The notes below the pieces were generated by a model. The model was not told the DNA's origin, did not search any database, and was given only the letters and a program-made list of their open reading frames with translations. A stretch of 59,313 bases of DNA, from assembly GCA_913042885.1 (NCBI GenBank), contig CAJWLW010000003.1:1-59313 (forward strand). The letters run 5' to 3'. Positions 1 through 59,313 of this stretch are shown one piece after another; position 1 is the stretch's first letter, and each line of letters opens with the position of its first letter. This DNA comes from an uncultured Lentisphaeria bacterium (GTDB taxonomy: Bacteria; Verrucomicrobiota; Lentisphaeria; JABSQK01; CAJWLW01). The position numbers were made by a program, and so were the translations under genes.

Positions 1-2
1 CT

Positions 3-944
3 GCGAGTCGGTCACGAAGTTTCAGGATGGCAATCTTCAATTTGATCTGTGCCACGGAGCTCGAACGTGTCACACACATGCCACGGGACCTCTTCAGAAA
101 TCCCCTGCTCGACGAGTACGCGGCAGGAGACCGCTGGATCGCCAGTTACGATGTTCCGCTCAATGTCAACGGCGACGTTGCGACACCGGAATTCAAACTG
201 CCGCACAGCTCGGCGCATCGCATCAAGGACTATCTGCGGCAGTTGCACCGCCGCAACTACAAGGGCGCCGAAGGCATGATGGCGTGGCGCCGGCATGCGA
301 AGAAAATATGCGGCTTCAACATTGCCGCGCATGCCGAGTGGTCCTGGAACCTGAACGGCCGCAGCGAAAAAGAATTCGCGATCGCGTGGGCGACCCGCCA
401 GGGCTACGCCGACCCCGATGCAGTGGGCGAGTGGTCGGAGTTGATGGGACCGGTCGAGTTCGACGTTTACGACTCGGATTTCCCGGGCTGCTACTCCCGG
501 GGCAAGGCCGCGGACATGGTAAAACAACGGCGCCGGCCGTTCCTCGGCGAAGGCATCTTCCGGTACTATTCGGACCCTGAAGATTTCAACCGTAAAATTG
601 CCGTCTGCGAAAGGGCCCTGGAAATCGCGGCCGCATTTGCGGACCCGTATCTGGCGTCCGAAACACGGGTCGTGCTGAGCTATGTCAAGCTGGCGCAAAT
701 GATCTACGAAACCGCCGAGCAGCTTGCGGTCGGTGACATCGTGACGGCGGACGGCCAGAAGCAGCTCCGCACGAGGCTCAAGCAATTGGGCGGAGTGGGT
801 GCGGAAAATGTCGCGGCGATCAAGGCGTGGCGCACCCACCTCGGGCCGGAGCGGTGGCACCACCGCGTTCACGATGCCATCAAGGGCACCGAGTCAACCG
901 TGGCCCAGATCGTGGGCTACGTCGAAAGCAACGTCCTGTATTAA
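3..944 (+). CDS. Glycoside hydrolase-like protein, C-terminal part (cut by window edge)
   Basis: The frame is open from the left edge and ends in TAA, so this is probably the 3' part of a longer gene; the first ATG in frame is at 27. The visible 305 residues have an aromatic-rich stretch (AEWSWNLNGR near residue 104, then a helical region with EFDVYDSDFP) like the C-terminal halves of large GH20-like or DUF4838-like glycosidases common in PVC bacteria. No catalytic motif can be assigned because the N-terminal barrel is outside the window. It is transcribed toward the minus-strand operon that ends at 1132, so the two are convergent. Reading of the first ~50 bases is uncertain, since another frame also looks coding there. 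Family assignment is tentative; that it is coding is fairly sure. Confidence 0.7.
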   Translation, partial: ASRSRSFRMAIFNLICATELERVTHMPRDLFRNPLLDEYAAGDRWIASYDVPLNVNGDVATPEFKLPHSSAHRIKDYLRQLHRRNYKGAEGMMAWRRHAKKICGFNIAAHAEWSWNLNGRSEKEFAIAWATRQGYADPDAVGEWSELMGPVEFDVYDSDFPGCYSRGKAADMVKQRRRPFLGEGIFRYYSDPEDFNRKIAVCERALEIAAAFADPYLASETRVVLSYVKLAQMIYETAEQLAVGDIVTADGQKQLRTRLKQLGGVGAENVAAIKAWRTHLGPERWHHRVHDAIKGTESTVAQIVGYVESNVLY

Positions 945-1050
945 AGCAATGACGTATAAGACTGATGATCATGACCGCCATGGGGCGCCTCGACGGCGTT
1001 CCTGATTTTCAGCAATCGTGCGTCCCCGAGGGCTGCTGTTGCGACCGTGG

Positions 1051-1117
1051 CCAAATCGCTCATGGCGATATAATGCTTGTCCGTCGCTTCAACCGTTGTC
1101 GGGTTGCCTGTTCTCTG
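1051..1117 (-). pseudogene. Decayed copy of the oxidoreductase/glycosidase gene junction at 13977-14064
   Basis: On the minus strand, 1117-1079 matches 30 of 39 bases of the 3' end of the Gfo/Idh/MocA gene (14064-14026), and 1078-1051 matches 25 of 28 aligned bases of the 5' end of the next gene (14008-13977, with one 4-base gap). The 17 bases between these blocks in the intact copy are missing, and that deletion is bounded by GAC direct repeats. The peptide RTGNPTTVEATD is the counterpart of RTGEPAIVEATD. No intact gene remains. The fragment sits between the convergent ends of the genes at 944 and 1132. Confidence 0.7.
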
Positions 1118-1131
1118 CACCATCGATTCCG

Positions 1132-4100
1132 TCATTCCCGCCAGGCACCGTCGATGACCTTGCCGCCGCGACCGGTGCCGCGCAGGTCGCCGTCGAAATG
1201 AAACAGGGCCAGCGTGTGCTCATCCATGGTGTATGGCTTGGACGGCGGCGTGAATTCCTCGTCGAACCCGTACCTCAGGATGTCTGAGACGCGGAATTCG
1301 TCTATCATGATGTCGAAGCCGGCGCCGCCAAGGCGCCATTCCCCTCCAGGCGGCGGTGCGGCAACGGCGTTGGGCCAGTATTTGTGCTTCCAGTTCACGT
1401 AACCGGCCAGGTCGGGCCTGCCGTCGAGGTACGCCCGGAACATGACTTTGCCGGTGTTTTCGTCGCTGCCGCTGGTCCATTTGTAGCCGTCGTTCCACGT
1501 CCATTGCACGGCGACATGGTGCCACTTGCCGTCGCCCAGTGCAATCGGACCGACACCATATTGATCGGGCCCGAAACGTCCGGCACTGTCCATCGTATCC
1601 CGGCCGTCATACAGCCCAATCACATTTTTGAAGGTAAAGTCGATTAATCCGTATTCCTTTCTGGGCTGATGCCCTGCTGCGAAACGGATGGTGATCGGCA
1701 ACCCGCAGTTCAGGCTGCTGTACGCGTCGAAATTCAATTTGACGCTGAAATCAACGGTGCCCTGTCTGGCGTCGAAGAATTCACGTACTGCCTTGTCGTC
1801 GGTTATAGCGCCGGTCGGCAATGTGACTTCCCTGTCGGTGGTCAAATGAAGGCTCTCACCCATGCCGATGTTTTCGTCCGGCCCGGGAGCCGTCGAGGCT
1901 TCGGCGGGCACGTCAATCTGCGTGTCGGGCACAAACAGGCTCTCCTCGGAAAGCGCGATAAACGGCGGAATGCCGTCTATCTGCAGATAGGGCACCCGTA
2001 TGTCCGGATGGAAGGTGAGATGCCAGGTAACATCCTGGTCTTCCGTATCGGCATCGATCCGCCAAACCGCGGTCTCGGTTTTGATGTTGCGGCCGCGGCT
2101 GGACCGCAGTTTCAGCACCGCATTCTTGTTGTTCGTTCGAATAGTGAAGGAATCCGTCTTCGCCGGCACCCGAAACCAAACATCGGTGGGGTGCAGGTAA
2201 ATGGCCTTGAGCAGGGACCCGGCAGGATTGGCGACAACCCACTTTTCCCCGGGCTGATAGAACCACTTCAGATCGATGTACGGATGCCACGGGTACGCTT
2301 TGAGTTTGTCGGTATACCTGACATCAACCGCGTACGTGCCGGCCGGCATCTCTTCGGCAACTGCGATGGTGTAGATCCAGCCGTCGATGCCGGCAAGCTG
2401 TTTTCTCGAGAGTACCGTTTCGGTGACATCGACATCGCCGCGGCGCACCCGGATTTCGGCAAACGGCGCAAACGTCTTTTCGGTAAGGAACGTCGGCGGG
2501 ATAAAGTTCCTGAACATGGCGCGAAACACTGTTTTCCCACCCCCGGCATGCTGGAAAAAGACCGGCGACCGGGCGGGATCACGGATGACCGCCAACTGCG
2601 GCACCGCCAACGCCTCACCGGCGGGCTGCACTGCCAGCCACATGTAGGCGGCGAGGTCCGCGGCTCGCGCCAGGCCGTCATAATCGGTAAACGACATGTG
2701 CAACTGCCGGCGCTCTTCGAGCCATCCCCGGGCAAAGGCGCAATACATCGGGTTGCCGCCGAGCCGGTAACCGATTTGGTTCAGGAACGGAAAGTTCTTC
2801 GTCGTGTCGTGCACCATCGATCGCTCAGGCTTCAACAACCCCAGTTCGAACAGTTTGTCGGCATAGGTTTCGGCAAATTCCTTGAATTCGTCGCTGACTT
2901 CCGGTACTGCGAGGGATTCGCGCAGGGCGTAGGCGTTCCATTTGATGCGGTTCGCGTGAACCCCCTTGGCGATCATGTTTTTTTCCTGCGCCTTGAAGGC
3001 ACGATAATAGCGCTCGTCCCACGTCGCCCGATACAGGCAGGCAAGCTCGCCCTGCCAAATGATATTGCCGCTGCCCAACCCGGCCCCGGCGTCGCCGCCG
3101 TCGTCACACCAGCCGTCGACAATCATTTTCGCAACATTGAGCGACCGCCGGTCACCGGTCGTGTAATAGTCCAGCAGCAGGAACTTCAGATGCCCCCAGG
3201 TCCACCTGCAAGCCCATCCATCGAAGGCCCAGGCGCCCGGACCGCGATAGCCCCAACCCTTCTTCCGGGTTAATGCCGGGGTGTCGATGGCATGGTGGAT
3301 GAACCTGATATCCCGCGTGTGGCGTGACATGGCAACCGCATAGTCGTAATACCGCCGGTCCCCCGAACGCAGGTACAGAAACCACGGCGCGATGACATGC
3401 GGGTAGCTCGAATTGTCGTTGTTCTTGCGGTACCCCGAATAGATCCAGTAAGGTTCGTCACCCTCGCGCTGTTTGGAGATTTGCTGCGGCACGCCGCGGC
3501 CAAAGTCGTAGTAGCCGTAATGGGGGCGCAACCGTGAAACAACATGGAGATACTCATCAAAGGCCGCCGAGAGCTTCTCTTCGACGACAGGGAAGCGGTC
3601 GGTATCGTAGGGATGCAGATCCCCCAACGCGCGTGACTCGCAATTCCACTTGCCGGATGCCAGTGCCGTTGGCGGTGTGTTCAATGCCTCGGCAAGCCGG
3701 GCGCGTTTTTCCGCCACTATCGGCGGGTGAAAATAGAGCAGCGTCTCATGCGTCTTCGAGAACCCGAGTCCGTTGCTCGGGCGCGCTTCGAGCGGCGGAT
3801 AATGTACCCGATTCGCCTGGAACCTGTCCCATGTCTGATCTCCCCAGAGGGACTTCAGCGCCGACAGCCGGAAGTCCAGGTTGCCACCGCCCTCGCTGGA
3901 GAACAGATGGGCGACGACACTGTTCCCGGCCGCCTCCAAGGCTGACGGGCGTTGCCTGGACAAGTCCCGCACACATGCAAGCAATCCGAACCGCTGACCC
4001 GACATGTCGATAGCGTTTAACAAACGTCCGTCGACCAGAACAGCCGCCCCGTCACCAAACGCCATGGGCATTGAAAATCCCATGTCCGAAAACTGGACAG

Positions 4101-5676
4101 TGTCCGTGTCGACGGTGATGATCCAGGTCGTAAAGAGACGCACGAGCGGGCTGTCGCGATGGATGTAATATCGATGGATCGCCTTGCACATCCTCTCGCC
4201 ATCATCCGAAGCGAACCAGCCTTCCTGGCGAATGACGACGCGCATCGGACCGGCGTCGGTTATCTCGAGAACATTGTCCGCCGCCGCGTGCCCGGTCGAG
4301 AACCTGGTGCCGTCGTGGGTGACAAAATGACTGGCGCGTTCGGGTGTCGGCGCCAGGATTTGTTCGTCCGCACTGAAGTCGCCGTCGCCATCGAGGTCCA
4401 GCATCGCGGATTCGATGAGCGTATTGCGTTCTCTCACAAAGCGAAGTTGCAGGATGCCGTTGTTTACTGTTATGCCCTGTGCCGTTTCGGAAACTGAAAT
4501 CGGCGGGGGATCCGTCCGCTTTACGCTGGTTCCGTACTCCAGGAAATAGGCCGGCGGAGGCTCCTCGAGACATGCTGGTTGGAAATCAACGAGCAGCCAG
4601 CGAATACTGGCGGCGTCTTTCCTGTCTGCGGGTTTCGTCCAGGTGGCGGTCGGGACAATCTGGGATGGCACTTCAACGCCGTTGGCGTCGACGATACGGG
4701 TGCTGGACGCACTGAACAGCTCACCCTCCGGTACCGGCACGCCAAAGGTCACAGGCCATTTGCCCCTGGCCCCAGCACCGGCGTCCACGTTGAGCGGCAC
4801 GCGTCTGTACTTCGCTGCCTTGGAGCTGTCTTCTATTGTCGAGACTACGGCAATCTCCACAGCCGTGTTTTCAATCTCGACTGGCTCGATGTTGCGGTCG
4901 ACTCGGCGAGCACCGAACTCGACGGTTCCCGCCGCAACCCGGAACGCCTCTGTCAGCCGCTCGGCATCGGCGGCTTTCAGTGTCTCACTGATGAATTTCA
5001 GTGAGCGGAAACCCTGTGGTTCATTGAAGCTCTTCTGCAATACGGACCAGGTCGAATACCGGTGGCCGCCGGATCGAAAGACGGTCGTGTTCCTGGTGAT
5101 GTTAAATCGCCACACCTCATCCGGATTCGGTGTTCCGCCGAGCGCGGCGAACGGAATCGCTGCTTCAAGACTCCAGAAGTCATCGCCCTTGAATGCTGCT
5201 GCCTGCCACTTGCGGGCGCCGCCATCGACCCACACCTTGCTTCCGAGGCTGTTCACCAGGAGCTGCTGAAAGCGCTCGGGGCCGATGAACACCTCGACGC
5301 TGTTTTCATCCCAGAGATTGCCGCCATCCTGCAAACGATCGGCCAGCAACGCGACATCGGGTTCATGGCAGCTGGCGGCAAGATACAGGGTCTGGCCGTG
5401 CCAACCGATGCGGAACGCAGTCTGTTTGTCGGTGCGCGCCGCAGTGCCAAGCACGTTGAAACCGGTTGCCTCGACCAGTGACGTCCAGCCCGGCTCATCG
5501 GCACGGCCGTCGAGCTTTGGGGCCGCATCGAGCTGGAATACCGGATAGTAGATGGCGGCGGCGCCGGCTTGCGGCGCTTCGATGACACCGTTTTGGATCA
5601 ACGCCTCTCGTGCGAGGTCCGCAGCGGCAGCCGTCGCTGCGACCAGTACCAGGGCCAGGGTTGTCACCTTTTTCAT
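1132..5676 (-). CDS. Secreted exo-rhamnogalacturonan lyase-like protein with CBM9 and LamG modules
   Basis: This 1514-residue protein starts MKKVTTLALVLVAATAAAA, a clear signal peptide. The start is fixed by an ATGA overlap with the preceding gene at 5673-5676. Domain order: signal (1-20); CBM9-like sugar-binding sandwich (about 47-230, with the LYLAASCHEPD strand and a WDENSVEVFIGP block); a long central region resembling PcRGLX/YetA-like exo-rhamnogalacturonan lyases, with a RIFT-barrel-like start (about 300-450) and an alpha/alpha toroid rich in W, Y and H (about 650-1100); and a C-terminal LamG/concanavalin-like domain (about 1290-1510, KWHHVAVQW and IMIDEFRVSD). It probably acts outside the cytoplasm on pectin-like or related acidic polysaccharide. 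It is the last gene of the operon. Module assignments come from motifs read by eye; the exact substrate is unknown. Confidence 0.88.
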   Translation of the reverse strand: MKKVTTLALVLVAATAAAADLAREALIQNGVIEAPQAGAAAIYYPVFQLDAAPKLDGRADEPGWTSLVEATGFNVLGTAARTDKQTAFRIGWHGQTLYLAASCHEPDVALLADRLQDGGNLWDENSVEVFIGPERFQQLLVNSLGSKVWVDGGARKWQAAAFKGDDFWSLEAAIPFAALGGTPNPDEVWRFNITRNTTVFRSGGHRYSTWSVLQKSFNEPQGFRSLKFISETLKAADAERLTEAFRVAAGTVEFGARRVDRNIEPVEIENTAVEIAVVSTIEDSSKAAKYRRVPLNVDAGAGARGKWPVTFGVPVPEGELFSASSTRIVDANGVEVPSQIVPTATWTKPADRKDAASIRWLLVDFQPACLEEPPPAYFLEYGTSVKRTDPPPISVSETAQGITVNNGILQLRFVRERNTLIESAMLDLDGDGDFSADEQILAPTPERASHFVTHDGTRFSTGHAAADNVLEITDAGPMRVVIRQEGWFASDDGERMCKAIHRYYIHRDSPLVRLFTTWIITVDTDTVQFSDMGFSMPMAFGDGAAVLVDGRLLNAIDMSGQRFGLLACVRDLSRQRPSALEAAGNSVVAHLFSSEGGGNLDFRLSALKSLWGDQTWDRFQANRVHYPPLEARPSNGLGFSKTHETLLYFHPPIVAEKRARLAEALNTPPTALASGKWNCESRALGDLHPYDTDRFPVVEEKLSAAFDEYLHVVSRLRPHYGYYDFGRGVPQQISKQREGDEPYWIYSGYRKNNDNSSYPHVIAPWFLYLRSGDRRYYDYAVAMSRHTRDIRFIHHAIDTPALTRKKGWGYRGPGAWAFDGWACRWTWGHLKFLLLDYYTTGDRRSLNVAKMIVDGWCDDGGDAGAGLGSGNIIWQGELACLYRATWDERYYRAFKAQEKNMIAKGVHANRIKWNAYALRESLAVPEVSDEFKEFAETYADKLFELGLLKPERSMVHDTTKNFPFLNQIGYRLGGNPMYCAFARGWLEERRQLHMSFTDYDGLARAADLAAYMWLAVQPAGEALAVPQLAVIRDPARSPVFFQHAGGGKTVFRAMFRNFIPPTFLTEKTFAPFAEIRVRRGDVDVTETVLSRKQLAGIDGWIYTIAVAEEMPAGTYAVDVRYTDKLKAYPWHPYIDLKWFYQPGEKWVVANPAGSLLKAIYLHPTDVWFRVPAKTDSFTIRTNNKNAVLKLRSSRGRNIKTETAVWRIDADTEDQDVTWHLTFHPDIRVPYLQIDGIPPFIALSEESLFVPDTQIDVPAEASTAPGPDENIGMGESLHLTTDREVTLPTGAITDDKAVREFFDARQGTVDFSVKLNFDAYSSLNCGLPITIRFAAGHQPRKEYGLIDFTFKNVIGLYDGRDTMDSAGRFGPDQYGVGPIALGDGKWHHVAVQWTWNDGYKWTSGSDENTGKVMFRAYLDGRPDLAGYVNWKHKYWPNAVAAPPPGGEWRLGGAGFDIMIDEFRVSDILRYGFDEEFTPPSKPYTMDEHTLALFHFDGDLRGTGRGGKVIDGAWRE

Positions 5677-6722
5677 TGCAACTTCTCTAATGCTGTTCCG
5701 GTAGCAGACACGACGTTCGCCTCCGTAACCCAGCATACGTCCTCACCCGGCTGACTCACGGATTTGTACGTACGCCTGCCCATGACCCCGGTCAATGGCG
5801 AGGTCACGCGATCGAGCAGTTCGAGGGTTTCGAGGCAGCGGATCTCGAACACGACATCGCCTTCGCTCACGGGATCATACTCATCGAAGCGGAAGTCGAT
5901 GTGGCCAATGGCCCGGGTGCTCAACTCGACCATGGTTTTCAGATCCAGCAGGTAGACCGGCTGCTCAAGGAGCACGTCGCCGGCCATCATTCCGGTGGCT
6001 TTCATGACGTTACGAATACCTTGCCTGGCGATCGGAAATTCCTCTTCCTTGAGCATATGCTGAGCAGAGAACTCGACACAGAAAACGGCAAGATTCCCGT
6101 TGGCCGTGTTCTGGTAACAGAGATTGCCGCCGTCCAAGTCATCCGGATCGGGATTCACCATGAATATCGCTTGTATGCCGAAGTAGCGTGCGACAGCGTT
6201 GGCTCTGGAACTGGCGCTGTAGATCAGCGGCTTCTTCGCCTGCAGGCAGTGGAAATCGATGATGACATCGGCGTCTGCCATCGTTTCAGCCCACAGCCAA
6301 TCCGTGATCTCCCCGGCTACGCCGTAGTCGCCCTGCCGCTGCCAGAGGCGGTTCATATTGTAATAGTTCGGCCCCTGGTGGCGCCCCATGCCGAAGACAC
6401 AGTAGCCGTGCCGGTCGCGGGCATAGTAGTAATCGCCGAGCTTCGCAAGGTCTTCGCGCTCGGGATAGAATTCATAGTCGATCTCGAGTGCCAGGGGATT
6501 GGCGCACGGGCAGATATTCAGCGTCCCGCAAAAATCCTCCGATGCGATCTCGTCGATGAACTGCGCAAGCATGACCGGACCGGCATGTTCGGCGCCATGC
6601 TGGCCGGCAATCAAGGTGAGCGTCGGTCCGGGCGATCCGCCATCGATCCTGCACCGGGTGACCTGGAACTCACGTCCTTTGCAGGTGCGAAATTTTTTCC
6701 GAAATAGTTGTTTGTCCGGCAT
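5673..6722 (-). CDS. Succinylglutamate desuccinylase/aspartoacylase (M14-like) family protein
   Basis: This 349-residue protein has the zinc site of the AstE/AspA branch of M14 carboxypeptidases: GQHGAEH (His42, Glu45), IDFHC (His158), and a late glutamate in FCVEFS (Glu217) that fits the catalytic base. NMNR at 122-125 fits the substrate-binding arginine motif. The C-terminal ~80 residues form a beta-rich extension with a lipoyl/biotinyl-like look (GDVVFEIRCLE, VTSPLTGVMG), as in other AstE-like proteins. Such enzymes hydrolyse amide bonds to release acyl groups or amino acids. The neighbours suggest removal of an acyl group from a sugar-derived compound, which is an inference. It overlaps the next gene by 4 bases and follows the 588-residue protein by 45 bases. 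Confidence 0.88.
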   Translation of the reverse strand: MPDKQLFRKKFRTCKGREFQVTRCRIDGGSPGPTLTLIAGQHGAEHAGPVMLAQFIDEIASEDFCGTLNICPCANPLALEIDYEFYPEREDLAKLGDYYYARDRHGYCVFGMGRHQGPNYYNMNRLWQRQGDYGVAGEITDWLWAETMADADVIIDFHCLQAKKPLIYSASSRANAVARYFGIQAIFMVNPDPDDLDGGNLCYQNTANGNLAVFCVEFSAQHMLKEEEFPIARQGIRNVMKATGMMAGDVLLEQPVYLLDLKTMVELSTRAIGHIDFRFDEYDPVSEGDVVFEIRCLETLELLDRVTSPLTGVMGRRTYKSVSQPGEDVCWVTEANVVSATGTALEKLQ

Positions 6723-6767
6723 ATAAGTTTGCCAAAGGTATTCCTGAAGCCCTGAACCCTCAGTCTG

Positions 6768-8534
6768 TCACACATACCCGGGTCTGGCCAGATAGAGTCT
6801 TTCCGGATCGCGCCAATGTTTCAGCATGATCGCGATCTTCTTCTCCAGCTGCCCCACAAGATCGGGGCTCATGGTGAACGTGTCTTCGTCTTTCGCGGTG
6901 GCGGCCAAGGTGATCAATGGCTGCCTGCTGGTCTCGAGCAGGCGGATCAGTTCACGCGTATTGTCGAGCTCATCCCGCATGATGTTTGCTACGAGAACAT
7001 GGTCACCAGAATTGATCCGCCCGCCGTCCTTGGCCAGGTCCATGTGGACCTGAAACTGAATGACGTTGTTGAAATTTCGCACCAGGCACCCCAGCCCCTG
7101 TAGACGGCACAAGGTATCTTCGAGATGCGCTTCCATCTCGGCGCCAGGCTTAGTCCCCAGCACTTTGCGGGCACTCTCGACCGCGGTGTTCAACCCCTCC
7201 ATGATAAGCGTGCAGGTCCTTTCGACCCGGCGCGCTTCAGCCGGCATCTGGAGGATCTCACCCCACCGGCTGCCGTGCAGATCAAGAAGATCGCCGCCGA
7301 CATCTTCGCCCAGGACATTCCATACGTGCGCTTCGTAGTACGATCTTTCGTCTTCCGTCAGCTCCAGTGGGAATGCCACGAGGGGACGGGTGAGCCATCT
7401 TTCACTGACCGATAGATAGAAAAAGAAGCTCTGCTTAAAGAGTTTCTTAAACTCGTCGAGGGCCCTGTCCAGGTACACCCAACTATTCAGCATCCAGTCG
7501 ATGCCCGGCTCGGACAACGCTTCACCCAAAGCCTCCCGCAGGATCGCCAGACGTTCGATCAGGTTGGCGCTGGGCTTCTGGCGAAAGCGCGCCACCAGTG
7601 CGGGATAAACACTGTTCTTTGAAAAAGCGGCGGCACCCTCGATGGCAAACACGACAGTATCGCAATCGGCCTGTGCCGCCGTCTCCAGCTCGGTCAACAT
7701 CGACAACGGGTTCTCACAGGCAATCGGCTTATCGAGTGGCGGCCGGCAGAAGGCCAGTCGACTGCCATCGTTCGCCGCGATCAGAGGAACACAGCCGCTG
7801 TAACTCCAAATGCCGATATGATAGACATACACGACCGGCGAAGTACCTGCAGACCTTGTTCCGCAGCTGACGGCTTCCATAAATCCAGCCACGCGCTCGG
7901 GCATGGGTACATCCCGACAGCCACTGGGGCCGTTCTCGCCGGCGTACAGATCAGGCGACCAACATATGCCGGCGCCCGAGTCATTGGCCAGCAGCCCGAA
8001 CGTGTCAAGAATCGGCGCTGCATCGACGATGCTGCGACTGGCAATTCTGTACAACTCGAGGACGTCCGGGTTGTCGATGCACGGGGCGAAACGCGGCGTC
8101 AGGCTGCGGAAGAGATGGTCGCATCTTGGCCCACGCCAATCCTGGTGCGCCTCATAGACTGATTCGGGCAGGAATTGCGGCTCGCATCCGAAAAAAGCGC
8201 CGCGCAATCCAGCTTGCGCCGCGATGCTGCCTCGTTCTGCGAGCGCCTCTAAATTCTTCTTTGCATAATCCGCCGGCACAGTCGATTCCAGCGCCTCGGG
8301 CACATGGAACTTGAAGAAGCCCGGGAACCGGGCGGTGTACTCCGGGTAGAAATCATAGCCGGGACAGTACTCCCCGTCGTTCATGAGCTGGTGCCGGCTC
8401 TTTTGTGTCAACGCGCCAATGTCGACATGGGTAAAGCCGCTCGCCCTGGCCGTCTCTGCCAACCGCTGAAACTCGTCTATCGAAACCGCACCGGCCAGGA
8501 GCACCAGTCGCTTCGGGGTGAACGTTTTTTCCAC
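6768..8534 (-). CDS. Uncharacterised TIM-barrel protein, glycosidase-like
   Basis: A 588-residue protein with no signal peptide. The N-terminal ~320 residues read as alternating strands and helices typical of a TIM barrel (VDIGALTQ near 37, GAFFGCEPQF near 111, SGAGICWSPD near 185, VYVYHIGIW near 227), followed by a helical region (about 330-580) with many Leu/Arg heptads. This two-part layout resembles cytoplasmic GH20-like or alpha-glucuronidase-like proteins of PVC bacteria. I cannot assign a named family, and no catalytic pair is obvious. The operon position, between a pseudopilin and a deacylase, points to handling of oligosaccharide, as inference only. Confidence 0.8.
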   Translation of the reverse strand: MEKTFTPKRLVLLAGAVSIDEFQRLAETARASGFTHVDIGALTQKSRHQLMNDGEYCPGYDFYPEYTARFPGFFKFHVPEALESTVPADYAKKNLEALAERGSIAAQAGLRGAFFGCEPQFLPESVYEAHQDWRGPRCDHLFRSLTPRFAPCIDNPDVLELYRIASRSIVDAAPILDTFGLLANDSGAGICWSPDLYAGENGPSGCRDVPMPERVAGFMEAVSCGTRSAGTSPVVYVYHIGIWSYSGCVPLIAANDGSRLAFCRPPLDKPIACENPLSMLTELETAAQADCDTVVFAIEGAAAFSKNSVYPALVARFRQKPSANLIERLAILREALGEALSEPGIDWMLNSWVYLDRALDEFKKLFKQSFFFYLSVSERWLTRPLVAFPLELTEDERSYYEAHVWNVLGEDVGGDLLDLHGSRWGEILQMPAEARRVERTCTLIMEGLNTAVESARKVLGTKPGAEMEAHLEDTLCRLQGLGCLVRNFNNVIQFQVHMDLAKDGGRINSGDHVLVANIMRDELDNTRELIRLLETSRQPLITLAATAKDEDTFTMSPDLVGQLEKKIAIMLKHWRDPERLYLARPGYV

Positions 8535-8547
8535 TGACTGTTCCTTA

Positions 8548-9273
<726 letters not shown>

Positions 9274-9341
9274 TCGCCGGGTCCGGGGATCAGAGATATT
9301 TGAACACAACTCACATAACCTAAAAGGATTGTCCGGCAATG

Positions 9342-10403
9342 TCAAAAGAAAGGCTGCTGCGATTTCGCTTCAGCCAGCAGGCGCAACGTCGCCATCATTG
9401 ATTTCACATACTGGACTTGCTGCGAGGACTGTTGCCTTTCCAGCAACAGGTTTTCATCCACACGCCAAGCTGGGGACAACTCGAGCGTGCTGGGCGCCCG
9501 GTGCTCGACCACGGTGTCCGGGCCGTCATCGGGCCGGCGCATCGGGGGTGATGCATAGCCCACGACCTTTTCCAGAATAAAGACCGGCACCTGCGGCGCG
9601 TCCTCGCCCAGCAGCAGCAGTTCGAACATCAGCCGCGCCTGCGGCAAGTCGTCCTCACCCTCGGCAACGCCCAGCTGGCCACAGCCTTCGTCCGTCCACA
9701 CCTTGCGGACCCCTTTCAAATGCGCCATCCGGACATAGGGTGCCTGTAGCCTGAGTGCCGCCACAGGGTCCTCGCCGCAGTTGATCATGTTGCCGAAATC
9801 GAAAAGGAGCTGGACGCGCGGATTCCCGACCGCTGCCACGATGTCGACCATCTCATCCGACTTCAGTGCTTCATGCTGTTCGAAGTTGATCTGCAAGTCG
9901 TGGCGTTCTGCTTCTGCTGCGATTCGTTTCAGGTCGGCGATCGAGTTGTCCAGGATATCACCGACGCGCCCCAGGTAGCCGGAGCGCAGGCGAATGTGCC
10001 GGGCTCCCAGCCGCCCGGCAATGCGGCGCATCCGCTCGAAAGAGGCGAGCTCGGTGCGACTCATTTCCAGTGCAATCTCGAGATCGAAACGTTCGGCCAA
10101 TGATCGAAGGGCATCCACGTCCGCGTCCGACATTTGGCTCAATCCCTTCGCTCCGCCAATATCGATATTGATGCTGACACCGGCGAGACCCTGTTCGATG
10201 GCGAACCTGAAGATGTCGACAATCTGAAAAGGCCCGTGGGTCAGGTTCAGATAAAACGAAAATGAATGGGCGAACAGGCGGATGCCGTCGATCCGGTCCA
10301 CGAGTTTGCTCGCCGTCGCCGCGTCGAACCGTGGCAGGGGCATATCCGCACCGTCCTCACAGTTGGCCAGGAGCAACCGCTCGATACAGGCGTCGATCGG
10401 CAT
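9342..10403 (-). CDS. Sugar phosphate isomerase/epimerase-like TIM barrel
   Basis: This 353-residue protein (ATG at 10403, 2 bases after the preceding stop) has the xylose-isomerase-like/AP-endonuclease-2 fold. Metal-ligand candidates appear in the usual order: Glu in NFEQHEA, Asp in LLFDFGN, His in RMAHLKG and a late Glu in [17 protein letters not shown] and [10 protein letters not shown] are earlier barrel strands. Members isomerise or epimerise ketoses and inositol-derived compounds, usually with a divalent metal. The C-terminal ~60 residues are a family-specific extension. Adjacent genes for a Gfo/Idh/MocA oxidoreductase and a glycosidase fit a pathway that oxidises and then isomerises released sugars. 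The exact substrate cannot be read from sequence. Confidence 0.85.
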
Positions 10404-10405
10404 GG

Positions 10406-13400
10406 CTATATTGCTCCGGTCTCGAAGCTCAGCAGATGCCGACCTGCAAGGCGGCATTCAAACGTCGACACACCATTTGCCACCTCAACCGATAGACCAC
10501 GCCCGTCCAGCGTGACCCGCGGTTCTTTGCAACGGGCCAAGACAAACCGAAACGATTGCAGTCCGGTGCCCTGGACGATTGCTTCAATGTTTTCGCCCGT
10601 TGATTCGATACGCTCGACGAACACCATCTTGTCCCCGGCCCCCAGCGCCAGGTCACCGCACCATGTCACACTCGCCATGTCATCACGCGGCATGGTCACC
10701 GGCATCGCAAGCTCGCCCAGGTGAAGCACCGCCTGCTCTTCAGGTGCATCCATCTCCCACCAGTCAATCCCGATGAAGTAAATCACCGTAGGTACTTTGC
10801 CGGGCTCGCCGTTGCGGGTGAAAACAGAATAGTTGACCCATTCCGAGCCGGAGAAACGTACCGGCCCCTGATGCTCCCGGGCAAGATCGCCGACCAACCC
10901 GCGCATCAGTGGCAGCAACTTTTCTTCGCCCGGATAGTTCCACAGCGTCAACAGCAGGGCGCGGCCCTTGCCGATCCTGTTTTCAACCAGTACCGGCGTA
11001 TCCGTGTCGCCGGCGAACCACAAAGGTGTTGCGCCTTTCATTTCCGCGTCGGCGACGTGAATCTTACGGGATGGATGGCCTGCCAATTCGACCAGCTTGT
11101 CGCCTTGGCGGATGGCGCTTATTTCGGCGCCCCTGCCCTTGATGCAAACGCCGAAAAGCTCCGTGAGGTCACCCTGATTGACCAGGTTTATTTCGCTGTC
11201 GCGTTCAATCCCGGTCGAAAGCTGCGGCACCGCCATCAGCAAGGTGCCGCCGGCTTCCACGTATGCCGCCAGCTTGCTTACCTGCGTCTCGGTCGCACTG
11301 TTCCAGCCGGGAAAGATCAGCGCCGGATAGCGGCAGAGTTTCGCCACGGTCGCCTCTTCCGGCACCAGGTCGGCCTTGCCATGGGGCGATGGCTGGAACC
11401 AGTGCTGCCGCCGTACTGGCGGGCCTTTGGGATAGTCCAAGCCGAACCTGATCCCCGGATAGATGACGTCCAGCAACTCGTAGCCGGCCTCCGGCGCGTC
11501 CGGCGCCCAGTGGGTGGCCAGCCCATCGTTGACGTCGTGCTGGAGAAAACCCAGGGCGGCGCCGGGTTCATAACACCCCTCATGCCATCCCCGCATCGTC
11601 TGGTGCGAGCCGTCCCACAGGTCGTATCGGCCCATCACGAAACCCAGTGTCGGCTGCGGCCCGTCCCAATAGTCGCGACTGCGCAGGAAATCCCAGAACG
11701 ACTGGTGAATCGCCAGGATTTTCCGCGAATACCCAAACGAGTCGTAACCGCGGCAATGGGGCAGAAAGGTGCCGGTGCGGTTCGGGTACGTCATGCCTTC
11801 GGTAAGAAAATCCGTGCAGCCGCCCATATAACAGAGCCGGTCGTGCAGTGTGATGATACGCTGCTCCTGCACGGAACCATTGTGAATGAACGCGTTGTCC
11901 TCGCAGTTGGAGCAGCCGAGGACAATATCGTAGGCGCGTGCCGTGCCCCGCTTGGCGGACAACGCCATCTCGGTCGAGACATAGCCGATTTGTATCCACA
12001 CTTCACAGGCACCGGCAGCGGCGCCGTAGCGGTACCACATCTGGTTGGTGTGAAAGGCGAGCCGGTACTTGCCGCCGTAGGTCTCTTTCAGCTTCTCGAT
12101 GAAGCGGTCGACAAATTCCCCGGGTGAATCCGCCATGAACGCATCGGGGTCCGGGCGTCGGGTGCCGTCGCGCAACAACAGCCCACCGGTCCATTCATCC
12201 AGGTCCTTCTGGTCGAACTGCGTCTTGGCGGGGTCGAGCCGGGTATACCCGTGGTAGATATGCCAATGGGTATTGAAAAACAGGCCGGAGTCCTTGATCA
12301 CCGCCCCCAGTTGCCGGCCGATTTCAGCAGACGTGCCATTGGCCAGCAGCGACCGCGGCGTGACCGCATTGCCCAACTCTATGTCATTGACGATGTCCGT
12401 CTCCAGGCGCAGCGCGTCGGGGCTGCCGGTGTACGAGGACTGGGTGATCAGTACCGAAAATTTTATCGCATCGGGATCGGCCACTGAACAAATAAAAGGG
12501 ATCCGGGTGCGATACGATCCCCGGTTCGTATTGATGCACAGGTCAACGTCGGAGGCCGGGTGCAGAGCTTCGAACGCCAATGAATGTTCGCCGGCCTCCA
12601 ACTGCTGAGGCAGCTGCACGGCAGACCTGATGGCATCGCCGCCTTCGATGGATTCTATCGTCTGCGGCTGGAGAAAAAGCAGCTTGATGTAGAACGGGCG
12701 CCCGGCATGACAGACACGGGGCACGCGGGTGAATTCACCATCCGTCTCGGTGAACAGGCACAGGTCCAGGGCAAAGATCGGTTCCCGCCGTGGATCGAAG
12801 TCGACGCCTTCGACGAGGTCAACGGAAACAGTGTTCTCCCCGATACGCAGCAGCTCAGGCGGCATGTCAATGATCAGCTCCATCTGATAAAACGGGTGGG
12901 CGCCCTGGTGGTGGTTTACAGAACCGGGTTGACGCACGTCGTTGATCATCTGCCCGTTGACTTTGATTTCCAGGGCCGGCTGCTTTTCCACACCCGGTTC
13001 AGTCGGGACTTCAGGCGTCCACGGCCACCCATAACGGGCGCCATGCAGATGGAAGAGACAACGGTTTTTTACTTTCTCATCCTGGTCTGCTGAACCGGTT
13101 GGGGAACCCGGCAGTTGATCGAGTGTGAAGCGCGCGGTTGCCGGGGCAAAGACGATCGTGCCCGGGCGCTCGTAACGATAGGCAGGCGTGCTGTCTTCAA
13201 AAAGCATGCGAGTCTGCGATTGGCCGGAAAACTGCCCGGCGTCGATGCGCAAGACCGTGAAACGCCCCCGCTGCTCGACCCGCGGCGACTGGCCGGCAGC
13301 TGGAGGCTCCGGTTGCGGAAACGGCCAGAGCGGTTCGCCATGCAGAGGTTGGCGTTCCTCCGGCAGGTCGGTCAGGACACGGACACCCTCAACGGCGCCG

Positions 13401-14017
13401 CCACTGCTCCCGGTAATGCGCAATCCAAGCGGCGCCGGGATGTCATAGGCGCTGCCCCCGGCGGTCTTGAGCAGGACGATATTGACGCCCTTCGACAGGG
13501 GTACTGCGAACTGTTCGTTGTTTGGCGCCAACAGACGATTCACATTGAGGAAATCCAGCGGCGCCCAGACAGCCCGGCCGTTCACCCACAAGTGATAGTT
13601 TACGGCTGCGGGCCACAGCCGGACTTCCTGGTCCCGGTCCGAATCGAGATAGACGCAGCAATACGCCACCCGCCAGGCGGTCCCCTGCGGCAGGAACGAA
13701 CGCTCAACCATCTCCTCCTTTCTGAGTTGGTCGCAAGCGGCCTTGAATGCTTTTTCCAGGTCGATGGAAAACTCGTCAGAACGCCACGCCTGCCACTCGA
13801 AAGTCTCGCCCTGGACACTGACGCTGTCGCCTTGCTTTGGACGCACTGCGCCCTGCCCGCCGGCGCCTGCGAGGAAATCGATCTCTGCCGCCGCCGGTTC
13901 CGAACGGTCATGGTGAAAGTCGGCATAGCCATAGAAGATCGGCCCCAGGACAAGCCAGTCCTGCACCCAGCCTTCACCAAACCGGTCGTGGCGATATAAT
14001 GTACGCTTGTCCTGCAT
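10406..14017 (-). CDS. Very large glycosidase-like protein with a C-terminal amidotransferase-like domain
   Basis: This 1203-residue protein has no signal peptide. The ATG at 14017 overlaps the preceding TGA by one base (TGATG), so the two are translationally coupled. The N-terminal ~230 residues look like a jelly-roll domain (VNYHLWVNGRAVW). More beta-rich sequence follows to about 600, then a barrel-like region with W/Y/H-rich loops (THWHIYHGYTRLD near 595, FHTNQMWYRYG, LTEGMTYPNRTG). Around 920-1040 is a domain like the trimerisation/GATase1 fold of GH42-type proteins (ALIFPGWNS, LAAYVEAGGTLLMAVPQ). A terminal beta domain ends the protein. It looks like a cytoplasmic relative of beta-galactosidase/GH42-type enzymes, but the catalytic acids are not assignable by eye. 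Its first codons are duplicated at 1051-1078. Confidence 0.85.
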   Translation of the reverse strand: MQDKRTLYRHDRFGEGWVQDWLVLGPIFYGYADFHHDRSEPAAAEIDFLAGAGGQGAVRPKQGDSVSVQGETFEWQAWRSDEFSIDLEKAFKAACDQLRKEEMVERSFLPQGTAWRVAYCCVYLDSDRDQEVRLWPAAVNYHLWVNGRAVWAPLDFLNVNRLLAPNNEQFAVPLSKGVNIVLLKTAGGSAYDIPAPLGLRITGSSGGAVEGVRVLTDLPEERQPLHGEPLWPFPQPEPPAAGQSPRVEQRGRFTVLRIDAGQFSGQSQTRMLFEDSTPAYRYERPGTIVFAPATARFTLDQLPGSPTGSADQDEKVKNRCLFHLHGARYGWPWTPEVPTEPGVEKQPALEIKVNGQMINDVRQPGSVNHHQGAHPFYQMELIIDMPPELLRIGENTVSVDLVEGVDFDPRREPIFALDLCLFTETDGEFTRVPRVCHAGRPFYIKLLFLQPQTIESIEGGDAIRSAVQLPQQLEAGEHSLAFEALHPASDVDLCINTNRGSYRTRIPFICSVADPDAIKFSVLITQSSYTGSPDALRLETDIVNDIELGNAVTPRSLLANGTSAEIGRQLGAVIKDSGLFFNTHWHIYHGYTRLDPAKTQFDQKDLDEWTGGLLLRDGTRRPDPDAFMADSPGEFVDRFIEKLKETYGGKYRLAFHTNQMWYRYGAAAGACEVWIQIGYVSTEMALSAKRGTARAYDIVLGCSNCEDNAFIHNGSVQEQRIITLHDRLCYMGGCTDFLTEGMTYPNRTGTFLPHCRGYDSFGYSRKILAIHQSFWDFLRSRDYWDGPQPTLGFVMGRYDLWDGSHQTMRGWHEGCYEPGAALGFLQHDVNDGLATHWAPDAPEAGYELLDVIYPGIRFGLDYPKGPPVRRQHWFQPSPHGKADLVPEEATVAKLCRYPALIFPGWNSATETQVSKLAAYVEAGGTLLMAVPQLSTGIERDSEINLVNQGDLTELFGVCIKGRGAEISAIRQGDKLVELAGHPSRKIHVADAEMKGATPLWFAGDTDTPVLVENRIGKGRALLLTLWNYPGEEKLLPLMRGLVGDLAREHQGPVRFSGSEWVNYSVFTRNGEPGKVPTVIYFIGIDWWEMDAPEEQAVLHLGELAMPVTMPRDDMASVTWCGDLALGAGDKMVFVERIESTGENIEAIVQGTGLQSFRFVLARCKEPRVTLDGRGLSVEVANGVSTFECRLAGRHLLSFETGAI

Positions 14018-15051
14018 CAAGGCTCGTCTGTCGCTTCAACAATTGCGGGTTCGCCGGTTCTGTGTGCCACTCGCACGGCATCGGCCACGGCAATATTCTC
14101 CAGGATCTCCGCCATCGGCACCGGTGACTGGCCGGTATGTACCATTGTTTTTATTTTCTCGACAATTCGGCGCATCCCGTGCGGGTGCGTGTGATCGTTC
14201 TGCGGTTCGCTGCGGATAGCCCCATGCTTGCCGATTGCGGCGGCGTAGAAACTGACCGTCACCTCTTCCCCGCCGCCGGCAGATTTCGTCAGCAGAACGC
14301 CGCCGGCCGGTTTGTCGGGCGCATCAACATAGTTCAAGCGGACGACATCGACATCCCCGTCGCCCATGACGTCGACGGACCGCACACCGGTACCGAAGAC
14401 GTGCTGGGCCGCGCTGATCGCGTGAATCAGGCCGTCCAGCCGTAATCCCACGCCACCATGGATGAGCCCGAGGTTCAACGGCGTTATCTCGGCCAGGCGA
14501 TTCCGGAAGTGGCTGAGCCCCGGTGTTTCCCGCATAATCGACAGCGACAGTATCGGTGTACTGTTGTCCCTGGCGAGTGCGGCAAGCGCGCGCGCGTCCT
14601 CCAAGCAGGAGGCAAACGGTTTGTCGACAAACGTCGGGACCCCTTTCCTGATGCCCGGCGCTGCCAACTGCGCGTGGTCTTCGCCTTCGGTCTTGCAGTC
14701 GCCGATGACGACGAGGTCAACGTCGTCCGACACCTCGTCGAGCGTTTCGCAGACTCTTGGTTTCGAGCCGAACACCCTCGCACCCAGTTCAGCCAGCTCG
14801 CGGTCTTCGTCCCACACCCTGGTGATTTCGAAGCCGTCGACACGGGGCACGGTCATTTCCATCGGCTCCCTGTAGGTCGTGTAGAAATAGAGATACGTCC
14901 CGCTCGCCTGCCACCCGTGCAGTGCCGAGCCGTCGGCAGCCGGCATCGGGCCGCGCAACAACGCGGGGTCATGTTCGTCCATCAGGATGCCGATGTACAT
15001 GGTGTGCGAGTCCATGCGAATCAGGCCGACTCGAATCTTCTTGTCATTCAT
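14017..15051 (-). CDS. Gfo/Idh/MocA family oxidoreductase
   Basis: This 344-residue protein resembles NAD(P)-dependent sugar/inositol dehydrogenases. The N-terminal part starts with a Rossmann strand (KIRVGLI) but lacks a canonical GxGxxG loop. A DKP motif (VPTFVDKPFA, about 140) stands where the family has EKP, giving the catalytic lysine. The C-terminal part carries the alpha/beta dimerisation domain (GGVGLRLDGLIHAISAAQH, where the His fits the catalytic histidine). The weak nucleotide loop and insertion after residue 20 place it in a divergent branch; whether it is an active dehydrogenase is uncertain. It is translationally coupled to the giant gene that follows. Two GGTTTSA heptamers lie just upstream of its ATG. 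Confidence 0.85.
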   Translation of the reverse strand: MNDKKIRVGLIRMDSHTMYIGILMDEHDPALLRGPMPAADGSALHGWQASGTYLYFYTTYREPMEMTVPRVDGFEITRVWDEDRELAELGARVFGSKPRVCETLDEVSDDVDLVVIGDCKTEGEDHAQLAAPGIRKGVPTFVDKPFASCLEDARALAALARDNSTPILSLSIMRETPGLSHFRNRLAEITPLNLGLIHGGVGLRLDGLIHAISAAQHVFGTGVRSVDVMGDGDVDVVRLNYVDAPDKPAGGVLLTKSAGGGEEVTVSFYAAAIGKHGAIRSEPQNDHTHPHGMRRIVEKIKTMVHTGQSPVPMAEILENIAVADAVRVAHRTGEPAIVEATDEP

Positions 15052-15062
15052 CCTATAGCTCA

Positions 15063-15154
15063 GGTTTCAGGTTTGACGCTCCCGTTGGTCACTCCCGCCA
15101 CTCGGCGCGCAGTTCGGCCTTCGGGGGCGTCAACCCCGAAACCCGAAATCCGAA
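15063..15154. repeat. Period-7 degenerate repeat units before the oxidoreductase start
   Basis: Two GGTTTSA units at 15063-15076 and three CCCGAAA-like units (CCCCGAA, ACCCGAA, ATCCGAA) at 15134-15154 occupy the spacer between the phosphatase stop (15162) and the oxidoreductase ATG (15051). They share the 7-base period, but not the sequence, of arrays at 23861, 33812, 36808 and 55421. Confidence 0.6.
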
Positions 15155-15161
15155 CACCGCT

Positions 15162-15803
15162 TCAGAAATCCTCCTTCAGCATGTCGACCCGATCACTGCG
15201 CATGTGGGCGGTGTCGTTGAGGCAGTGTATCAGCCACCCGTTGTCTGTGCGTTCGAACTCGTTGATGCAACAGTTGCCCTGCATCATGAACGGGAATCGT
15301 TCGAGGCCCAACCCCAGGACGCCGAGGGCCAGGAGTTTGTTGACGACCCGGTGGGCAAAGACGGCAACGGTCTGGCCATGGCACGATGCCGCCAGGCCTT
15401 CAAGCGTGTTGAAGGCGCGGTTGTAGACGTCCTGCAAGGTGTCGCCGCCCGGCGGCTGGGCGCATTGGGGAGTGGTCTGCCACTGCTCGAGTTCCTCCGG
15501 CCATTTCACTGCGACATCGCTTTCAGCGTGACCGGTCCATTCGCCGTAGTCGAAGTCTGTGAACGCCGGTTCTGCGACCGCCTCCAGTCGATGCGGATCC
15601 AGCGTGATACAGGCCGTCTCGGTCGCTCGCGAAAGCGGACTGGTGTACGCCGCATCGATCTCTCGGCAGCGCAGTGCTTCTGCAACCAGCCCAGCCTGAG
15701 CCCGGCCGTTGTCGTTCAACGGCACATCATGACGACCACGGAAAACCTTCGCCCGGTTCCAATCCGTTTCGCCGTGCCTGATCAAAAGAATAGTCGTTGG
15801 CAT
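15162..15803 (-). CDS. Histidine phosphatase (phosphoglycerate mutase-like) family protein
   Basis: From ATG 15803 the 213-residue protein opens MPTTILLIRHGETDWN, the RHG signature with phospho-accepting His10. TSPLSRATETA carries the conserved arginine, DYGEWTG the acid Glu88, and VFAHRVV the second catalytic histidine (His151). The order and spacing match cofactor-independent acid phosphatases of the PGAM-like branch (alpha-ribazole phosphatase, phosphosugar phosphatases). An upstream in-frame start at 15929 would add 42 residues unlike the family and is rejected. It is the first gene of the minus-strand cluster, 110 bases before the oxidoreductase, and probably dephosphorylates a sugar phosphate. 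The natural substrate cannot be told. Confidence 0.9.
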   Translation of the reverse strand: MPTTILLIRHGETDWNRAKVFRGRHDVPLNDNGRAQAGLVAEALRCREIDAAYTSPLSRATETACITLDPHRLEAVAEPAFTDFDYGEWTGHAESDVAVKWPEELEQWQTTPQCAQPPGGDTLQDVYNRAFNTLEGLAASCHGQTVAVFAHRVVNKLLALGVLGLGLERFPFMMQGNCCINEFERTDNGWLIHCLNDTAHMRSDRVDMLKEDF

Positions 15804-16301
15804 ATGACGGTCACTGGTTGTGTTCTGATTCGCAACTTTAACAGGCGCATGGTCGATGCCGAAAAATTGCGACCAAAGGCGGCGGCGTACTTTGATCAGA
15901 CGCCAAAGAATTACCAGCCCGAAAGGCATGTGGGACTGAGTGATCCATCGGTAAACAGCTGCGGAAAATATCGTGAATTTGACGAAAAAGACGCCGTTTT
16001 TTTGCCGCGAAACCCCAACTGATGAAGTTCTCGAGGGCGGAACGGCGGATTTCCGGACGAAAAATCGGCAGTACTCGAAAACGGGTAAACCCTATGCTTG
16101 ATAAGGGCTTGAGGTGTATAGGCCACAATTTCACTCGTGGCAGCAGGTGAATTTTTAGTTTTTTTCGCGGCAGGGCCTTGGAATCCGCTGGCGAATATAT
16201 TATACCATGATTAACATTGTGGTGATAGCCGCAATTCTCGGCGTTGAGACACCGCCGGAAAACTCAAACTAATGAAGAAAACAAACTCGAGGGATCAGAC
16301 G
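15804..16301. other. Divergent intergenic region, AT-richer than its neighbours
   Basis: About 500 bases separate the phosphatase start and the LamG gene start. I see no convincing gene. Toward the LamG gene there are T-rich tracts (16150-16165) and a possible promoter: TTGGAA at 16178-16183, 17 bases, TATACC at 16201-16206. A GAGG ribosome-binding site lies about ten bases upstream of the ATG at 16302. The promoter call is weak. Confidence 0.4.
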
Positions 16302-17513
16302 ATGAAACGGTTATTGTTTTGTGCTATCGGATTGACAATGTGCGTGGCGTTCGCCCCGCGGGCAACGGCAGACTTGGAAGATGGGTTGATCGGTTACTGG
16401 CCAATGGACGACACCACCATGGTGCCGCCGGCGGGCAGGGGTTTTGACTGGGCCACGCCAAAGACACCGGAAGTCATATTCGGCGGGTATGCGTCCATTC
16501 CCGAGCCGACCATGGAGGTCGATGGTAAGGTCGGTAACGCGCTCGACATGTCGAACACGCCGGATCCGATCAACTTTGACGGCGTCGATATCGGCACCGG
16601 CGATTTCACGTTCGCCTGCTGGGTCAAAAACCCCAGCGGAAATAACTTTCTGTACCAGGACGGCGGCGGCGGCCAAGTACGCCTTCAAGTCCAGATCAAT
16701 AATTTCGGTCATGGCTCTGACTGCTCTGACGGTACTGGCTGGGAACGCCTCGCGATGTGGATAGAGGATGGCAGCGGCGGCAATGGTGGTATGACCTCGC
16801 AGATGGGCGCGACTTTCGGCAGGAAGCTCGGCTGGATTCATGTCGCCGGCGTTATCGACCGTGACAACGACGCCAACTCCAAGTTTTTCACAGACGGATT
16901 CTCGCTCGAGACGACGTGCGGAAATGGCCTCGCGGCCGGCGCAGGTGCGAACTTGAGTGAGGCAACGACCGGCCAAACACTGCACATCGAGGGCGGTTGG
17001 GGTGGCCAGATCGACGAGTTCGTCCTTTACAATCGCGCCCTGTCAGACGCAGAAGTCGAAGAGATTTTCCTGCGCGGTCGTGCCGGGCTGGCGGTTGTTG
17101 ATTCCGCTGCTGGTCACGTCTCCGACGGCGTGAACGCCGGCGGCGGCGCCGCCGGTGCGGATGGTTCGGATGGTTCGGATGGTGCAGCCGGTGCGGATGG
17201 TGCGGCCGGTTCGGATGGTGCAGCCGGTGCGGATGGTGCGGCCGGTCCGCAGGGTCCGCAGGGTAAGCAAGGTCCCGCCGGTCAGGATGCCAGCTGTGTC
17301 GACTGCGCGGATGTTGAAAGCGCCGTTTTCGACGTGGTCTGCAAGGTGTTCCAGGGCGAAATCGCCCCGAGCTCCAAAGACGCTGTGATCGAATGTGTTC
17401 AATCGATCGGCGTGCTGGCACTTCTCGGTACCGAAGTCTGCGACGATACGGATTGCCTGGGCACGATCATGGCCAACGTGGATAATCTCATCGCCGAAAA
17501 AACGGGCGAGTAG
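16302..17513 (+). CDS. Secreted LamG-domain protein with collagen-like repeat and cysteine-rich tail
   Basis: The ATG at 16302 is preferred over the one at 16272 because GAGG lies about ten bases upstream and it gives a clean signal peptide (MKRLLFCAIGLTMCVAFAPRATA). The mature ~380 residues hold a LamG/concanavalin-like sandwich (about 24-260: DGLIGYWPMDD, FTFACWVKN, GWIHVAGVID, GQIDEFVLYNRALSDAEVEEIF), then a Gly-x-y stretch (about 281-327) made of GADG, GSDG, GAAG, then GPQG and GKQG, and a tail with paired cysteines (CVDCAD, CKVF, CDDTDC). LamG domains bind glycans, and collagen-like triplets form rod-like trimers, so a cell-surface or matrix adhesin is likely, as inference. It stands alone, with a terminator right after the stop. 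Confidence 0.9.
   Translation: MKRLLFCAIGLTMCVAFAPRATADLEDGLIGYWPMDDTTMVPPAGRGFDWATPKTPEVIFGGYASIPEPTMEVDGKVGNALDMSNTPDPINFDGVDIGTGDFTFACWVKNPSGNNFLYQDGGGGQVRLQVQINNFGHGSDCSDGTGWERLAMWIEDGSGGNGGMTSQMGATFGRKLGWIHVAGVIDRDNDANSKFFTDGFSLETTCGNGLAAGAGANLSEATTGQTLHIEGGWGGQIDEFVLYNRALSDAEVEEIFLRGRAGLAVVDSAAGHVSDGVNAGGGAAGADGSDGSDGAAGADGAAGSDGAAGADGAAGPQGPQGKQGPAGQDASCVDCADVESAVFDVVCKVFQGEIAPSSKDAVIECVQSIGVLALLGTEVCDDTDCLGTIMANVDNLIAEKTGE
17154..17274 (+). repeat. In-frame tandem 9-base repeat coding the collagen-like stretch
   Basis: Repeated GGTGCGGAT, GGTTCGGAT and GGTGCAGCC units run through this segment, ending in GGTCCGCAG copies. They encode Gly-x-y triplets inside the LamG protein. Nearly identical units make copy-number change by slippage likely. 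Confidence 0.85.
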
Positions 17514-17533
17514 GCTGAATTAATTGCAATGAA

Positions 17534-17570
17534 AAGAGGAACCGCGTGCTGAGCGGTTCCTCTTTTTTTT
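17534..17570 (+). terminator. Rho-independent terminator of the LamG gene
   Basis: A perfect 12-bp stem (arms 17534-17545 and 17553-17564, AAGAGGAACCGC and its complement) with a 7-base loop is followed by an unbroken T run to 17570. It begins about 20 bases after the stop codon. Confidence 0.93.
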
Positions 17571-17649
17571 GCCCGCTTGCAGGGAATCGCCGCGCGGGAC
17601 GGATTCACCTCCGGCGGCGTGTCGCTGCACTCGGTATGCCGCGCCGTGA

Positions 17650-18402
17650 TCAGGTCAGGATGCGAATCAGGCGTTCGGGATCATTGGTGACGATGGCATC
17701 GGCGCCCAACTCGATGAAGCGGCGCATGTCGGGCTCGTCATCAATCGTCCACGGCCACACCGCTATGCCGCGGCAATGCGCCAACTGCATCAGTTCACCG
17801 GTGACATATCCGTGCCAGACAATCAGCGGTCCCAACTGCGTACGGGACGCCTGGCGGATGTAGGCGCGGTTGAAATCCGACTTGTCTTCCCGCTGCGCAA
17901 GTTTCTCGACTTCGGCATCGACGTTCAAACAGACCCGCAACTCACTGTCGCACCGATGCACATCAGGCGCCGTGTCGACATAACAGCCGCAAATCAGCAC
18001 CTCATCCTTCATCGCCGCGGCGTCGATTGCCTGCACCATCGCCGGAATGTCATCGGTGCGCGGGGCATCGATCAGAAGCAGCCCCCGACCTCTTCCAAAC
18101 TCAAGAGCTTCCGTCAACGTCGGCACCAGTTCCCCGGCATATCGCTGATCCTTCCAGCTGCCCGCGTCCAGCTCCTTGACGTCCGCCAGTGTCATGGCCG
18201 ACACAGGACCTGTTCCGTTCGTCGTCCGGTCGACGGTGGCGTCGTGCAGCAGGACCGGTACGCCATCCTGCGTCAGCCGCAGGTCGAGCTCGACGACATC
18301 AGCGCCAAGTTCAAACGCTTCGCGCATGGAAGCAAGCGTGTTCTCCGGTGCGCGTATTGAGTTGCCGCGATGGGCAACGACGATCGGTCCAGTCCGTGGC
18401 AT
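17650..18402 (-). CDS. Glycerophosphodiester phosphodiesterase
   Basis: From ATG 18402 this 250-residue protein begins MPRTGPIVVAHRGNS. HRG with His11 and Arg12, PENTL with Glu19, ELDLRLTQDG with the metal-binding acid pair, and LLHDATVDRTTNG with the second catalytic histidine are the full signature of the GDPD TIM barrel. WPWTIDDE and GADAIVTNDPERL at the end match the closing strands of bacterial GDPDs. It lacks a signal peptide, so a cytoplasmic role is expected: hydrolysis of glycerophosphodiesters to glycerol-3-phosphate and an alcohol. It follows the long FG-GAP gene by 94 bases and may have its own promoter at 18473-18500. Confidence 0.93.
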   Translation of the reverse strand: MPRTGPIVVAHRGNSIRAPENTLASMREAFELGADVVELDLRLTQDGVPVLLHDATVDRTTNGTGPVSAMTLADVKELDAGSWKDQRYAGELVPTLTEALEFGRGRGLLLIDAPRTDDIPAMVQAIDAAAMKDEVLICGCYVDTAPDVHRCDSELRVCLNVDAEVEKLAQREDKSDFNRAYIRQASRTQLGPLIVWHGYVTGELMQLAHCRGIAVWPWTIDDEPDMRRFIELGADAIVTNDPERLIRILT

Positions 18403-18472
18403 GATGTTTTCCCAGAGGCAGTTTCGAGTTGCAGATGTCAGAAATGCGCGAGTCGGCTTGTTGAACAGGTTG

Positions 18473-18500
18473 AATATATCGGGCCGAACCGGACGGTCAA
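18473..18500 (-). promoter_or_regulatory. Candidate sigma70-type promoter for the phosphodiesterase gene
   Basis: On the minus strand TTGACC (18500-18495), 16 bases, then TATATT (18478-18473) lies 71 bases upstream of the ATG at 18402. The -35 box overlaps the stop codon of the preceding gene. Pattern-based only. Confidence 0.45.
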
Positions 18501-21500
18501 TCTTCCCGATAGGGCCGTCCTTGCCGGTAGAGTTCGAGGCGTTTGGCGATCTTTTCCGCCAGTCGATTGGATTCGGCATCGGAAACCAGTGAGAGTGCCG
18601 CTTCTGCTGTCGCCACAGCCCGTTCGAACTGTGCCGCTGCGGCATAGGCTGCAGCCAATGTGTCGAGCATCGTCGGGTTCTCATTGTCAGTCAATTCGAC
18701 AGCGCGTTCCGCATGGCGGACAGCCGCCTCTGCTTGACGAATGTCGCTGTCGGCGGCGGTCGCCAGGATCCACGCCAGGGCGTTCAGGGGCAACGGCCAG
18801 TCCGGCTTCAGGCGGATGCATTGCTCAAAGTGTCTACAAGCCTCATCACCGCGTCCCGTGCTTGCCAGTGTCAACCCCAGGCGATGATGCCCATCGGCGA
18901 AGTCGGGTTTGAGGGTCACTGCCTGCTGAAAATGGTGGATCGCTTCGTCGATCCTGCCCTGCTGACGATACGCCAGCGCCAGATAAAAGTGCGCTTTGGC
19001 ATATTTCGGATCACGCTGCAGTACCTGCTGATAGTGCTCGATCGCGTCATCGAGGTGGCGCTGCGAGCCCAGGACATTACCCAGTTTGTAGTGCACCCGC
19101 GTCGAGTCGGGCGCCAGCGCCAGCGCCTTTCGATAATGGCGGATCGCCTCATCCGGACGTTCCTGCTTTTGTCGTGCCTCGGCCAGGCGCACATGGGCAT
19201 CGGCCAGGTCGCGGTCCATAAGGGACCGTTCCTCTGCAGTCAGCGACGGCGGCCGCGGCCGTGTGGCATGCTGTTCGACTGCGAGCTCAAGATAGCGGCT
19301 CGCATCGTCTAAATACAGGTCCTCGAAGATACGAGCCATCGAGCGAAGATCCCGTTCGTCCGGCGCCCGGTACCAGCGGCCGGCAAACGGCACCGATGCA
19401 TCGCGCCACTGCTGACGTGAGACCTCGAGGTTCGCCACATCCTGTAACAAGCCGGCAATGTCGACTCGCCCCCGGTAGATCACCGCCAGTCGTCCCTCGC
19501 TGTCCAGCAGGAGACTGACAGGGACCGCAAAGGGCGCAGTCATGACGAAGAGTAGATCCTGCACCCGCTCGATCTTGTCGAGCAGCTCGGGCGTTGCCAG
19601 GCCGGACTCGAACGGGAATGCGATTCGCTCGACAAGCCGCTGTGCATCGGCAGGCTGCGTGCGATTGTCCTCCGCCAGCCCGTCGACGCTCAAGGCGAGC
19701 ACCTCGAGACCGGCAGCACGCAATGTCTCTTTCTGTGTCGTGAATTCCTTGAGCTCGGCAATGCACGGTACACACCAGCTGGCCCACAGGTTGATCAGCA
19801 ATGGTTTTGACCGTGGCGCGACGGCATGTTCCGTGGCGCTGCCGAACTGCCTGTACGGCAGCCGCGGCATCGGCAGGCGGCTGGACAACAGAATTTTCGC
19901 CTGTTCAGTACTCTCGGGTACAACCTGCGGCGCCGGCGGCAGGACCGGGGTCTTTCGTGGCGGCCGCCATTCCACGGGCGCACCGCTGTTCTGAATCAAC
20001 ACATAGCGTCTATCGGCTGCAATGTCGCTGAACTGTTCAGGCTCCCCGCCGGGCCATCGCACGATGATGTGCTGGATATCCGGGCTGCGGCCCAATCCGA
20101 AATGCAGCCACTTGCTCGATTGCGAAATGAAGCCGTCACCGGCGTATAGCGTTTGAATCAATCGAGGCTGTTCAGTGTTTGGTGGCCGGGATTCAGAGTT
20201 TCGCGGTTTTACGACGACTTCCACCCGGGCGCCGATGGCGTCGCGGTTGCAGGTCGTGCCGCGGAGTTTGACGGCGACGAAGCTGTGCCCGGTCGCGTTG
20301 TTGTCGGTTCGGTTCAACATCAGGCGCAGACGCGGGCTAGTGCGATTTTTCAGCCATATGTCGAGATCACCGTCATGGTCCCAGTCCACCGTTCCCAGCG
20401 CGCGGGCGTCATCGGCGAAATCGAGGCCGGTGGCGGCTGAGACGTTGGCGAAGCGCGTGCCGCCACAATTGAGAAAAGCCGTGTTGCGCTCGTTTCCGCT
20501 CCACGATTGCCCCTGCTGCACGAGTCGTCCCATGGCCTGGAACAGCGCCAGATACCCGTCCGGCGGGTAGGCGACTTCGGCGTCCCTCGGTGAAAGCGAC
20601 ACGACCTGCCGCCAGAAGAAACTTCACAAGTCACCGCTGTCGGAGTTTGTCACAAAGCCGTTGGCAACAACCAGGTCGAGCCAGGCATCATTGTTGAAGT
20701 CGACGAACTTCGAAGCCCAGGCCCAGCGGCCCTTGGTCACGCCGGCGGCTTCGCTGACGTCGTTGAAGGTGCCGTCCCCAGCGTTGGTAAACAGGGTGTT
20801 GCCGCGCGCCAGCCGCTGGAAGTTCGCGACGGTGCCGGACCGGTGCGCCTGGGTGACCATGGGTTGATAGGTGACCCGGCTGCCGGCACTCGAGAACATG
20901 TTGCCGACGTACAGGTCCATGAACCCATCGCGATTGCAGTCGCCCCAGGAGACGGACATGCCCGTGGCCATGTCCTCGACACCAGCTTCCGGGGCGACAT
21001 CCGCGAACTGCCCGCCGTCATTACGGTACAGGCTGTTGCGGCCGAAATCGTTGGCAACGTAAAGATCGACGTCGCCATCGTTGTCATAGTCTTCCCAGAC
21101 GGCAGCGTAGCTGAAGCGCGTGTTGTTCGCGTCGAGCCCGGTTGCCTCGGTCACATTAACGAACCTGAAGTCACCGTCGTTGCGGAACAGCGCATTGGCG
21201 CCACCGTTGTTGGCATCGTAAAACGGGAACGGCGCCGGCAGCGGCGGTCGGTCAAGCGTCGTTGTGTCGCCGCGGTAGCAGCAGACGAAAACATCCAGAT
21301 CACCGTCTTCGTCGTAGTCGGCGGCGGCAAGTGAGTACGCTTCGGCAACGGCCCGCGGGCGCGCCCGCAGCGTGAACCGTCCATCACCGTCGTTTTCCAG
21401 CAGCAGCAATACCGGATCCGCGGCCACCACCAGATCCTGATCGCCGTCGTTGTCGAGATCGATCAGCAGTGCTGAGGTCGAGTATTCGAGCCAATCGACA

Positions 21501-22576
21501 CCGGCTGCCGCGGCGACATCGGTAACCGTCCCGTCAACGTTCTGAACATAGAGGCGGTTGGGCAGCCCGCCACCGTCACAGGCATAGAGGTCCTCGAGGT
21601 CGTCCCCGTTGACGTCACCGAGCGCCAGTCCGTGGAAGCCGTGGAAGATAACCATCAAACTGCGCGGCAGCCGGGTCAGCCAGTGATCGATGCCCGGTAA
21701 CACCTGATCCTGATACGACGCATTGCGCCCCATCACCGATGCCGTGCAGTCCGCGAACAGCTGGCCGCCGTTCACCTTGGTCACGACTTCGTCATACGCC
21801 ACCAGGCCGATCCACTGCAAACGCGGCTGCGGCGCGGATTCGGCCTTGGGAAATGACCAGCGGCATTGCCAGATCGCGTTCTGCTGCACCCCCGACTCAT
21901 TGGTGCGGTTGCTGAGTTCACAGAACAGGCGGGTGGTGAAGAATGCCTCGGAATTGTCGATCCTAACCACCTTGAAACTTGCCCGGATGTCATCACCGAC
22001 GCCCAAACCTGCGACCAGGTGTTTCAGCGCCTTGGCGAGACTGTTCCCGATTTGCGACGATGTCGACTCGCCGTTCCATCGGAGCACACGCACGGTCCCG
22101 TCATTCAAGACCTCATCGAGCGGTGCCGGCCGCAGGTCATCACAGGCGAAGTCGTCGCTGGCCAGGCTCGAAACATGCCCGGAGTCGATTCGCTCTGGAT
22201 GCTCGATGAGCTCAGCCATGACCTTGAGTTGCACGTCGACCGCATCGCTCAGCACCTCAGTGGCCCATCCGTCACGTGCGGGGTCGACCTTATCGGCCAA
22301 CTCATCGACAAGCGTTTTCGGGCGGCTTGGACGGGTGATATCACCGATGGGAATCGGCGCATCATCCGCACCCGCGGCTGCCTGGTCGGGTCGGGCGGCG
22401 GGCGACGCGGCGTCCGGCCTGTCCCCGGCAATGCCGCCCGGCTGGCCCTGGAACTGTCGCCACAGCAGTACCCCGATCACCAGCACTGCTCCGATCAGCA
22501 ACGCCGGTGCTGCCCGGATAAGCCGCCGCGGCCGGGATGCAGGCCGCTTTACTTTATTAGTGTCGGTGCGCCCCAT
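18497..22576 (-). CDS. Membrane-anchored FG-GAP/UnbV-thioredoxin-TPR protein, predicted selenoprotein (UGA at 20626-20624)
   Basis: Read through one in-frame UGA this is a single 1359-residue protein. Order: basic N-terminus and membrane segment (22-39, then WRQF); an unassigned region; FG-GAP/VCBS propeller repeats (about 310-740; GDVNGDDLEDLYACDG and DNDGDQDL calcium-binding loops); ASPIC/UnbV domain (about 765-863, ending in IIVRWPGGEPEQF); TlpA/ResA-like thioredoxin domain with WCVPC (Cys935 and Cys938); and C-terminal TPRs (about 1138-1340). The UGA is codon 651 in the context DL-U-SFFWRQVV, and the propeller resumes beyond it (TVDWDHDGDLDIW). A conventional reading gives two proteins, 22576-20624 and one from GTG 20602, the second with no plausible start signal and half a propeller. 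Selenocysteine insertion is therefore favoured; a nonsense mutation is the alternative. It overlaps the preceding gene by 28 bases. Confidence 0.82.
20596..20626 (-). promoter_or_regulatory. Candidate bacterial SECIS element after the in-frame UGA
   Basis: Eleven bases after the UGA (20626-20624) the mRNA folds a 17-nt hairpin at 20612-20596: arms GCGGCA and UGUCGC (six pairs, one G-U) and loop GGUCG. The Escherichia coli fdhF SECIS also has a 17-nt upper hairpin with the string GCAGGUC around its loop and nearly the same distance to the UGA. This hairpin carries GCAGGUC too, one base closer to the UGA. The hairpin lies in the codons for W-R-Q-V-V-S, so protein constraint may shape part of it. 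Confidence 0.72.
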
Positions 22577-23853
22577 ACCACGTGATTGTTTGAATCATGC
22601 CAGTCCCTGGTCAAGGCCCGGACCCGCCACCGTAGAATGCCGCCGCGCGCAACATCTACCGCCACTCGCTGGGCGGCGGACGCACCGGCGAATTTATCGT
22701 GAAAGAGGATATTCTCGTCCAGTTGAATGGTCACGTCAACGCAGCCTTTTTCACCGAGCTCCGCGTGAAGTCCGACGGCCAGCTCACAGCGCTGATAGAC
22801 GCCCCTGGGTATGCCGTAGGAAAGGACGTACTCATAATGGGCTCCGGTCCCGAGGCCGGTATCGAAAGTGACCGGCCGGCGCTCGCCGTTGTCTTCCAGC
22901 AAGAGGCGAAGCGGCACGGTTGTCGTTCTGTCGGACAGTGAAAAGCGTTTGACGATCGGTGATGCGACGCCGTAACAGCCGCCGAGATGGTTCGGGTATT
23001 CAACCGGGAAAAGGTCGGTCATGTCGACGTTGTCCAGCGCTGTGGCCGCGGCATCGGCGAAGGAATCCGTTGCGAGACAGTAGACCGTGTGAAAAATGTC
23101 CATGAGCAGCTCGGCAAGCTTCGTGGCGATGGCGGCGCGGATCGCCGTTTCGCCCGCCTGGTCGCGTGCATAGCTGCTCTGGATCAAGGGGATCAGGTTG
23201 TGGCGGCTGTGGCGATTCACCTCGCGGTAGCGGTGGTATAGATGAAACGCCGCCTCGGCAACGGATGATCCAAGGAGTTGTGGCCTGTATCCGGCCAGGT
23301 CCACGTCGGGGACGCGTTCACCGAGAAAGGCACTGGCGCTGCCGTGCGGCAGGTCGGGCGGCGGCGGAAAGAACTCGTTGAACATGAACGGATGCACACC
23401 GGCCGGACCGTGCAGTGCATGCATGAATCCGGCATTGTCCTGGCAGACATGACATAGCCAGTTCATGAACCCGGCGGCATCCCGCATATTGCCTGCTTTC
23501 GCACAACGGACAACAGCCGCGAGATAGTAGTCGAAGCCGTCCATGATAAAGCGCCAGTTCTGCTCCGTATCCGTCTGCCAGGTACCGCCGCTCTCCGTCG
23601 TCTCCGACCCGATCGCCTCGACCCAGAAGTAATGGAACGGCACGCCCATGATCTCGAGCGCGTACGGCGCTGCTTTTGCCTGCGAATCGACCGGTGCGTG
23701 GGCGGCATAGCCATCCGGATCACCAAGATTCTCACCTATCGTACCGCCGTCGGCATCGTGCCCCAGAAAGAAGCAGTTGCGGCCGTCCTGCCAAAACGCC
23801 TGCTCTTTAGCCGGCAGTGCATCCAGGACCATTCTGTTGGTGTCGTGGGCCAT
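22549..23853 (-). CDS. Phospholipase C/S1-P1-like helical domain protein with C-terminal NPCBM module
   Basis: A 434-residue protein. The first ~290 residues are helical, with a histidine-rich motif (LCHVCQDNAGFMHALHG, about 154-170) matching the zinc-site helix of the secreted giant at 45218 (FAHAVEDRSSTVHAWDG) and a shared DIFHTVYCLA helix. These resemble zinc-dependent phospholipase C and S1/P1 nucleases. The family's N-terminal tryptophan ligand and signal peptide are missing, so the metal site is incomplete or altered. The last ~100 residues are an NPCBM/NEW2-type sugar-binding domain (YEYVLSYGIPRGVYQRCELAVGL, split here as YEYVLSYGI and CELAVGL, then ILRWRVRAL and HVVWGAPTLI). A period-7 repeat array lies directly upstream of the ATG. 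Function unknown; sugar-linked phosphodiester or lipid substrates are possible. Confidence 0.8.
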   Translation of the reverse strand: MAHDTNRMVLDALPAKEQAFWQDGRNCFFLGHDADGGTIGENLGDPDGYAAHAPVDSQAKAAPYALEIMGVPFHYFWVEAIGSETTESGGTWQTDTEQNWRFIMDGFDYYLAAVVRCAKAGNMRDAAGFMNWLCHVCQDNAGFMHALHGPAGVHPFMFNEFFPPPPDLPHGSASAFLGERVPDVDLAGYRPQLLGSSVAEAAFHLYHRYREVNRHSRHNLIPLIQSSYARDQAGETAIRAAIATKLAELLMDIFHTVYCLATDSFADAAATALDNVDMTDLFPVEYPNHLGGCYGVASPIVKRFSLSDRTTTVPLRLLLEDNGERRPVTFDTGLGTGAHYEYVLSYGIPRGVYQRCELAVGLHAELGEKGCVDVTIQLDENILFHDKFAGASAAQRVAVDVARGGILRWRVRALTRDWHDSNNHVVWGAPTLIK

Positions 23854-23860
23854 GGGGAAA

Positions 23861-23909
23861 GGTTCCAGGTTTCAGGTTTCAGGTTTCAGGTTTCAGGTGT
23901 CGGGTGTCG
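23861..23909. repeat. Heptamer array, seven units of GGTTTCA type
   Basis: Seven 7-base units in perfect phase: GGTTCCA, four GGTTTCA, two GGTGTCG. The array begins 8 bases upstream of the ATG at 23853 (minus strand), so it occupies the whole 5' leader between two genes. Confidence 0.9.
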
Positions 23910-23925
23910 ATGGCAGGCACCCTGT

Positions 23926-24990
23926 TCAACCGTACTTGTCACGCAGCTGCTCGGACGCCTCAGCCATCGCCTTGAGTTTGAGATAAGCTTCGTCCAGATC
24001 CATCGGGTTCTGCACGGACGGCGCGAACCCGCAGTCCGGATGCAGGGCGATACGGCTGCTGTCAACGTAGCGCATGGCGTCTTCGACACGAGCAATAATC
24101 GCCGCCGGCGTTTCCACGTTGCGGTCACAGTGGTCGACACAACCGAAACCGAGCCGAACACTGTCGGGAAAACCGGCAAGCGAGTCGACACCACCAGCCA
24201 CTGGCGTCGCGTATTCCAGGGAAACCATGTCGACGCGGGCGTTGTGCAGGGAAGGCATGATCGGATCATAGGCACCCTCGGCGCCGTGCTTCCGGTCGAA
24301 GTGGGCGTGGCAGAGATGCATGCTGGTACTGATGCCGTCGATTCCATCCACCACCTGGTTCACCAAGTCAACTGCCCGGTCCATCTCTTTGCGCGAGTTG
24401 TCGATCCCCTGGTCGCGGCAGTATACCGGGTCGACCAACACCGCGAGCCAGGGCTCGTCGAGCTGCACCGTATCGGCACCGGCGTCGCGCAGCTGCTCGA
24501 CTTCTTCACGCAGGATGGGCACGCAGGCCTCCATGAGCAACTCACGTGTGGGATAGGCTTTTTTCGAATGTTCGGGGTGCCACATGCGCCAGCCGATGAT
24601 GAACGGCGCCGGCAGCGTCACCTTGACGCGCCGTTCTGTACGCGGCCGAATATAGGCGAGCTCCTCCACCGCCAGCGGCCGGTAGTATTCCAACGGGTCG
24701 ACGACGGCCGGATACGGCAGCCCGCCGCTGGGCAAGAGGTCGGCCTTGAAGCCGCGTACACGTTCGGCAAACAATTTAACGTAGCTTTCGCGACGCCACT
24801 CGCCATCGGTGATCTCCTCGATGCCGGCGCGCTCCTGCAACTCGATGGCGGACTCGATAGCCCGGTCCAGATGCGGCCCGGCCTCTTCTTCGCTGATGCT
24901 GCCCGCCTTGCGGTCCTCGATGAGTTCACGCACCCACATCGGTCGCGGCAGGCTGCCGATTACAGTTGTTGGGAAAAGCGGTTCCGACAT
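23926..24990 (-). CDS. Cobalamin-independent methionine synthase (MetE C-terminal)-like protein
   Basis: This 354-residue protein has the MetE/UROD-like TIM barrel and the full zinc site of the MetE C-terminal half: HLC (His225, Cys227), Glu259 in VSLEY, and Cys320 in HPDCGF. IGSLPRP (11-17), DGEWRRESY and LDEPW (Asp178) are conserved barrel motifs. It lacks the N-terminal folate half of MetE, so it belongs to the short 'core' group that transfers methyl or alkyl groups to thiols, from methylated corrinoids in studied archaeal members. It sits just after an aminotransferase gene (51-base gap). Substrate unknown. Confidence 0.88.
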   Translation of the reverse strand: MSEPLFPTTVIGSLPRPMWVRELIEDRKAGSISEEEAGPHLDRAIESAIELQERAGIEEITDGEWRRESYVKLFAERVRGFKADLLPSGGLPYPAVVDPLEYYRPLAVEELAYIRPRTERRVKVTLPAPFIIGWRMWHPEHSKKAYPTRELLMEACVPILREEVEQLRDAGADTVQLDEPWLAVLVDPVYCRDQGIDNSRKEMDRAVDLVNQVVDGIDGISTSMHLCHAHFDRKHGAEGAYDPIMPSLHNARVDMVSLEYATPVAGGVDSLAGFPDSVRLGFGCVDHCDRNVETPAAIIARVEDAMRYVDSSRIALHPDCGFAPSVQNPMDLDEAYLKLKAMAEASEQLRDKYG

Positions 24991-25041
24991 TGTCGTCTCC
25001 GGTTGCTGGCTTGTGATATGGATTAAAGGTGGCGTCGCCCC

Positions 25042-26313
25042 TTAGCCGAACACCTCGGTGCGCGCCTGTCCGATTGCTACTTCCATCCGATTGACCAGCT
25101 CCTCGCAGAGGTCGGGCGTCATCAGCAAGCCCGGTTTGAACTGCAGCACCCGCGGGTCGAGCGTGGAAAAAATTGCCCATACACCATTTTCATAGAGGGC
25201 CTTCATGACAACCATCGCGCCCTTCGGGTGGTTGAACTCCAGCCCCATCACCAGGCCGTTCTGTCGAATGCCGACAAAGAAATCATTATAGCGCTGGCGG
25301 ATGTCTGTCAACTGCTTGCTCATGTAATCTGCGATAAATTGCACCGACGACCGCACCTCGTCGCGCTGAACGATCTCCAACACCTTCAGTGCGACGATAC
25401 ATCCAAGTTCCGCACCGCCCATGGTTGACATGTGTCCGAAGCCGTCCTCCGTCAGCCAACCGGCGTGGTCTTTGCCAACGACGACACAGGCGATCGGATA
25501 AATGCCGCCGCTGATGCCCTTGCCGGTCACCAGTATATCCGGTTCCACGCCGTACTTGGTTATGCCCCAGAGTTCACCGGTACGCATCAAGCCGGTTTGC
25601 ACCTCGTCGGCAATGTACAAGGCGTCGTACTTCTCACACAACTGTTTGACAGCCGGCAGATATCCCGGTTCGGGCATGGGGAAGCCGTAGGTGGCGGGAA
25701 TGGTTTCCATGATCACGCAGGCGACGTCCTTGCCGGACAAGGCAACTTCCATGGCATCGAGATCGTTGAACGGCACGTGGACGAATTCGTCGGCCGGCCC
25801 TTCGCTGAGGAACAGTTTGGAAAACCGTTCGTCACCCGTCTTCACGGCCAATCCGGTGTGGCCGTGGTAGGCCTTGATGATCGAAACGATTTTTCGCTTC
25901 CCGGTGGCATGGCGGGCGGTCTTGAGCGCAATGTCAATCGCCTCGCCGCCACCGCTGCCGTAGATTGTGTATTGTAGATCTCCCGGTGCCGTGCGCGCCA
26001 ATTCCTCGGCCAGCTCGGTCCGCACCAGCGACGGGAAATGATGGTTGCCCATGTCGAAACGGGTCATCGCCTCGGTCAGTGTGGCGATCAACTCGGGGTT
26101 GCGATGGCCGAGATTGAATGTGCCGCCGTTAAGATGCGCGTCGATCAGGCGGTGACCGTCCATATCGTAGAGGAAATATTCCTCCCGCCGGTCTATCACC
26201 AGGTCGATTCCGAAGTCGATCCAGGACTGGGTCTTGCCTGGATTCCAGAATTTCTTCGAGCGCTCGAGGAACGCCGCTTTTTCCGGACTCATCATGCCTT
26301 GCCGGTTTTCCAT
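25042..26313 (-). CDS. Class III PLP-dependent aminotransferase-fold enzyme
   Basis: From ATG 26313 the 423-residue protein carries the class III signature: YGSGGGEAIDIALKTAR (PLP phosphate loop, about 118), YHGHTG (149-154), ADEVQTGLMRTG with Asp236 for the pyridine nitrogen, and LVTGKGISGG with Schiff-base Lys265. An upstream in-frame start would add 37 residues overlapping the kinase gene and is rejected. Relatives include 4-aminobutyrate and ornithine aminotransferases and the phospho-lyases acting on phosphoethanolamine. The gene starts four bases after a kinase of the APH fold. Aminotransferase-APH neighbours or fusions are known among the phospho-lyase relatives, so an amino-alcohol phosphate substrate is possible (inference). 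Confidence 0.92.
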   Translation of the reverse strand: MENRQGMMSPEKAAFLERSKKFWNPGKTQSWIDFGIDLVIDRREEYFLYDMDGHRLIDAHLNGGTFNLGHRNPELIATLTEAMTRFDMGNHHFPSLVRTELAEELARTAPGDLQYTIYGSGGGEAIDIALKTARHATGKRKIVSIIKAYHGHTGLAVKTGDERFSKLFLSEGPADEFVHVPFNDLDAMEVALSGKDVACVIMETIPATYGFPMPEPGYLPAVKQLCEKYDALYIADEVQTGLMRTGELWGITKYGVEPDILVTGKGISGGIYPIACVVVGKDHAGWLTEDGFGHMSTMGGAELGCIVALKVLEIVQRDEVRSSVQFIADYMSKQLTDIRQRYNDFFVGIRQNGLVMGLEFNHPKGAMVVMKALYENGVWAIFSTLDPRVLQFKPGLLMTPDLCEELVNRMEVAIGQARTEVFG

Positions 26314-26317
26314 CGGA

Positions 26318-27340
26318 TCAACCTCCGATTGTGTCGCCGTCAGAGGCCAGGTATCGTGCCGCAAGGGCACATGTCCCGGCCGTATATTCCGGTCCCAGAT
26401 CCTTGGCAAGATCGGTTTCGGCATGGGACCCGATCCAGGCCATGATCGCCATTCTACGCAGCATCAGGAACGTTGGGATTTCCGCTAAATCCTGCGGCTG
26501 CAACGATCGTTCCGTCGTGTAACCCGTGATCCACGAGTGGGTCAATTCCGGTACGTCCGGGCGATCCTCCATGAAGCTCAAGGCAGTGGCGAAATCATAC
26601 AGGAACCAGCCCAATCCACAGTCGTCAAAGTCGATCACTTTGGTCGTCGGCCCGTCAATGAGAAGATTGGCCAGGCGCATGTCGGCATGGATCAGTCCAA
26701 AACATTCAGCTGCCTGCCCGTAGATTTCAAGCCGGTTGCGGATCATCGCCACAAGATCCTCGAGCAGGTTGGCACGCTCGGCGTCCAGGGCCGGGGCTTC
26801 CGTCCAGTCACCCCAGTACGGGGTTGCGCCGATCAAATGGTCGAAATCCCAATGGAGGCGTTCGTAGTCGACCGGACGCGTCCAGCCGATCGAGTGGTTG
26901 TGAACTTTGGCAGTGATCGCACCAAGCCCCAGGAATGAATCGACGAGATCGTCCTCGTCCGGCTCCGCTCCGGACAAAAACTCGAACAACACGCAATTCC
27001 GCGGCCGCGGCAACTCCGGAATGGAGACGCTTTGCACCAGCTCACCGTCCTTGCCCGGGATCGGCACCGGGGTGATGACGCCCGCCGTATCCCGCAAGGC
27101 GGCCATCCATGCAAGCTCGCAGCCGATGGCGCCGGCGGAATGATAATCCTCCCGATGCAGACGCAAAGCGGTGACGCCGCCGGTGTCCGGGTCGTCGACG
27201 CGATAAGTCGTGTTTTCAGAATGATTGATCATCGACACCGTCGCGGCTGGGTTGAGCGGGTAACAGGCGAGTGCCGCCATCGCCATGCTGTGCAGCCGGG
27301 ACATCAGCTCTTCATGCGGGATGTGATCGATTTCGCTCAT
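26318..27340 (-). CDS. APH-fold phosphotransferase (aminoglycoside/choline/homoserine kinase-like)
   Basis: A 340-residue kinase-fold protein. LIHADMRLANLLI (218-229) is the catalytic loop with Asp220 and Asn225, and VIDFDDCG supplies the metal-binding Asp237 of the DFD motif. ALRLHRED (about 58-65) contains the region where the ATP-binding lysine is normally found, here possibly replaced by Arg60. The fold matches APH (PF01636-type) kinases such as SrkA, homoserine kinase II and choline kinase, which phosphorylate small alcohols or amines. It lies 36 bases after the SDR gene and four bases before the aminotransferase, so the three are probably cotranscribed. Confidence 0.88.
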   Translation of the reverse strand: MSEIDHIPHEELMSRLHSMAMAALACYPLNPAATVSMINHSENTTYRVDDPDTGGVTALRLHREDYHSAGAIGCELAWMAALRDTAGVITPVPIPGKDGELVQSVSIPELPRPRNCVLFEFLSGAEPDEDDLVDSFLGLGAITAKVHNHSIGWTRPVDYERLHWDFDHLIGATPYWGDWTEAPALDAERANLLEDLVAMIRNRLEIYGQAAECFGLIHADMRLANLLIDGPTTKVIDFDDCGLGWFLYDFATALSFMEDRPDVPELTHSWITGYTTERSLQPQDLAEIPTFLMLRRMAIMAWIGSHAETDLAKDLGPEYTAGTCALAARYLASDGDTIGG

Positions 27341-27376
27341 CCGTAATCCTGGGTGGACTGTGACAGCAAGTCGTTT

Positions 27377-28156
27377 TCAAATATCCTCGAGCGCCATCAG
27401 GGATTCAGGCAATACCTGACCGCCATCGACGACCAGCGTTTGCCCGGTGATATAGGCCGCTTCCTTCGAGGCGAAAAACAGGGCGGCATAGGCAACGTCT
27501 TCGACCGTTCCCAGCTTCTTCATGGGAATCGACTCAGTCATCTTCTGCAGGTACTCCTCGCCAAGATCATCCAGCCCTTCGGTCGCGATGTTCCCCGGCA
27601 TGATGGCATTGATAGTGATGTTGTGCGGTGACAGCTCGATGGCAGCGGTCTTGATAAACCCGAGTTGACCGGACTTGCTGGCGCCATAATGGCACCAACC
27701 GGGGTAACCGGTAATCGGACCGGTGATCGATGAGGTGACGATGACACGCCCGCCACCGCGTTCTTTTATTTTCGGCAGGCAGGCGCGGACGCCGAGGAAG
27801 GTTCCCTTCAGATTCACGCCCATGACTTCATCCCATTGCTCCGGCGTCATCTCACTGAGTTTCGCATCGGGGAAAATCCCGGCGTTACAACACAGGATAT
27901 CGATTCCCCCAAGATGCTCGACCGCAGCTTCGGCCATCTGCTGCATATCGTCCCAGGAACTGACATCGGCCGAAAATGCGGCGGCCGTGCCGCCGGCTGC
28001 ATTGATTTCCGCTGCGGTCGCCTGCGCCTGGTCAAGGTTACGGCCCACGATTAACACTTTGGCACCCTTTTCGGCAAAGATGCTGGCGATTCCCTTGCCG
28101 ATTCCCTTGCTGGAGCCGGTAACAATAACAGATTTTCCTTCGATCGATGTCAGCAT
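27377..28156 (-). CDS. Short-chain dehydrogenase/reductase (SDR)
   Basis: From ATG 28156, with GGGAG seven bases upstream, this 259-residue protein shows every classical SDR element: TGSSKGIG (13-20) cofactor loop, NAG (91-93), active-site Ser142/143 in VTSSI, YGASK with Tyr157 and Lys161, and the PGNIATEG loop. Arg39 after the second strand favours NADP(H), but this is not decisive. The C-terminus VDGGQVLP is typical of glucose/gluconate-type SDRs. It is the first gene of the minus-strand group with the kinase, aminotransferase and methyltransferase. The substrate is unknown. Confidence 0.93.
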   Translation of the reverse strand: MLTSIEGKSVIVTGSSKGIGKGIASIFAEKGAKVLIVGRNLDQAQATAAEINAAGGTAAAFSADVSSWDDMQQMAEAAVEHLGGIDILCCNAGIFPDAKLSEMTPEQWDEVMGVNLKGTFLGVRACLPKIKERGGGRVIVTSSITGPITGYPGWCHYGASKSGQLGFIKTAAIELSPHNITINAIMPGNIATEGLDDLGEEYLQKMTESIPMKKLGTVEDVAYAALFFASKEAAYITGQTLVVDGGQVLPESLMALEDI

Positions 28157-28688
28157 GATGTGCTCCCTATAATTGGATCTAAGGGTCTTGGAACGTTTTT
28201 GATTTTCGCGGGCGCACACAGTTCCGGCTTCAGCCGGTCACCGGGGCTGATTGCCCAACCCGCACGGTAGGCGGGATCACATGAATGCGGAACTGCGAAC
28301 AGGCGCTGAATGAATGTGCGACAAGGCCCGGCAAGTACAAGATCGCGAAGGATGCAAAATACAAATTCCAACCAGGCGATCAAGTCACTGACGATCGCTT
28401 GGCGGTACGTCGCCCCGGAGACCGAGTTCCCCCAATGGGCTTACACCGCAATTCTGTCACAGGGCAGCGGTGTGGATCGGATGGGGAAAATGCCGCCGCA
28501 GAATGGCAACGTTCTCCGCTGCGGTGTACCCTTTGCTCCGTCCTTTCTTCTAATCCCGGATAATGCATGCTTTCCCGCTGCGCGCTCGAAAACACATGAA
28601 TGGTCCAGGTTAACTCATGGCAACTGCTCTGTCCCGATTCCGAGGCAAGCCGATGTCATCCAACGTCAACAATTCATGAGGTCAGGCC
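28157..28688. other. Long divergent intergenic region
   Basis: About 530 bases between two divergent genes. It contains a 6-bp hairpin CCGGCT-TC-AGCCGG near 28224-28237 and a TATAAT-like box near 28167, close to the SDR start. Short open frames here overlap without any family resemblance or clear start, so I call no gene. GAGG a few bases before 28689 serves the downstream gene. Confidence 0.4.
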
Positions 28689-29540
28689 ATGAAGGGAATT
28701 AGCTGCAATTCAAACTTCCTGAGCAATATGCCTGTCGAGCAGGCCATCGACGCGTTGGCTGAACACGGTTATGACGCGATCGACGTCTGTCTGGAATTGG
28801 CGCCACCGTTTATTCCCATTCCGACACCGCATATGAGCCCGAACGACGATGCGTCGACGCGGGACCGTATACGGAAGCACGCGGAACAGGCGGGCATCGC
28901 CTTTGGGGCGCTGAACGCACATACCAACCTCTGCGCACGCGACCCTCAGGAGCGTCAAGCCAACACGGACTTTCTGGCCGGTTCACTTCAACTTGCCGCC
29001 GATTTGGGAGCAGCGGTCGTCGTCACCGCCGGTGGCGGCAAGGACGCCTACGGCTACGAGCAATGGTTCTTCGATTGGGCGATCGACACCCTGCGACAAG
29101 TGTTGCCGATTGCCGACCGGTTAGGAATCACTATAGCCATCGAGGCGGGCAGCCCGGCGGGTTCTTTGATCTACAACAGCAAGACAATGCAGAAGCTCCT
29201 GGCAACCGAGGGGCTCGACTCGGCCCGCGTGCTCTTCGACCCCGCGCATTACTACCTCCGTGGTGACTGCCCTGTCCAGGCTTTCGAGACATTCAAAAAC
29301 CAGGTCGTTCACATGCACGCTAAAGACGCCGCGGGCGACCCGGAAAACATCATCTTCCCGCCGCTCGGCGAAGGGGAGATTAATTACGACGCGTTGATTG
29401 GCGCCATGGCGGCCGGCGGGTTCGACGGGTATATCGCGGTGGAATACGAAGCGTTCGCGTGGGACTTTCCACGTGATCACGCGAAAGTCTTGGCCCAGGA
29501 AAAAGCCTTTGTCGATCGTCTCGTCGCCAAACACTGGTGA
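28689..29540 (+). CDS. Sugar isomerase/epimerase (hydroxypyruvate isomerase-like TIM barrel)
   Basis: A 283-residue xylose-isomerase-like barrel. The four metal ligands appear in order and spacing: Glu152 (IAIEAG), Asp184 (LFDPAHY), His210 (HMHAKD) and Glu252 (VEYEAF). GISCNSNFLS at the start and DCPVQAFETF are usual for the family. GAGG eight bases before the ATG supports the start. Such enzymes interconvert keto sugars (tagatose/psicose, hydroxypyruvate, inosose derivatives). It is convergent with the Ldh2-type dehydrogenase at 29667 and separated from the divergent SDR by a long gap, so it is probably monocistronic. Confidence 0.9.
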   Translation: MKGISCNSNFLSNMPVEQAIDALAEHGYDAIDVCLELAPPFIPIPTPHMSPNDDASTRDRIRKHAEQAGIAFGALNAHTNLCARDPQERQANTDFLAGSLQLAADLGAAVVVTAGGGKDAYGYEQWFFDWAIDTLRQVLPIADRLGITIAIEAGSPAGSLIYNSKTMQKLLATEGLDSARVLFDPAHYYLRGDCPVQAFETFKNQVVHMHAKDAAGDPENIIFPPLGEGEINYDALIGAMAAGGFDGYIAVEYEAFAWDFPRDHAKVLAQEKAFVDRLVAKHW

Positions 29541-29546
29541 TCGGCA

Positions 29547-29564
29547 CCCGGAATCCGTTCCGGG
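29547..29564. terminator. Short hairpin between convergent genes, possible weak terminator
   Basis: Arms CCCGGAA and TTCCGGG with a TCCG loop lie just after the stop at 29540. No T run follows, so termination would have to be factor-assisted. Confidence 0.35.
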
Positions 29565-29666
29565 AGGACGAGCGACGGTTACTATCCGCTTTCAGGATCA
29601 TGGGCGTGGGCGGATTGACAACGAGGTGTGGCATCCACAGCAAGGCATCGGCACTGTTGCGGGAGT

Positions 29667-30719
29667 TTATTCCGCCGGTATGTCTACGCCGAGTTCTGCT
29701 GCGATATCGGAGATGGTTTTCCAGGTGCCGTCGGGAAAGGGAATGCCGTCGCGCTCCCGTTCCTCTCGGGCCCGGCTTTCCAGCTCGCCGGGGATAAAAA
29801 TCTCGTTGGTGCCTTCGCTGCAGGGGACAGACTTTACGGCCTGGAAATACGCGTCGACCTGGGCGCGAAAGATATCGACATCGACGAAGCGGGCAATGTC
29901 GATGGCGATGACAAAGGTGCCGTTGCCTTCGATGTAGTCGTCCCGATGCGCCGCACCGTAGCCGGTAAGCATAGCGCCGAGGATCTCGGCGAAGAGGGCG
30001 ATGGCGTATCCCTTGTGACCGCCGAAGGCGCGCATGGCGCCGATGGTTTCAAGTTCGAGCGTCATGTATTCACCGGGGTCGGTGGTCGGTTTCCCGTCGG
30101 CGTTGAGCGCCCAGTCGTCCGGTATCGAGTCGCCGTTCTGCAGGGCGATCAGCACTTTGCCGCCGGCTGCAGCGGCGGTGGAAATGTCACAGATCAGCGG
30201 TGACATGGTTTTGCTCGGGGCGCCGAAGGCGATCGGGTTGCCGCCCAGGGCAGGCTTGATGCCGCCAAACGGCGTCACCATGCCGCCTCTTGGTCCGGCG
30301 CTGCAAATGATTAGCGCGACCATGTTCGCGTTGACAATCCGCTCGACGTATCCCCATAGTGCGCCAACGTGATTACAGTTTTGAATGCCGACCGTACCGA
30401 CACCGAGCTCCTGAGCAACTGTGATCGCCAGGTCGGTGGCTTTGCTGGCACTGTAATGGCCGAAACTTCTGTGGCCGTTCATCAACGCAGTCGGCCCGTC
30501 CCGGCGCAGGATCTCCGGCTCGGCATCGGGAACGAGTTTGCCGCTGCGGATGTCGTTGACAAAGCGCGGCACGGCTATGCAGCCGTGTGAGTCGTGGCCG
30601 ATCAGGTTGGTCTCGACCTGGTAATCGCTTACCAGTCGTGCCTGGGCATCTGGCGCACCCATCGCACGGTACACGTCGTACGCCAGCTTTCGCAGGAGGT
30701 TGTGATCAATCGTTGGCAT
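29667..30719 (-). CDS. Malate/L-lactate/ureidoglycolate dehydrogenase (Ldh2) family protein
   Basis: This 350-residue protein matches the Ldh2/YlbC-type NAD(P)-dependent oxidoreductases, which are not Rossmann enzymes. Visible hallmarks are GHDSHG (41-46) near the N-terminus, NCNHVGALWGY with the substrate-site histidine, PFGG followed by GGNPIAFGAP, DISTAAAAGGKV, and FGGHKGYAIALFAEIL. Family members oxidise 2-hydroxy acids or reduce 2-keto acids and imines. Beside sugar isomerases and a HAD phosphatase, an aldonate or keto-acid step is likely but not provable. ATG 30719 is the natural start. Confidence 0.92.
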   Translation of the reverse strand: MPTIDHNLLRKLAYDVYRAMGAPDAQARLVSDYQVETNLIGHDSHGCIAVPRFVNDIRSGKLVPDAEPEILRRDGPTALMNGHRSFGHYSASKATDLAITVAQELGVGTVGIQNCNHVGALWGYVERIVNANMVALIICSAGPRGGMVTPFGGIKPALGGNPIAFGAPSKTMSPLICDISTAAAAGGKVLIALQNGDSIPDDWALNADGKPTTDPGEYMTLELETIGAMRAFGGHKGYAIALFAEILGAMLTGYGAAHRDDYIEGNGTFVIAIDIARFVDVDIFRAQVDAYFQAVKSVPCSEGTNEIFIPGELESRAREERERDGIPFPDGTWKTISDIAAELGVDIPAE

Positions 30720-30863
30720 GTATTATCCAGGTTGGCACATTGGGGTAACTATACTCCCCGTTGCGCCGAGTTGCCGATGTCGGACCTCGATTCCCCGACA
30801 CCTGTCTTGACCACAGGCCGACTGCCCGTCGAATGGCGGGAGCGATCAAGGAATCACCAAGCC

Positions 30864-31556
30864 TCACCCGATCATCCCTATGACCAGTTCCAGTGACTGC
30901 ACATACAAGCCGCCGTCCGCTTCTTTCACCAGCGGCTGCTCCTGATCCCGGCGCACGACAATGACCTGCTCGATCCCGGCAGCGAGTGCGGCAGCCAGGT
31001 CATGCTGCGGATCATCGCCGACCATCAGGGTGGTCTCCGGATTCAGCGACGCCGCTTCCAGGATGGATGGGAAAAAGGTCGGCGTGAATTTTCCCAGCGG
31101 GTCGCCGAACGCGTCGCCGCCGAAGTAACCGGTGAAAAACGGCGACCCGTCGATCGTCGCCAGACCGCTCGTTGCCAGCTTTGCCAAAGCGCCCATCCTC
31201 GCGTTGGTGGTCGCGGTGTAAAGCGGCATCCCCATCGCCGAGAGCGCGCGGATCAATGCTTCCGCATCCGGGTATACGCCGACAGACTCGCACAGCCATT
31301 CCTGCAACGCTTGCCAGTACGTCTCACGCGAGACATTCAGCTCGGGAAGAAAAGTGAACAGGCAAGTCGTCTCCGGATTACCGACCTCACGGATTCGCGC
31401 CAACGCGCTTTCATGCGGGATTGATTCCTGTTCGGCAACGATGTCGGCCAAGGTGAGCAGAAATCCGATGCCACCAGCTGCTTTCGACTTCGCGAACGTG
31501 ATTGTGTCATCGATATCGATCAGCACGTCTGTGACGTTGAGTCGGGGTAGTTCCAT
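30864..31556 (-). CDS. HAD superfamily phosphohydrolase
   Basis: A 230-residue HAD protein: VLIDIDDTITF gives the nucleophile Asp14 and acid Asp16, TATTNAR is motif II (Thr in place of the usual T/S loop), LGKFTPTFF holds the motif III lysine, and MVGDDPQHDL is motif IV. The helical cap between motifs I and II (about 25-100) places it in the phosphoglycolate-phosphatase-like subclass. It probably dephosphorylates a small metabolite. It is 144 bases from the Ldh2-type gene in the same direction; an octamer array lies upstream of its ATG. Confidence 0.9.
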   Translation of the reverse strand: MELPRLNVTDVLIDIDDTITFAKSKAAGGIGFLLTLADIVAEQESIPHESALARIREVGNPETTCLFTFLPELNVSRETYWQALQEWLCESVGVYPDAEALIRALSAMGMPLYTATTNARMGALAKLATSGLATIDGSPFFTGYFGGDAFGDPLGKFTPTFFPSILEAASLNPETTLMVGDDPQHDLAAALAAGIEQVIVVRRDQEQPLVKEADGGLYVQSLELVIGMIG

Positions 31557-31562
31557 GGGGCA

Positions 31563-31594
31563 TTGGGTGATTGGGTGATTGGGTGACTGGGTGA
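31563..31594. repeat. Octamer array, four units of TTGGGTGA type
   Basis: Three TTGGGTGA units and one CTGGGTGA in perfect phase start 7 bases upstream of the ATG at 31556 (minus strand) and fill most of the 50-base spacer to the stop of the next gene. Confidence 0.88.
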
Positions 31595-31605
31595 TTGGAC
31601 AAACA

Positions 31606-33792
31606 TCAAATTATCACACCGGGATTCGCCTCCTGTCGGGCGATCGCGCCGTCGCTGCCGTACCCGAAGGCGCGCTTGAGCGGCGCCGACAGGTTGGTGC
31701 GTTCGAGCGCATTGGCAACCCGCGATGCGCCCATGGCTGCTTGTGGAAAGGCGAAACGGTCGAGCTTGGCGGCGATCCTGAGCAGACGCGCCTTGTGCGG
31801 GCCCGGTTGGCGGTTGCCATAGCGGTTCGCCTCCCAGAAGAGGGCGAACTGGTAGTGCAGCTCGATCAGCAGCCCGGTGTAAGTCACAAGCGTCAGATCT
31901 TCATCGAGATTCGCCTTTGCTGCCGCCGGCAGATTTCGTTGTTTGCGGAGTCCGCGGAAGCCGGCCGAGATATCCTCGAACGCCTTGACGATATCGTCCA
32001 GATTGTTGAGGCCGTTGCCGATCCTGCCATCGGAATCGTCGGGGCGATGCAGCCTGAGATGGTCGAAATCGAACAGCTCGAGCATTGGCAAACCGCCCGC
32101 ATTGTCCCACTCGACGGCGGCATAGTCGCCGTAGTTTCGCCGCAGGTTCCAGTTCAGATTGCCGGCAACGACACTCTTGATCATCATGATGTTGCTGGTC
32201 GCCAGATCCAGCTTGCGGTAGAGCCTCTCCGCCTGCCGCGCGACCGGTCCGAAACGCAGGCGAAAGAACTGACGCAGCATCGAATCGTAATCGTGCCCGG
32301 GGTCCCACAGCAGCCTGCCGAGTTGCCAGTTCGTGAGTGACCGCGGCCCCCAGTGTCCCGGCGACACGTGCATATACTGCATGCCGCTGACTCCGTTCGC
32401 CGCATAGGTCGGCACGTCGGCTGCCATGGTTTTGGAGAATACCGTTGCCATGTCGGCCAGAGCACTGACGTTGTAGAATTCGCCCTGAATAATGGGGCCT
32501 TTGAATTTGCGGTGCCAACCCTGGATGGCACGCCAGTGAAGCAGGTTCAGTTCGCGGCATTCGGGATCGTCCATGGGATGGGCCTGGCAGCGCCGAATCG
32601 GCCAGATCTCCAACTGGGTCGTTTCCATATCGAAGCCCTTCGGGAACGGACGTGACGGCGGCTGCAGACTGTCGTTACAGTCATAAGCCTCGAAGCGGAG
32701 AATGATCCTGTGGTCGATGTTCCCTTTCTCGTACTCGGCGTCGAGGCGCCGCCGCATCTCATGCACGAGCCGCAGATAACGGTCGGCTGCGTTCCCCATC
32801 TTTTTGCACGACCGGCATTCACACCATGTCTTGCCGGTATCCGACCCGCCGAACGCATAGATATCGAGCCAGGCCGCATGCTGCATCACGAAAGCCATGA
32901 TCTGCTCGAACAGGTAGTTGACGGCCGCCCGATTCGACACACAAATAACCCCCGGCCATCGGTCGCGCTTGCCATTGCGCAGCGCGAACCACTCCGGATG
33001 GGCTTCGTAAAGGGTCTTGCCTTTCTTGAAAATGTGGTCCGGATCGAACTTGAGATGCATCTCGTCGCCGCCGGCCATGATGCCGATGCCAAGCTTCTTG
33101 GCCAGCGCCGGATGGGTGCTGGGCCAGGCGCAATAGTTCATTCTGTTTCTCGCCATCCAAACGAGAAGATCCTCGGTTACCGGATGGCGGGCGCTGCCGA
33201 TGTAGAAACCTCTGGATTCAAATCGCGGGGCTTCCGTCAGGTGCAGGGCTTCCTTCCAGAACACGACACGCTTTGGCCAGGCCGCCTGGATGCAGCCCGG
33301 GCTGGTCCAGCCCAGGCCCAGTTCCTCGAGGTAGCGGTAGACGCCATTGAGCACGCCGTTGCGGGTCAGTGCGGCAATGTACAGAATGCGGGTACGGGCC
33401 TCCCGGCGCGCCAGAATGAGGTATCCCTCGGAATGGCTCACCCCTCTCATCCCGCCCGCATCTTGCAGCGCCGCGACACGCGGATTCGACGATGGCGTGC
33501 CGAGCACAATCTGCAGGGTAGCCGATCTGAGTTTTCCGCCAGGCACCACAAAGCTGACAGCGGCGTCTGTACGATCCGCATTCCTGCACAGCGTCCGGAT
33601 GCCGTTTCCGAGCTCGACCGCAGCGTAACATTCCGTCACCGCGTCGGCATCGGTATCGGGAACGAACCACTTGACTTTCTTCTCCGACCGGGCGGCAGCC
33701 GCGACCGTCTTGAAGCTGCCGCGCGAAACGTCGATTCGTATTTTGCAGTCTTTCATGTTGCTTATCATAACGCGTCTTTGATCATTGGACAT
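31606..33792 (-). CDS. DUF4838 (GH20-like) glycosidase-type protein
   Basis: Up to 728 residues; alternative starts at 33768 and 33756 give MISNMKD or MKDCKIR. No signal peptide is evident. The N-terminal ~160 residues look like the zincin-like alpha/beta domain of GH20/GH67-type enzymes (RILYIAALTRNGVLNGVYRY, split as RILYIAALTR and NGVLNGVYRY, then LEELGLGW). The barrel domain follows with EMHLKFDPDH, EAHPEWFAL, the family cysteine motif WCECRSCKKMG, and MQYMHVSPGHWG. The rest is helical. DUF4838 proteins are presumed glycoside hydrolases without a settled substrate. It is divergent from the peptidase gene at 33868 across a heptamer array. Confidence 0.85.
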   Translation of the reverse strand: MSNDQRRVMISNMKDCKIRIDVSRGSFKTVAAAARSEKKVKWFVPDTDADAVTECYAAVELGNGIRTLCRNADRTDAAVSFVVPGGKLRSATLQIVLGTPSSNPRVAALQDAGGMRGVSHSEGYLILARREARTRILYIAALTRNGVLNGVYRYLEELGLGWTSPGCIQAAWPKRVVFWKEALHLTEAPRFESRGFYIGSARHPVTEDLLVWMARNRMNYCAWPSTHPALAKKLGIGIMAGGDEMHLKFDPDHIFKKGKTLYEAHPEWFALRNGKRDRWPGVICVSNRAAVNYLFEQIMAFVMQHAAWLDIYAFGGSDTGKTWCECRSCKKMGNAADRYLRLVHEMRRRLDAEYEKGNIDHRIILRFEAYDCNDSLQPPSRPFPKGFDMETTQLEIWPIRRCQAHPMDDPECRELNLLHWRAIQGWHRKFKGPIIQGEFYNVSALADMATVFSKTMAADVPTYAANGVSGMQYMHVSPGHWGPRSLTNWQLGRLLWDPGHDYDSMLRQFFRLRFGPVARQAERLYRKLDLATSNIMMIKSVVAGNLNWNLRRNYGDYAAVEWDNAGGLPMLELFDFDHLRLHRPDDSDGRIGNGLNNLDDIVKAFEDISAGFRGLRKQRNLPAAAKANLDEDLTLVTYTGLLIELHYQFALFWEANRYGNRQPGPHKARLLRIAAKLDRFAFPQAAMGASRVANALERTNLSAPLKRAFGYGSDGAIARQEANPGVII

Positions 33793-33811
33793 ACGACACG
33801 TAGTGTATCAT

Positions 33812-33867
33812 ATCTCGTATTCCGCATCCCTCCCGCATCACGAATCCTGCATCCCGTATCGCGACCA
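33812..33867. repeat. Heptamer array of ATCCCGY type ending at a start codon
   Basis: Units ATCTCGT, ATTCCGC, ATCCCTC, a 4-base break, then ATCACGA, ATCCTGC, ATCCCGT, ATCGCGA. The last unit ends 3 bases before the ATG at 33868, and the array begins 20 bases from the divergent start at 33792. Confidence 0.7.
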
Positions 33868-35736
33868 ATGAGATATCAAACACCGCGCTCACTCTCAGCG
33901 TTTTGCCGGAACGTGCTGCCCGTACTTCAGAAAGCGGTGAACGGACGGCGCGTCCTCGACGATGTGGCTGCAATTGTCGCGACGGATCGCTGGAACTCGT
34001 TCGACCGCTTTCATCAAACGACAGAGACGCTGGTCGATCGTTACGAGCGCGCCGGTGCCACAGTGGAGGTTCAATCGATTCAGACCGGCGGCAGAATCGG
34101 CTCCGGCCGGTGGATCATTCAGGAAGCGCAGGATATCCGTTCCGCCACCGTCGACGTGATCCACCCGATTCGCTGCCGCGTGCTCGACTACCACGAGAAC
34201 CCCTGGCACGTCGTTCAATGGACGACCGGTACGCCGGAGAACGGGCTTGTCACTGAACTGGTCATCATCGATACCCTGGACGAGCTCGGCAGCATTGTGC
34301 CCGGCGCACTCGCGGGCAAAATGATCCTGACGCAGCTGGATCCGCGGCCGGCATTGAAGCAGCTGTCCGCCACGGGAGCGGTCGGGGTCATCTCCGACAA
34401 ACCGATAACAGGCCACCCGGATGCGACCGCCTGGATCAAGTTCGGCTGGGGCGGCATCCCGATCGAGAACGCGGCCGTGCGTCTGGTGGGGCTGGTGCTT
34501 TCTGAGAACGGCGGCAGGAAACTCCGCGCGATGATGCGGACACATGGCAGCCTGAGCCTGCTGACCAAGGTCGATACCCGCCGCTACGTCGGCACACACG
34601 ATGTGGTTAGCGGCATCGTGCGCGGCCGCGACGATTCGGCAGAAGAGGTTTGGGCACTGGCGCACAGCGCCGAGCCCGGCGCCATCGACAATGCATCCGG
34701 GGTGGCCGTCTGCCTGGAGATTGCCCGCGTCATTGAAAAGCTGATCGCCGCCGGGCGGCTGCCCCGGCCACGGCGGACGATTCGACTGCTCCATGCCTAT
34801 GAAAGCTACGGTTTTTTTCATTACCTGGAAAATGTGCCGCGCTTGCAAACACCCTTGGCCGGTGTCTGCATTGATTCCGTGGGATCCCGGTCCGACCTGT
34901 GCAACGGGCGCCTGTCCTGGCGATCAACCATTCCGATGTCCGCCGGCTTTGTGGATCGAATCGGTGCGGTTGTCATCCGTGCAGCGCTGCGTCTGGGGAA
35001 ACCCGGCTACCGGCTGGCCCCCGGTCCTTTTGTCTCGACGGTGGACACTCTGATGGGAGATCCACGGTACGGGTTCCCGTGCCCCTGGATCAACACCTGC
35101 TATTGCTCCACATCCGATCAGCTGTGGAACGGCTATCACAGTTCGAAGGATACCCCTGATTTCCTGAGCCGGAGCGGGCTATCCTCCTGCACCGCCGCCA
35201 TGGCCGGCTACCTCTATTATCTGGCGGACGCGGGCAGCCGGGAGGTGATGGAACTGGCGAAGTCGGAAACTGATCGAATCATTCAACAGCTCGCAGACAC
35301 AAAGAAAAGTTGTTCGCCGGCAGAAATGCGTTACTTGCAGGACTCACACCGGGAGGGCATGGACCGGCTGAAACGCTGGATTTCCGATGACGAGGCTATC
35401 GGCATTCTGAATGATAATGAACGCCGGGTGCTTGAGGCCGCCGCTGCAATACCGAAAAAGGGGCGCGCCCGCAAGCGCCTGCCACGAGGCGCCGGGCGAG
35501 TACCACGACGGCTCGCACCCTTGGCGCCGACACTTGAAAACACACCGCCGCTTATCGCCGCGCAAATACACGATAGCGGACTTCCCGCCTGGGCCCTGTT
35601 CTGGGCTGACGGCAACCGGACGCTTGCCGAGATTGCCGATGCCGTTGGTTGCGAAACCGCCAACGCAGTAAGCTATGAACAAGTTGCAGCGTTTTTCGAG
35701 GCGCACGCCGCCCTTTCTTATGTCGAGTTGAATTGA
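33868..35736 (+). CDS. M28-like peptidase family protein with PA-type insert
   Basis: The frame is open far upstream, but that part lies antisense to the DUF4838 gene, so the ATG at 33868 is taken as the start (622 residues). The catalytic core carries ALAHSAEPGAIDNASGVAV (about 264-282), where His266 and Asp274 match the first zinc ligands of M28 aminopeptidases. A protease-associated-like segment precedes it (ILTQLDPRPALKQL to VGVISDKP, about 153-180). Late ligands are harder to place (SVGSRSD, YCSTSDQLW, YHSSKDTP). The C-terminal ~100 residues form a small helical domain (GNRTLAEIADAVG) like a winged-helix or PqqD-type module. It might release amino-acid substituents from glycans or peptides; this is inference. 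Confidence 0.8.
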   Translation: MRYQTPRSLSAFCRNVLPVLQKAVNGRRVLDDVAAIVATDRWNSFDRFHQTTETLVDRYERAGATVEVQSIQTGGRIGSGRWIIQEAQDIRSATVDVIHPIRCRVLDYHENPWHVVQWTTGTPENGLVTELVIIDTLDELGSIVPGALAGKMILTQLDPRPALKQLSATGAVGVISDKPITGHPDATAWIKFGWGGIPIENAAVRLVGLVLSENGGRKLRAMMRTHGSLSLLTKVDTRRYVGTHDVVSGIVRGRDDSAEEVWALAHSAEPGAIDNASGVAVCLEIARVIEKLIAAGRLPRPRRTIRLLHAYESYGFFHYLENVPRLQTPLAGVCIDSVGSRSDLCNGRLSWRSTIPMSAGFVDRIGAVVIRAALRLGKPGYRLAPGPFVSTVDTLMGDPRYGFPCPWINTCYCSTSDQLWNGYHSSKDTPDFLSRSGLSSCTAAMAGYLYYLADAGSREVMELAKSETDRIIQQLADTKKSCSPAEMRYLQDSHREGMDRLKRWISDDEAIGILNDNERRVLEAAAAIPKKGRARKRLPRGAGRVPRRLAPLAPTLENTPPLIAAQIHDSGLPAWALFWADGNRTLAEIADAVGCETANAVSYEQVAAFFEAHAALSYVELN

Positions 35737-35836
35737 TTGCCGGGAAGTAAAAGCTCCATGAAGTGCGTATCCGGCTACGCCGGGAATTGATCACCGTTCA
35801 TTGTGGTCTGTCCTGTGACAAAACAGAGATGACAGT

Positions 35837-36802
35837 TTGGACTATTCAGCCATCAGAGGGTTCAACTATCAACCCAGCTACGGGCGCACCGGATTCGAAA
35901 TCTGGCAGCTGTTCGACGCCGCTGTCGTCGACGAGGAACTCGGCCGCGGCAAGACGTATTTCCCGCAGATCAATGCCGTTCGGTTATGGCTCTCATGGGA
36001 ATCGTTTACGCGCGGCCCGGAGCGGTTCCTGGACAACTTCGAGGCGGCGCTGGCAATCGCGGCAAGGCATGATCTGCTGGTCATGCCCGTCCTCTTCAAT
36101 CGCTGGCACAGTATGCTCGCCGACTATGGCGGCATATACATCGATCACTTTATGCCGGGCATCAGCTCGGTGCCGCCGGACCGTCGATTCGGGCCGTATC
36201 TGGAGGATGTCGTCGGCAGGCATGCCGCAGACACGCGAATTTTTGCGTGGGACCTTTGCAACGAGCCGTTTTCATATGCCTGCGCCCCCGGCACGATACC
36301 CGAGATCGTTGCAGCCGAGTATGGCTGGCTCGCGGACAGTTACGATACCTGCAAACGGCTCGGTGCGACCGCGCCGATCACGGTCGGCATCCACGCCAAC
36401 CACGGCGTCGACGGAATCCGGCAGGTCGAGCCGATCAGTGACGTGCTCAGTATTCATCCCTATTGGCCCGACAAACCGCCTAACAGAATTCCCGACAAAT
36501 CGATATTCGAGCAGCAGCTCGATGACTATGCCGCGTTTGCCGCTGACACCGACAAGCCGCTGTTGGCGACCGAGACCTGCTGGGGCGCGGTCGATGATCT
36601 GGAGCATGTGGACATCATCCGCTACACGCTCGGCCAGTTGAAACAGCGCGGCATCGGTTGGCTTGCGTACGTGCTGCACCACAGCCTGACGGCATACGCG
36701 TACGCCCCGGAATTCGGGCCGATGAGCGGATCGGGGGACATGTCGTTCATCGGTGCCGACGGCGCCCCGCGGCAAGGGCACGAAGTGTTCAATGAATTCT
36801 GA
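35837..36802 (+). CDS. GH5/GH2-type TIM-barrel glycoside hydrolase
   Basis: This 321-residue protein appears to begin at TTG 35837, since no ATG in frame lies before conserved sequence; RIRGFNYQPS-like RGFNYQPS begins at residue 8. AWDLCNEPF contains the acid/base Glu143 in the Asn-Glu pair typical of clan GH-A, and LLATETCWG supplies the nucleophile candidate Glu246. INAVRLWLSW and SIHPYWP are other clan GH-A strand ends. No signal peptide, so it probably acts on imported oligosaccharides. It sits 100 bases after the peptidase gene and precedes an IolG-like gene. Confidence 0.87.
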   Translation: MDYSAIRGFNYQPSYGRTGFEIWQLFDAAVVDEELGRGKTYFPQINAVRLWLSWESFTRGPERFLDNFEAALAIAARHDLLVMPVLFNRWHSMLADYGGIYIDHFMPGISSVPPDRRFGPYLEDVVGRHAADTRIFAWDLCNEPFSYACAPGTIPEIVAAEYGWLADSYDTCKRLGATAPITVGIHANHGVDGIRQVEPISDVLSIHPYWPDKPPNRIPDKSIFEQQLDDYAAFAADTDKPLLATETCWGAVDDLEHVDIIRYTLGQLKQRGIGWLAYVLHHSLTAYAYAPEFGPMSGSGDMSFIGADGAPRQGHEVFNEF

Positions 36803-36807
36803 ATTAA

Positions 36808-36856
36808 GGTTTCAGGTGCCAGGTTTCAGGTGCCAGAAACCGCAAACCCCAAACTC
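36808..36856. repeat. Heptamer array with alternating GGTTTCA and GGTGCCA units
   Basis: Seven phased 7-base units: GGTTTCA, GGTGCCA, GGTTTCA, GGTGCCA, GAAACCG, CAAACCC, CAAACTC. It fills the spacer between the stop at 36802 and the ATG at 36866. The last three units are close to the complement of the first type. Confidence 0.88.
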
Positions 36857-36865
36857 TGTCACATT

Positions 36866-37885
36866 ATGAGAAGAATCACTATCGGTCTGATCGGCGCCGG
36901 CAGGATCGGAAAACTGCACGCGGAACACCTGGCCTGGCGAATTCCCGATGCCGAGCTCGTCGCGGTTGCCGATTCCCGGCTGGAGGCTGCCAAGGAAGTT
37001 GCCGCAGCTTGCGGGGTGGACGTTGCAGTCGAGGACTATCGCGTGATCATGGAGAATCCGGCGATCGAAGCAGTCGTCATCTGTGCCAGCACCAACATGC
37101 ACGCACAGATGATCGAAGAGGCGGCGATTGCCGGCAAGCATATCTTCTGCGAAAAACCGATCGATCATGACCTGGCAAAGATCGACAAGGCGCTCGCAGT
37201 TGTGGACAGCACCGGGGTCAAGTTGCAGGTTGGATTCATGCGCCGCTTCGACACAAATTTCCGGCGCGTCCGGGACATGGTCGCTTCCGGCAAAATAGGC
37301 ACGCCGCACATGCTGCGCATCATCAGCTGCGATCCCGAGCCGCCGCCGATTGAATACATCAAAGTCTCCGGAGGCATCTTCCTGGATATGGTCATCCACG
37401 ACTTTGACATGGCCAGGTTTCTGATCGGCAGCGAAGTGCGCGAGATCTATGCGACCGGAGCTGCACTGGTTGACCCGGCGATCGGCAAGGCCGGCGATAT
37501 CGACACCGCGGCGACCGTGCTGTGTTTTGAAAATGGCGTCGTCGGGACGATCAACAACAGCCGCAAGGCTGTCTATGGTCACGACCAGCGCGTCGAAGTG
37601 CTTGGCTCAGGGGGTATGGCCGCAACGTCAAACAACATATCGGACGGAACGATTTACAGCGATGCCGACAGCGTGCATACCGCGCCGCCGCTGTGGTTCT
37701 TCACCGAGCGTTACACCGACGCCTATATTGCCGAGATGATCGAGTTCATCGAATGCGTTCGCGAGGGGAAAACACCATCCGTAACCGGCGCCGACGGCCG
37801 TGTTCCGGTGGTCATGGCACACGCCGCGAAAAAGTCATTCGAAGAAAATCGGCCGGTCCGGTTGAGTGAGATCGACGCGGGATAG
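36866..37885 (+). CDS. iolG: Inositol 2-dehydrogenase-like Gfo/Idh/MocA oxidoreductase
   Basis: From ATG 36866 the 339-residue protein starts with a textbook Rossmann loop (IGLIGAGRIGKLH, 6-18). FCEKPIDHD holds the catalytic Lys97 of the EKP motif, and GGIFLDMVIHDFDMARFL (170-187) has the Asp174/His178 pair characteristic of myo-inositol dehydrogenases (IolG). The product would be scyllo-inosose from myo-inositol with NAD+, although related enzymes use other polyols or sugars. An upstream in-frame start would run into the heptamer array and is rejected. A palindromic element separates it from the convergent PhyH gene. Confidence 0.85.
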   Translation: MRRITIGLIGAGRIGKLHAEHLAWRIPDAELVAVADSRLEAAKEVAAACGVDVAVEDYRVIMENPAIEAVVICASTNMHAQMIEEAAIAGKHIFCEKPIDHDLAKIDKALAVVDSTGVKLQVGFMRRFDTNFRRVRDMVASGKIGTPHMLRIISCDPEPPPIEYIKVSGGIFLDMVIHDFDMARFLIGSEVREIYATGAALVDPAIGKAGDIDTAATVLCFENGVVGTINNSRKAVYGHDQRVEVLGSGGMAATSNNISDGTIYSDADSVHTAPPLWFFTERYTDAYIAEMIEFIECVREGKTPSVTGADGRVPVVMAHAAKKSFEENRPVRLSEIDAG

Positions 37886-37946
37886 TGCCTGAACGGTCTC
37901 CGCCGGTATAATGACGACCGCACCAGGCAAGCTGAAAACGACGCCG

Positions 37947-37968
37947 GGACAGGCAGGAATGCCTGTCC
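37947..37968. terminator. Perfect 9-bp palindrome between convergent genes
   Basis: Arms GGACAGGCA and TGCCTGTCC with a GGAA loop form a stable hairpin on either strand. Sequences of this type recur as dispersed elements in some PVC genomes, to my recollection. Its last base is the first base (plus-strand order) of the CTA that encodes the stop codon TAG of the gene at 37968. It may act as a two-way terminator or mRNA 3' end protector. Confidence 0.6.
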
Positions 37969-38921
37969 TACGCATCCGCTTCATGAGGGCGGGAGCGGTT
38001 ACGAATGTCTGCTTCGTCCCGGCGGAGAAAGTCGTCGCTCAAGGGCACGATCTTCATCTTCGGCCCGCGCTCCCAGTAACGCCTGAGCTCCTGGTCCTGC
38101 CAGTCGGCGTCGAGATTGTCCCATGAGAATTTCTTCGGATAGGCCCAGTTCCGATGTGGCTTCATGGGAACATCGGTGACCGTGTGGCTGATCCCGGCGT
38201 AGCGAAAATCCATCGACAGACGGATACGGTCAGGGCTGTGATTCCCGCGCGCCCCGTGGACCACCAGACCATGAAACGCCAGGAGGTCACCAGCCCGGTA
38301 ATCCGACGCAACCCATGGCAGATCAGGGTCGACATCGACGGTTTGCCCGCCCGGTCCGGGCGCCGGATGCGGGATGAGAAAGCCTGCCTTGTGACTACCG
38401 GCCAGGATCTTCAGCCCACCGACAGTTGCCGGAATGTCGCCGAGCGGCGCCCAACAGGAGACGTTGAAGGTCGACCCTTGATTGTAGAGCCAGTCCTGGT
38501 GCGGATGCGTGGCGTGCGCATTGTCGTTGGGGAACGCCATACGAGCAATGGTCATCGGATAACAGAAGACGGGCTCGTCGAACAGAGCTTCCATCAGGCG
38601 CTGCACGTTGGCGTGCAGTTTCAACCGGTGAAAGGCCTCCAGCTTTTGAACCTGTTCGTACACCAGCGCCCACGCCGGATCGCCTTCCCGCACCGGCTCG
38701 TGGTCGGTTATGCCGTCCATCACGTCGCTGCCGTCGCAAAGCCAGCCGCCCTCACGGCAGTGTTCGAAGATCTGGCGCCGGAGGTTCAGAACCTCGTCGC
38801 GCGGCAGCAGATCCCGGACGAACAGGTATCCATCCCTGAGAAATCGCCGCAGTAGTGCGTCCGGATTGTCGAGGATGTCGTTGGACTCGACAAACGGCGC
38901 AGAAATGTCTGATGTCGTCAT
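37968..38921 (-). CDS. Phytanoyl-CoA dioxygenase (PhyH) family protein
   Basis: A 317-residue Fe(II)/2-oxoglutarate oxygenase of the PhyH type. THPHQDW gives the HxD metal pair (His141, Asp143), FHGLVVHGARGN the distal His222, and DRIRLSMDFRY the 2-oxoglutarate-binding arginine (Arg232 or Arg234). GDLLAFHG and LKILAGSHKAG are typical strand and loop signatures. Members hydroxylate many substrates, from lipids to small ligands such as ectoine. The linked enolase-superfamily and nitrilase-type genes point to a small acid or amide catabolic unit. Its start overlaps the preceding stop by 4 bases (ATGA). Confidence 0.92.
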   Translation of the reverse strand: MTTSDISAPFVESNDILDNPDALLRRFLRDGYLFVRDLLPRDEVLNLRRQIFEHCREGGWLCDGSDVMDGITDHEPVREGDPAWALVYEQVQKLEAFHRLKLHANVQRLMEALFDEPVFCYPMTIARMAFPNDNAHATHPHQDWLYNQGSTFNVSCWAPLGDIPATVGGLKILAGSHKAGFLIPHPAPGPGGQTVDVDPDLPWVASDYRAGDLLAFHGLVVHGARGNHSPDRIRLSMDFRYAGISHTVTDVPMKPHRNWAYPKKFSWDNLDADWQDQELRRYWERGPKMKIVPLSDDFLRRDEADIRNRSRPHEADA

Positions 38922-40018
38922 CGGTATTCCTCCTTCGTGATCTCCACCTTCTTATCAGCCAGCTTTTCGAGGTTCGCCCGGTCCAGTTCTACACCCAGCC
39001 CCGGGATGTCCGGTATGATCGCCTCGCCGGCGTCGACCGGATAGAGCGCCTTCGCCAGCGCCATTTCAAAGCCGTGATCAACATCCCCGCACAGCTCACC
39101 GCACGGAAAAGAGAGTCCGATGACCGATGCCAGGCTCTGGTGCGCCGCCGTGCCGATACCCAGATACCCGGTACCGCCCACCGCTGACGGTATACCGAAT
39201 GACTCGCAAATACCGCTCATCTTAAGAAAAATGTCGAGGCCGCCGGCGTTGTCCGGATGGTGATTGACGAAATCGGCAGCATCGCTTTTAACCACTTCGA
39301 CCAGGCCCGCTATCGTTCTGGCCTTCTCGTCCACCATTATTTTCACGGCCGTTTTCCCGACCAGGTCGGCGTAGTCCCGGCAGGTGCCGTTGATCGGGTC
39401 CTCTATGACATTGAGCGCACACTTGTCAAACGCATCGAGGGTATGCAGAAAACTGTCCGAGGGCGCATAGCCGTTATTCGCATCGGCCTGCAGGTATATG
39501 TCATCACCCACTGTGTCCCGAATCGCCTTCAGAGCCGACAAATCTTCTTCCTGATCGCCCATTAACTTCACTTTTAAGTGGTTATAGCCCTGTTCGACAA
39601 ATTTCGCTGCCTTTTCACCCGCATCCCCATGGCTGCCCGGAAATATACACGGCATCAATGGGACCCGGTCTCGCTTTTTTCCGCCCAATAGGGTATGAAA
39701 CGGCACATCGAGGAACTTTCCCGCCAGGTCGTACAGCCCGATCGAGAACGCTTCGCGCTCAACAAAAGGCCGGGGCTCATTGAGCAACGCCATCTCCAGA
39801 ACAGTATTCGGAGCGAGCGCATCCATTCCGATCATGGCTTTCGCGGCGGCAACGAACGTGTCAGGATTCCCGCCCATAGCTTCGCCCACGCCAATGAGCT
39901 CACCACTGATGATTTCCACAATGGTGAACGGGAAAAAATCGACCGTCCCATACGAAAAGCGCAGGTTGGTCCGGATCCGTCCCTGGTGAATGACGATTTT
40001 CTCAATTGGCAGCAGCAT
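38918..40018 (-). CDS. Mandelate racemase/muconate lactonizing enzyme (enolase superfamily) protein
   Basis: This 366-residue protein shows the two-domain layout of the enolase superfamily: an N-terminal capping domain (1-115; IGVGEAMGG, IGLYDLAGKFLD) and a modified barrel with LKVKL (Lys149 and Lys151), QADANN (Asp179), IEDPI (Glu206) and VDEKAR (Asp230, Glu231) as base and metal ligands. The KxK motif resembles the racemase/MLE subgroup, which covers epimerases, cycloisomerases and sugar-acid dehydratases. It overlaps its neighbours on both sides (4 and 17 bases), so it is firmly part of the three-gene unit with PhyH and the amidase. Confidence 0.92.
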   Translation of the reverse strand: MLLPIEKIVIHQGRIRTNLRFSYGTVDFFPFTIVEIISGELIGVGEAMGGNPDTFVAAAKAMIGMDALAPNTVLEMALLNEPRPFVEREAFSIGLYDLAGKFLDVPFHTLLGGKKRDRVPLMPCIFPGSHGDAGEKAAKFVEQGYNHLKVKLMGDQEEDLSALKAIRDTVGDDIYLQADANNGYAPSDSFLHTLDAFDKCALNVIEDPINGTCRDYADLVGKTAVKIMVDEKARTIAGLVEVVKSDAADFVNHHPDNAGGLDIFLKMSGICESFGIPSAVGGTGYLGIGTAAHQSLASVIGLSFPCGELCGDVDHGFEMALAKALYPVDAGEAIIPDIPGLGVELDRANLEKLADKKVEITKEEYR

Positions 40019-40859
40019 CGTCCTCTCGCCGATACAATTCGGGTCGCCGGTGTTTGTTCAGTATCCATTTCATGTCGCAGATGCCGGGCTCACCGTGCCC
40101 ATGCACGAGCCACTTTCTGTCGATATCGATCTTCGCCGTCAGCAACCCTTCTTCCCAGCCACTGCAGGCGATGAACCTGCCGTCCGGACCGATCACACAG
40201 CTGGGATAATAGCCGACGAAAAAACCGACGGTCGGGTCGGGCGCCATCCACGCCTGATCCTTCGGAATGCCAAAGGTCGAGCTGACCAGGTAGACGCAAT
40301 TGTCCATCGCCCGGGCCTGCATGTGGAGCCGGTGGGTCTCGATCTCCGGCGAGTCCTGGAAGTGCGGGTAGAAAATGATCCGCGCGCCTTTCCGGCTCAT
40401 GATCGCGGCGAGCTCCGGGAAGTAACCGTCGAAGCAGATCATGATGCCGATGGTGCCGAAGTCGGTTTCGAACACCGGTATGTCGTTGCCTGGCGAAATA
40501 CCCCAGTCATCCATTTCCATCGGCGTCGGATGCGTCTTGAAGTACCTGCCGACAATCTCGCCGCGGCGATCGATCAAAATGGCGCTCATGTATTTCCCGT
40601 CGTCGACGGCCTCGACAATCGGCAGGATGACGTACATGCTGTGCTTCTTCGCAGCCGCCATGACGCAACCGGCCACCGCCCCGTCGATGGATTCTGCCTG
40701 CGCCGCAAGGCCCGGAAAATCCTCCGGCAGACAGGCGATGTCGGCGCCGGCCGCCCCGGCCTCGTCGAGATAGCCTTCAACGTAGGTCAGGTAGTCGGCC
40801 AGCGGCATTTCTCCACGATACAGGGGCCTGACGCTCGCCACGATTATTTCCTTACCCAT
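40002..40859 (-). CDS. Carbon-nitrogen hydrolase (nitrilase superfamily)
   Basis: A 285-residue protein with the nitrilase catalytic triad: Glu46 in CLPEDF, Lys108 in RYFKTH, and Cys142 in MICFDGYFPE. ARIIFYPHF and QARAMDNCVYLVSS follow, as in amidase and N-carbamoyl-amine hydrolase branches rather than true nitrilases. It hydrolyses a C-N bond of a small amide or carbamoyl compound. It is first in the unit with the enolase-superfamily and PhyH genes, preceded by a leader that is duplicated before the SDR at 42398. Confidence 0.93.
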   Translation of the reverse strand: MGKEIIVASVRPLYRGEMPLADYLTYVEGYLDEAGAAGADIACLPEDFPGLAAQAESIDGAVAGCVMAAAKKHSMYVILPIVEAVDDGKYMSAILIDRRGEIVGRYFKTHPTPMEMDDWGISPGNDIPVFETDFGTIGIMICFDGYFPELAAIMSRKGARIIFYPHFQDSPEIETHRLHMQARAMDNCVYLVSSTFGIPKDQAWMAPDPTVGFFVGYYPSCVIGPDGRFIACSGWEEGLLTAKIDIDRKWLVHGHGEPGICDMKWILNKHRRPELYRREDDAAAN

Positions 40860-40951
40860 CGAACCCTCCGATTGAACATCCGCATCAGTGACAGTGCGTT
40901 GCGTCGGTTCACGACAGCGAATATAGCAGCCAACCAGCCATCCTGAAATAT
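40855..40951 (-). promoter_or_regulatory. Promoter and leader of the amidase gene, duplicated at 42392-42485
   Basis: Read on the minus strand, TTTCAGGATGGC, then TGCTATATT (extended -10, 40928-40920), then ACCGACGCA, CTGATG, GATGTT and finally the start ATGGG line up with the leader at 42485-42392. Only short gaps separate the blocks. The extended -10 lies about 60 bases from the ATG. Confidence 0.6.
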
Positions 40952-41217
40952 TGAACCAGGAAATCGAACCTCAAACTCAGAATGTCGAACGGGGGACGAA
41001 TCGGATGCCACCATGACACCATGGCCTGCACGGCAGATCTCCCCATTGTATACGTAAACGATGAAAGTCAGGGGGGTCATTCGACCTCTAACGGCAATTC
41101 TGCTCCGCGCCATCGCCGCAGGTCAGCGCAGCGTTTTTTCATGGCCGTCTGAGTTTGCCGTCAACGAGGACGGCGTGACCGGACAAACCCTACAACTGCT
41201 TCTGGAGCGAAAGCTGG

Positions 41218-41532
41218 GTGCTCAATTCCCGATTGCAAGAGTTGCTCCCGCCATCCTCAAACCTGGTCCGTTTTCAGAGAGAAGTGTATCTCCTGCCGTA
41301 TGAGACAGACGACATGCAGCTGGTCAATGTGATCCTGGGCGGCGTACCCGAAGATCCCGAAAAAGCGCCACGTGACACAGCCTTGCAGCGTGCTCTGCTC
41401 GACGAGTTCATCGCCGGGCAGCACGACGACGCGAGAGCAGGGGCCTGCTTTCTTCTGCCGGAGGATTTCAATTGGGGCCGCCAGGTCTATCTGAGACAGG
41501 CGTTGCCCTGGGACGATGGTGCGGTCGATTGA
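41218..41532 (+). CDS. Small orphan open frame, possibly the tail of a decayed gene
   Basis: A 104-residue frame from GTG 41218 with normal GC-rich codon use (DDMQLVNVILGGVPEDPEKA; DEFIAGQHDDARA). An open frame of the other phase at 41061-41303 overlaps its start and ends in LQLLLERKLGAQF; the two together would read as one protein if a one-base shift occurred near 41240-41270. I recognise no family. It converges on the SDR gene 12 bases away. It may be a real small gene, a frameshifted pseudogene or chance. Confidence 0.3.
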   Translation: MLNSRLQELLPPSSNLVRFQREVYLLPYETDDMQLVNVILGGVPEDPEKAPRDTALQRALLDEFIAGQHDDARAGACFLLPEDFNWGRQVYLRQALPWDDGAVD

Positions 41533-41543
41533 GCGACCACGTC

Positions 41544-42398
41544 TCAGATCGTGGGCCACTTCTCCTTGTCCAGCCTGTACCTGATCTGGTAGAGATCTCT
41601 GTCGCGTATTTCCTTCGCGTTTCCGGCGACCACCTCGAAATCGCTCGCCACGCCGAACACGCACCCGCTGATCTGCGGACACGCGACACGAATTAGCTCG
41701 ACGGAAGCCCTGGCGCAATCCTCGGGCGGCCTGTACAGCTTCTCATCGACAAATTTCTGAAGTCCCCCGATCCATTTCCGGCCGCCGGGTGTGGTGAGCT
41801 GCGGCTCCCATATTTCCGTGTACACCGAGCCGGGCGCCATGCCCAGGACGCAGATGTCATAGCCATCGTGCTCCAGCTCCCGGGCCAGCGTGTCCGTGAA
41901 CCGCATCAGCGCTGCCTTGGAGCAGCCATATCCCGTTGCGCCTGGAAAGGGTGACGAGGAACCTCCGCCGTTCATGTTGATGATAATCCCGGCGTTGCGC
42001 TCCATCATGTCCGGCAGGACCGCCCTGCAGCAAAGCATCGGGCCAAGGACATTATTGGTCATGTCTTCCCACCAATTATCCTCGTCCACCTCCCATACCG
42101 CGCCAATCGCCTTGAACGTGGCCGCGTTGTTGTACAGCACGTCGATCCGACCGAACTGATCCAACGCCGACCTCGCAACGTTCTCGACGTCGTCTTTCTT
42201 CGTGATGTCTGCCCGGACCGCCAGCGCCTGCCCGCCTTCCTGTTCGATCAGATCCACGGTCTCGCGAAGCCGTTCCTCACGGCGTGCGCAGCAGACCACC
42301 TTCGCTCCCTGCCTGGCGAACTCGATCGCGATCGCACGCCCGACCCCGCAACTCGAGCCGGTAATGACCGCTGTCTTTCCCTGCAATTCCATGCCCAT
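41544..42398 (-). CDS. Short-chain dehydrogenase/reductase (SDR), second copy
   Basis: A 284-residue SDR: TGSSCGVG (13-20), NNAA (90-93) replacing NNAG, a serine-rich NMNGGGSSS segment at the catalytic-serine strand, and YGCSK with Tyr157 and Lys161. ARREERL after the second strand suggests NADP(H). About 30 extra C-terminal residues (DRDLYQIRYRLDKEKW) are beyond the usual SDR core. A second ATG two codons in is an equally good start. Its promoter and leader are a close copy of those of the amidase gene. Confidence 0.92.
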   Translation of the reverse strand: MGMELQGKTAVITGSSCGVGRAIAIEFARQGAKVVCCARREERLRETVDLIEQEGGQALAVRADITKKDDVENVARSALDQFGRIDVLYNNAATFKAIGAVWEVDEDNWWEDMTNNVLGPMLCCRAVLPDMMERNAGIIINMNGGGSSSPFPGATGYGCSKAALMRFTDTLARELEHDGYDICVLGMAPGSVYTEIWEPQLTTPGGRKWIGGLQKFVDEKLYRPPEDCARASVELIRVACPQISGCVFGVASDFEVVAGNAKEIRDRDLYQIRYRLDKEKWPTI

Positions 42399-42485
42399 AT
42401 CACACCCCGGTTAAACATCATCAGTGCGTCGGTGCACCGGCCGTGAATATAACAGCCGATCCACGGGTCCGCCATCCTGAAACAT
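42392..42485 (-). promoter_or_regulatory. Promoter and leader of the second SDR, duplicate of 40855-40951
   Basis: On the minus strand, TTTCAGGATGGC, TGTTATATT (extended -10, 42454-42446), ACCGACGCA, CTGATG, ATGTTTAA and ATGGG follow one another as in the amidase leader. The -10 is 48 bases from the ATG. Confidence 0.6.
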
Positions 42486-42779
42486 GGGGGTGTCGAGATC
42501 ATTGACGCCCACTGAACCGTGCCGTTCAACCGGCACCGCCAGGCGATGCCTGGAGAGCCGGCGAGCCGGCGCCGTGAGAACGAACCTTTCAGTACCGATC
42601 AGATTCCTTTACCAACGTGCAACACCTGTGAATGGGTGAAAATCGAATTATCTTCACACAGCCACAAGAGATGGCCGATCCCGGAGCACTCCCTTGTCGA
42701 CCTGTCCGCAAAGGACAAAGAACAAGAACGAAAGGAAGCCGGCGGCGGCGCACAGTACGGCACCTGACCAATCCACTGA
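42486..42779. other. Divergent spacer without a recognised gene
   Basis: About 290 bases between the SDR promoter and the PHP gene. It includes a GC-rich inverted repeat (GCCGGC copies near 42555-42571). Open frames here are short and without family resemblance. No clear ribosome-binding site precedes the ATG at 42780. Confidence 0.35.
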
Positions 42780-43760
42780 ATGACCATGACCACACGGGAT
42801 GCTCCAATCCCTGCCCCGGCAGAGCCCCAACGGCATTGCCTGCTCGGAGGCGGACACCTTCGCCTGCGTGGAAACTGTCACTGCCACTCGACCTATTCCG
42901 ACGGCGCCCATCCACCCGAGCAAACCGTGGCCCGCTACCGTGACGCCAAGTACGACTTTCTCTACCTCACCGAGCACTGTGACAAGCTCACTTATGGGAG
43001 GTTCCCGGATTTCCAGGCCCTTGATTCTGCTGACTTTCGTGTGCTGCCCGGTGTCGAGTACCGTGCGGAAACCGTGCGTTACGGCCGGCCGGCCGAGGCA
43101 ATGATCCTGGGATTGAATACGTTGACGTCATCACAATGGAAACCCGGGATCGGCCAGCAGGAGATGATCGAGGCCATCAATGCGGACGGTGGTATCGCGA
43201 TCCTGAGTTGCACATATTGGGATGGACGCAGCATCAGCGACATGGTTAATCTTCAAGGCGTTACCGGCATCGAGATATACAACGCCACTTGTGAAGGTGT
43301 GGCCTGCAAAGGGTACGCCGTGACGCACTGGGACGAGTTGCTGGAATCGGGGATGCGGCTGTACGGCCTGGCGGTTGACGATTGTCACTTCAACAGTTGG
43401 CCGGACTTCGCGCTCGGCTGGATCGTCGTGTGCGTGGACGACCGGACCCCGACGGCCATCACAGAGGCAATCCGGACAGGAAAGTTCTATTCATCTTGCG
43501 GTCCGGCGATTGAGGAGTGGTCACTTTCCGGGAACAAGATCACCTTTCGCTGCTCGGAGGTGAAAACCATAGCATGCAACGGTCTCACCTTTTCCGGGCG
43601 GGTGGTTCGAGCCCCCCCCGGCGAGACGCTGACAGGATGTACGTTCGACCTGTCCGAAAGGTGGGCATCCAATCTCCCCTGGCTGCGCTTTTCGTGCTGC
43701 GACCCGGACGGACGCTGGGCATGGACAAACGCGTTCTGGCTGAGCGACCTGAATCAATGA
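42780..43760 (+). CDS. PHP-domain phosphoesterase (CehA/McbA-type metallohydrolase)
   Basis: This 326-residue protein has the PHP signature NCHCHSTYSDG (32-42; His34, His36, Asp41) and LTEHCDKL with a further metal ligand, then LPGVEYRA (Glu) and LYGLAVDDCH (Asp-Cys-His) as late ligands. The order is that of stand-alone PHP enzymes with a trinuclear metal site. The last ~80 residues (WSLSGNKITFRC to the end) are a beta-rich tail, as in CehA/McbA-like proteins. It would hydrolyse a phosphodiester, phosphomonoester or carbamate. The sialidase-like gene follows by 86 bases. Confidence 0.88.
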   Translation: MTMTTRDAPIPAPAEPQRHCLLGGGHLRLRGNCHCHSTYSDGAHPPEQTVARYRDAKYDFLYLTEHCDKLTYGRFPDFQALDSADFRVLPGVEYRAETVRYGRPAEAMILGLNTLTSSQWKPGIGQQEMIEAINADGGIAILSCTYWDGRSISDMVNLQGVTGIEIYNATCEGVACKGYAVTHWDELLESGMRLYGLAVDDCHFNSWPDFALGWIVVCVDDRTPTAITEAIRTGKFYSSCGPAIEEWSLSGNKITFRCSEVKTIACNGLTFSGRVVRAPPGETLTGCTFDLSERWASNLPWLRFSCCDPDGRWAWTNAFWLSDLNQ

Positions 43761-43846
43761 TCAATCAAACACGATTGCATACCGTGCCCTTGCCGCTTGA
43801 CACCTGTTGAACAAGAACAAGGGAAGCGAACAACTGAGGATTATAC

Positions 43847-45082
43847 ATGCCCACCGAAAATGACCCAATAGTCTGCCCGCTGCAGGAAACCGGTCCCGAC
43901 AATCTGCGCAACAGCGAAGGCGCTGTGATCGAGCTGCGTGACGGCCGTTTGCTGCTGGCGTACACCCATTTCTATGCGGACGCCGATGACTTCGGCGCCG
44001 GCGACATTCGTGGCAAGACGTCGGCGGACGGTGGCAAAACCTGGTCGGCACCGTTCATAGTGCAGCCCAACACCGGGAACTACAACACCGGCAGGCTGGC
44101 GTTGATTCGGTTGCCGGCGACCTCGGACGGCTATAGAACACGCCCGGATATTCTGGGCCTGGTCTACGTCGACCTCGGCGATTTCTATCACAACCGGATG
44201 TATCTGAAAACGTCGGTCGACGAGGGTCAGAATTGGTCGACCCCGATTCCGATCAATGAGACCGGCATGCTCGGGCATGTCTGCCAGCGCGGCGATACCG
44301 CAGTAGTCCTGAGGTCGGGACGGATCCTCGTGCCGGCATATGCGATGTTCGGCGGGCTCTGCGCCAGTTTCATGTTCTACAGCGACAACCGTGGGCAATC
44401 GTGGCAACGCAGTCTTGGGGAAATATCCATCAGGCTGACCGCCGACGGCCACCCGTTCGGTTTCACTGACTTCGAGGAACCTGCGGTGGTGCAGTTACGC
44501 AATGGGCGCCTGATGTGTTTCGGCCGCACCCATCTCGGCCAATTATACAAAAGCTACTCAGTCGACGACGGCCTGCGCTGGTCAACACCGGAACCGACCG
44601 GGCTGGCGTCGAGCTACTCGCCGGCGGCGCTCAAGACCATTCCGGAAAGCGGCGACATCGTCTGCGTCTGGAACCAGGTGTCCGGGCAGGAAATTGCCGA
44701 CGGCCTCGGCCGTATGCGGATGTCATGTGCGGTGAGCCGCGACGACGGCGAGACCTGGGCACATTTCCAGAATCTCGAATCCCTCGACGACACGACACGG
44801 ATCGAACCGGACGGCGGCTTCGACACAGTCAGCGAGGTGCATGCGATCCAGCGGCGGCAGGCATTGAAAGCGGCCGACACCCGCACCCATTATCCGGAGT
44901 CGGTCACCTGCCGTTATCCCCGCTGGCCGGGCAACATCCACAACGACTATCCGTCGATCACTTTCACCAGCACCGACAACGCAGTGATCATCTACGGCGC
45001 CAGCGATTACGAAACGGCTGGCCTGGAGGCCGGCCTGAAGGTCGTCGTGCGGCCGATCAGCTGGTTGTACGAACCAGCGTGA
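43847..45082 (+). CDS. Sialidase-family (BNR/Asp-box) six-bladed propeller protein
   Basis: A 411-residue protein; GAGG seven bases before the ATG supports the start. Asp-box repeats are clear: SADGGKTWS (about 59), SVDEGQNWS (about 125), SDNRGQSWQ (about 184), SVDDGLRWS and SRDDGETW. They lie on successive blades of a sialidase-type propeller. FEEPAVVQLRNGRLM is a conserved blade strand. There is no signal peptide, unlike most secreted sialidases, and the catalytic arginine triad is not obvious, so an exo-glycosidase other than sialidase is possible. Confidence 0.88.
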   Translation: MPTENDPIVCPLQETGPDNLRNSEGAVIELRDGRLLLAYTHFYADADDFGAGDIRGKTSADGGKTWSAPFIVQPNTGNYNTGRLALIRLPATSDGYRTRPDILGLVYVDLGDFYHNRMYLKTSVDEGQNWSTPIPINETGMLGHVCQRGDTAVVLRSGRILVPAYAMFGGLCASFMFYSDNRGQSWQRSLGEISIRLTADGHPFGFTDFEEPAVVQLRNGRLMCFGRTHLGQLYKSYSVDDGLRWSTPEPTGLASSYSPAALKTIPESGDIVCVWNQVSGQEIADGLGRMRMSCAVSRDDGETWAHFQNLESLDDTTRIEPDGGFDTVSEVHAIQRRQALKAADTRTHYPESVTCRYPRWPGNIHNDYPSITFTSTDNAVIIYGASDYETAGLEAGLKVVVRPISWLYEPA

Positions 45083-45217
45083 ACGCTTACCGACTCACCG
45101 ACGGGTCCGTGGACTGATCACAGGGCAAATAACCAGCACCAACGTTGTAACCGCGAACTACTATTCGACTGTCGCAATAGTACTGTTGCAAACTGTGCAG
45201 GGAGCCAAACTACCTGA

Positions 45218-48200
45218 ATGAAACGAATCCACCCGCTTTTCAAACATGCCCCGCTCCTGGCCCTGACCGGCTGCCTGGTCGCGGCAACGCCACAAGTGAT
45301 GGCTTGGGGCTCTCCCCACGAGTCGATCACGCGCGCCGCCCTGGCGGTGCAGCCGGAAGCGCTGCAGGCGCTCTGGTCCCAGCCGTACCGGCATCCGTTG
45401 GATAATGTGGAGCGCCCGATCAGTGAGTACCTCTGCTCGTACTGGTGGTGGTGCGGAAATCCAGATCACGTCGAAGGACCCACGGCCTCGGCGGCGCACA
45501 AGAATCATGCCAAGCAATTCATGTACGGTGAGCAGGACAGCAGGTTCGCGGTGCCGACGCCCCATGGGCTGCCGATGCCGGAGACCGGGTCGGTCTGGGG
45601 CTACCACTACTTCAGTTTTTCGCCCACAGCCAACAGGGGGCGGTATATACGGGGGGCGCAATGGTACTTCGAGCATATGATCGAAGCCTTTCGTGACCAT
45701 CGGCCGGCAGACGCGGCGCAGTACGCCGGCACGTTCGCCCACGCCGTCGAGGATCGATCGTCCACAGTCCACGCCTGGGACGGCTACGGCGACGAGCGTC
45801 ATGCCATCGAGAAGAAACATGGCCTGACCACGGCAATGAAGCACGGTATGTCGGTCTTCTGGTTCATCGACGACAACGCGGTGGACGCAGCGATTCCCGG
45901 TTACACACCACAACTGCTGGGGCCTTCCGTCGAGGCCGCGGCAGCGGCGGTGGGCCTGCGCCTGGAGGCAATCACCGACGAGGCCCGGGCGCTGCTCGCC
46001 GACTCCGACAACGGCTACCTGGCAACGCACCGCGAGGACGACTGGCAAAACGCCGGCACCAGCGATGCCACCGATGCCACGATGGCAGCGATGGCCCGCA
46101 CCAGCTCCCGCCTGACCGCCGACATTTTCTACACCGCCTGGTATCTCGCTTACCTGCCGCCGCCGCTGGCAGCCGACGCCGCAAGCGCAACTGTCGACGC
46201 GCCGCTGGCAGCCGATACCTGGGTGCGCCGCAGCGAACCCGATACGGTACAGGACCACACGATGAATCTGAGCTGCGGCTACCAGGATTACACCTTTCTC
46301 AAGTTCGACCTGAGCGGCATCGATGCCGGTGCGTACATTCGCCGGGCGACGTTGACGATCCGCATCCGCAACGACTTCAAGGCGGACGAAGTCGTCAACC
46401 TCCATGCCGTCCCCGACTCCGGCTGGGACGAAGAGACCATGACCGCCAGCTCAGCGCCAGCGGCCGGCGAATTGTTGGCCAAGTTCACGGCCGAAGCATC
46501 GGAACCGGGGATTTCGCAGCTGGACGAGATCGACGTCACCGCCTATGTCAAAAAAGCACACGCCGCGGCTCAGGAACTGGCAGCGATGCAAATGACGATG
46601 GCCAACAGGGGGCCGGGCGTTTTCATCCGAGCCCGCGAGCACCGGGACCAGTCGGAACAGCCGTGGGCCCGGCTCAGCCTGCAGCTCGAACACCCGGGCG
46701 AATCCGTGCTCACACTGGCTGACAACGGCAAGACAGAGTACCGCATCATTGTCGATGACAACGCCGATGTCAGTACGCACGCCGTGGCGAACGACCTGGC
46801 AGCGCTGCTCACTGAAATCACCGGTGCCACCTTCCCCGTGGCAACCGACAATACCGCACCGTCGTCGCACGAGATTGTGCTGGGACACGGCAATCGTCGA
46901 CTCGAGTCACTGCAGTTGACCAAGCTTACCGGGGATTTTGCTGAGGACGAATACGAGATCCGCACAGTCGGGACAACGCTGGTCATTGCCGGTGCGCCGC
47001 CCCGCGGCACGATCAACGGAATCTACGGATTTCTACAGGATCACCTTGGCTGCCGGTGGTTCACCGCCGGCGTCAGCAGCATTCCAAAAGCTGCCGCCCT
47101 ATCGGTAAAAATCGCCGACCGGCAGCGGCCGGCGTTCGGACAGCGCTCGGTGCTGGCTCCGTCACACTGGGACGCAGCGTGGACCGCCCGCAACCGCCTG
47201 AATGTGTGCAAGACCTATGGCGGCGCGCAGTCCCGCGCCCATCTCATGAACGACAAACGGGTGCAGACGATCTGGGACTACTATGAATCCCACGGCCTGG
47301 CCAACATACCGGAGTCGCTGTTCAGGGAGCACCCGGAGTTCTACGCGGAAATCGGCGGCGAGCGTACCATGCATGAGGAAGGGAATCGGCGCGCCTATTG
47401 CATCACCAATCCAGGATTCGTAACCTACGTCGCCGAGCGGCTCGGACGCCGGGTACGCAACGTCAAGGGCCCCATCGTTGTCGGGCTTGGCCACACGGAC
47501 AGCGCCAATCGCTGCCTGTGCGACGTGTGCAAGGCCAGTTACGATCACATCGGCCTGGCCGGCACCTACATGACGTTCGACAACGCTGTGGCGAAACAGC
47601 TGGCCGCAGTGAATCCCGATGCCATCGTCGACACGCTCTCCTACGGCATGACCTTCGCGCCGACCCCGGTGAAGATGGCGCCGAACGTGCGCGTCACCTG
47701 GTGCCCGATCTCCGGCTGCTACGCCCATGCATTCGGCCAATGTGCAGTCAACCGCGACCGCGGTCATCTCGAGAAGCTCACCCGGTGGCAGGCGAACACG
47801 GATCAGCTGCAGATCTGGTATTACCATTATCAATCCGACAACCTCATGCCGCACCTGCGTCTCAACGCCACGCGGCAGAATTTTCAGGAATTCCACCGGC
47901 GCGGCATCCAGGCGCTCTTTGTCGAATCCTATGGCGGCACGGCCTGCCTACGCACCCATCCGGTGCCAGACGGCGACAAACTGATCCCGGCCTTCGGTGC
48001 CGCCGATGGCGGCGAATACTTCACCGTGCCAATGGAGCTCGATCATCTGCGCTCGTACATTCTCTGCCGCCTGCTGTGGAATCCGGATTACGACATCGAA
48101 ACCGGCATCCGCGAATTCTGCCACGGCTACTACGGCGCGGCCGGGCCAGACATGGTCGAGTACGTGCTGGCGGTCGAGTCGCTCGATTCGTACGCCCGTA

Positions 48201-49078
48201 CGACGGGCTCCTACGAACAGTACGACGGTGTGCATCAGGGTTGCGGCACTGCACCTGAGTTGAAGTGGGATGTAACCGGGCGGCTCAATGCACTATTCGA
48301 CCGTGCCGAAGCCCGCGTCGCCACGAACCCGGTGCCGCTTCGTCGCATACAGATGGCACGGCTGCCGCTGCAACTGTCGATTCTCTGTTATGCCGCGCCT
48401 GACGATCCGCTGCGCCAACCTGCCTTCGACGGGTTCTTCCGGCTCACCGAGGAACTCGGGCTGAAAGTAATCAATCGCTCCGGCATCAGTTACGAGCGCA
48501 TGTCGTTGGCTGACTTCAAGAAGCTGGTGAGCGACCCCACGAAAATCGTCCGGCGCGGCCGGGAACCGCTCGGCGCCAACCTGCTGCGCAACTCGGATTT
48601 CGAGCTCGACCAGGATGCGGACGGCATCCCCGACGGCTGGGCCGCCACCGGCAAGTACAATCCCGAGGGCTACGACCTCGACCCGGCCGGCGTCAGCCTC
48701 GATGCCGGGCGGGTCTACAGCGGCAAGCACAGCGTCAAGCTGGTCAAGCAGCCGGCGACCAGGCAAATCGTGGCCCTGCGCCAGCGGTTCAAGGCTACGC
48801 CCGGCACCTCGTACCGCATGTCGATCCGCTACCAGGCCGACGTCAGCAATGGCTCAGTCGTCATCATCTTCACGCAGTTCGATGCCGACGGCACCGAGCT
48901 GGGGCACAACGGCAGCGCCGGCGGCGTCAAGTCAACGGGCGAGCGGTGGACCGAGATGCACGCCGACACGACAGCGGATAAAAACACCGCCGAGCTGATG
49001 GTCGAGTTTCTGTTCTACGACGACCAGGCCGAGGGCGTCGCCTGGATCGATGACTTTTCCTGTGCACCGATCAAGTAG
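45218..49078 (+). CDS. Secreted chimera: phospholipase C/P1-like domain, DNRLRE-like module, DUF4838 and C-terminal CBM
   Basis: A 1286-residue secreted protein. The signal peptide ends ...PQVMA and the mature protein begins with Trp30 (WGSPHESITRAAL), as in zinc phospholipases C and S1/P1 nucleases, whose N-terminal Trp and nearby His bind zinc. His175, Asp179 and His185 in FAHAVEDRSSTVHAW continue the site. After it come a DNRLRE-like beta module (about 325-490; ADTWVRR, DYTFLKFDLSG), a DUF4838/GH20-like unit (about 495-1120; APPRGTINGIYGFLQDHLGC, split as PRGTING and IYGFLQDHLGC; cysteine motif CLCDVC) and a carbohydrate-binding jelly roll (1130-1286; NLLRNSDFELDQDADG, IDDFSC). The pairing suggests attack on a glycan bearing phosphodiester or lipid groups, as inference. 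Plus-strand neighbour of two pseudopilins. Confidence 0.88.
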   Translation: MKRIHPLFKHAPLLALTGCLVAATPQVMAWGSPHESITRAALAVQPEALQALWSQPYRHPLDNVERPISEYLCSYWWWCGNPDHVEGPTASAAHKNHAKQFMYGEQDSRFAVPTPHGLPMPETGSVWGYHYFSFSPTANRGRYIRGAQWYFEHMIEAFRDHRPADAAQYAGTFAHAVEDRSSTVHAWDGYGDERHAIEKKHGLTTAMKHGMSVFWFIDDNAVDAAIPGYTPQLLGPSVEAAAAAVGLRLEAITDEARALLADSDNGYLATHREDDWQNAGTSDATDATMAAMARTSSRLTADIFYTAWYLAYLPPPLAADAASATVDAPLAADTWVRRSEPDTVQDHTMNLSCGYQDYTFLKFDLSGIDAGAYIRRATLTIRIRNDFKADEVVNLHAVPDSGWDEETMTASSAPAAGELLAKFTAEASEPGISQLDEIDVTAYVKKAHAAAQELAAMQMTMANRGPGVFIRAREHRDQSEQPWARLSLQLEHPGESVLTLADNGKTEYRIIVDDNADVSTHAVANDLAALLTEITGATFPVATDNTAPSSHEIVLGHGNRRLESLQLTKLTGDFAEDEYEIRTVGTTLVIAGAPPRGTINGIYGFLQDHLGCRWFTAGVSSIPKAAALSVKIADRQRPAFGQRSVLAPSHWDAAWTARNRLNVCKTYGGAQSRAHLMNDKRVQTIWDYYESHGLANIPESLFREHPEFYAEIGGERTMHEEGNRRAYCITNPGFVTYVAERLGRRVRNVKGPIVVGLGHTDSANRCLCDVCKASYDHIGLAGTYMTFDNAVAKQLAAVNPDAIVDTLSYGMTFAPTPVKMAPNVRVTWCPISGCYAHAFGQCAVNRDRGHLEKLTRWQANTDQLQIWYYHYQSDNLMPHLRLNATRQNFQEFHRRGIQALFVESYGGTACLRTHPVPDGDKLIPAFGAADGGEYFTVPMELDHLRSYILCRLLWNPDYDIETGIREFCHGYYGAAGPDMVEYVLAVESLDSYARTTGSYEQYDGVHQGCGTAPELKWDVTGRLNALFDRAEARVATNPVPLRRIQMARLPLQLSILCYAAPDDPLRQPAFDGFFRLTEELGLKVINRSGISYERMSLADFKKLVSDPTKIVRRGREPLGANLLRNSDFELDQDADGIPDGWAATGKYNPEGYDLDPAGVSLDAGRVYSGKHSVKLVKQPATRQIVALRQRFKATPGTSYRMSIRYQADVSNGSVVIIFTQFDADGTELGHNGSAGGVKSTGERWTEMHADTTADKNTAELMVEFLFYDDQAEGVAWIDDFSCAPIK

Positions 49079-49104
49079 CCGGGTGGATCACCGGCACTGC
49101 CGCA

Positions 49105-49953
49105 CTAATCGACGACGTCGAACATGCCGTAACCGCCGGAAATTCCCGCTGTGTGGACTTCACCGGGTGACACGAACCTGGCGGAGCCGTCCACGAAAAG
49201 AAAGTTGGAGCCGGTGCCGTGACGGTCCTGCGCCATGCCGGAGAAATACGTTCCGAATACATTGTGGGAGTCAAAGTACCCGTCGGCGTTGCGGTCCTCA
49301 TTCAACGGGTAATACGACGGGCTGATCAGGTAATCGCTGATACCGTCGCCAATCACGAACGTCCGGCTCGGAATATTGCCCAGTTTCTGGTGCGGCGAGG
49401 TGTTGGATTGTGCATGCCGATATGGTGCCGCCGTCGTGTCGCCCTGGGCGCCATGCGACACGTATGTGTTGCCGCCGCTGTCGCCGTCGCCATTGGGTGG
49501 ATGCCAAATGTCGGGGTACTTGTCGCCTTTCGGGTGCACCGGACAGATGAGTGCATAAGGGCTGTCAAAGCGATTGTCGACAAAGTTCCGCTCGGCAATC
49601 CAATTCGTATCGTTTTCATCGCCGCCCAAATAGATCGCATACGACGGCTGCCAGGCGTAGTGCTGCTCGGCGGCGTTCTCGATCTTGCCGGACGGCATGA
49701 AGTCGGCATTGTCGTCCGCATAAAATTGTACCGCCAGTCCGATCTGCTTGAGATTGTTCAGACACACGACACGCTGAGCCGTGGCCTTGGCGTTTTGCAA
49801 AGCCGGCAACAGCATGCTGGCAAGGATCGCGATGATAGCGATCACGACCAGGAGTTCGATAAGCGTGAAATACCTTGACGCTGCCCGGAAATTGCCGGGG
49901 GCGCGCTCGATCAAGGCAAAGACTCGTGAGGATTGATTCGGTTGCAGCACCAC
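49105..49953 (-). CDS. Pseudopilin-like protein, second copy
   Basis: The frame is open upstream into the next gene, but a short leader is expected. GTG at 49953 (or 49950, or TTG 49914) gives a leader ending in [10 protein letters not shown]; the processing-site residue before Phe is Tyr rather than Gly, which is unusual and may lower processing. The hydrophobic helix and [20 protein letters not shown] follow the pattern of the copy at 8548. The end has an H-x-DG-type block ([12 protein letters not shown]) and DGYFD. It lies 17 bases downstream of the pseudopilin at 49970, probably one operon. Confidence 0.82.
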
Positions 49954-49969
49954 AGGATTCCGGTTGTGA

Positions 49970-50752
49970 TCAGTAATACGTATCGCCAACGTAAAATGGC
50001 ATTGCGTTGTCGTAATAATAGGTCTCCAGTGGCGCTTGAAGAATACCGCTTGCCGGCGCCGCCCCGCCTCCGCTGCCGGCATAATAATCGAGGCCGTTGT
50101 AGACGAAATCAGGTGCCCGATACCATCTTGCCGAGCCGTCGAAATAAAGCGCGTTGAAGCCGTCCTCGTGAGAATTTTCAAAATCATTCCGATATACGTC
50201 GGCAACGGCTGCCGCCGAAGAATTGCGAGCAATATTGGCCGCCGGGTTGTCCGGGTGGGAATTCGTCGCCCGCAGCGCTGTCGACCGGTAGTTGTAGCTC
50301 GACAGGGCAGCCCCGGAAACAGTCAGGGAGACGTCCTGCAGCCGGTCGACACAGGCGGATTTCAGGTAAGTCGAGCCATATTGATCCTCCGACTGCGCCG
50401 GGCAGAAATAGACCTCGGCAGACTTCAGATGCCCTTCATCGTAAAGGATGCCCAAACCGCCGTAGAACGCCCCGGACTGTCCCCACAAGTTGGAGAACCA
50501 AAAATTGTAATCGGTCGGCGGCCCGTCCCATCGCAAGTTCGGCGGGCAGAAATCACGGTTGTCACCGGCGTACATCGTCAGGGCGATTCCCATTTGTTTT
50601 TGATTGCTGAGGCAGGCACCCTGCTTGGCCCTGCTCTTCGCATTGGACAATGCCGGCAGCAGCATGCTCGCCAGAATCGCAATGATGGCAATGACAACGA
50701 GGAGTTCGATGAGGGTGAAGCGATACAGGTTTCGATCAGGCAATTTCGGCAC
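49970..50752 (-). CDS. Pseudopilin-like protein, third copy
   Basis: A 260-residue protein with leader [11 protein letters not shown], then FTLIELL and the same hydrophobic stretch; the residue before Phe is Arg rather than Gly, again unusual. After the helix come [19 protein letters not shown] and [13 protein letters not shown], then a variable region and [20 protein letters not shown] near the end. It is the first gene of the pair with the pseudopilin at 49105 and divergent from the GH123-like giant at 50843. Confidence 0.88.
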
Positions 50753-50773
50753 TGGATTGTCGATGAAAAAAAG

Positions 50774-50782
50774 TGCTATAGT
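50774..50782 (+). promoter_or_regulatory. Extended -10 promoter for the GH123-like gene
   Basis: TGCTATAGT, an extended -10 box, lies about 60 bases upstream of the ATG at 50843, the same form and distance as before the genes at 40859 and 42398. No good -35 box is seen. A TATAAC at 50793-50798 is an alternative. Confidence 0.5.
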
Positions 50783-50842
50783 AGCCGTACTCTATAACGA
50801 CGACGGATATTCTGCAATCGAACGGACGCCCGCCCAACCGCC

Positions 50843-53800
50843 ATGACACGACTGTATTTCGCCCTCCTCATCGGCGCTTTGACTTCCATGCCCGCCCAGG
50901 CACAGCCCGCGGTCGCGGCAGTCAGCTTTCGCGCCACCTTCGACGCCACGCTCGATGCCGAGCTCGCCGCCGGCCGCTCCACGCCGAAAGCAGTCGACGG
51001 TAACGTCGGCTACGACACCGGCAGGTACGGCCAGGCCCTCGTTGCCGGCGAAGACGGCGCCGTCGTCTCGTATCGCATCGAGCGCAATCTCGATACCAGG
51101 AAAGGCGCCCTGTCCTTCTGGTTCCTGCCGGTGAACTGGACGCCTGGCGAGTTGCGGGCCCATTTGTTCTTGCACACCCCGTTCGCGGGAATCTTCCGCA
51201 TCCTCAACGATGAAGCCGGCCAGCTGGTATTCGAGATTGGAACGGATCTGGGACAACGACGCCGGGTGTCGGCACCCCTTGCGAATTGCGCCCAGGGGGA
51301 ATGGGTGCATGTCGCCGTCAACTGGTCGGCCGAAGCGCTGGAGCTGTTCCTTAACGGCAAGGCCGCCGCGGAGACGCCGTGCGAGGCGCGGTTTCTACCG
51401 CGGATTGTGAACTACAACCTTGTTGTCGGCGACCTGCCCCATGCCCGCGGCCGCGAGACGGCGCGCAAGACCTTGATCGACGACCTGACGATTTACCATC
51501 GTCCCCTGGGTGCCGGCGAGCTCGGGCGCGTCGAGGCCGCGACCGGCGGCAAGATGCCTGCCTACCGGCCGCCGGTAATCAGTGTCGCCCGGCAGGACGC
51601 GCCGATTGTCGTCGATGGCATGGTCGATGCCAAGGAATGGCGGCAAGGCGCCGTGTTCGGCAATTTCCTCAATGTCTCGGACCACAAGCTGGCACCGTTG
51701 CCGACAGAGGTCCGAGTCGCACACGACGGGGAAAGACTCTATTTCGCGGTTGCCTCACCGGTGGTCGGCGGCTTTCCGCTCAAGGCGGACAGCCGCCGGC
51801 GCGACGATCAGGTGTGGACGGACGACGCCGTGCAGATTTATCTGACACCGCCGCATGGGGACAATCGCTTCCATTTCGTCAGCAACTGCAAGGGCGTCAT
51901 CTTCGACCGCAAGACGATTGTCGGGATCAAGCACGATCCGACCTGGAACGGGGAGTGGGAGGTGGCCAATCGGGTTGCCGCCGGGACATGGACCCTGGAA
52001 GTCGCGATCACCTTCGAGGCGCTTGGCGTCAAGCCGCCTGCCAACGGCGAGGTCTGGCGATTGAATGTCACGCGCGATCGGGTGACGCCTCAGAATCTAT
52101 CGTGCTGGCCGCGACTGAGCGCCTTTGGCGATGCCGACGGCCACGGGTATTTGCGCTTCGCCGATGCCGGACCGGCGGTGGCGGTGGCGGATTTCGGCAG
52201 CGCCGGCAGTCGGGTCAACTTCGACGCTGCCATTGCCCTGCCGCCCGGCGCGGCACCGATCCGGTTGGCGGCAACGCTGACTATGGCACGATCCGGCACA
52301 TTGCTGGCGACCGAGCGCTTCACGCTCGAGGCGGCTGCCGGCGTGAAGCGATTTCCGATCCGTGTCGACGCCGGTGACCAGATCCCGGACGCGATCAGTT
52401 TCACGGTGGTCGACGCATCGGGTGTCGAGCATTATCACGACACGGTCTACACGCCGGTCACCGGCAGTCTGCAGCTCGACGCGACACCGATTCCAAGCCG
52501 GGGGGTGTGCAAGGTCCAGCTGCGGGAGCGCGACGACACGGTCCTCGCTGCCAAGCCGATGGCGGTGGTCGAACTGCGGCGCACCGATACGCCGGATGCG
52601 GCGGCGGTCCGTACGGTCACGCTTGCCGCGCTCAACGGCGGCAGTGGGGCCGGTGAATTCGACATCGCATCGTTGCCGCCCGGCTCGTACGAACTGAACG
52701 CGCGCCTGGTCAGCGGCGGCGTGACGCTTGACAGCACCACCGCACCGTTCGTCAAACCGCCTGATCCCTGGCGCACCGCGGGCGTGGGCAAGTCCGACAC
52801 ACCGCCGCCGCCATGGACACCAATGACCGCGACCGGTGACCACACGTCCTTGACCGTCGGCTGCTGGAATCGTGTGTATCAGTTCAACGGCTCGCCCGTG
52901 CCCACGGTCATACGTAACGGCGACGTGACGCAGCTGGCCGCACCGATGCGGCTCGCCGCTCGCGTTGATGAGCGTGAGCTCGACTGGCAGGAACGCCGGA
53001 TCACCGACGTCCAACACGACGACGTACGAGTCAGTTTCTCGACGCACATGCGTGCCGGTGGCATCACCGTCGATGCGCAGACGTACGTCGAGTACGACGG
53101 CATGCTGTGGACCGACATCACGGTCGCGCCCTCCGTGGCCAAAACCGCACCGACCCTTGACGCACTCGAATTGATCGTCCCCGTAGATGCGCGTTTCGCC
53201 TCGTTGCGACACATTCCCAACGAACATCTGCTGACCGGCAACACCGGTAAGGAAGACGGCTGGAGCTGGGACTACTCGGCGCGCCGATATTTTCTCTGGA
53301 TCGGCAACGAAGACCTTGGCCTGACCTGGTTCTACGAACGCGAAGCGCCGTTCCGTCACAGCGACAAGGCAAAGCGCGTCGGCCTGGAGTTGCGGAACGG
53401 GGTGATGTACTTCAAGGTGCGGTTTGTCGACCATCGGATCGCCTTGGCAGAACCGCTGACGCTCAGCTTTGGCCTGCAAGCGACACCGGTGAAGTCGCGA
53501 CCGGCCGGTTGGCGGCGTTGGGGGGAGCCGCGGAAGGTCGGCCAAAGCTTTCATATCCCGTGGACCAGCGAGCATTTCGATCGTTACGCCGCCGGCTACC
53601 CGGAAGCAACTAACACCGGTTTCTATCGGCGCTTCGTCCAGCGCTACCAGCGGGATCATAAATTCCTTCCCTACAAGATCCTGATGTGGCATGGCATCGA
53701 CACGCCGGAGTACAAGTACTACGGCGCGGACTGGGACCTCGGCGGCGGCATCAACAAATACCACGACACGCGCCGGCATTGGTTTGGAATTCGGGTCTGC

Positions 53801-55348
53801 GGCGGCGCCGAGTCGTTCGTCGATTTCATGACCTGGAAGATGATCGGGCACATCGACGAATTCGGATTGGACGGCGCCTATCACGACCTGCAATGGAGTT
53901 ACGCATGCGCCAATCCGAATCACGGCTGTGCCGGCGGCCGCCGTGCAATTCGTGGGGATCGTGAGTTGAACAAGCGCCTGTACACGGCGATGAAGCAGCG
54001 TGACCGGCCGCTGTGGAAGATCGATCATGCCTCGAACAGCATCTGCAGTGCACTCCACGGATTCTCCGACATCTTCACGACCGGCGAAGAGATGCGCCTG
54101 GATTCGAAACCGGCCGAGCCCGGGCCACGCGTGTGGAAAGGGTATTTCGAGGCGATGCGGATCAGTTACTTCAAGGCCAGCGGGGCGATGGGGCGGCAAT
54201 GGGGCGTGGTGCCGATGTTTCTGCTGCAGATGAATTCGGTGGGTGTGAAGCCTGCCGCGACAGAGGGCATCTTCTCGATCCTGCTGGCACACGATGCGAT
54301 CCCGACCTGGGACGCACTTTACAAGGACGTGCGCTTCATGACCAGGGTCTGGCGAGCCCTCGAAGATTTCGGCATCGGCGAGGCGGATCTCGAGTTTCTG
54401 GCTTACTGGCACGACAGTACGCCGGCAGGCGTGTCGTTCGTGCCGGACGGCGGCGGCCCGGTGCGGCCGGTGCAGGTGCTGTACGACACCGAAGCGTTCG
54501 ATCAGCTGCAACCAGAGGAATCGTACGGCGCCAGCATCTATCATCGACCGGGCAAGCGGAGCCTGGTCGTCGTCTTCAACTACACACAGGACGACGGTAC
54601 CGCAATGGTGGAATTGAATTTACCGGCACTGGGTTTCGATCCGGCCGTCACCACGGCAACGGATGCTTTTACCCGCGCCGAGTGGGTGCCGGCGAATGTG
54701 CCGTTGGCGGTACGTGTGAAGAGTGAGAATTTCCGTTTGCTCTGGATCGACGATACCGTCGCGGCAAACGCGACACACTTCCCGGATGAAGCAACACCAG
54801 CCCTGGTAGCCGGCACGCGACCAACGAAGCCGGACAACAGCTGCGATGTCTTCGAAACTGTCGGTGACCGGTGCCGCGATCCGTGGGCGCCGGAGAACAG
54901 GGACGTGACCGGCAGCGAACTTGCCCAGGCATTCAAACTGACACGCGCGACCAAACTCGAGCGGATTGAGGTGAACATGAACTGCGCCGGCAGCCGCGGT
55001 CCGGATCTGCGGGAACCTGTACGCCTGCGAATCGTTGAAGCGGATGCCGACGGCATGCCAACAGATACTGTTGTCGTGCAAGAAGAGGCGTTCACGCCGC
55101 AGTGGGTGATCGATTATTTCACCTATCACCACTACGAATTGAAGCGGGGGCTCGTGCTGCCACCGGGGCGCTACGCGATCGTCCTGTCCAAGCCGCCGGA
55201 AGAGTCGGCAGAGCATCGTCACTACTTGCTGCCGGCCTTTGAAGCGACAGGCGTTTTCGAGCCGATGGCTGTCCGGCTGCGGCCCAACGGCGACTGGCAG
55301 CGAACGACACGGATGCTGGCGTACGGGGTGTACGGCTTCGAGCGATGA
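50843..55348 (+). CDS. Secreted LamG-CBM9-GH123-like giant protein
   Basis: A 1501-residue protein with signal peptide MTRLYFALLIGALTSMPAQA. Order: LamG-like sandwich (about 27-215; GALSFWFLPVNW, WVHVAVNWS, LIDDLTIYHRPL); CBM9-like domain (about 245-450; PIVVDGMVDAKEW, DDAVQIYLTP, GEVWRLNVTRDR); a barrel-containing region like DUF6067/GH123 proteins (about 650-1290; HIPWTSEHFDRY, YYGADWDLGGGIN, DEFGLDGAYHDLQW, FTTGEEMRL); and a C-terminal beta domain (about 1310-1501). GH123 enzymes use neighbouring acids on N-acetylgalactosamine; DGAYHD is a candidate region, not proven. The extended -10 lies about 60 bases upstream. The GH20-like gene follows in the same direction. Confidence 0.88.
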   Translation: MTRLYFALLIGALTSMPAQAQPAVAAVSFRATFDATLDAELAAGRSTPKAVDGNVGYDTGRYGQALVAGEDGAVVSYRIERNLDTRKGALSFWFLPVNWTPGELRAHLFLHTPFAGIFRILNDEAGQLVFEIGTDLGQRRRVSAPLANCAQGEWVHVAVNWSAEALELFLNGKAAAETPCEARFLPRIVNYNLVVGDLPHARGRETARKTLIDDLTIYHRPLGAGELGRVEAATGGKMPAYRPPVISVARQDAPIVVDGMVDAKEWRQGAVFGNFLNVSDHKLAPLPTEVRVAHDGERLYFAVASPVVGGFPLKADSRRRDDQVWTDDAVQIYLTPPHGDNRFHFVSNCKGVIFDRKTIVGIKHDPTWNGEWEVANRVAAGTWTLEVAITFEALGVKPPANGEVWRLNVTRDRVTPQNLSCWPRLSAFGDADGHGYLRFADAGPAVAVADFGSAGSRVNFDAAIALPPGAAPIRLAATLTMARSGTLLATERFTLEAAAGVKRFPIRVDAGDQIPDAISFTVVDASGVEHYHDTVYTPVTGSLQLDATPIPSRGVCKVQLRERDDTVLAAKPMAVVELRRTDTPDAAAVRTVTLAALNGGSGAGEFDIASLPPGSYELNARLVSGGVTLDSTTAPFVKPPDPWRTAGVGKSDTPPPPWTPMTATGDHTSLTVGCWNRVYQFNGSPVPTVIRNGDVTQLAAPMRLAARVDERELDWQERRITDVQHDDVRVSFSTHMRAGGITVDAQTYVEYDGMLWTDITVAPSVAKTAPTLDALELIVPVDARFASLRHIPNEHLLTGNTGKEDGWSWDYSARRYFLWIGNEDLGLTWFYEREAPFRHSDKAKRVGLELRNGVMYFKVRFVDHRIALAEPLTLSFGLQATPVKSRPAGWRRWGEPRKVGQSFHIPWTSEHFDRYAAGYPEATNTGFYRRFVQRYQRDHKFLPYKILMWHGIDTPEYKYYGADWDLGGGINKYHDTRRHWFGIRVCGGAESFVDFMTWKMIGHIDEFGLDGAYHDLQWSYACANPNHGCAGGRRAIRGDRELNKRLYTAMKQRDRPLWKIDHASNSICSALHGFSDIFTTGEEMRLDSKPAEPGPRVWKGYFEAMRISYFKASGAMGRQWGVVPMFLLQMNSVGVKPAATEGIFSILLAHDAIPTWDALYKDVRFMTRVWRALEDFGIGEADLEFLAYWHDSTPAGVSFVPDGGGPVRPVQVLYDTEAFDQLQPEESYGASIYHRPGKRSLVVVFNYTQDDGTAMVELNLPALGFDPAVTTATDAFTRAEWVPANVPLAVRVKSENFRLLWIDDTVAANATHFPDEATPALVAGTRPTKPDNSCDVFETVGDRCRDPWAPENRDVTGSELAQAFKLTRATKLERIEVNMNCAGSRGPDLREPVRLRIVEADADGMPTDTVVVQEEAFTPQWVIDYFTYHHYELKRGLVLPPGRYAIVLSKPPEESAEHRHYLLPAFEATGVFEPMAVRLRPNGDWQRTTRMLAYGVYGFER

Positions 55349-55420
55349 GCTCGGAACATTACTTGTGCCTTGCCGGATTGGCCGCGACGTCCTGTACCGG
55401 TGTACCGATTTTGGTGCCGT

Positions 55421-55462
55421 CCAACAACCAATAACCGCAAAACCAATGACCAACAGCCAATG
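55421..55462. repeat. Heptamer array of CCAATAA type that contains the start codon
   Basis: Six phased 7-base units: CCAACAA, CCAATAA, CCGCAAA, ACCAATG, ACCAACA, GCCAATG. The ATG at 55460 is the end of the last unit. Confidence 0.8.
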
Positions 55463-57697
55463 AACAAGATCCTGATTATTACTGGTACGAAACCCGCCAG
55501 GTTGGTCCGTTACGCAGCAGAGCAACTCGCACACTACCTGACGAAGCTGTTCGACCTTTCAGCCCGGGTTGCGGCGGCACCCGGCAAATCAACCGCCGAT
55601 ATCATCACCCTCGATGCCGGCGCCCCACCGATTCCGGACCAGCTTTCCGATCAGGGGTACGTACTGCGTCCGGTGGATGTCGACGGGCGCAAGTTTTTTC
55701 AGGTTGCGGGCGGCTCGCCAACGGCAACCATGTGGGCGGTATATGATCTGGTCGAGCGCTGGGGTGTGCGCTACGAGCTGCACGGCGACCTGTTTCCAGA
55801 TCGCCCCGGCAGGATGCAGCTGCCGCGGCAGGCGGTCGTATGCGATCCCGACCTGCGGTGGCGCGCCTATCGCACCTACAATGATTTCCCGAACAACGAA
55901 TGCACCTGGCCGGCAGTGGACTACCAGGTGCTGATCGATCAGCTCGCCAAGATGCGAATGAACGGTATCATCGTGATCTGCCGGCCACACGATCCGTTCT
56001 ACGAACTCGAGTTCCGTGGAACCCACAAGACCATCGCGGTCACCAATTTCGGCTACCGCCCGGCAATCCGACCGGATCACCCCGGCTACGAACTGTTCGA
56101 AGCAAGCGGTGACGCAGCCCGGGGCGTGTTCGTCAACCCGGAACTTTCCGGGCATCAAAACAGCAAGAAGGCGATTGCCGCCGGCCGGCGCTATGTACGC
56201 AAGGTGTTTCGGATGGCCCATGCGCGCGGCATGTCCTGCTGCCTGAAGATCAACTACACTGATTTCGATCCGGCCATCAAGCAGCGTCTGCTCGAGGTCA
56301 CGGAACAGAAGCACAAGGCACCGCGCGGCGAGGTCACACGCCTGCGTTATGGCGACTGGCTGGAAGGGCCGAGCGTCGAAGTCGGACGGTGCATGAGCAT
56401 CCGAAACCCCGTGTTTTTCGAGCTCATGACAGCTGCAGTTCAGGCACAGATCGACTGCATGCCCGACGCCGACCTCTACAGCCTGGGCGTAACCGAATTC
56501 AGAGAATCGGCGGCCGACAGCGAACAGACCTGGAAACGGCTGGACCGCAAATACGGTCTCAGTAAAATCGCCCAATTCGATCAACTGATCGACGAAGCAC
56601 GGGCGATGTCCGAAGACAGCGCGGATCGTTCCGAACATATGCTGCGCGCCGATATTGTGTCACTTTACGTGCTCGACATCCTGATCAACGAACGCGATCT
56701 GGATCTGAGCAAAGCGCGTAAGGGCGCTCAGATTATCGCCGACGGCCTGAGTCCCGAGCTGCATCGCTTCCTGCCGTCGATCTTTCCGCCCGGCACGCCC
56801 TACATCGCGGAGATGGGGTACATGCCGTCGCACGTGGCGAAACGCTCCGACACACTATTGCTCGACGATCCGAAACATATGCGGATGTCGCTGGTCATCA
56901 GCCTCGAGGACGACAATGTCGGGCTGGCACCGCAGCTCACCGGGCCGGCAGTTCGCAAGTTGGTCGAGACGTTGCGCGCCAGCGGTGCCGAAGGTTTTCA
57001 CACACGCCAGTGGATGCACAGCAATCTTCAGCCGACGCTGCATTATCTCGCTCATGCGGCATGGGAACAAGGCTGGACCCCGGCGAAGGCGTACAGGCAT
57101 TTCTTCGAAGGCTTGTGCGGCAGCAGCGCAATGGGATCTGTCGCGAAGGCATTCCGGGCGCTCGAAAACCTGACCGAAGACCTGCACACGAACGTATTCT
57201 GCATCTCCTTCCCGCTGCCCAATCTGTTGACCGGGATGTGGGATTGCTGGCCGGAGCAGTACACCCCCGAGCGATTGGCCGGCATTGCCCGCGCCTACCA
57301 GCGGATCAGCGACGGCCTGGCGCAGGCTGTTCGCGCCAGCAAGCCGGCAGGGCGGGATTATCTGTATTCGCTCGAGCGGCATTGTCGGCATGCAGAGCAT
57401 TATGTCCGCGGCCTGATCGAACTCGGCGCCGCGCGGGAAGCGAATCGGCAGGCGGCAGCAGCGAGTACCGGCAACTCATTCGACGAGCTGGACAAGTGGT
57501 CGGCGGCGGCGGCAACACACTTGCGGCAGTCGACGTGCGAGATGCGCAGAGCCTGCGAGGCCTTCGCCGAGGGAGTCCGTGACCGGTGCGATCTGGGCGC
57601 ACTTGCAACACTGAACAATTACAGACTGGACCCGGTGAATGCCTACGCGGTAATCGCCGAGACGAAGGCGAGCGCACTGCACGTCATGGAACACTGA
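55460..57697 (+). CDS. GH20/GH67-like glycosidase-type protein
   Basis: From ATG 55460, within the heptamer array, the protein has 745 residues and no signal peptide. The N-terminal ~135 residues look like the zincin-like alpha/beta domain found before the barrel in GH20, GH67 and GH84 enzymes (LVRYAAEQLAHYLTKLF; TMWAVYDLVERWGVRYEL). The barrel follows with KMRMNGIIVICRPHDPF, HARGMSCCLKINYTDFD and LYSLGVTEFRES (Glu and acid candidates), then a helical tail. I cannot name a subfamily; alpha-glucuronidase-like or hexosaminidase-like activity is possible. An upstream in-frame start at 55370 is rejected as within the intergenic array. Confidence 0.84.
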   Translation: MNKILIITGTKPARLVRYAAEQLAHYLTKLFDLSARVAAAPGKSTADIITLDAGAPPIPDQLSDQGYVLRPVDVDGRKFFQVAGGSPTATMWAVYDLVERWGVRYELHGDLFPDRPGRMQLPRQAVVCDPDLRWRAYRTYNDFPNNECTWPAVDYQVLIDQLAKMRMNGIIVICRPHDPFYELEFRGTHKTIAVTNFGYRPAIRPDHPGYELFEASGDAARGVFVNPELSGHQNSKKAIAAGRRYVRKVFRMAHARGMSCCLKINYTDFDPAIKQRLLEVTEQKHKAPRGEVTRLRYGDWLEGPSVEVGRCMSIRNPVFFELMTAAVQAQIDCMPDADLYSLGVTEFRESAADSEQTWKRLDRKYGLSKIAQFDQLIDEARAMSEDSADRSEHMLRADIVSLYVLDILINERDLDLSKARKGAQIIADGLSPELHRFLPSIFPPGTPYIAEMGYMPSHVAKRSDTLLLDDPKHMRMSLVISLEDDNVGLAPQLTGPAVRKLVETLRASGAEGFHTRQWMHSNLQPTLHYLAHAAWEQGWTPAKAYRHFFEGLCGSSAMGSVAKAFRALENLTEDLHTNVFCISFPLPNLLTGMWDCWPEQYTPERLAGIARAYQRISDGLAQAVRASKPAGRDYLYSLERHCRHAEHYVRGLIELGAAREANRQAAAASTGNSFDELDKWSAAAATHLRQSTCEMRRACEAFAEGVRDRCDLGALATLNNYRLDPVNAYAVIAETKASALHVMEH

Positions 57698-57729
57698 GGT
57701 GTGCCCCCCGGTCCCGGTGCAGCCCCGGC

Positions 57730-59262
57730 CTAAGCCCACTCGAATCCATACAGCCATGCCCGGCGCAGATACAGCTTCAGGCACACCGGCTGCGCCAGCT
57801 TCGACAAATCCCGGTCCCCCCACGCGAGCCTGCCGAACTTCTCGTCGCCGGTGAACGGGATGCTGTCGGCTTGCGAGAACCCCGGCACGGTCCTGTGCGG
57901 CACGCGCTGGGTCCGCTGCAGTGACTCCGGCCAGTATTCCTCGGAGGCATCGAGCAGCTCGGCCCGGATCTCGCCGTCGCCGAAGGTTCTGGCATTGAGA
58001 TAGAGTTCCTTGCCTGCGACCGCGGCCGGGAAGATGACCATGCTGCCCCCGGTGTTGCCGCCGGCGGACGGCAGGGCAGCCCACATGCGCCCCTTCTCCC
58101 AGCTGGCGCGGCAGAAACCGCCGGCGTCGAAATACTCGGTCGGCGCCCTGGCATAGAAATCACCGTGCAGGTTCTGCATGCCGCCGTAGTAGAGGTAGAG
58201 CCGGTCATCATCCTCGACCAGCGTCCGCGAAGGCCAGATCAGGCCGCTGCCGTAATCACCCAGCGGCGGTGACGGCAGGCACGCCTGGCGCGGTTCCGGC
58301 CGCCACCAGCGCAGGCCGTCGATAGAGGCGGCAAACTGCAGGTCCAGCCGCTGGGTCATGGCATGATAGATCGCGGCGATACCGATAATCCCGTCGCCGT
58401 AAGGATGGTACCCCAACTCCATGATCTGGTCGCCCGGTGCATCCTGCCAGTCCGCTGTCATGATCGGTATGGTTTCACTCCAGCGCGACCCGTCCGGGCT
58501 GGTCCGCCGCTGGGCGATACGGATGCCCTGGTTGATGGCGTAGTCGTTCGGGATGCCCGAGCCGATGGCGGGCCGAATAGTGAAACCGCCCCCCTTGTGG
58601 TGGGCGACGTAGCCGTCGCCGTCCTTCGCCTTGTGAATGTGGCAGGTATCGCCGGTCGCGAAGTCGAGCGGCCCTTCAACACCGCGCCAGTGCAAGCCGT
58701 CGGCCGAGCGATAGCGGTAGAGCCCAGCGCCGGCCGGGTTGTCGGGGAAGCCGCCAACACAGGTCGACTTGCCGAAGGTGCCGGGGCGCCGGAAACAGAA
58801 CATCTCATACGGCTCATCGGAGTTCGCCGACTGATCGATATGCACCGATCCATACGAGGAGGGCCCACCGGAGTCGAAATCGAAGATGATGTTGGTGCCG
58901 TCATAGCCCGGCCACGGACACATGTCGAGCGCCGGCCTCTCCCAGTTGACGCCGTCGTCCGACGAAGCATGGGTCAGACGATACTTGAACGGCTCGTTGC
59001 ACGCGTTACCGGATTCCAGCGACACCAGCCACGCCTTGAAACGATTGTCGATCGGGTCCTTCAGCACCGTTCCGTGCCCCATGCAAACGGCGGAATTGTC
59101 CCATGGGAACTTCGGTTTCAACAACGGGTTGGCGGGATCTTGCTCAGCCTGTTCAACGCGCCAGGCGACGTCATTGAACTCGAGGATCCGACCCGGGCCT
59201 TCGGTCCCGGTGAAATAACCGCCAAAGATCATCGGCGGGTCGCCTTGTTTGCCGTGCTTCAT
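57730..59262 (-). CDS. Five-bladed beta-propeller glycosidase-like protein (GH32/GH43/GH117-like)
   Basis: A 510-residue protein without a signal peptide. Repeated blade motifs are visible: FKAWLVSLESGN, DGTNIIFDFDSGG, YRSADGLHWRGV (about 180), RTSPDGSRWSE, ASIDGLRWWRPEP and RLYLYYGGMQ, plus acid-rich loops, as in propeller glycosidases of the GH32/43/117 clans. Asp-box-like DGLHW and DGLRW resemble sialidase blades, so it may be distantly related to the gene at 43847. The catalytic acids are not assignable by eye. It converges on the GH20-like gene with 32 bases between stops. Confidence 0.83.
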   Translation of the reverse strand: MKHGKQGDPPMIFGGYFTGTEGPGRILEFNDVAWRVEQAEQDPANPLLKPKFPWDNSAVCMGHGTVLKDPIDNRFKAWLVSLESGNACNEPFKYRLTHASSDDGVNWERPALDMCPWPGYDGTNIIFDFDSGGPSSYGSVHIDQSANSDEPYEMFCFRRPGTFGKSTCVGGFPDNPAGAGLYRYRSADGLHWRGVEGPLDFATGDTCHIHKAKDGDGYVAHHKGGGFTIRPAIGSGIPNDYAINQGIRIAQRRTSPDGSRWSETIPIMTADWQDAPGDQIMELGYHPYGDGIIGIAAIYHAMTQRLDLQFAASIDGLRWWRPEPRQACLPSPPLGDYGSGLIWPSRTLVEDDDRLYLYYGGMQNLHGDFYARAPTEYFDAGGFCRASWEKGRMWAALPSAGGNTGGSMVIFPAAVAGKELYLNARTFGDGEIRAELLDASEEYWPESLQRTQRVPHRTVPGFSQADSIPFTGDEKFGRLAWGDRDLSKLAQPVCLKLYLRRAWLYGFEWA

Positions 59263-59313
59263 GTCCGGTCTCGTTGGTTCAATGACTCATTCAGGAAAAG
59301 ATCTTTCGGGCTG

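What the first reader, a model, noticed from the sequence alone, without database searches (positions are those of the whole stretch)
20590..20650. In-frame UGA with a SECIS-like hairpin: a predicted selenoprotein of the FG-GAP/UnbV-thioredoxin-TPR family
The minus-strand frame from 22576 reaches UGA at 20626-20624 and continues in the same frame, without a shift, to 18497. Propeller repeats lie on both sides of it, and the second half has no convincing start. Eleven bases beyond the UGA is a 17-nt hairpin (GCGGCA / GGUCG loop / UGUCGC) with a GCAGGUC string also present in the E. coli fdhF SECIS, at a distance differing by one base. I know of no described selenoprotein in this family. A redox-active Sec beside a WCxxC thioredoxin domain in the same chain would be a new redox architecture.
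Basis: partly seen in the sequence, partly recalled or inferred. Interest (0 to 1): 0.94.

Follow-up and report, generated by a model that had tools for sequence, protein, structure and literature searches.

The report
Overlooked selenoprotein family with propeller fold
A bacterial gene that looks cut in two by a UGA stop codon belongs to a large protein family in which the same UGA and a matching RNA hairpin recur across several phyla, so the UGA is likely read as selenocysteine and would give a predicted propeller-shaped protein a redox site served by its own thioredoxin domain.

Summary
The minus-strand frame 22576-18497 is open through one UGA (20626-20624). All 120 listed relatives of the first half end at the same residue. 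In DNA, 112 distinct sites (window included) carry a stop at this codon: all TGA, with the frame continuing. The hairpin 11 nt downstream forms all six pairs in 85 of 112 UGA sites and 0 of 21 non-UGA controls, and in 56 of 82 against a mean of 1.9 after synonymous-codon shuffling. It covaries. SelB is present in 14 of 14 genomes of the first UGA loci. UGA forms keep the thioredoxin CxxC in 81 of 87 and Lys202 in 59 of 59; forms with neither Sec nor Cys in 19 of 102 and 2 of 78; both links survive a tree-based test. The family is absent from a 2026 table of 119 selenoprotein families. Sec insertion, chemistry and substrate are inferred; the window's own genome is not held.

The parts
18497..22576 (-). 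Whole read-through coding sequence, 1359 residues counting Sec651, ends in TGA
   Evidence: translation; Pfam FG-GAP_3, UnbV_ASPIC, AhpC-TSA, TPR
20624..20626 (-). In-frame UGA, codon 651, predicted Sec codon
   Evidence: same codon TGA in 112 of 112 stop-bearing sites, window included
20596..20612 (-). SECIS-like hairpin, 6-bp stem, 5-nt loop GGUCG, 11 nt after the UGA
20604..20605 (-). Apical loop GU, invariant in 102 of 102 UGA rows, present in 10 of 21 non-UGA rows
22460..22513 (-). Hydrophobic N-terminal segment, probable membrane anchor (residues 22-39)
   Evidence: read from the sequence; no topology program was run
21971..21973 (-). Lys202 codon: Lys in 59 of 59 aligned UGA forms and 2 of 78 forms with neither Sec nor Cys
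20003..20239 (-). UnbV_ASPIC domain after the FG-GAP propeller (residues 780-858)
   Evidence: CRTAC1 fold
19484..19813 (-). TlpA/ResA-like thioredoxin domain (residues 922-1031)
   Evidence: Pfam AhpC-TSA E 6.1e-9; Foldseek ResA/TlpA
19763..19777 (-). WCVPC active-site motif (residues 934-938), inferred electron donor to Sec651
18797..19231 (-). Main tetratricopeptide repeats (residues about 1116-1260)
22549..23853 (-). Upstream NPCBM-domain gene whose frame overlaps the start of the Sec gene by 28 nt, probable same operon

Best explanation
The gene at 22576-18497 (minus strand) is predicted to encode a membrane-anchored extracytoplasmic selenoprotein: its in-frame UGA 651 would be read as selenocysteine through the downstream hairpin, which likely acts as a bacterial SECIS for SelB and tRNA-Sec. 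Shown by calls: the UGA, its exclusive conservation as TGA, the open frame beyond it, the covarying hairpin, SelB genes in relatives' genomes, and the co-occurrence of UGA with the thioredoxin CxxC and with Lys202. Predicted by model: Sec651 is the first residue of a helix inside a CRTAC1-type FG-GAP propeller followed by an ASPIC/UnbV domain. Inferred: the selenolate, perhaps close to Lys202 and to Gln571, Arg588 and Arg591, which are commoner in UGA forms, attacks an oxidised extracytoplasmic substrate (peroxide, disulfide or sulfoxide; not known which), and the TlpA/ResA-like domain of the same chain reduces the selenium back through its WCVPC motif, probably recharged from the cytoplasm by a DsbD/CcdA-type transporter. 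Lineages with Asp, Ser, Glu or Ala instead of Sec mostly lack the CxxC and Lys202, as expected if these work as one redox unit.
Against: I have no peptide, selenium or read-through data. The window's genome is not held, so its own selB/selC are untested. Non-UGA homologues have Asp or Ser (68 of 129 aligned rows) far more often than Cys (10). Cys forms keep CxxC in only 3 of 9 and Lys202 in 1 of 9, so Cys there does not simply replace Sec. 6 of 87 UGA forms lack CxxC. 27 of 112 UGA sites do not form all six pairs at the fixed register; RNAalifold found no consensus structure on the 102-row alignment; two of five covariation measures (pairs changed on both sides, further pair types) do not beat the shuffles clearly (41 and 136 of 500). 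SelB is common in Planctomycetota without the family too (80 of 128). Four UGA genomes lack SelB at the thresholds used, and a fifth, G341, is under the curated cut-off; G075 also lacks SelA over the cut-off. An earlier, shorter tree gave only 2 supported pairs and decided nothing.
Confidence: 0.78

Rival explanations
1. The UGA is an ordinary nonsense mutation or a sequencing error and the gene is a pseudogene.
For: Non-UGA homologues carry many unrelated residues at the site, so one more change there could look harmless. Open frames after a stop are not rare in this window.
Against: A 94% identical relative (cluster of 14 sequences on 2 contigs) ends at the same residue; 112 of 112 stop-bearing sites over several phyla are TGA, and the frame beyond stays conserved; the hairpin covaries.
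Confidence: 0.02
2. The UGA is a real, regulated stop that yields a short 650-residue product, with low-level read-through by ordinary tRNAs to the long form.
For: The same N-half product is predicted in 120 of 120 listed relatives; a downstream hairpin could stimulate read-through.
Against: The stop cuts a propeller with conserved sequence on both sides; SelB is in 14 of 14 first-locus genomes; no UAA or UAG was seen at the site; UGA co-varies with a thioredoxin CxxC that lies downstream of it, which favours a full-length redox protein.
Confidence: 0.06
3. Sec is inserted, but it serves as a metal ligand or structural residue, or works with an external thioredoxin, rather than being recycled by the domain in the same chain.
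For: Asp, Ser and Glu replace it in many homologues, as at ligand positions; 24 of 111 UGA rows have no aligned thioredoxin segment and 6 of 87 lack the CxxC.
Against: Tree-controlled link between Sec and the cis CxxC.
Confidence: 0.25
4. The organism reads UGA as a normal sense codon (altered genetic code).
For: The frame is open through UGA.
Against: The same gene ends in TGA at 18499-18497; in relatives 65 of 71 and 68 of 80 matches hold just one TGA.
Confidence: 0.01

Closest known systems
CRTAC1 / ASPIC-UnbV FG-GAP proteins (murine CRTAC1, PDB 9etn)
   Different: The match spans only model residues 205-805 (window residues 264-864); the window protein adds an N-terminal domain, a cis thioredoxin domain and TPRs, and an in-frame UGA. 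The residue of CRTAC1 at the Sec position was not read
TlpA / ResA extracytoplasmic thiol-disulfide oxidoreductases
   Same: Thioredoxin domain with WCVPC; Foldseek matches to ResA and TlpA
   Different: Here fused behind a propeller whose predicted Sec lies outside the thioredoxin fold, 284 residues before the first Cys of the motif
Catalogued prokaryotic selenoproteins with Trx-like folds (for example the UGC-containing TlpA family in the table of PMC13188914)
   Same: UGA read as Sec, redox setting, TlpA-like domain
   Different: There the Sec sits in the redox motif (UGC, UxxC); here the thioredoxin motif is all Cys and the Sec is in the propeller. No FG-GAP, VCBS, CRTAC1 or UnbV family is in the table
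E. coli fdhF SECIS
   Same: GCAGGUC string at a distance from the UGA that differs by one base
   Different: Flanking stem and encoded peptide differ; here the string also encodes part of the R-Q-V of the family motif

Membership tests
SECIS/SelB-dependent bacterial selenoprotein | In-frame UGA with conserved coding sequence on both sides in independent lineages | tested here: met
   112 distinct TGA sites, 0 TAA/TAG
SECIS/SelB-dependent bacterial selenoprotein | Hairpin shortly after the UGA with G/U in a small apical loop (definition recalled) | tested here: met
   6/6 pairs in 85 of 112, 0 of 21 controls; covariation; loop GU 102 of 102. RNAalifold on all 102 rows gave none
SECIS/SelB-dependent bacterial selenoprotein | Cys-containing homologues at the Sec position | tested here: met
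   10 of the full-length homologues; a distant Cys clade L050, L075, L126. Asp and Ser are commoner
SECIS/SelB-dependent bacterial selenoprotein | Sec machinery in UGA-bearing genomes | tested here: met
   SelB 14 of 14; 29 of 31 vs 80 of 128 Planctomycetota; 10 of 12 (one of them under the curated cut-off) vs 13 of 29 in mixed phyla. tRNA-Sec over the cut-off in 11 of 14, but also in 5 of 14 controls
SECIS/SelB-dependent bacterial selenoprotein | Sec machinery in the window's own genome | not testable with these tools
   no genome held; no tRNA and no Rfam gathering hit in the window
SECIS/SelB-dependent bacterial selenoprotein | Selenium in the protein | not testable with these tools
   needs 75-Se or mass spectrometry
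CRTAC1 / ASPIC-UnbV FG-GAP family | FG-GAP repeats plus UnbV_ASPIC domain | tested here: met
   Pfam 3.8e-39 and 2.5e-16; CRTAC1 structure match
TlpA/ResA-like thioredoxin domain | Thioredoxin fold with CxxC | tested here: met
   WCVPC 934-938
One of the 119 catalogued prokaryotic selenoprotein families | Listed domain or motif matches | tested here: not met
   table in PMC13188914 read; NCBIfam release 20: no model matches the N-half at E<=1e-5 and none covers the site in the whole protein
Reassigned UGA code | UGA not used as stop | tested here: not met
   own gene ends in TGA

The most novel reading that the evidence does not exclude
CRTAC1-type propeller proteins of Planctomycetota, marine Akkermansiaceae, Acidobacteriota, Gemmatimonadota, Myxococcota and Latescibacterota form one of the most copy-rich unrecognised selenoprotein superfamilies: a new fold for selenocysteine, a beta-propeller active site whose Sec works with a thioredoxin domain in the same chain, an extracytoplasmic enzyme class that annotation pipelines have cut in half at the UGA.
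Probability: 0.65. Interest if true: 0.93.

Novelty: new variant of a known kind. Interest (0 to 1): 0.88.

Why it matters
The 2026 review says that the majority of characterised selenoproteins have a thioredoxin-like fold (PMC13188914). Here a UGA with a covarying SECIS-like hairpin sits in an FG-GAP propeller, with 13 family matches (11 holding TGA) in one genome, and lineages without the UGA mostly also lack a distant CxxC and a Lys. If right, it adds a large selenoprotein family, a new structural setting for Sec and a testable function for the CRTAC1/ASPIC fold, and it means that databases hold such proteins as truncated pieces. It also gives a natural experiment on gain and loss of Sec.

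Tried and rejected
Rejected: nonsense mutation or read error (a 94% identical relative, a cluster of 14 sequences, has the same end); altered code; mere coincidence of the coding string W-R-Q-V with the fdhF string (the string is coding, but among sites with the same amino-acid motif 77 of 83 UGA and 0 of 6 non-UGA form all six pairs).

Tried with little result: plasmid search (1 weak hit); ARAGORN and Rfam on the window (nothing); tRNA-Sec as a marker (rings in controls too); first tree of 191 rows over 262 columns (2 supported pairs only); RNAalifold; PDB sequence search with the family profile (the 60 rows shown of 400 all match the TPR part, so no CRTAC1 residue could be read at the site); a paper search for CRTAC1 structures (listing only, nothing used). 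Verrucomicrobiota sample: only the centre genome of 155 has the family at E<=1e-25, so it is patchy there. The VIA-align list is filled by propellers; absence of other folds there is not evidence.

Dropped before counts: 27 of 48 non-TGA sites without Trp at +4 were left out of the hairpin control (160 sites, 112 TGA, 21 kept). In one search, 24 of 111 UGA rows, 4 of 13 Cys rows and 11 of 113 other rows had no aligned thioredoxin segment, and 52, 4 and 35 rows had no residue aligned at 202; multi-propeller proteins (14) were left out. In some searches at most 14 and 2 candidates per genome were scored. For matches not fetched as loci I saw only that a TGA lies inside, not its place. Genomes are drafts whose completeness was not given. 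My notebook entry miscounts (it says 68 and 12; a recount of the listed rows gives 70 with TGA, two of them with two, and 10 without).

Literature seen: PMC13188914, abstract, section 7 parts 1 and 2 with the whole table, and passages; passages only of PMC12013277, PMC9312934, PMC4807772 and PMC12758564; search listings only. Haft and Tolstoy 2025 (not held) and Deng et al. 2026 (seen only as cited in PMC13188914) were not read, and no supplementary tables were read, so a prior mention there cannot be excluded.

Full report
Observation. The minus-strand frame starting at ATG 22576 reads 650 codons, meets TGA at 20626-20624, and continues without a shift to TGA 18499-18497. Read with Sec at codon 651 it is a 1359-residue protein with FG-GAP repeats, a UnbV_ASPIC domain, an AhpC/TSA-type thioredoxin domain with WCVPC at 934-938, and TPRs. 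The predicted propeller extends on both sides of the UGA. The hairpin is at 20612-20596. Ten junctions in this window have 200 or more open codons on both sides of a stop, so the open frame alone proves nothing; the case rests on relatives.

The stop is conserved. In full-length annotated homologues the site holds Asp 47, Ser 21, Cys 10 and others among 129 aligned rows, which taken alone would speak against a functional Sec. But the length limits of that search excluded 650-residue pieces. A search with the N-half gave 120 listed proteins of 46-94% identity, and all 120 end at the residue before codon 651. One, 94% identical and a cluster of 14 sequences, argues against a read error. I then went to DNA. 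Close loci from Planctomycetota and Akkermansiaceae/Roseibacillus MAGs, and more distant ones from Acidobacteria and Gemmatimonadetes MAGs, have TGA there followed in frame by SFFWRQVV-like sequence. After adding loci from further genomes, 160 distinct sites were located, the window included: 112 TGA, none TAA or TAG. Titles of loci and their genome handles place UGA forms in Planctomycetota, Verrucomicrobiota, Acidobacteriota, Gemmatimonadota, Myxococcota and Latescibacterota. In 159 Planctomycetota genomes 31 have the family at E<=1e-30, with 65 of 71 matches holding one TGA. In 392 genomes, 54 have a strong match to a non-UGA homologue used as query, and still 70 of 80 matches hold TGA. One Akkermansiaceae genome has 13 matches, 11 with TGA, while no other of the 155 Verrucomicrobiota genomes sampled has any at E<=1e-25.

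The hairpin. At a fixed register (+12 to +17 with +23 to +28) all six pairs form in 56 of 82 distinct UGA sites, against a mean of 1.9 and a maximum of 8 in 500 synonymous-codon randomisations. With more sites it is 85 of 112, and 0 of 21 non-UGA homologues with Trp at +4 (Fisher 1.5e-11). Restricted to the same amino-acid motif it is 77 of 83 versus 0 of 6. On 102 aligned rows 86.9% of cells pair against 80.4% after shuffling, 33 against 7.8 cells are changed on both sides, and none of 500 shuffles is as high on these or on the covariation score; two further measures do not stand out (41 and 136 of 500 as high). The 21 non-UGA rows show 43.7% and no excess. In 71 S-x-x-W-R-[QH]-V sites the third base of the Arg codon always pairs with the first base of the codon four places on: G-U 29, A-U 26, C-G 10, U-A 3, G-C 3. 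The loop GU is invariant in 102 of 102 UGA rows and present in 10 of 21 others. Against: RNAalifold on the full 102 rows, which mix registers, found no structure, and the window's stretch alone has only z -1.59 or -0.34.

Sec machinery. SelB is over the curated cut-off in 14 of 14 genomes of the first UGA loci and in 2 of 14 control genomes. Among 159 Planctomycetota, SelB occurs in 29 of 31 family-bearing and 80 of 128 other genomes (p 0.0005). Among 41 genomes of many phyla it occurs in 10 of 12 with UGA forms (one under the curated cut-off) and 13 of 29 without (p 0.04). The four UGA genomes without SelB at threshold hold SelA over the cut-off in 3 of 4 and a tRNA-Sec hit over the cut-off in 3 of 4; tRNA-Sec hits also ring in 5 of 14 controls, so they weigh little. 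The window's own genome is not held. Its class-III aminotransferase gene is 99% identical to one named Lentisphaeria (a single named hit), so the window probably comes from that group.

Known or new. The 2026 table of 119 prokaryotic selenoprotein families lists no FG-GAP, VCBS, CRTAC1 or UnbV family (PMC13188914). The main texts of the deep-Sep paper and of the 2022 review hold none of the terms FG-GAP, VCBS or CRTAC1 (PMC12013277, PMC9312934). Paper searches for selenoprotein with FG-GAP or VCBS repeat gave only papers unrelated by title and abstract. NCBIfam has no model for the N-half at E<=1e-5. A 2016 paper reports selenoproteins in Planctomycetes without the term FG-GAP in its main text; its supplement was not read (PMC4807772). 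Two recent papers that could mention the family were not read. I therefore file it as a new selenoprotein family with a new structural setting, at high but not complete confidence.

Noticed in passing
L006, L115, L118: Two UGA-form genes of the family lie close together on the same strand in Verrucomicrobiales/Akkermansiaceae contigs, both with the six-pair hairpin.
   Followed up: partly
L050/L169, L075, L126: A distant clade carries Cys at the Sec position in a D-[YF]-C-x-x-[YF]-W motif, without the six-pair hairpin.
   Followed up: partly
L107, L112, L113, L114, L140: A UGA subfamily without the Trp (D-L-U-L-P-F-A or similar) with the UGA at the same place; its best hairpins use other registers.
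   Followed up: partly
L032, L127, L145, L158: A UGA subfamily with motif D-G-U-x-C-[VL]-W, in which a Cys stands two residues after Sec; L032 and L158 have about 200 residues after Sec and no residue aligned at the CxxC.
   Followed up: no
window 22549-23853: An NPCBM-domain protein gene overlaps the start of the Sec gene by 28 nt on the same strand; probable operon.
   Followed up: no
window 1132-59262: Surroundings look like a glycan-using bacterium: DUF4838, Glyco_hydro_42M, BNR_2, N_methyl pseudopilin-like protein, GFO_IDH_MocA.
   Followed up: no
PMC12758564: Hydrazine-synthase-like gene clusters carry an FG-GAP protein annotated CRTAC1 family; whether it holds the UGA was not tested.
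   Followed up: no
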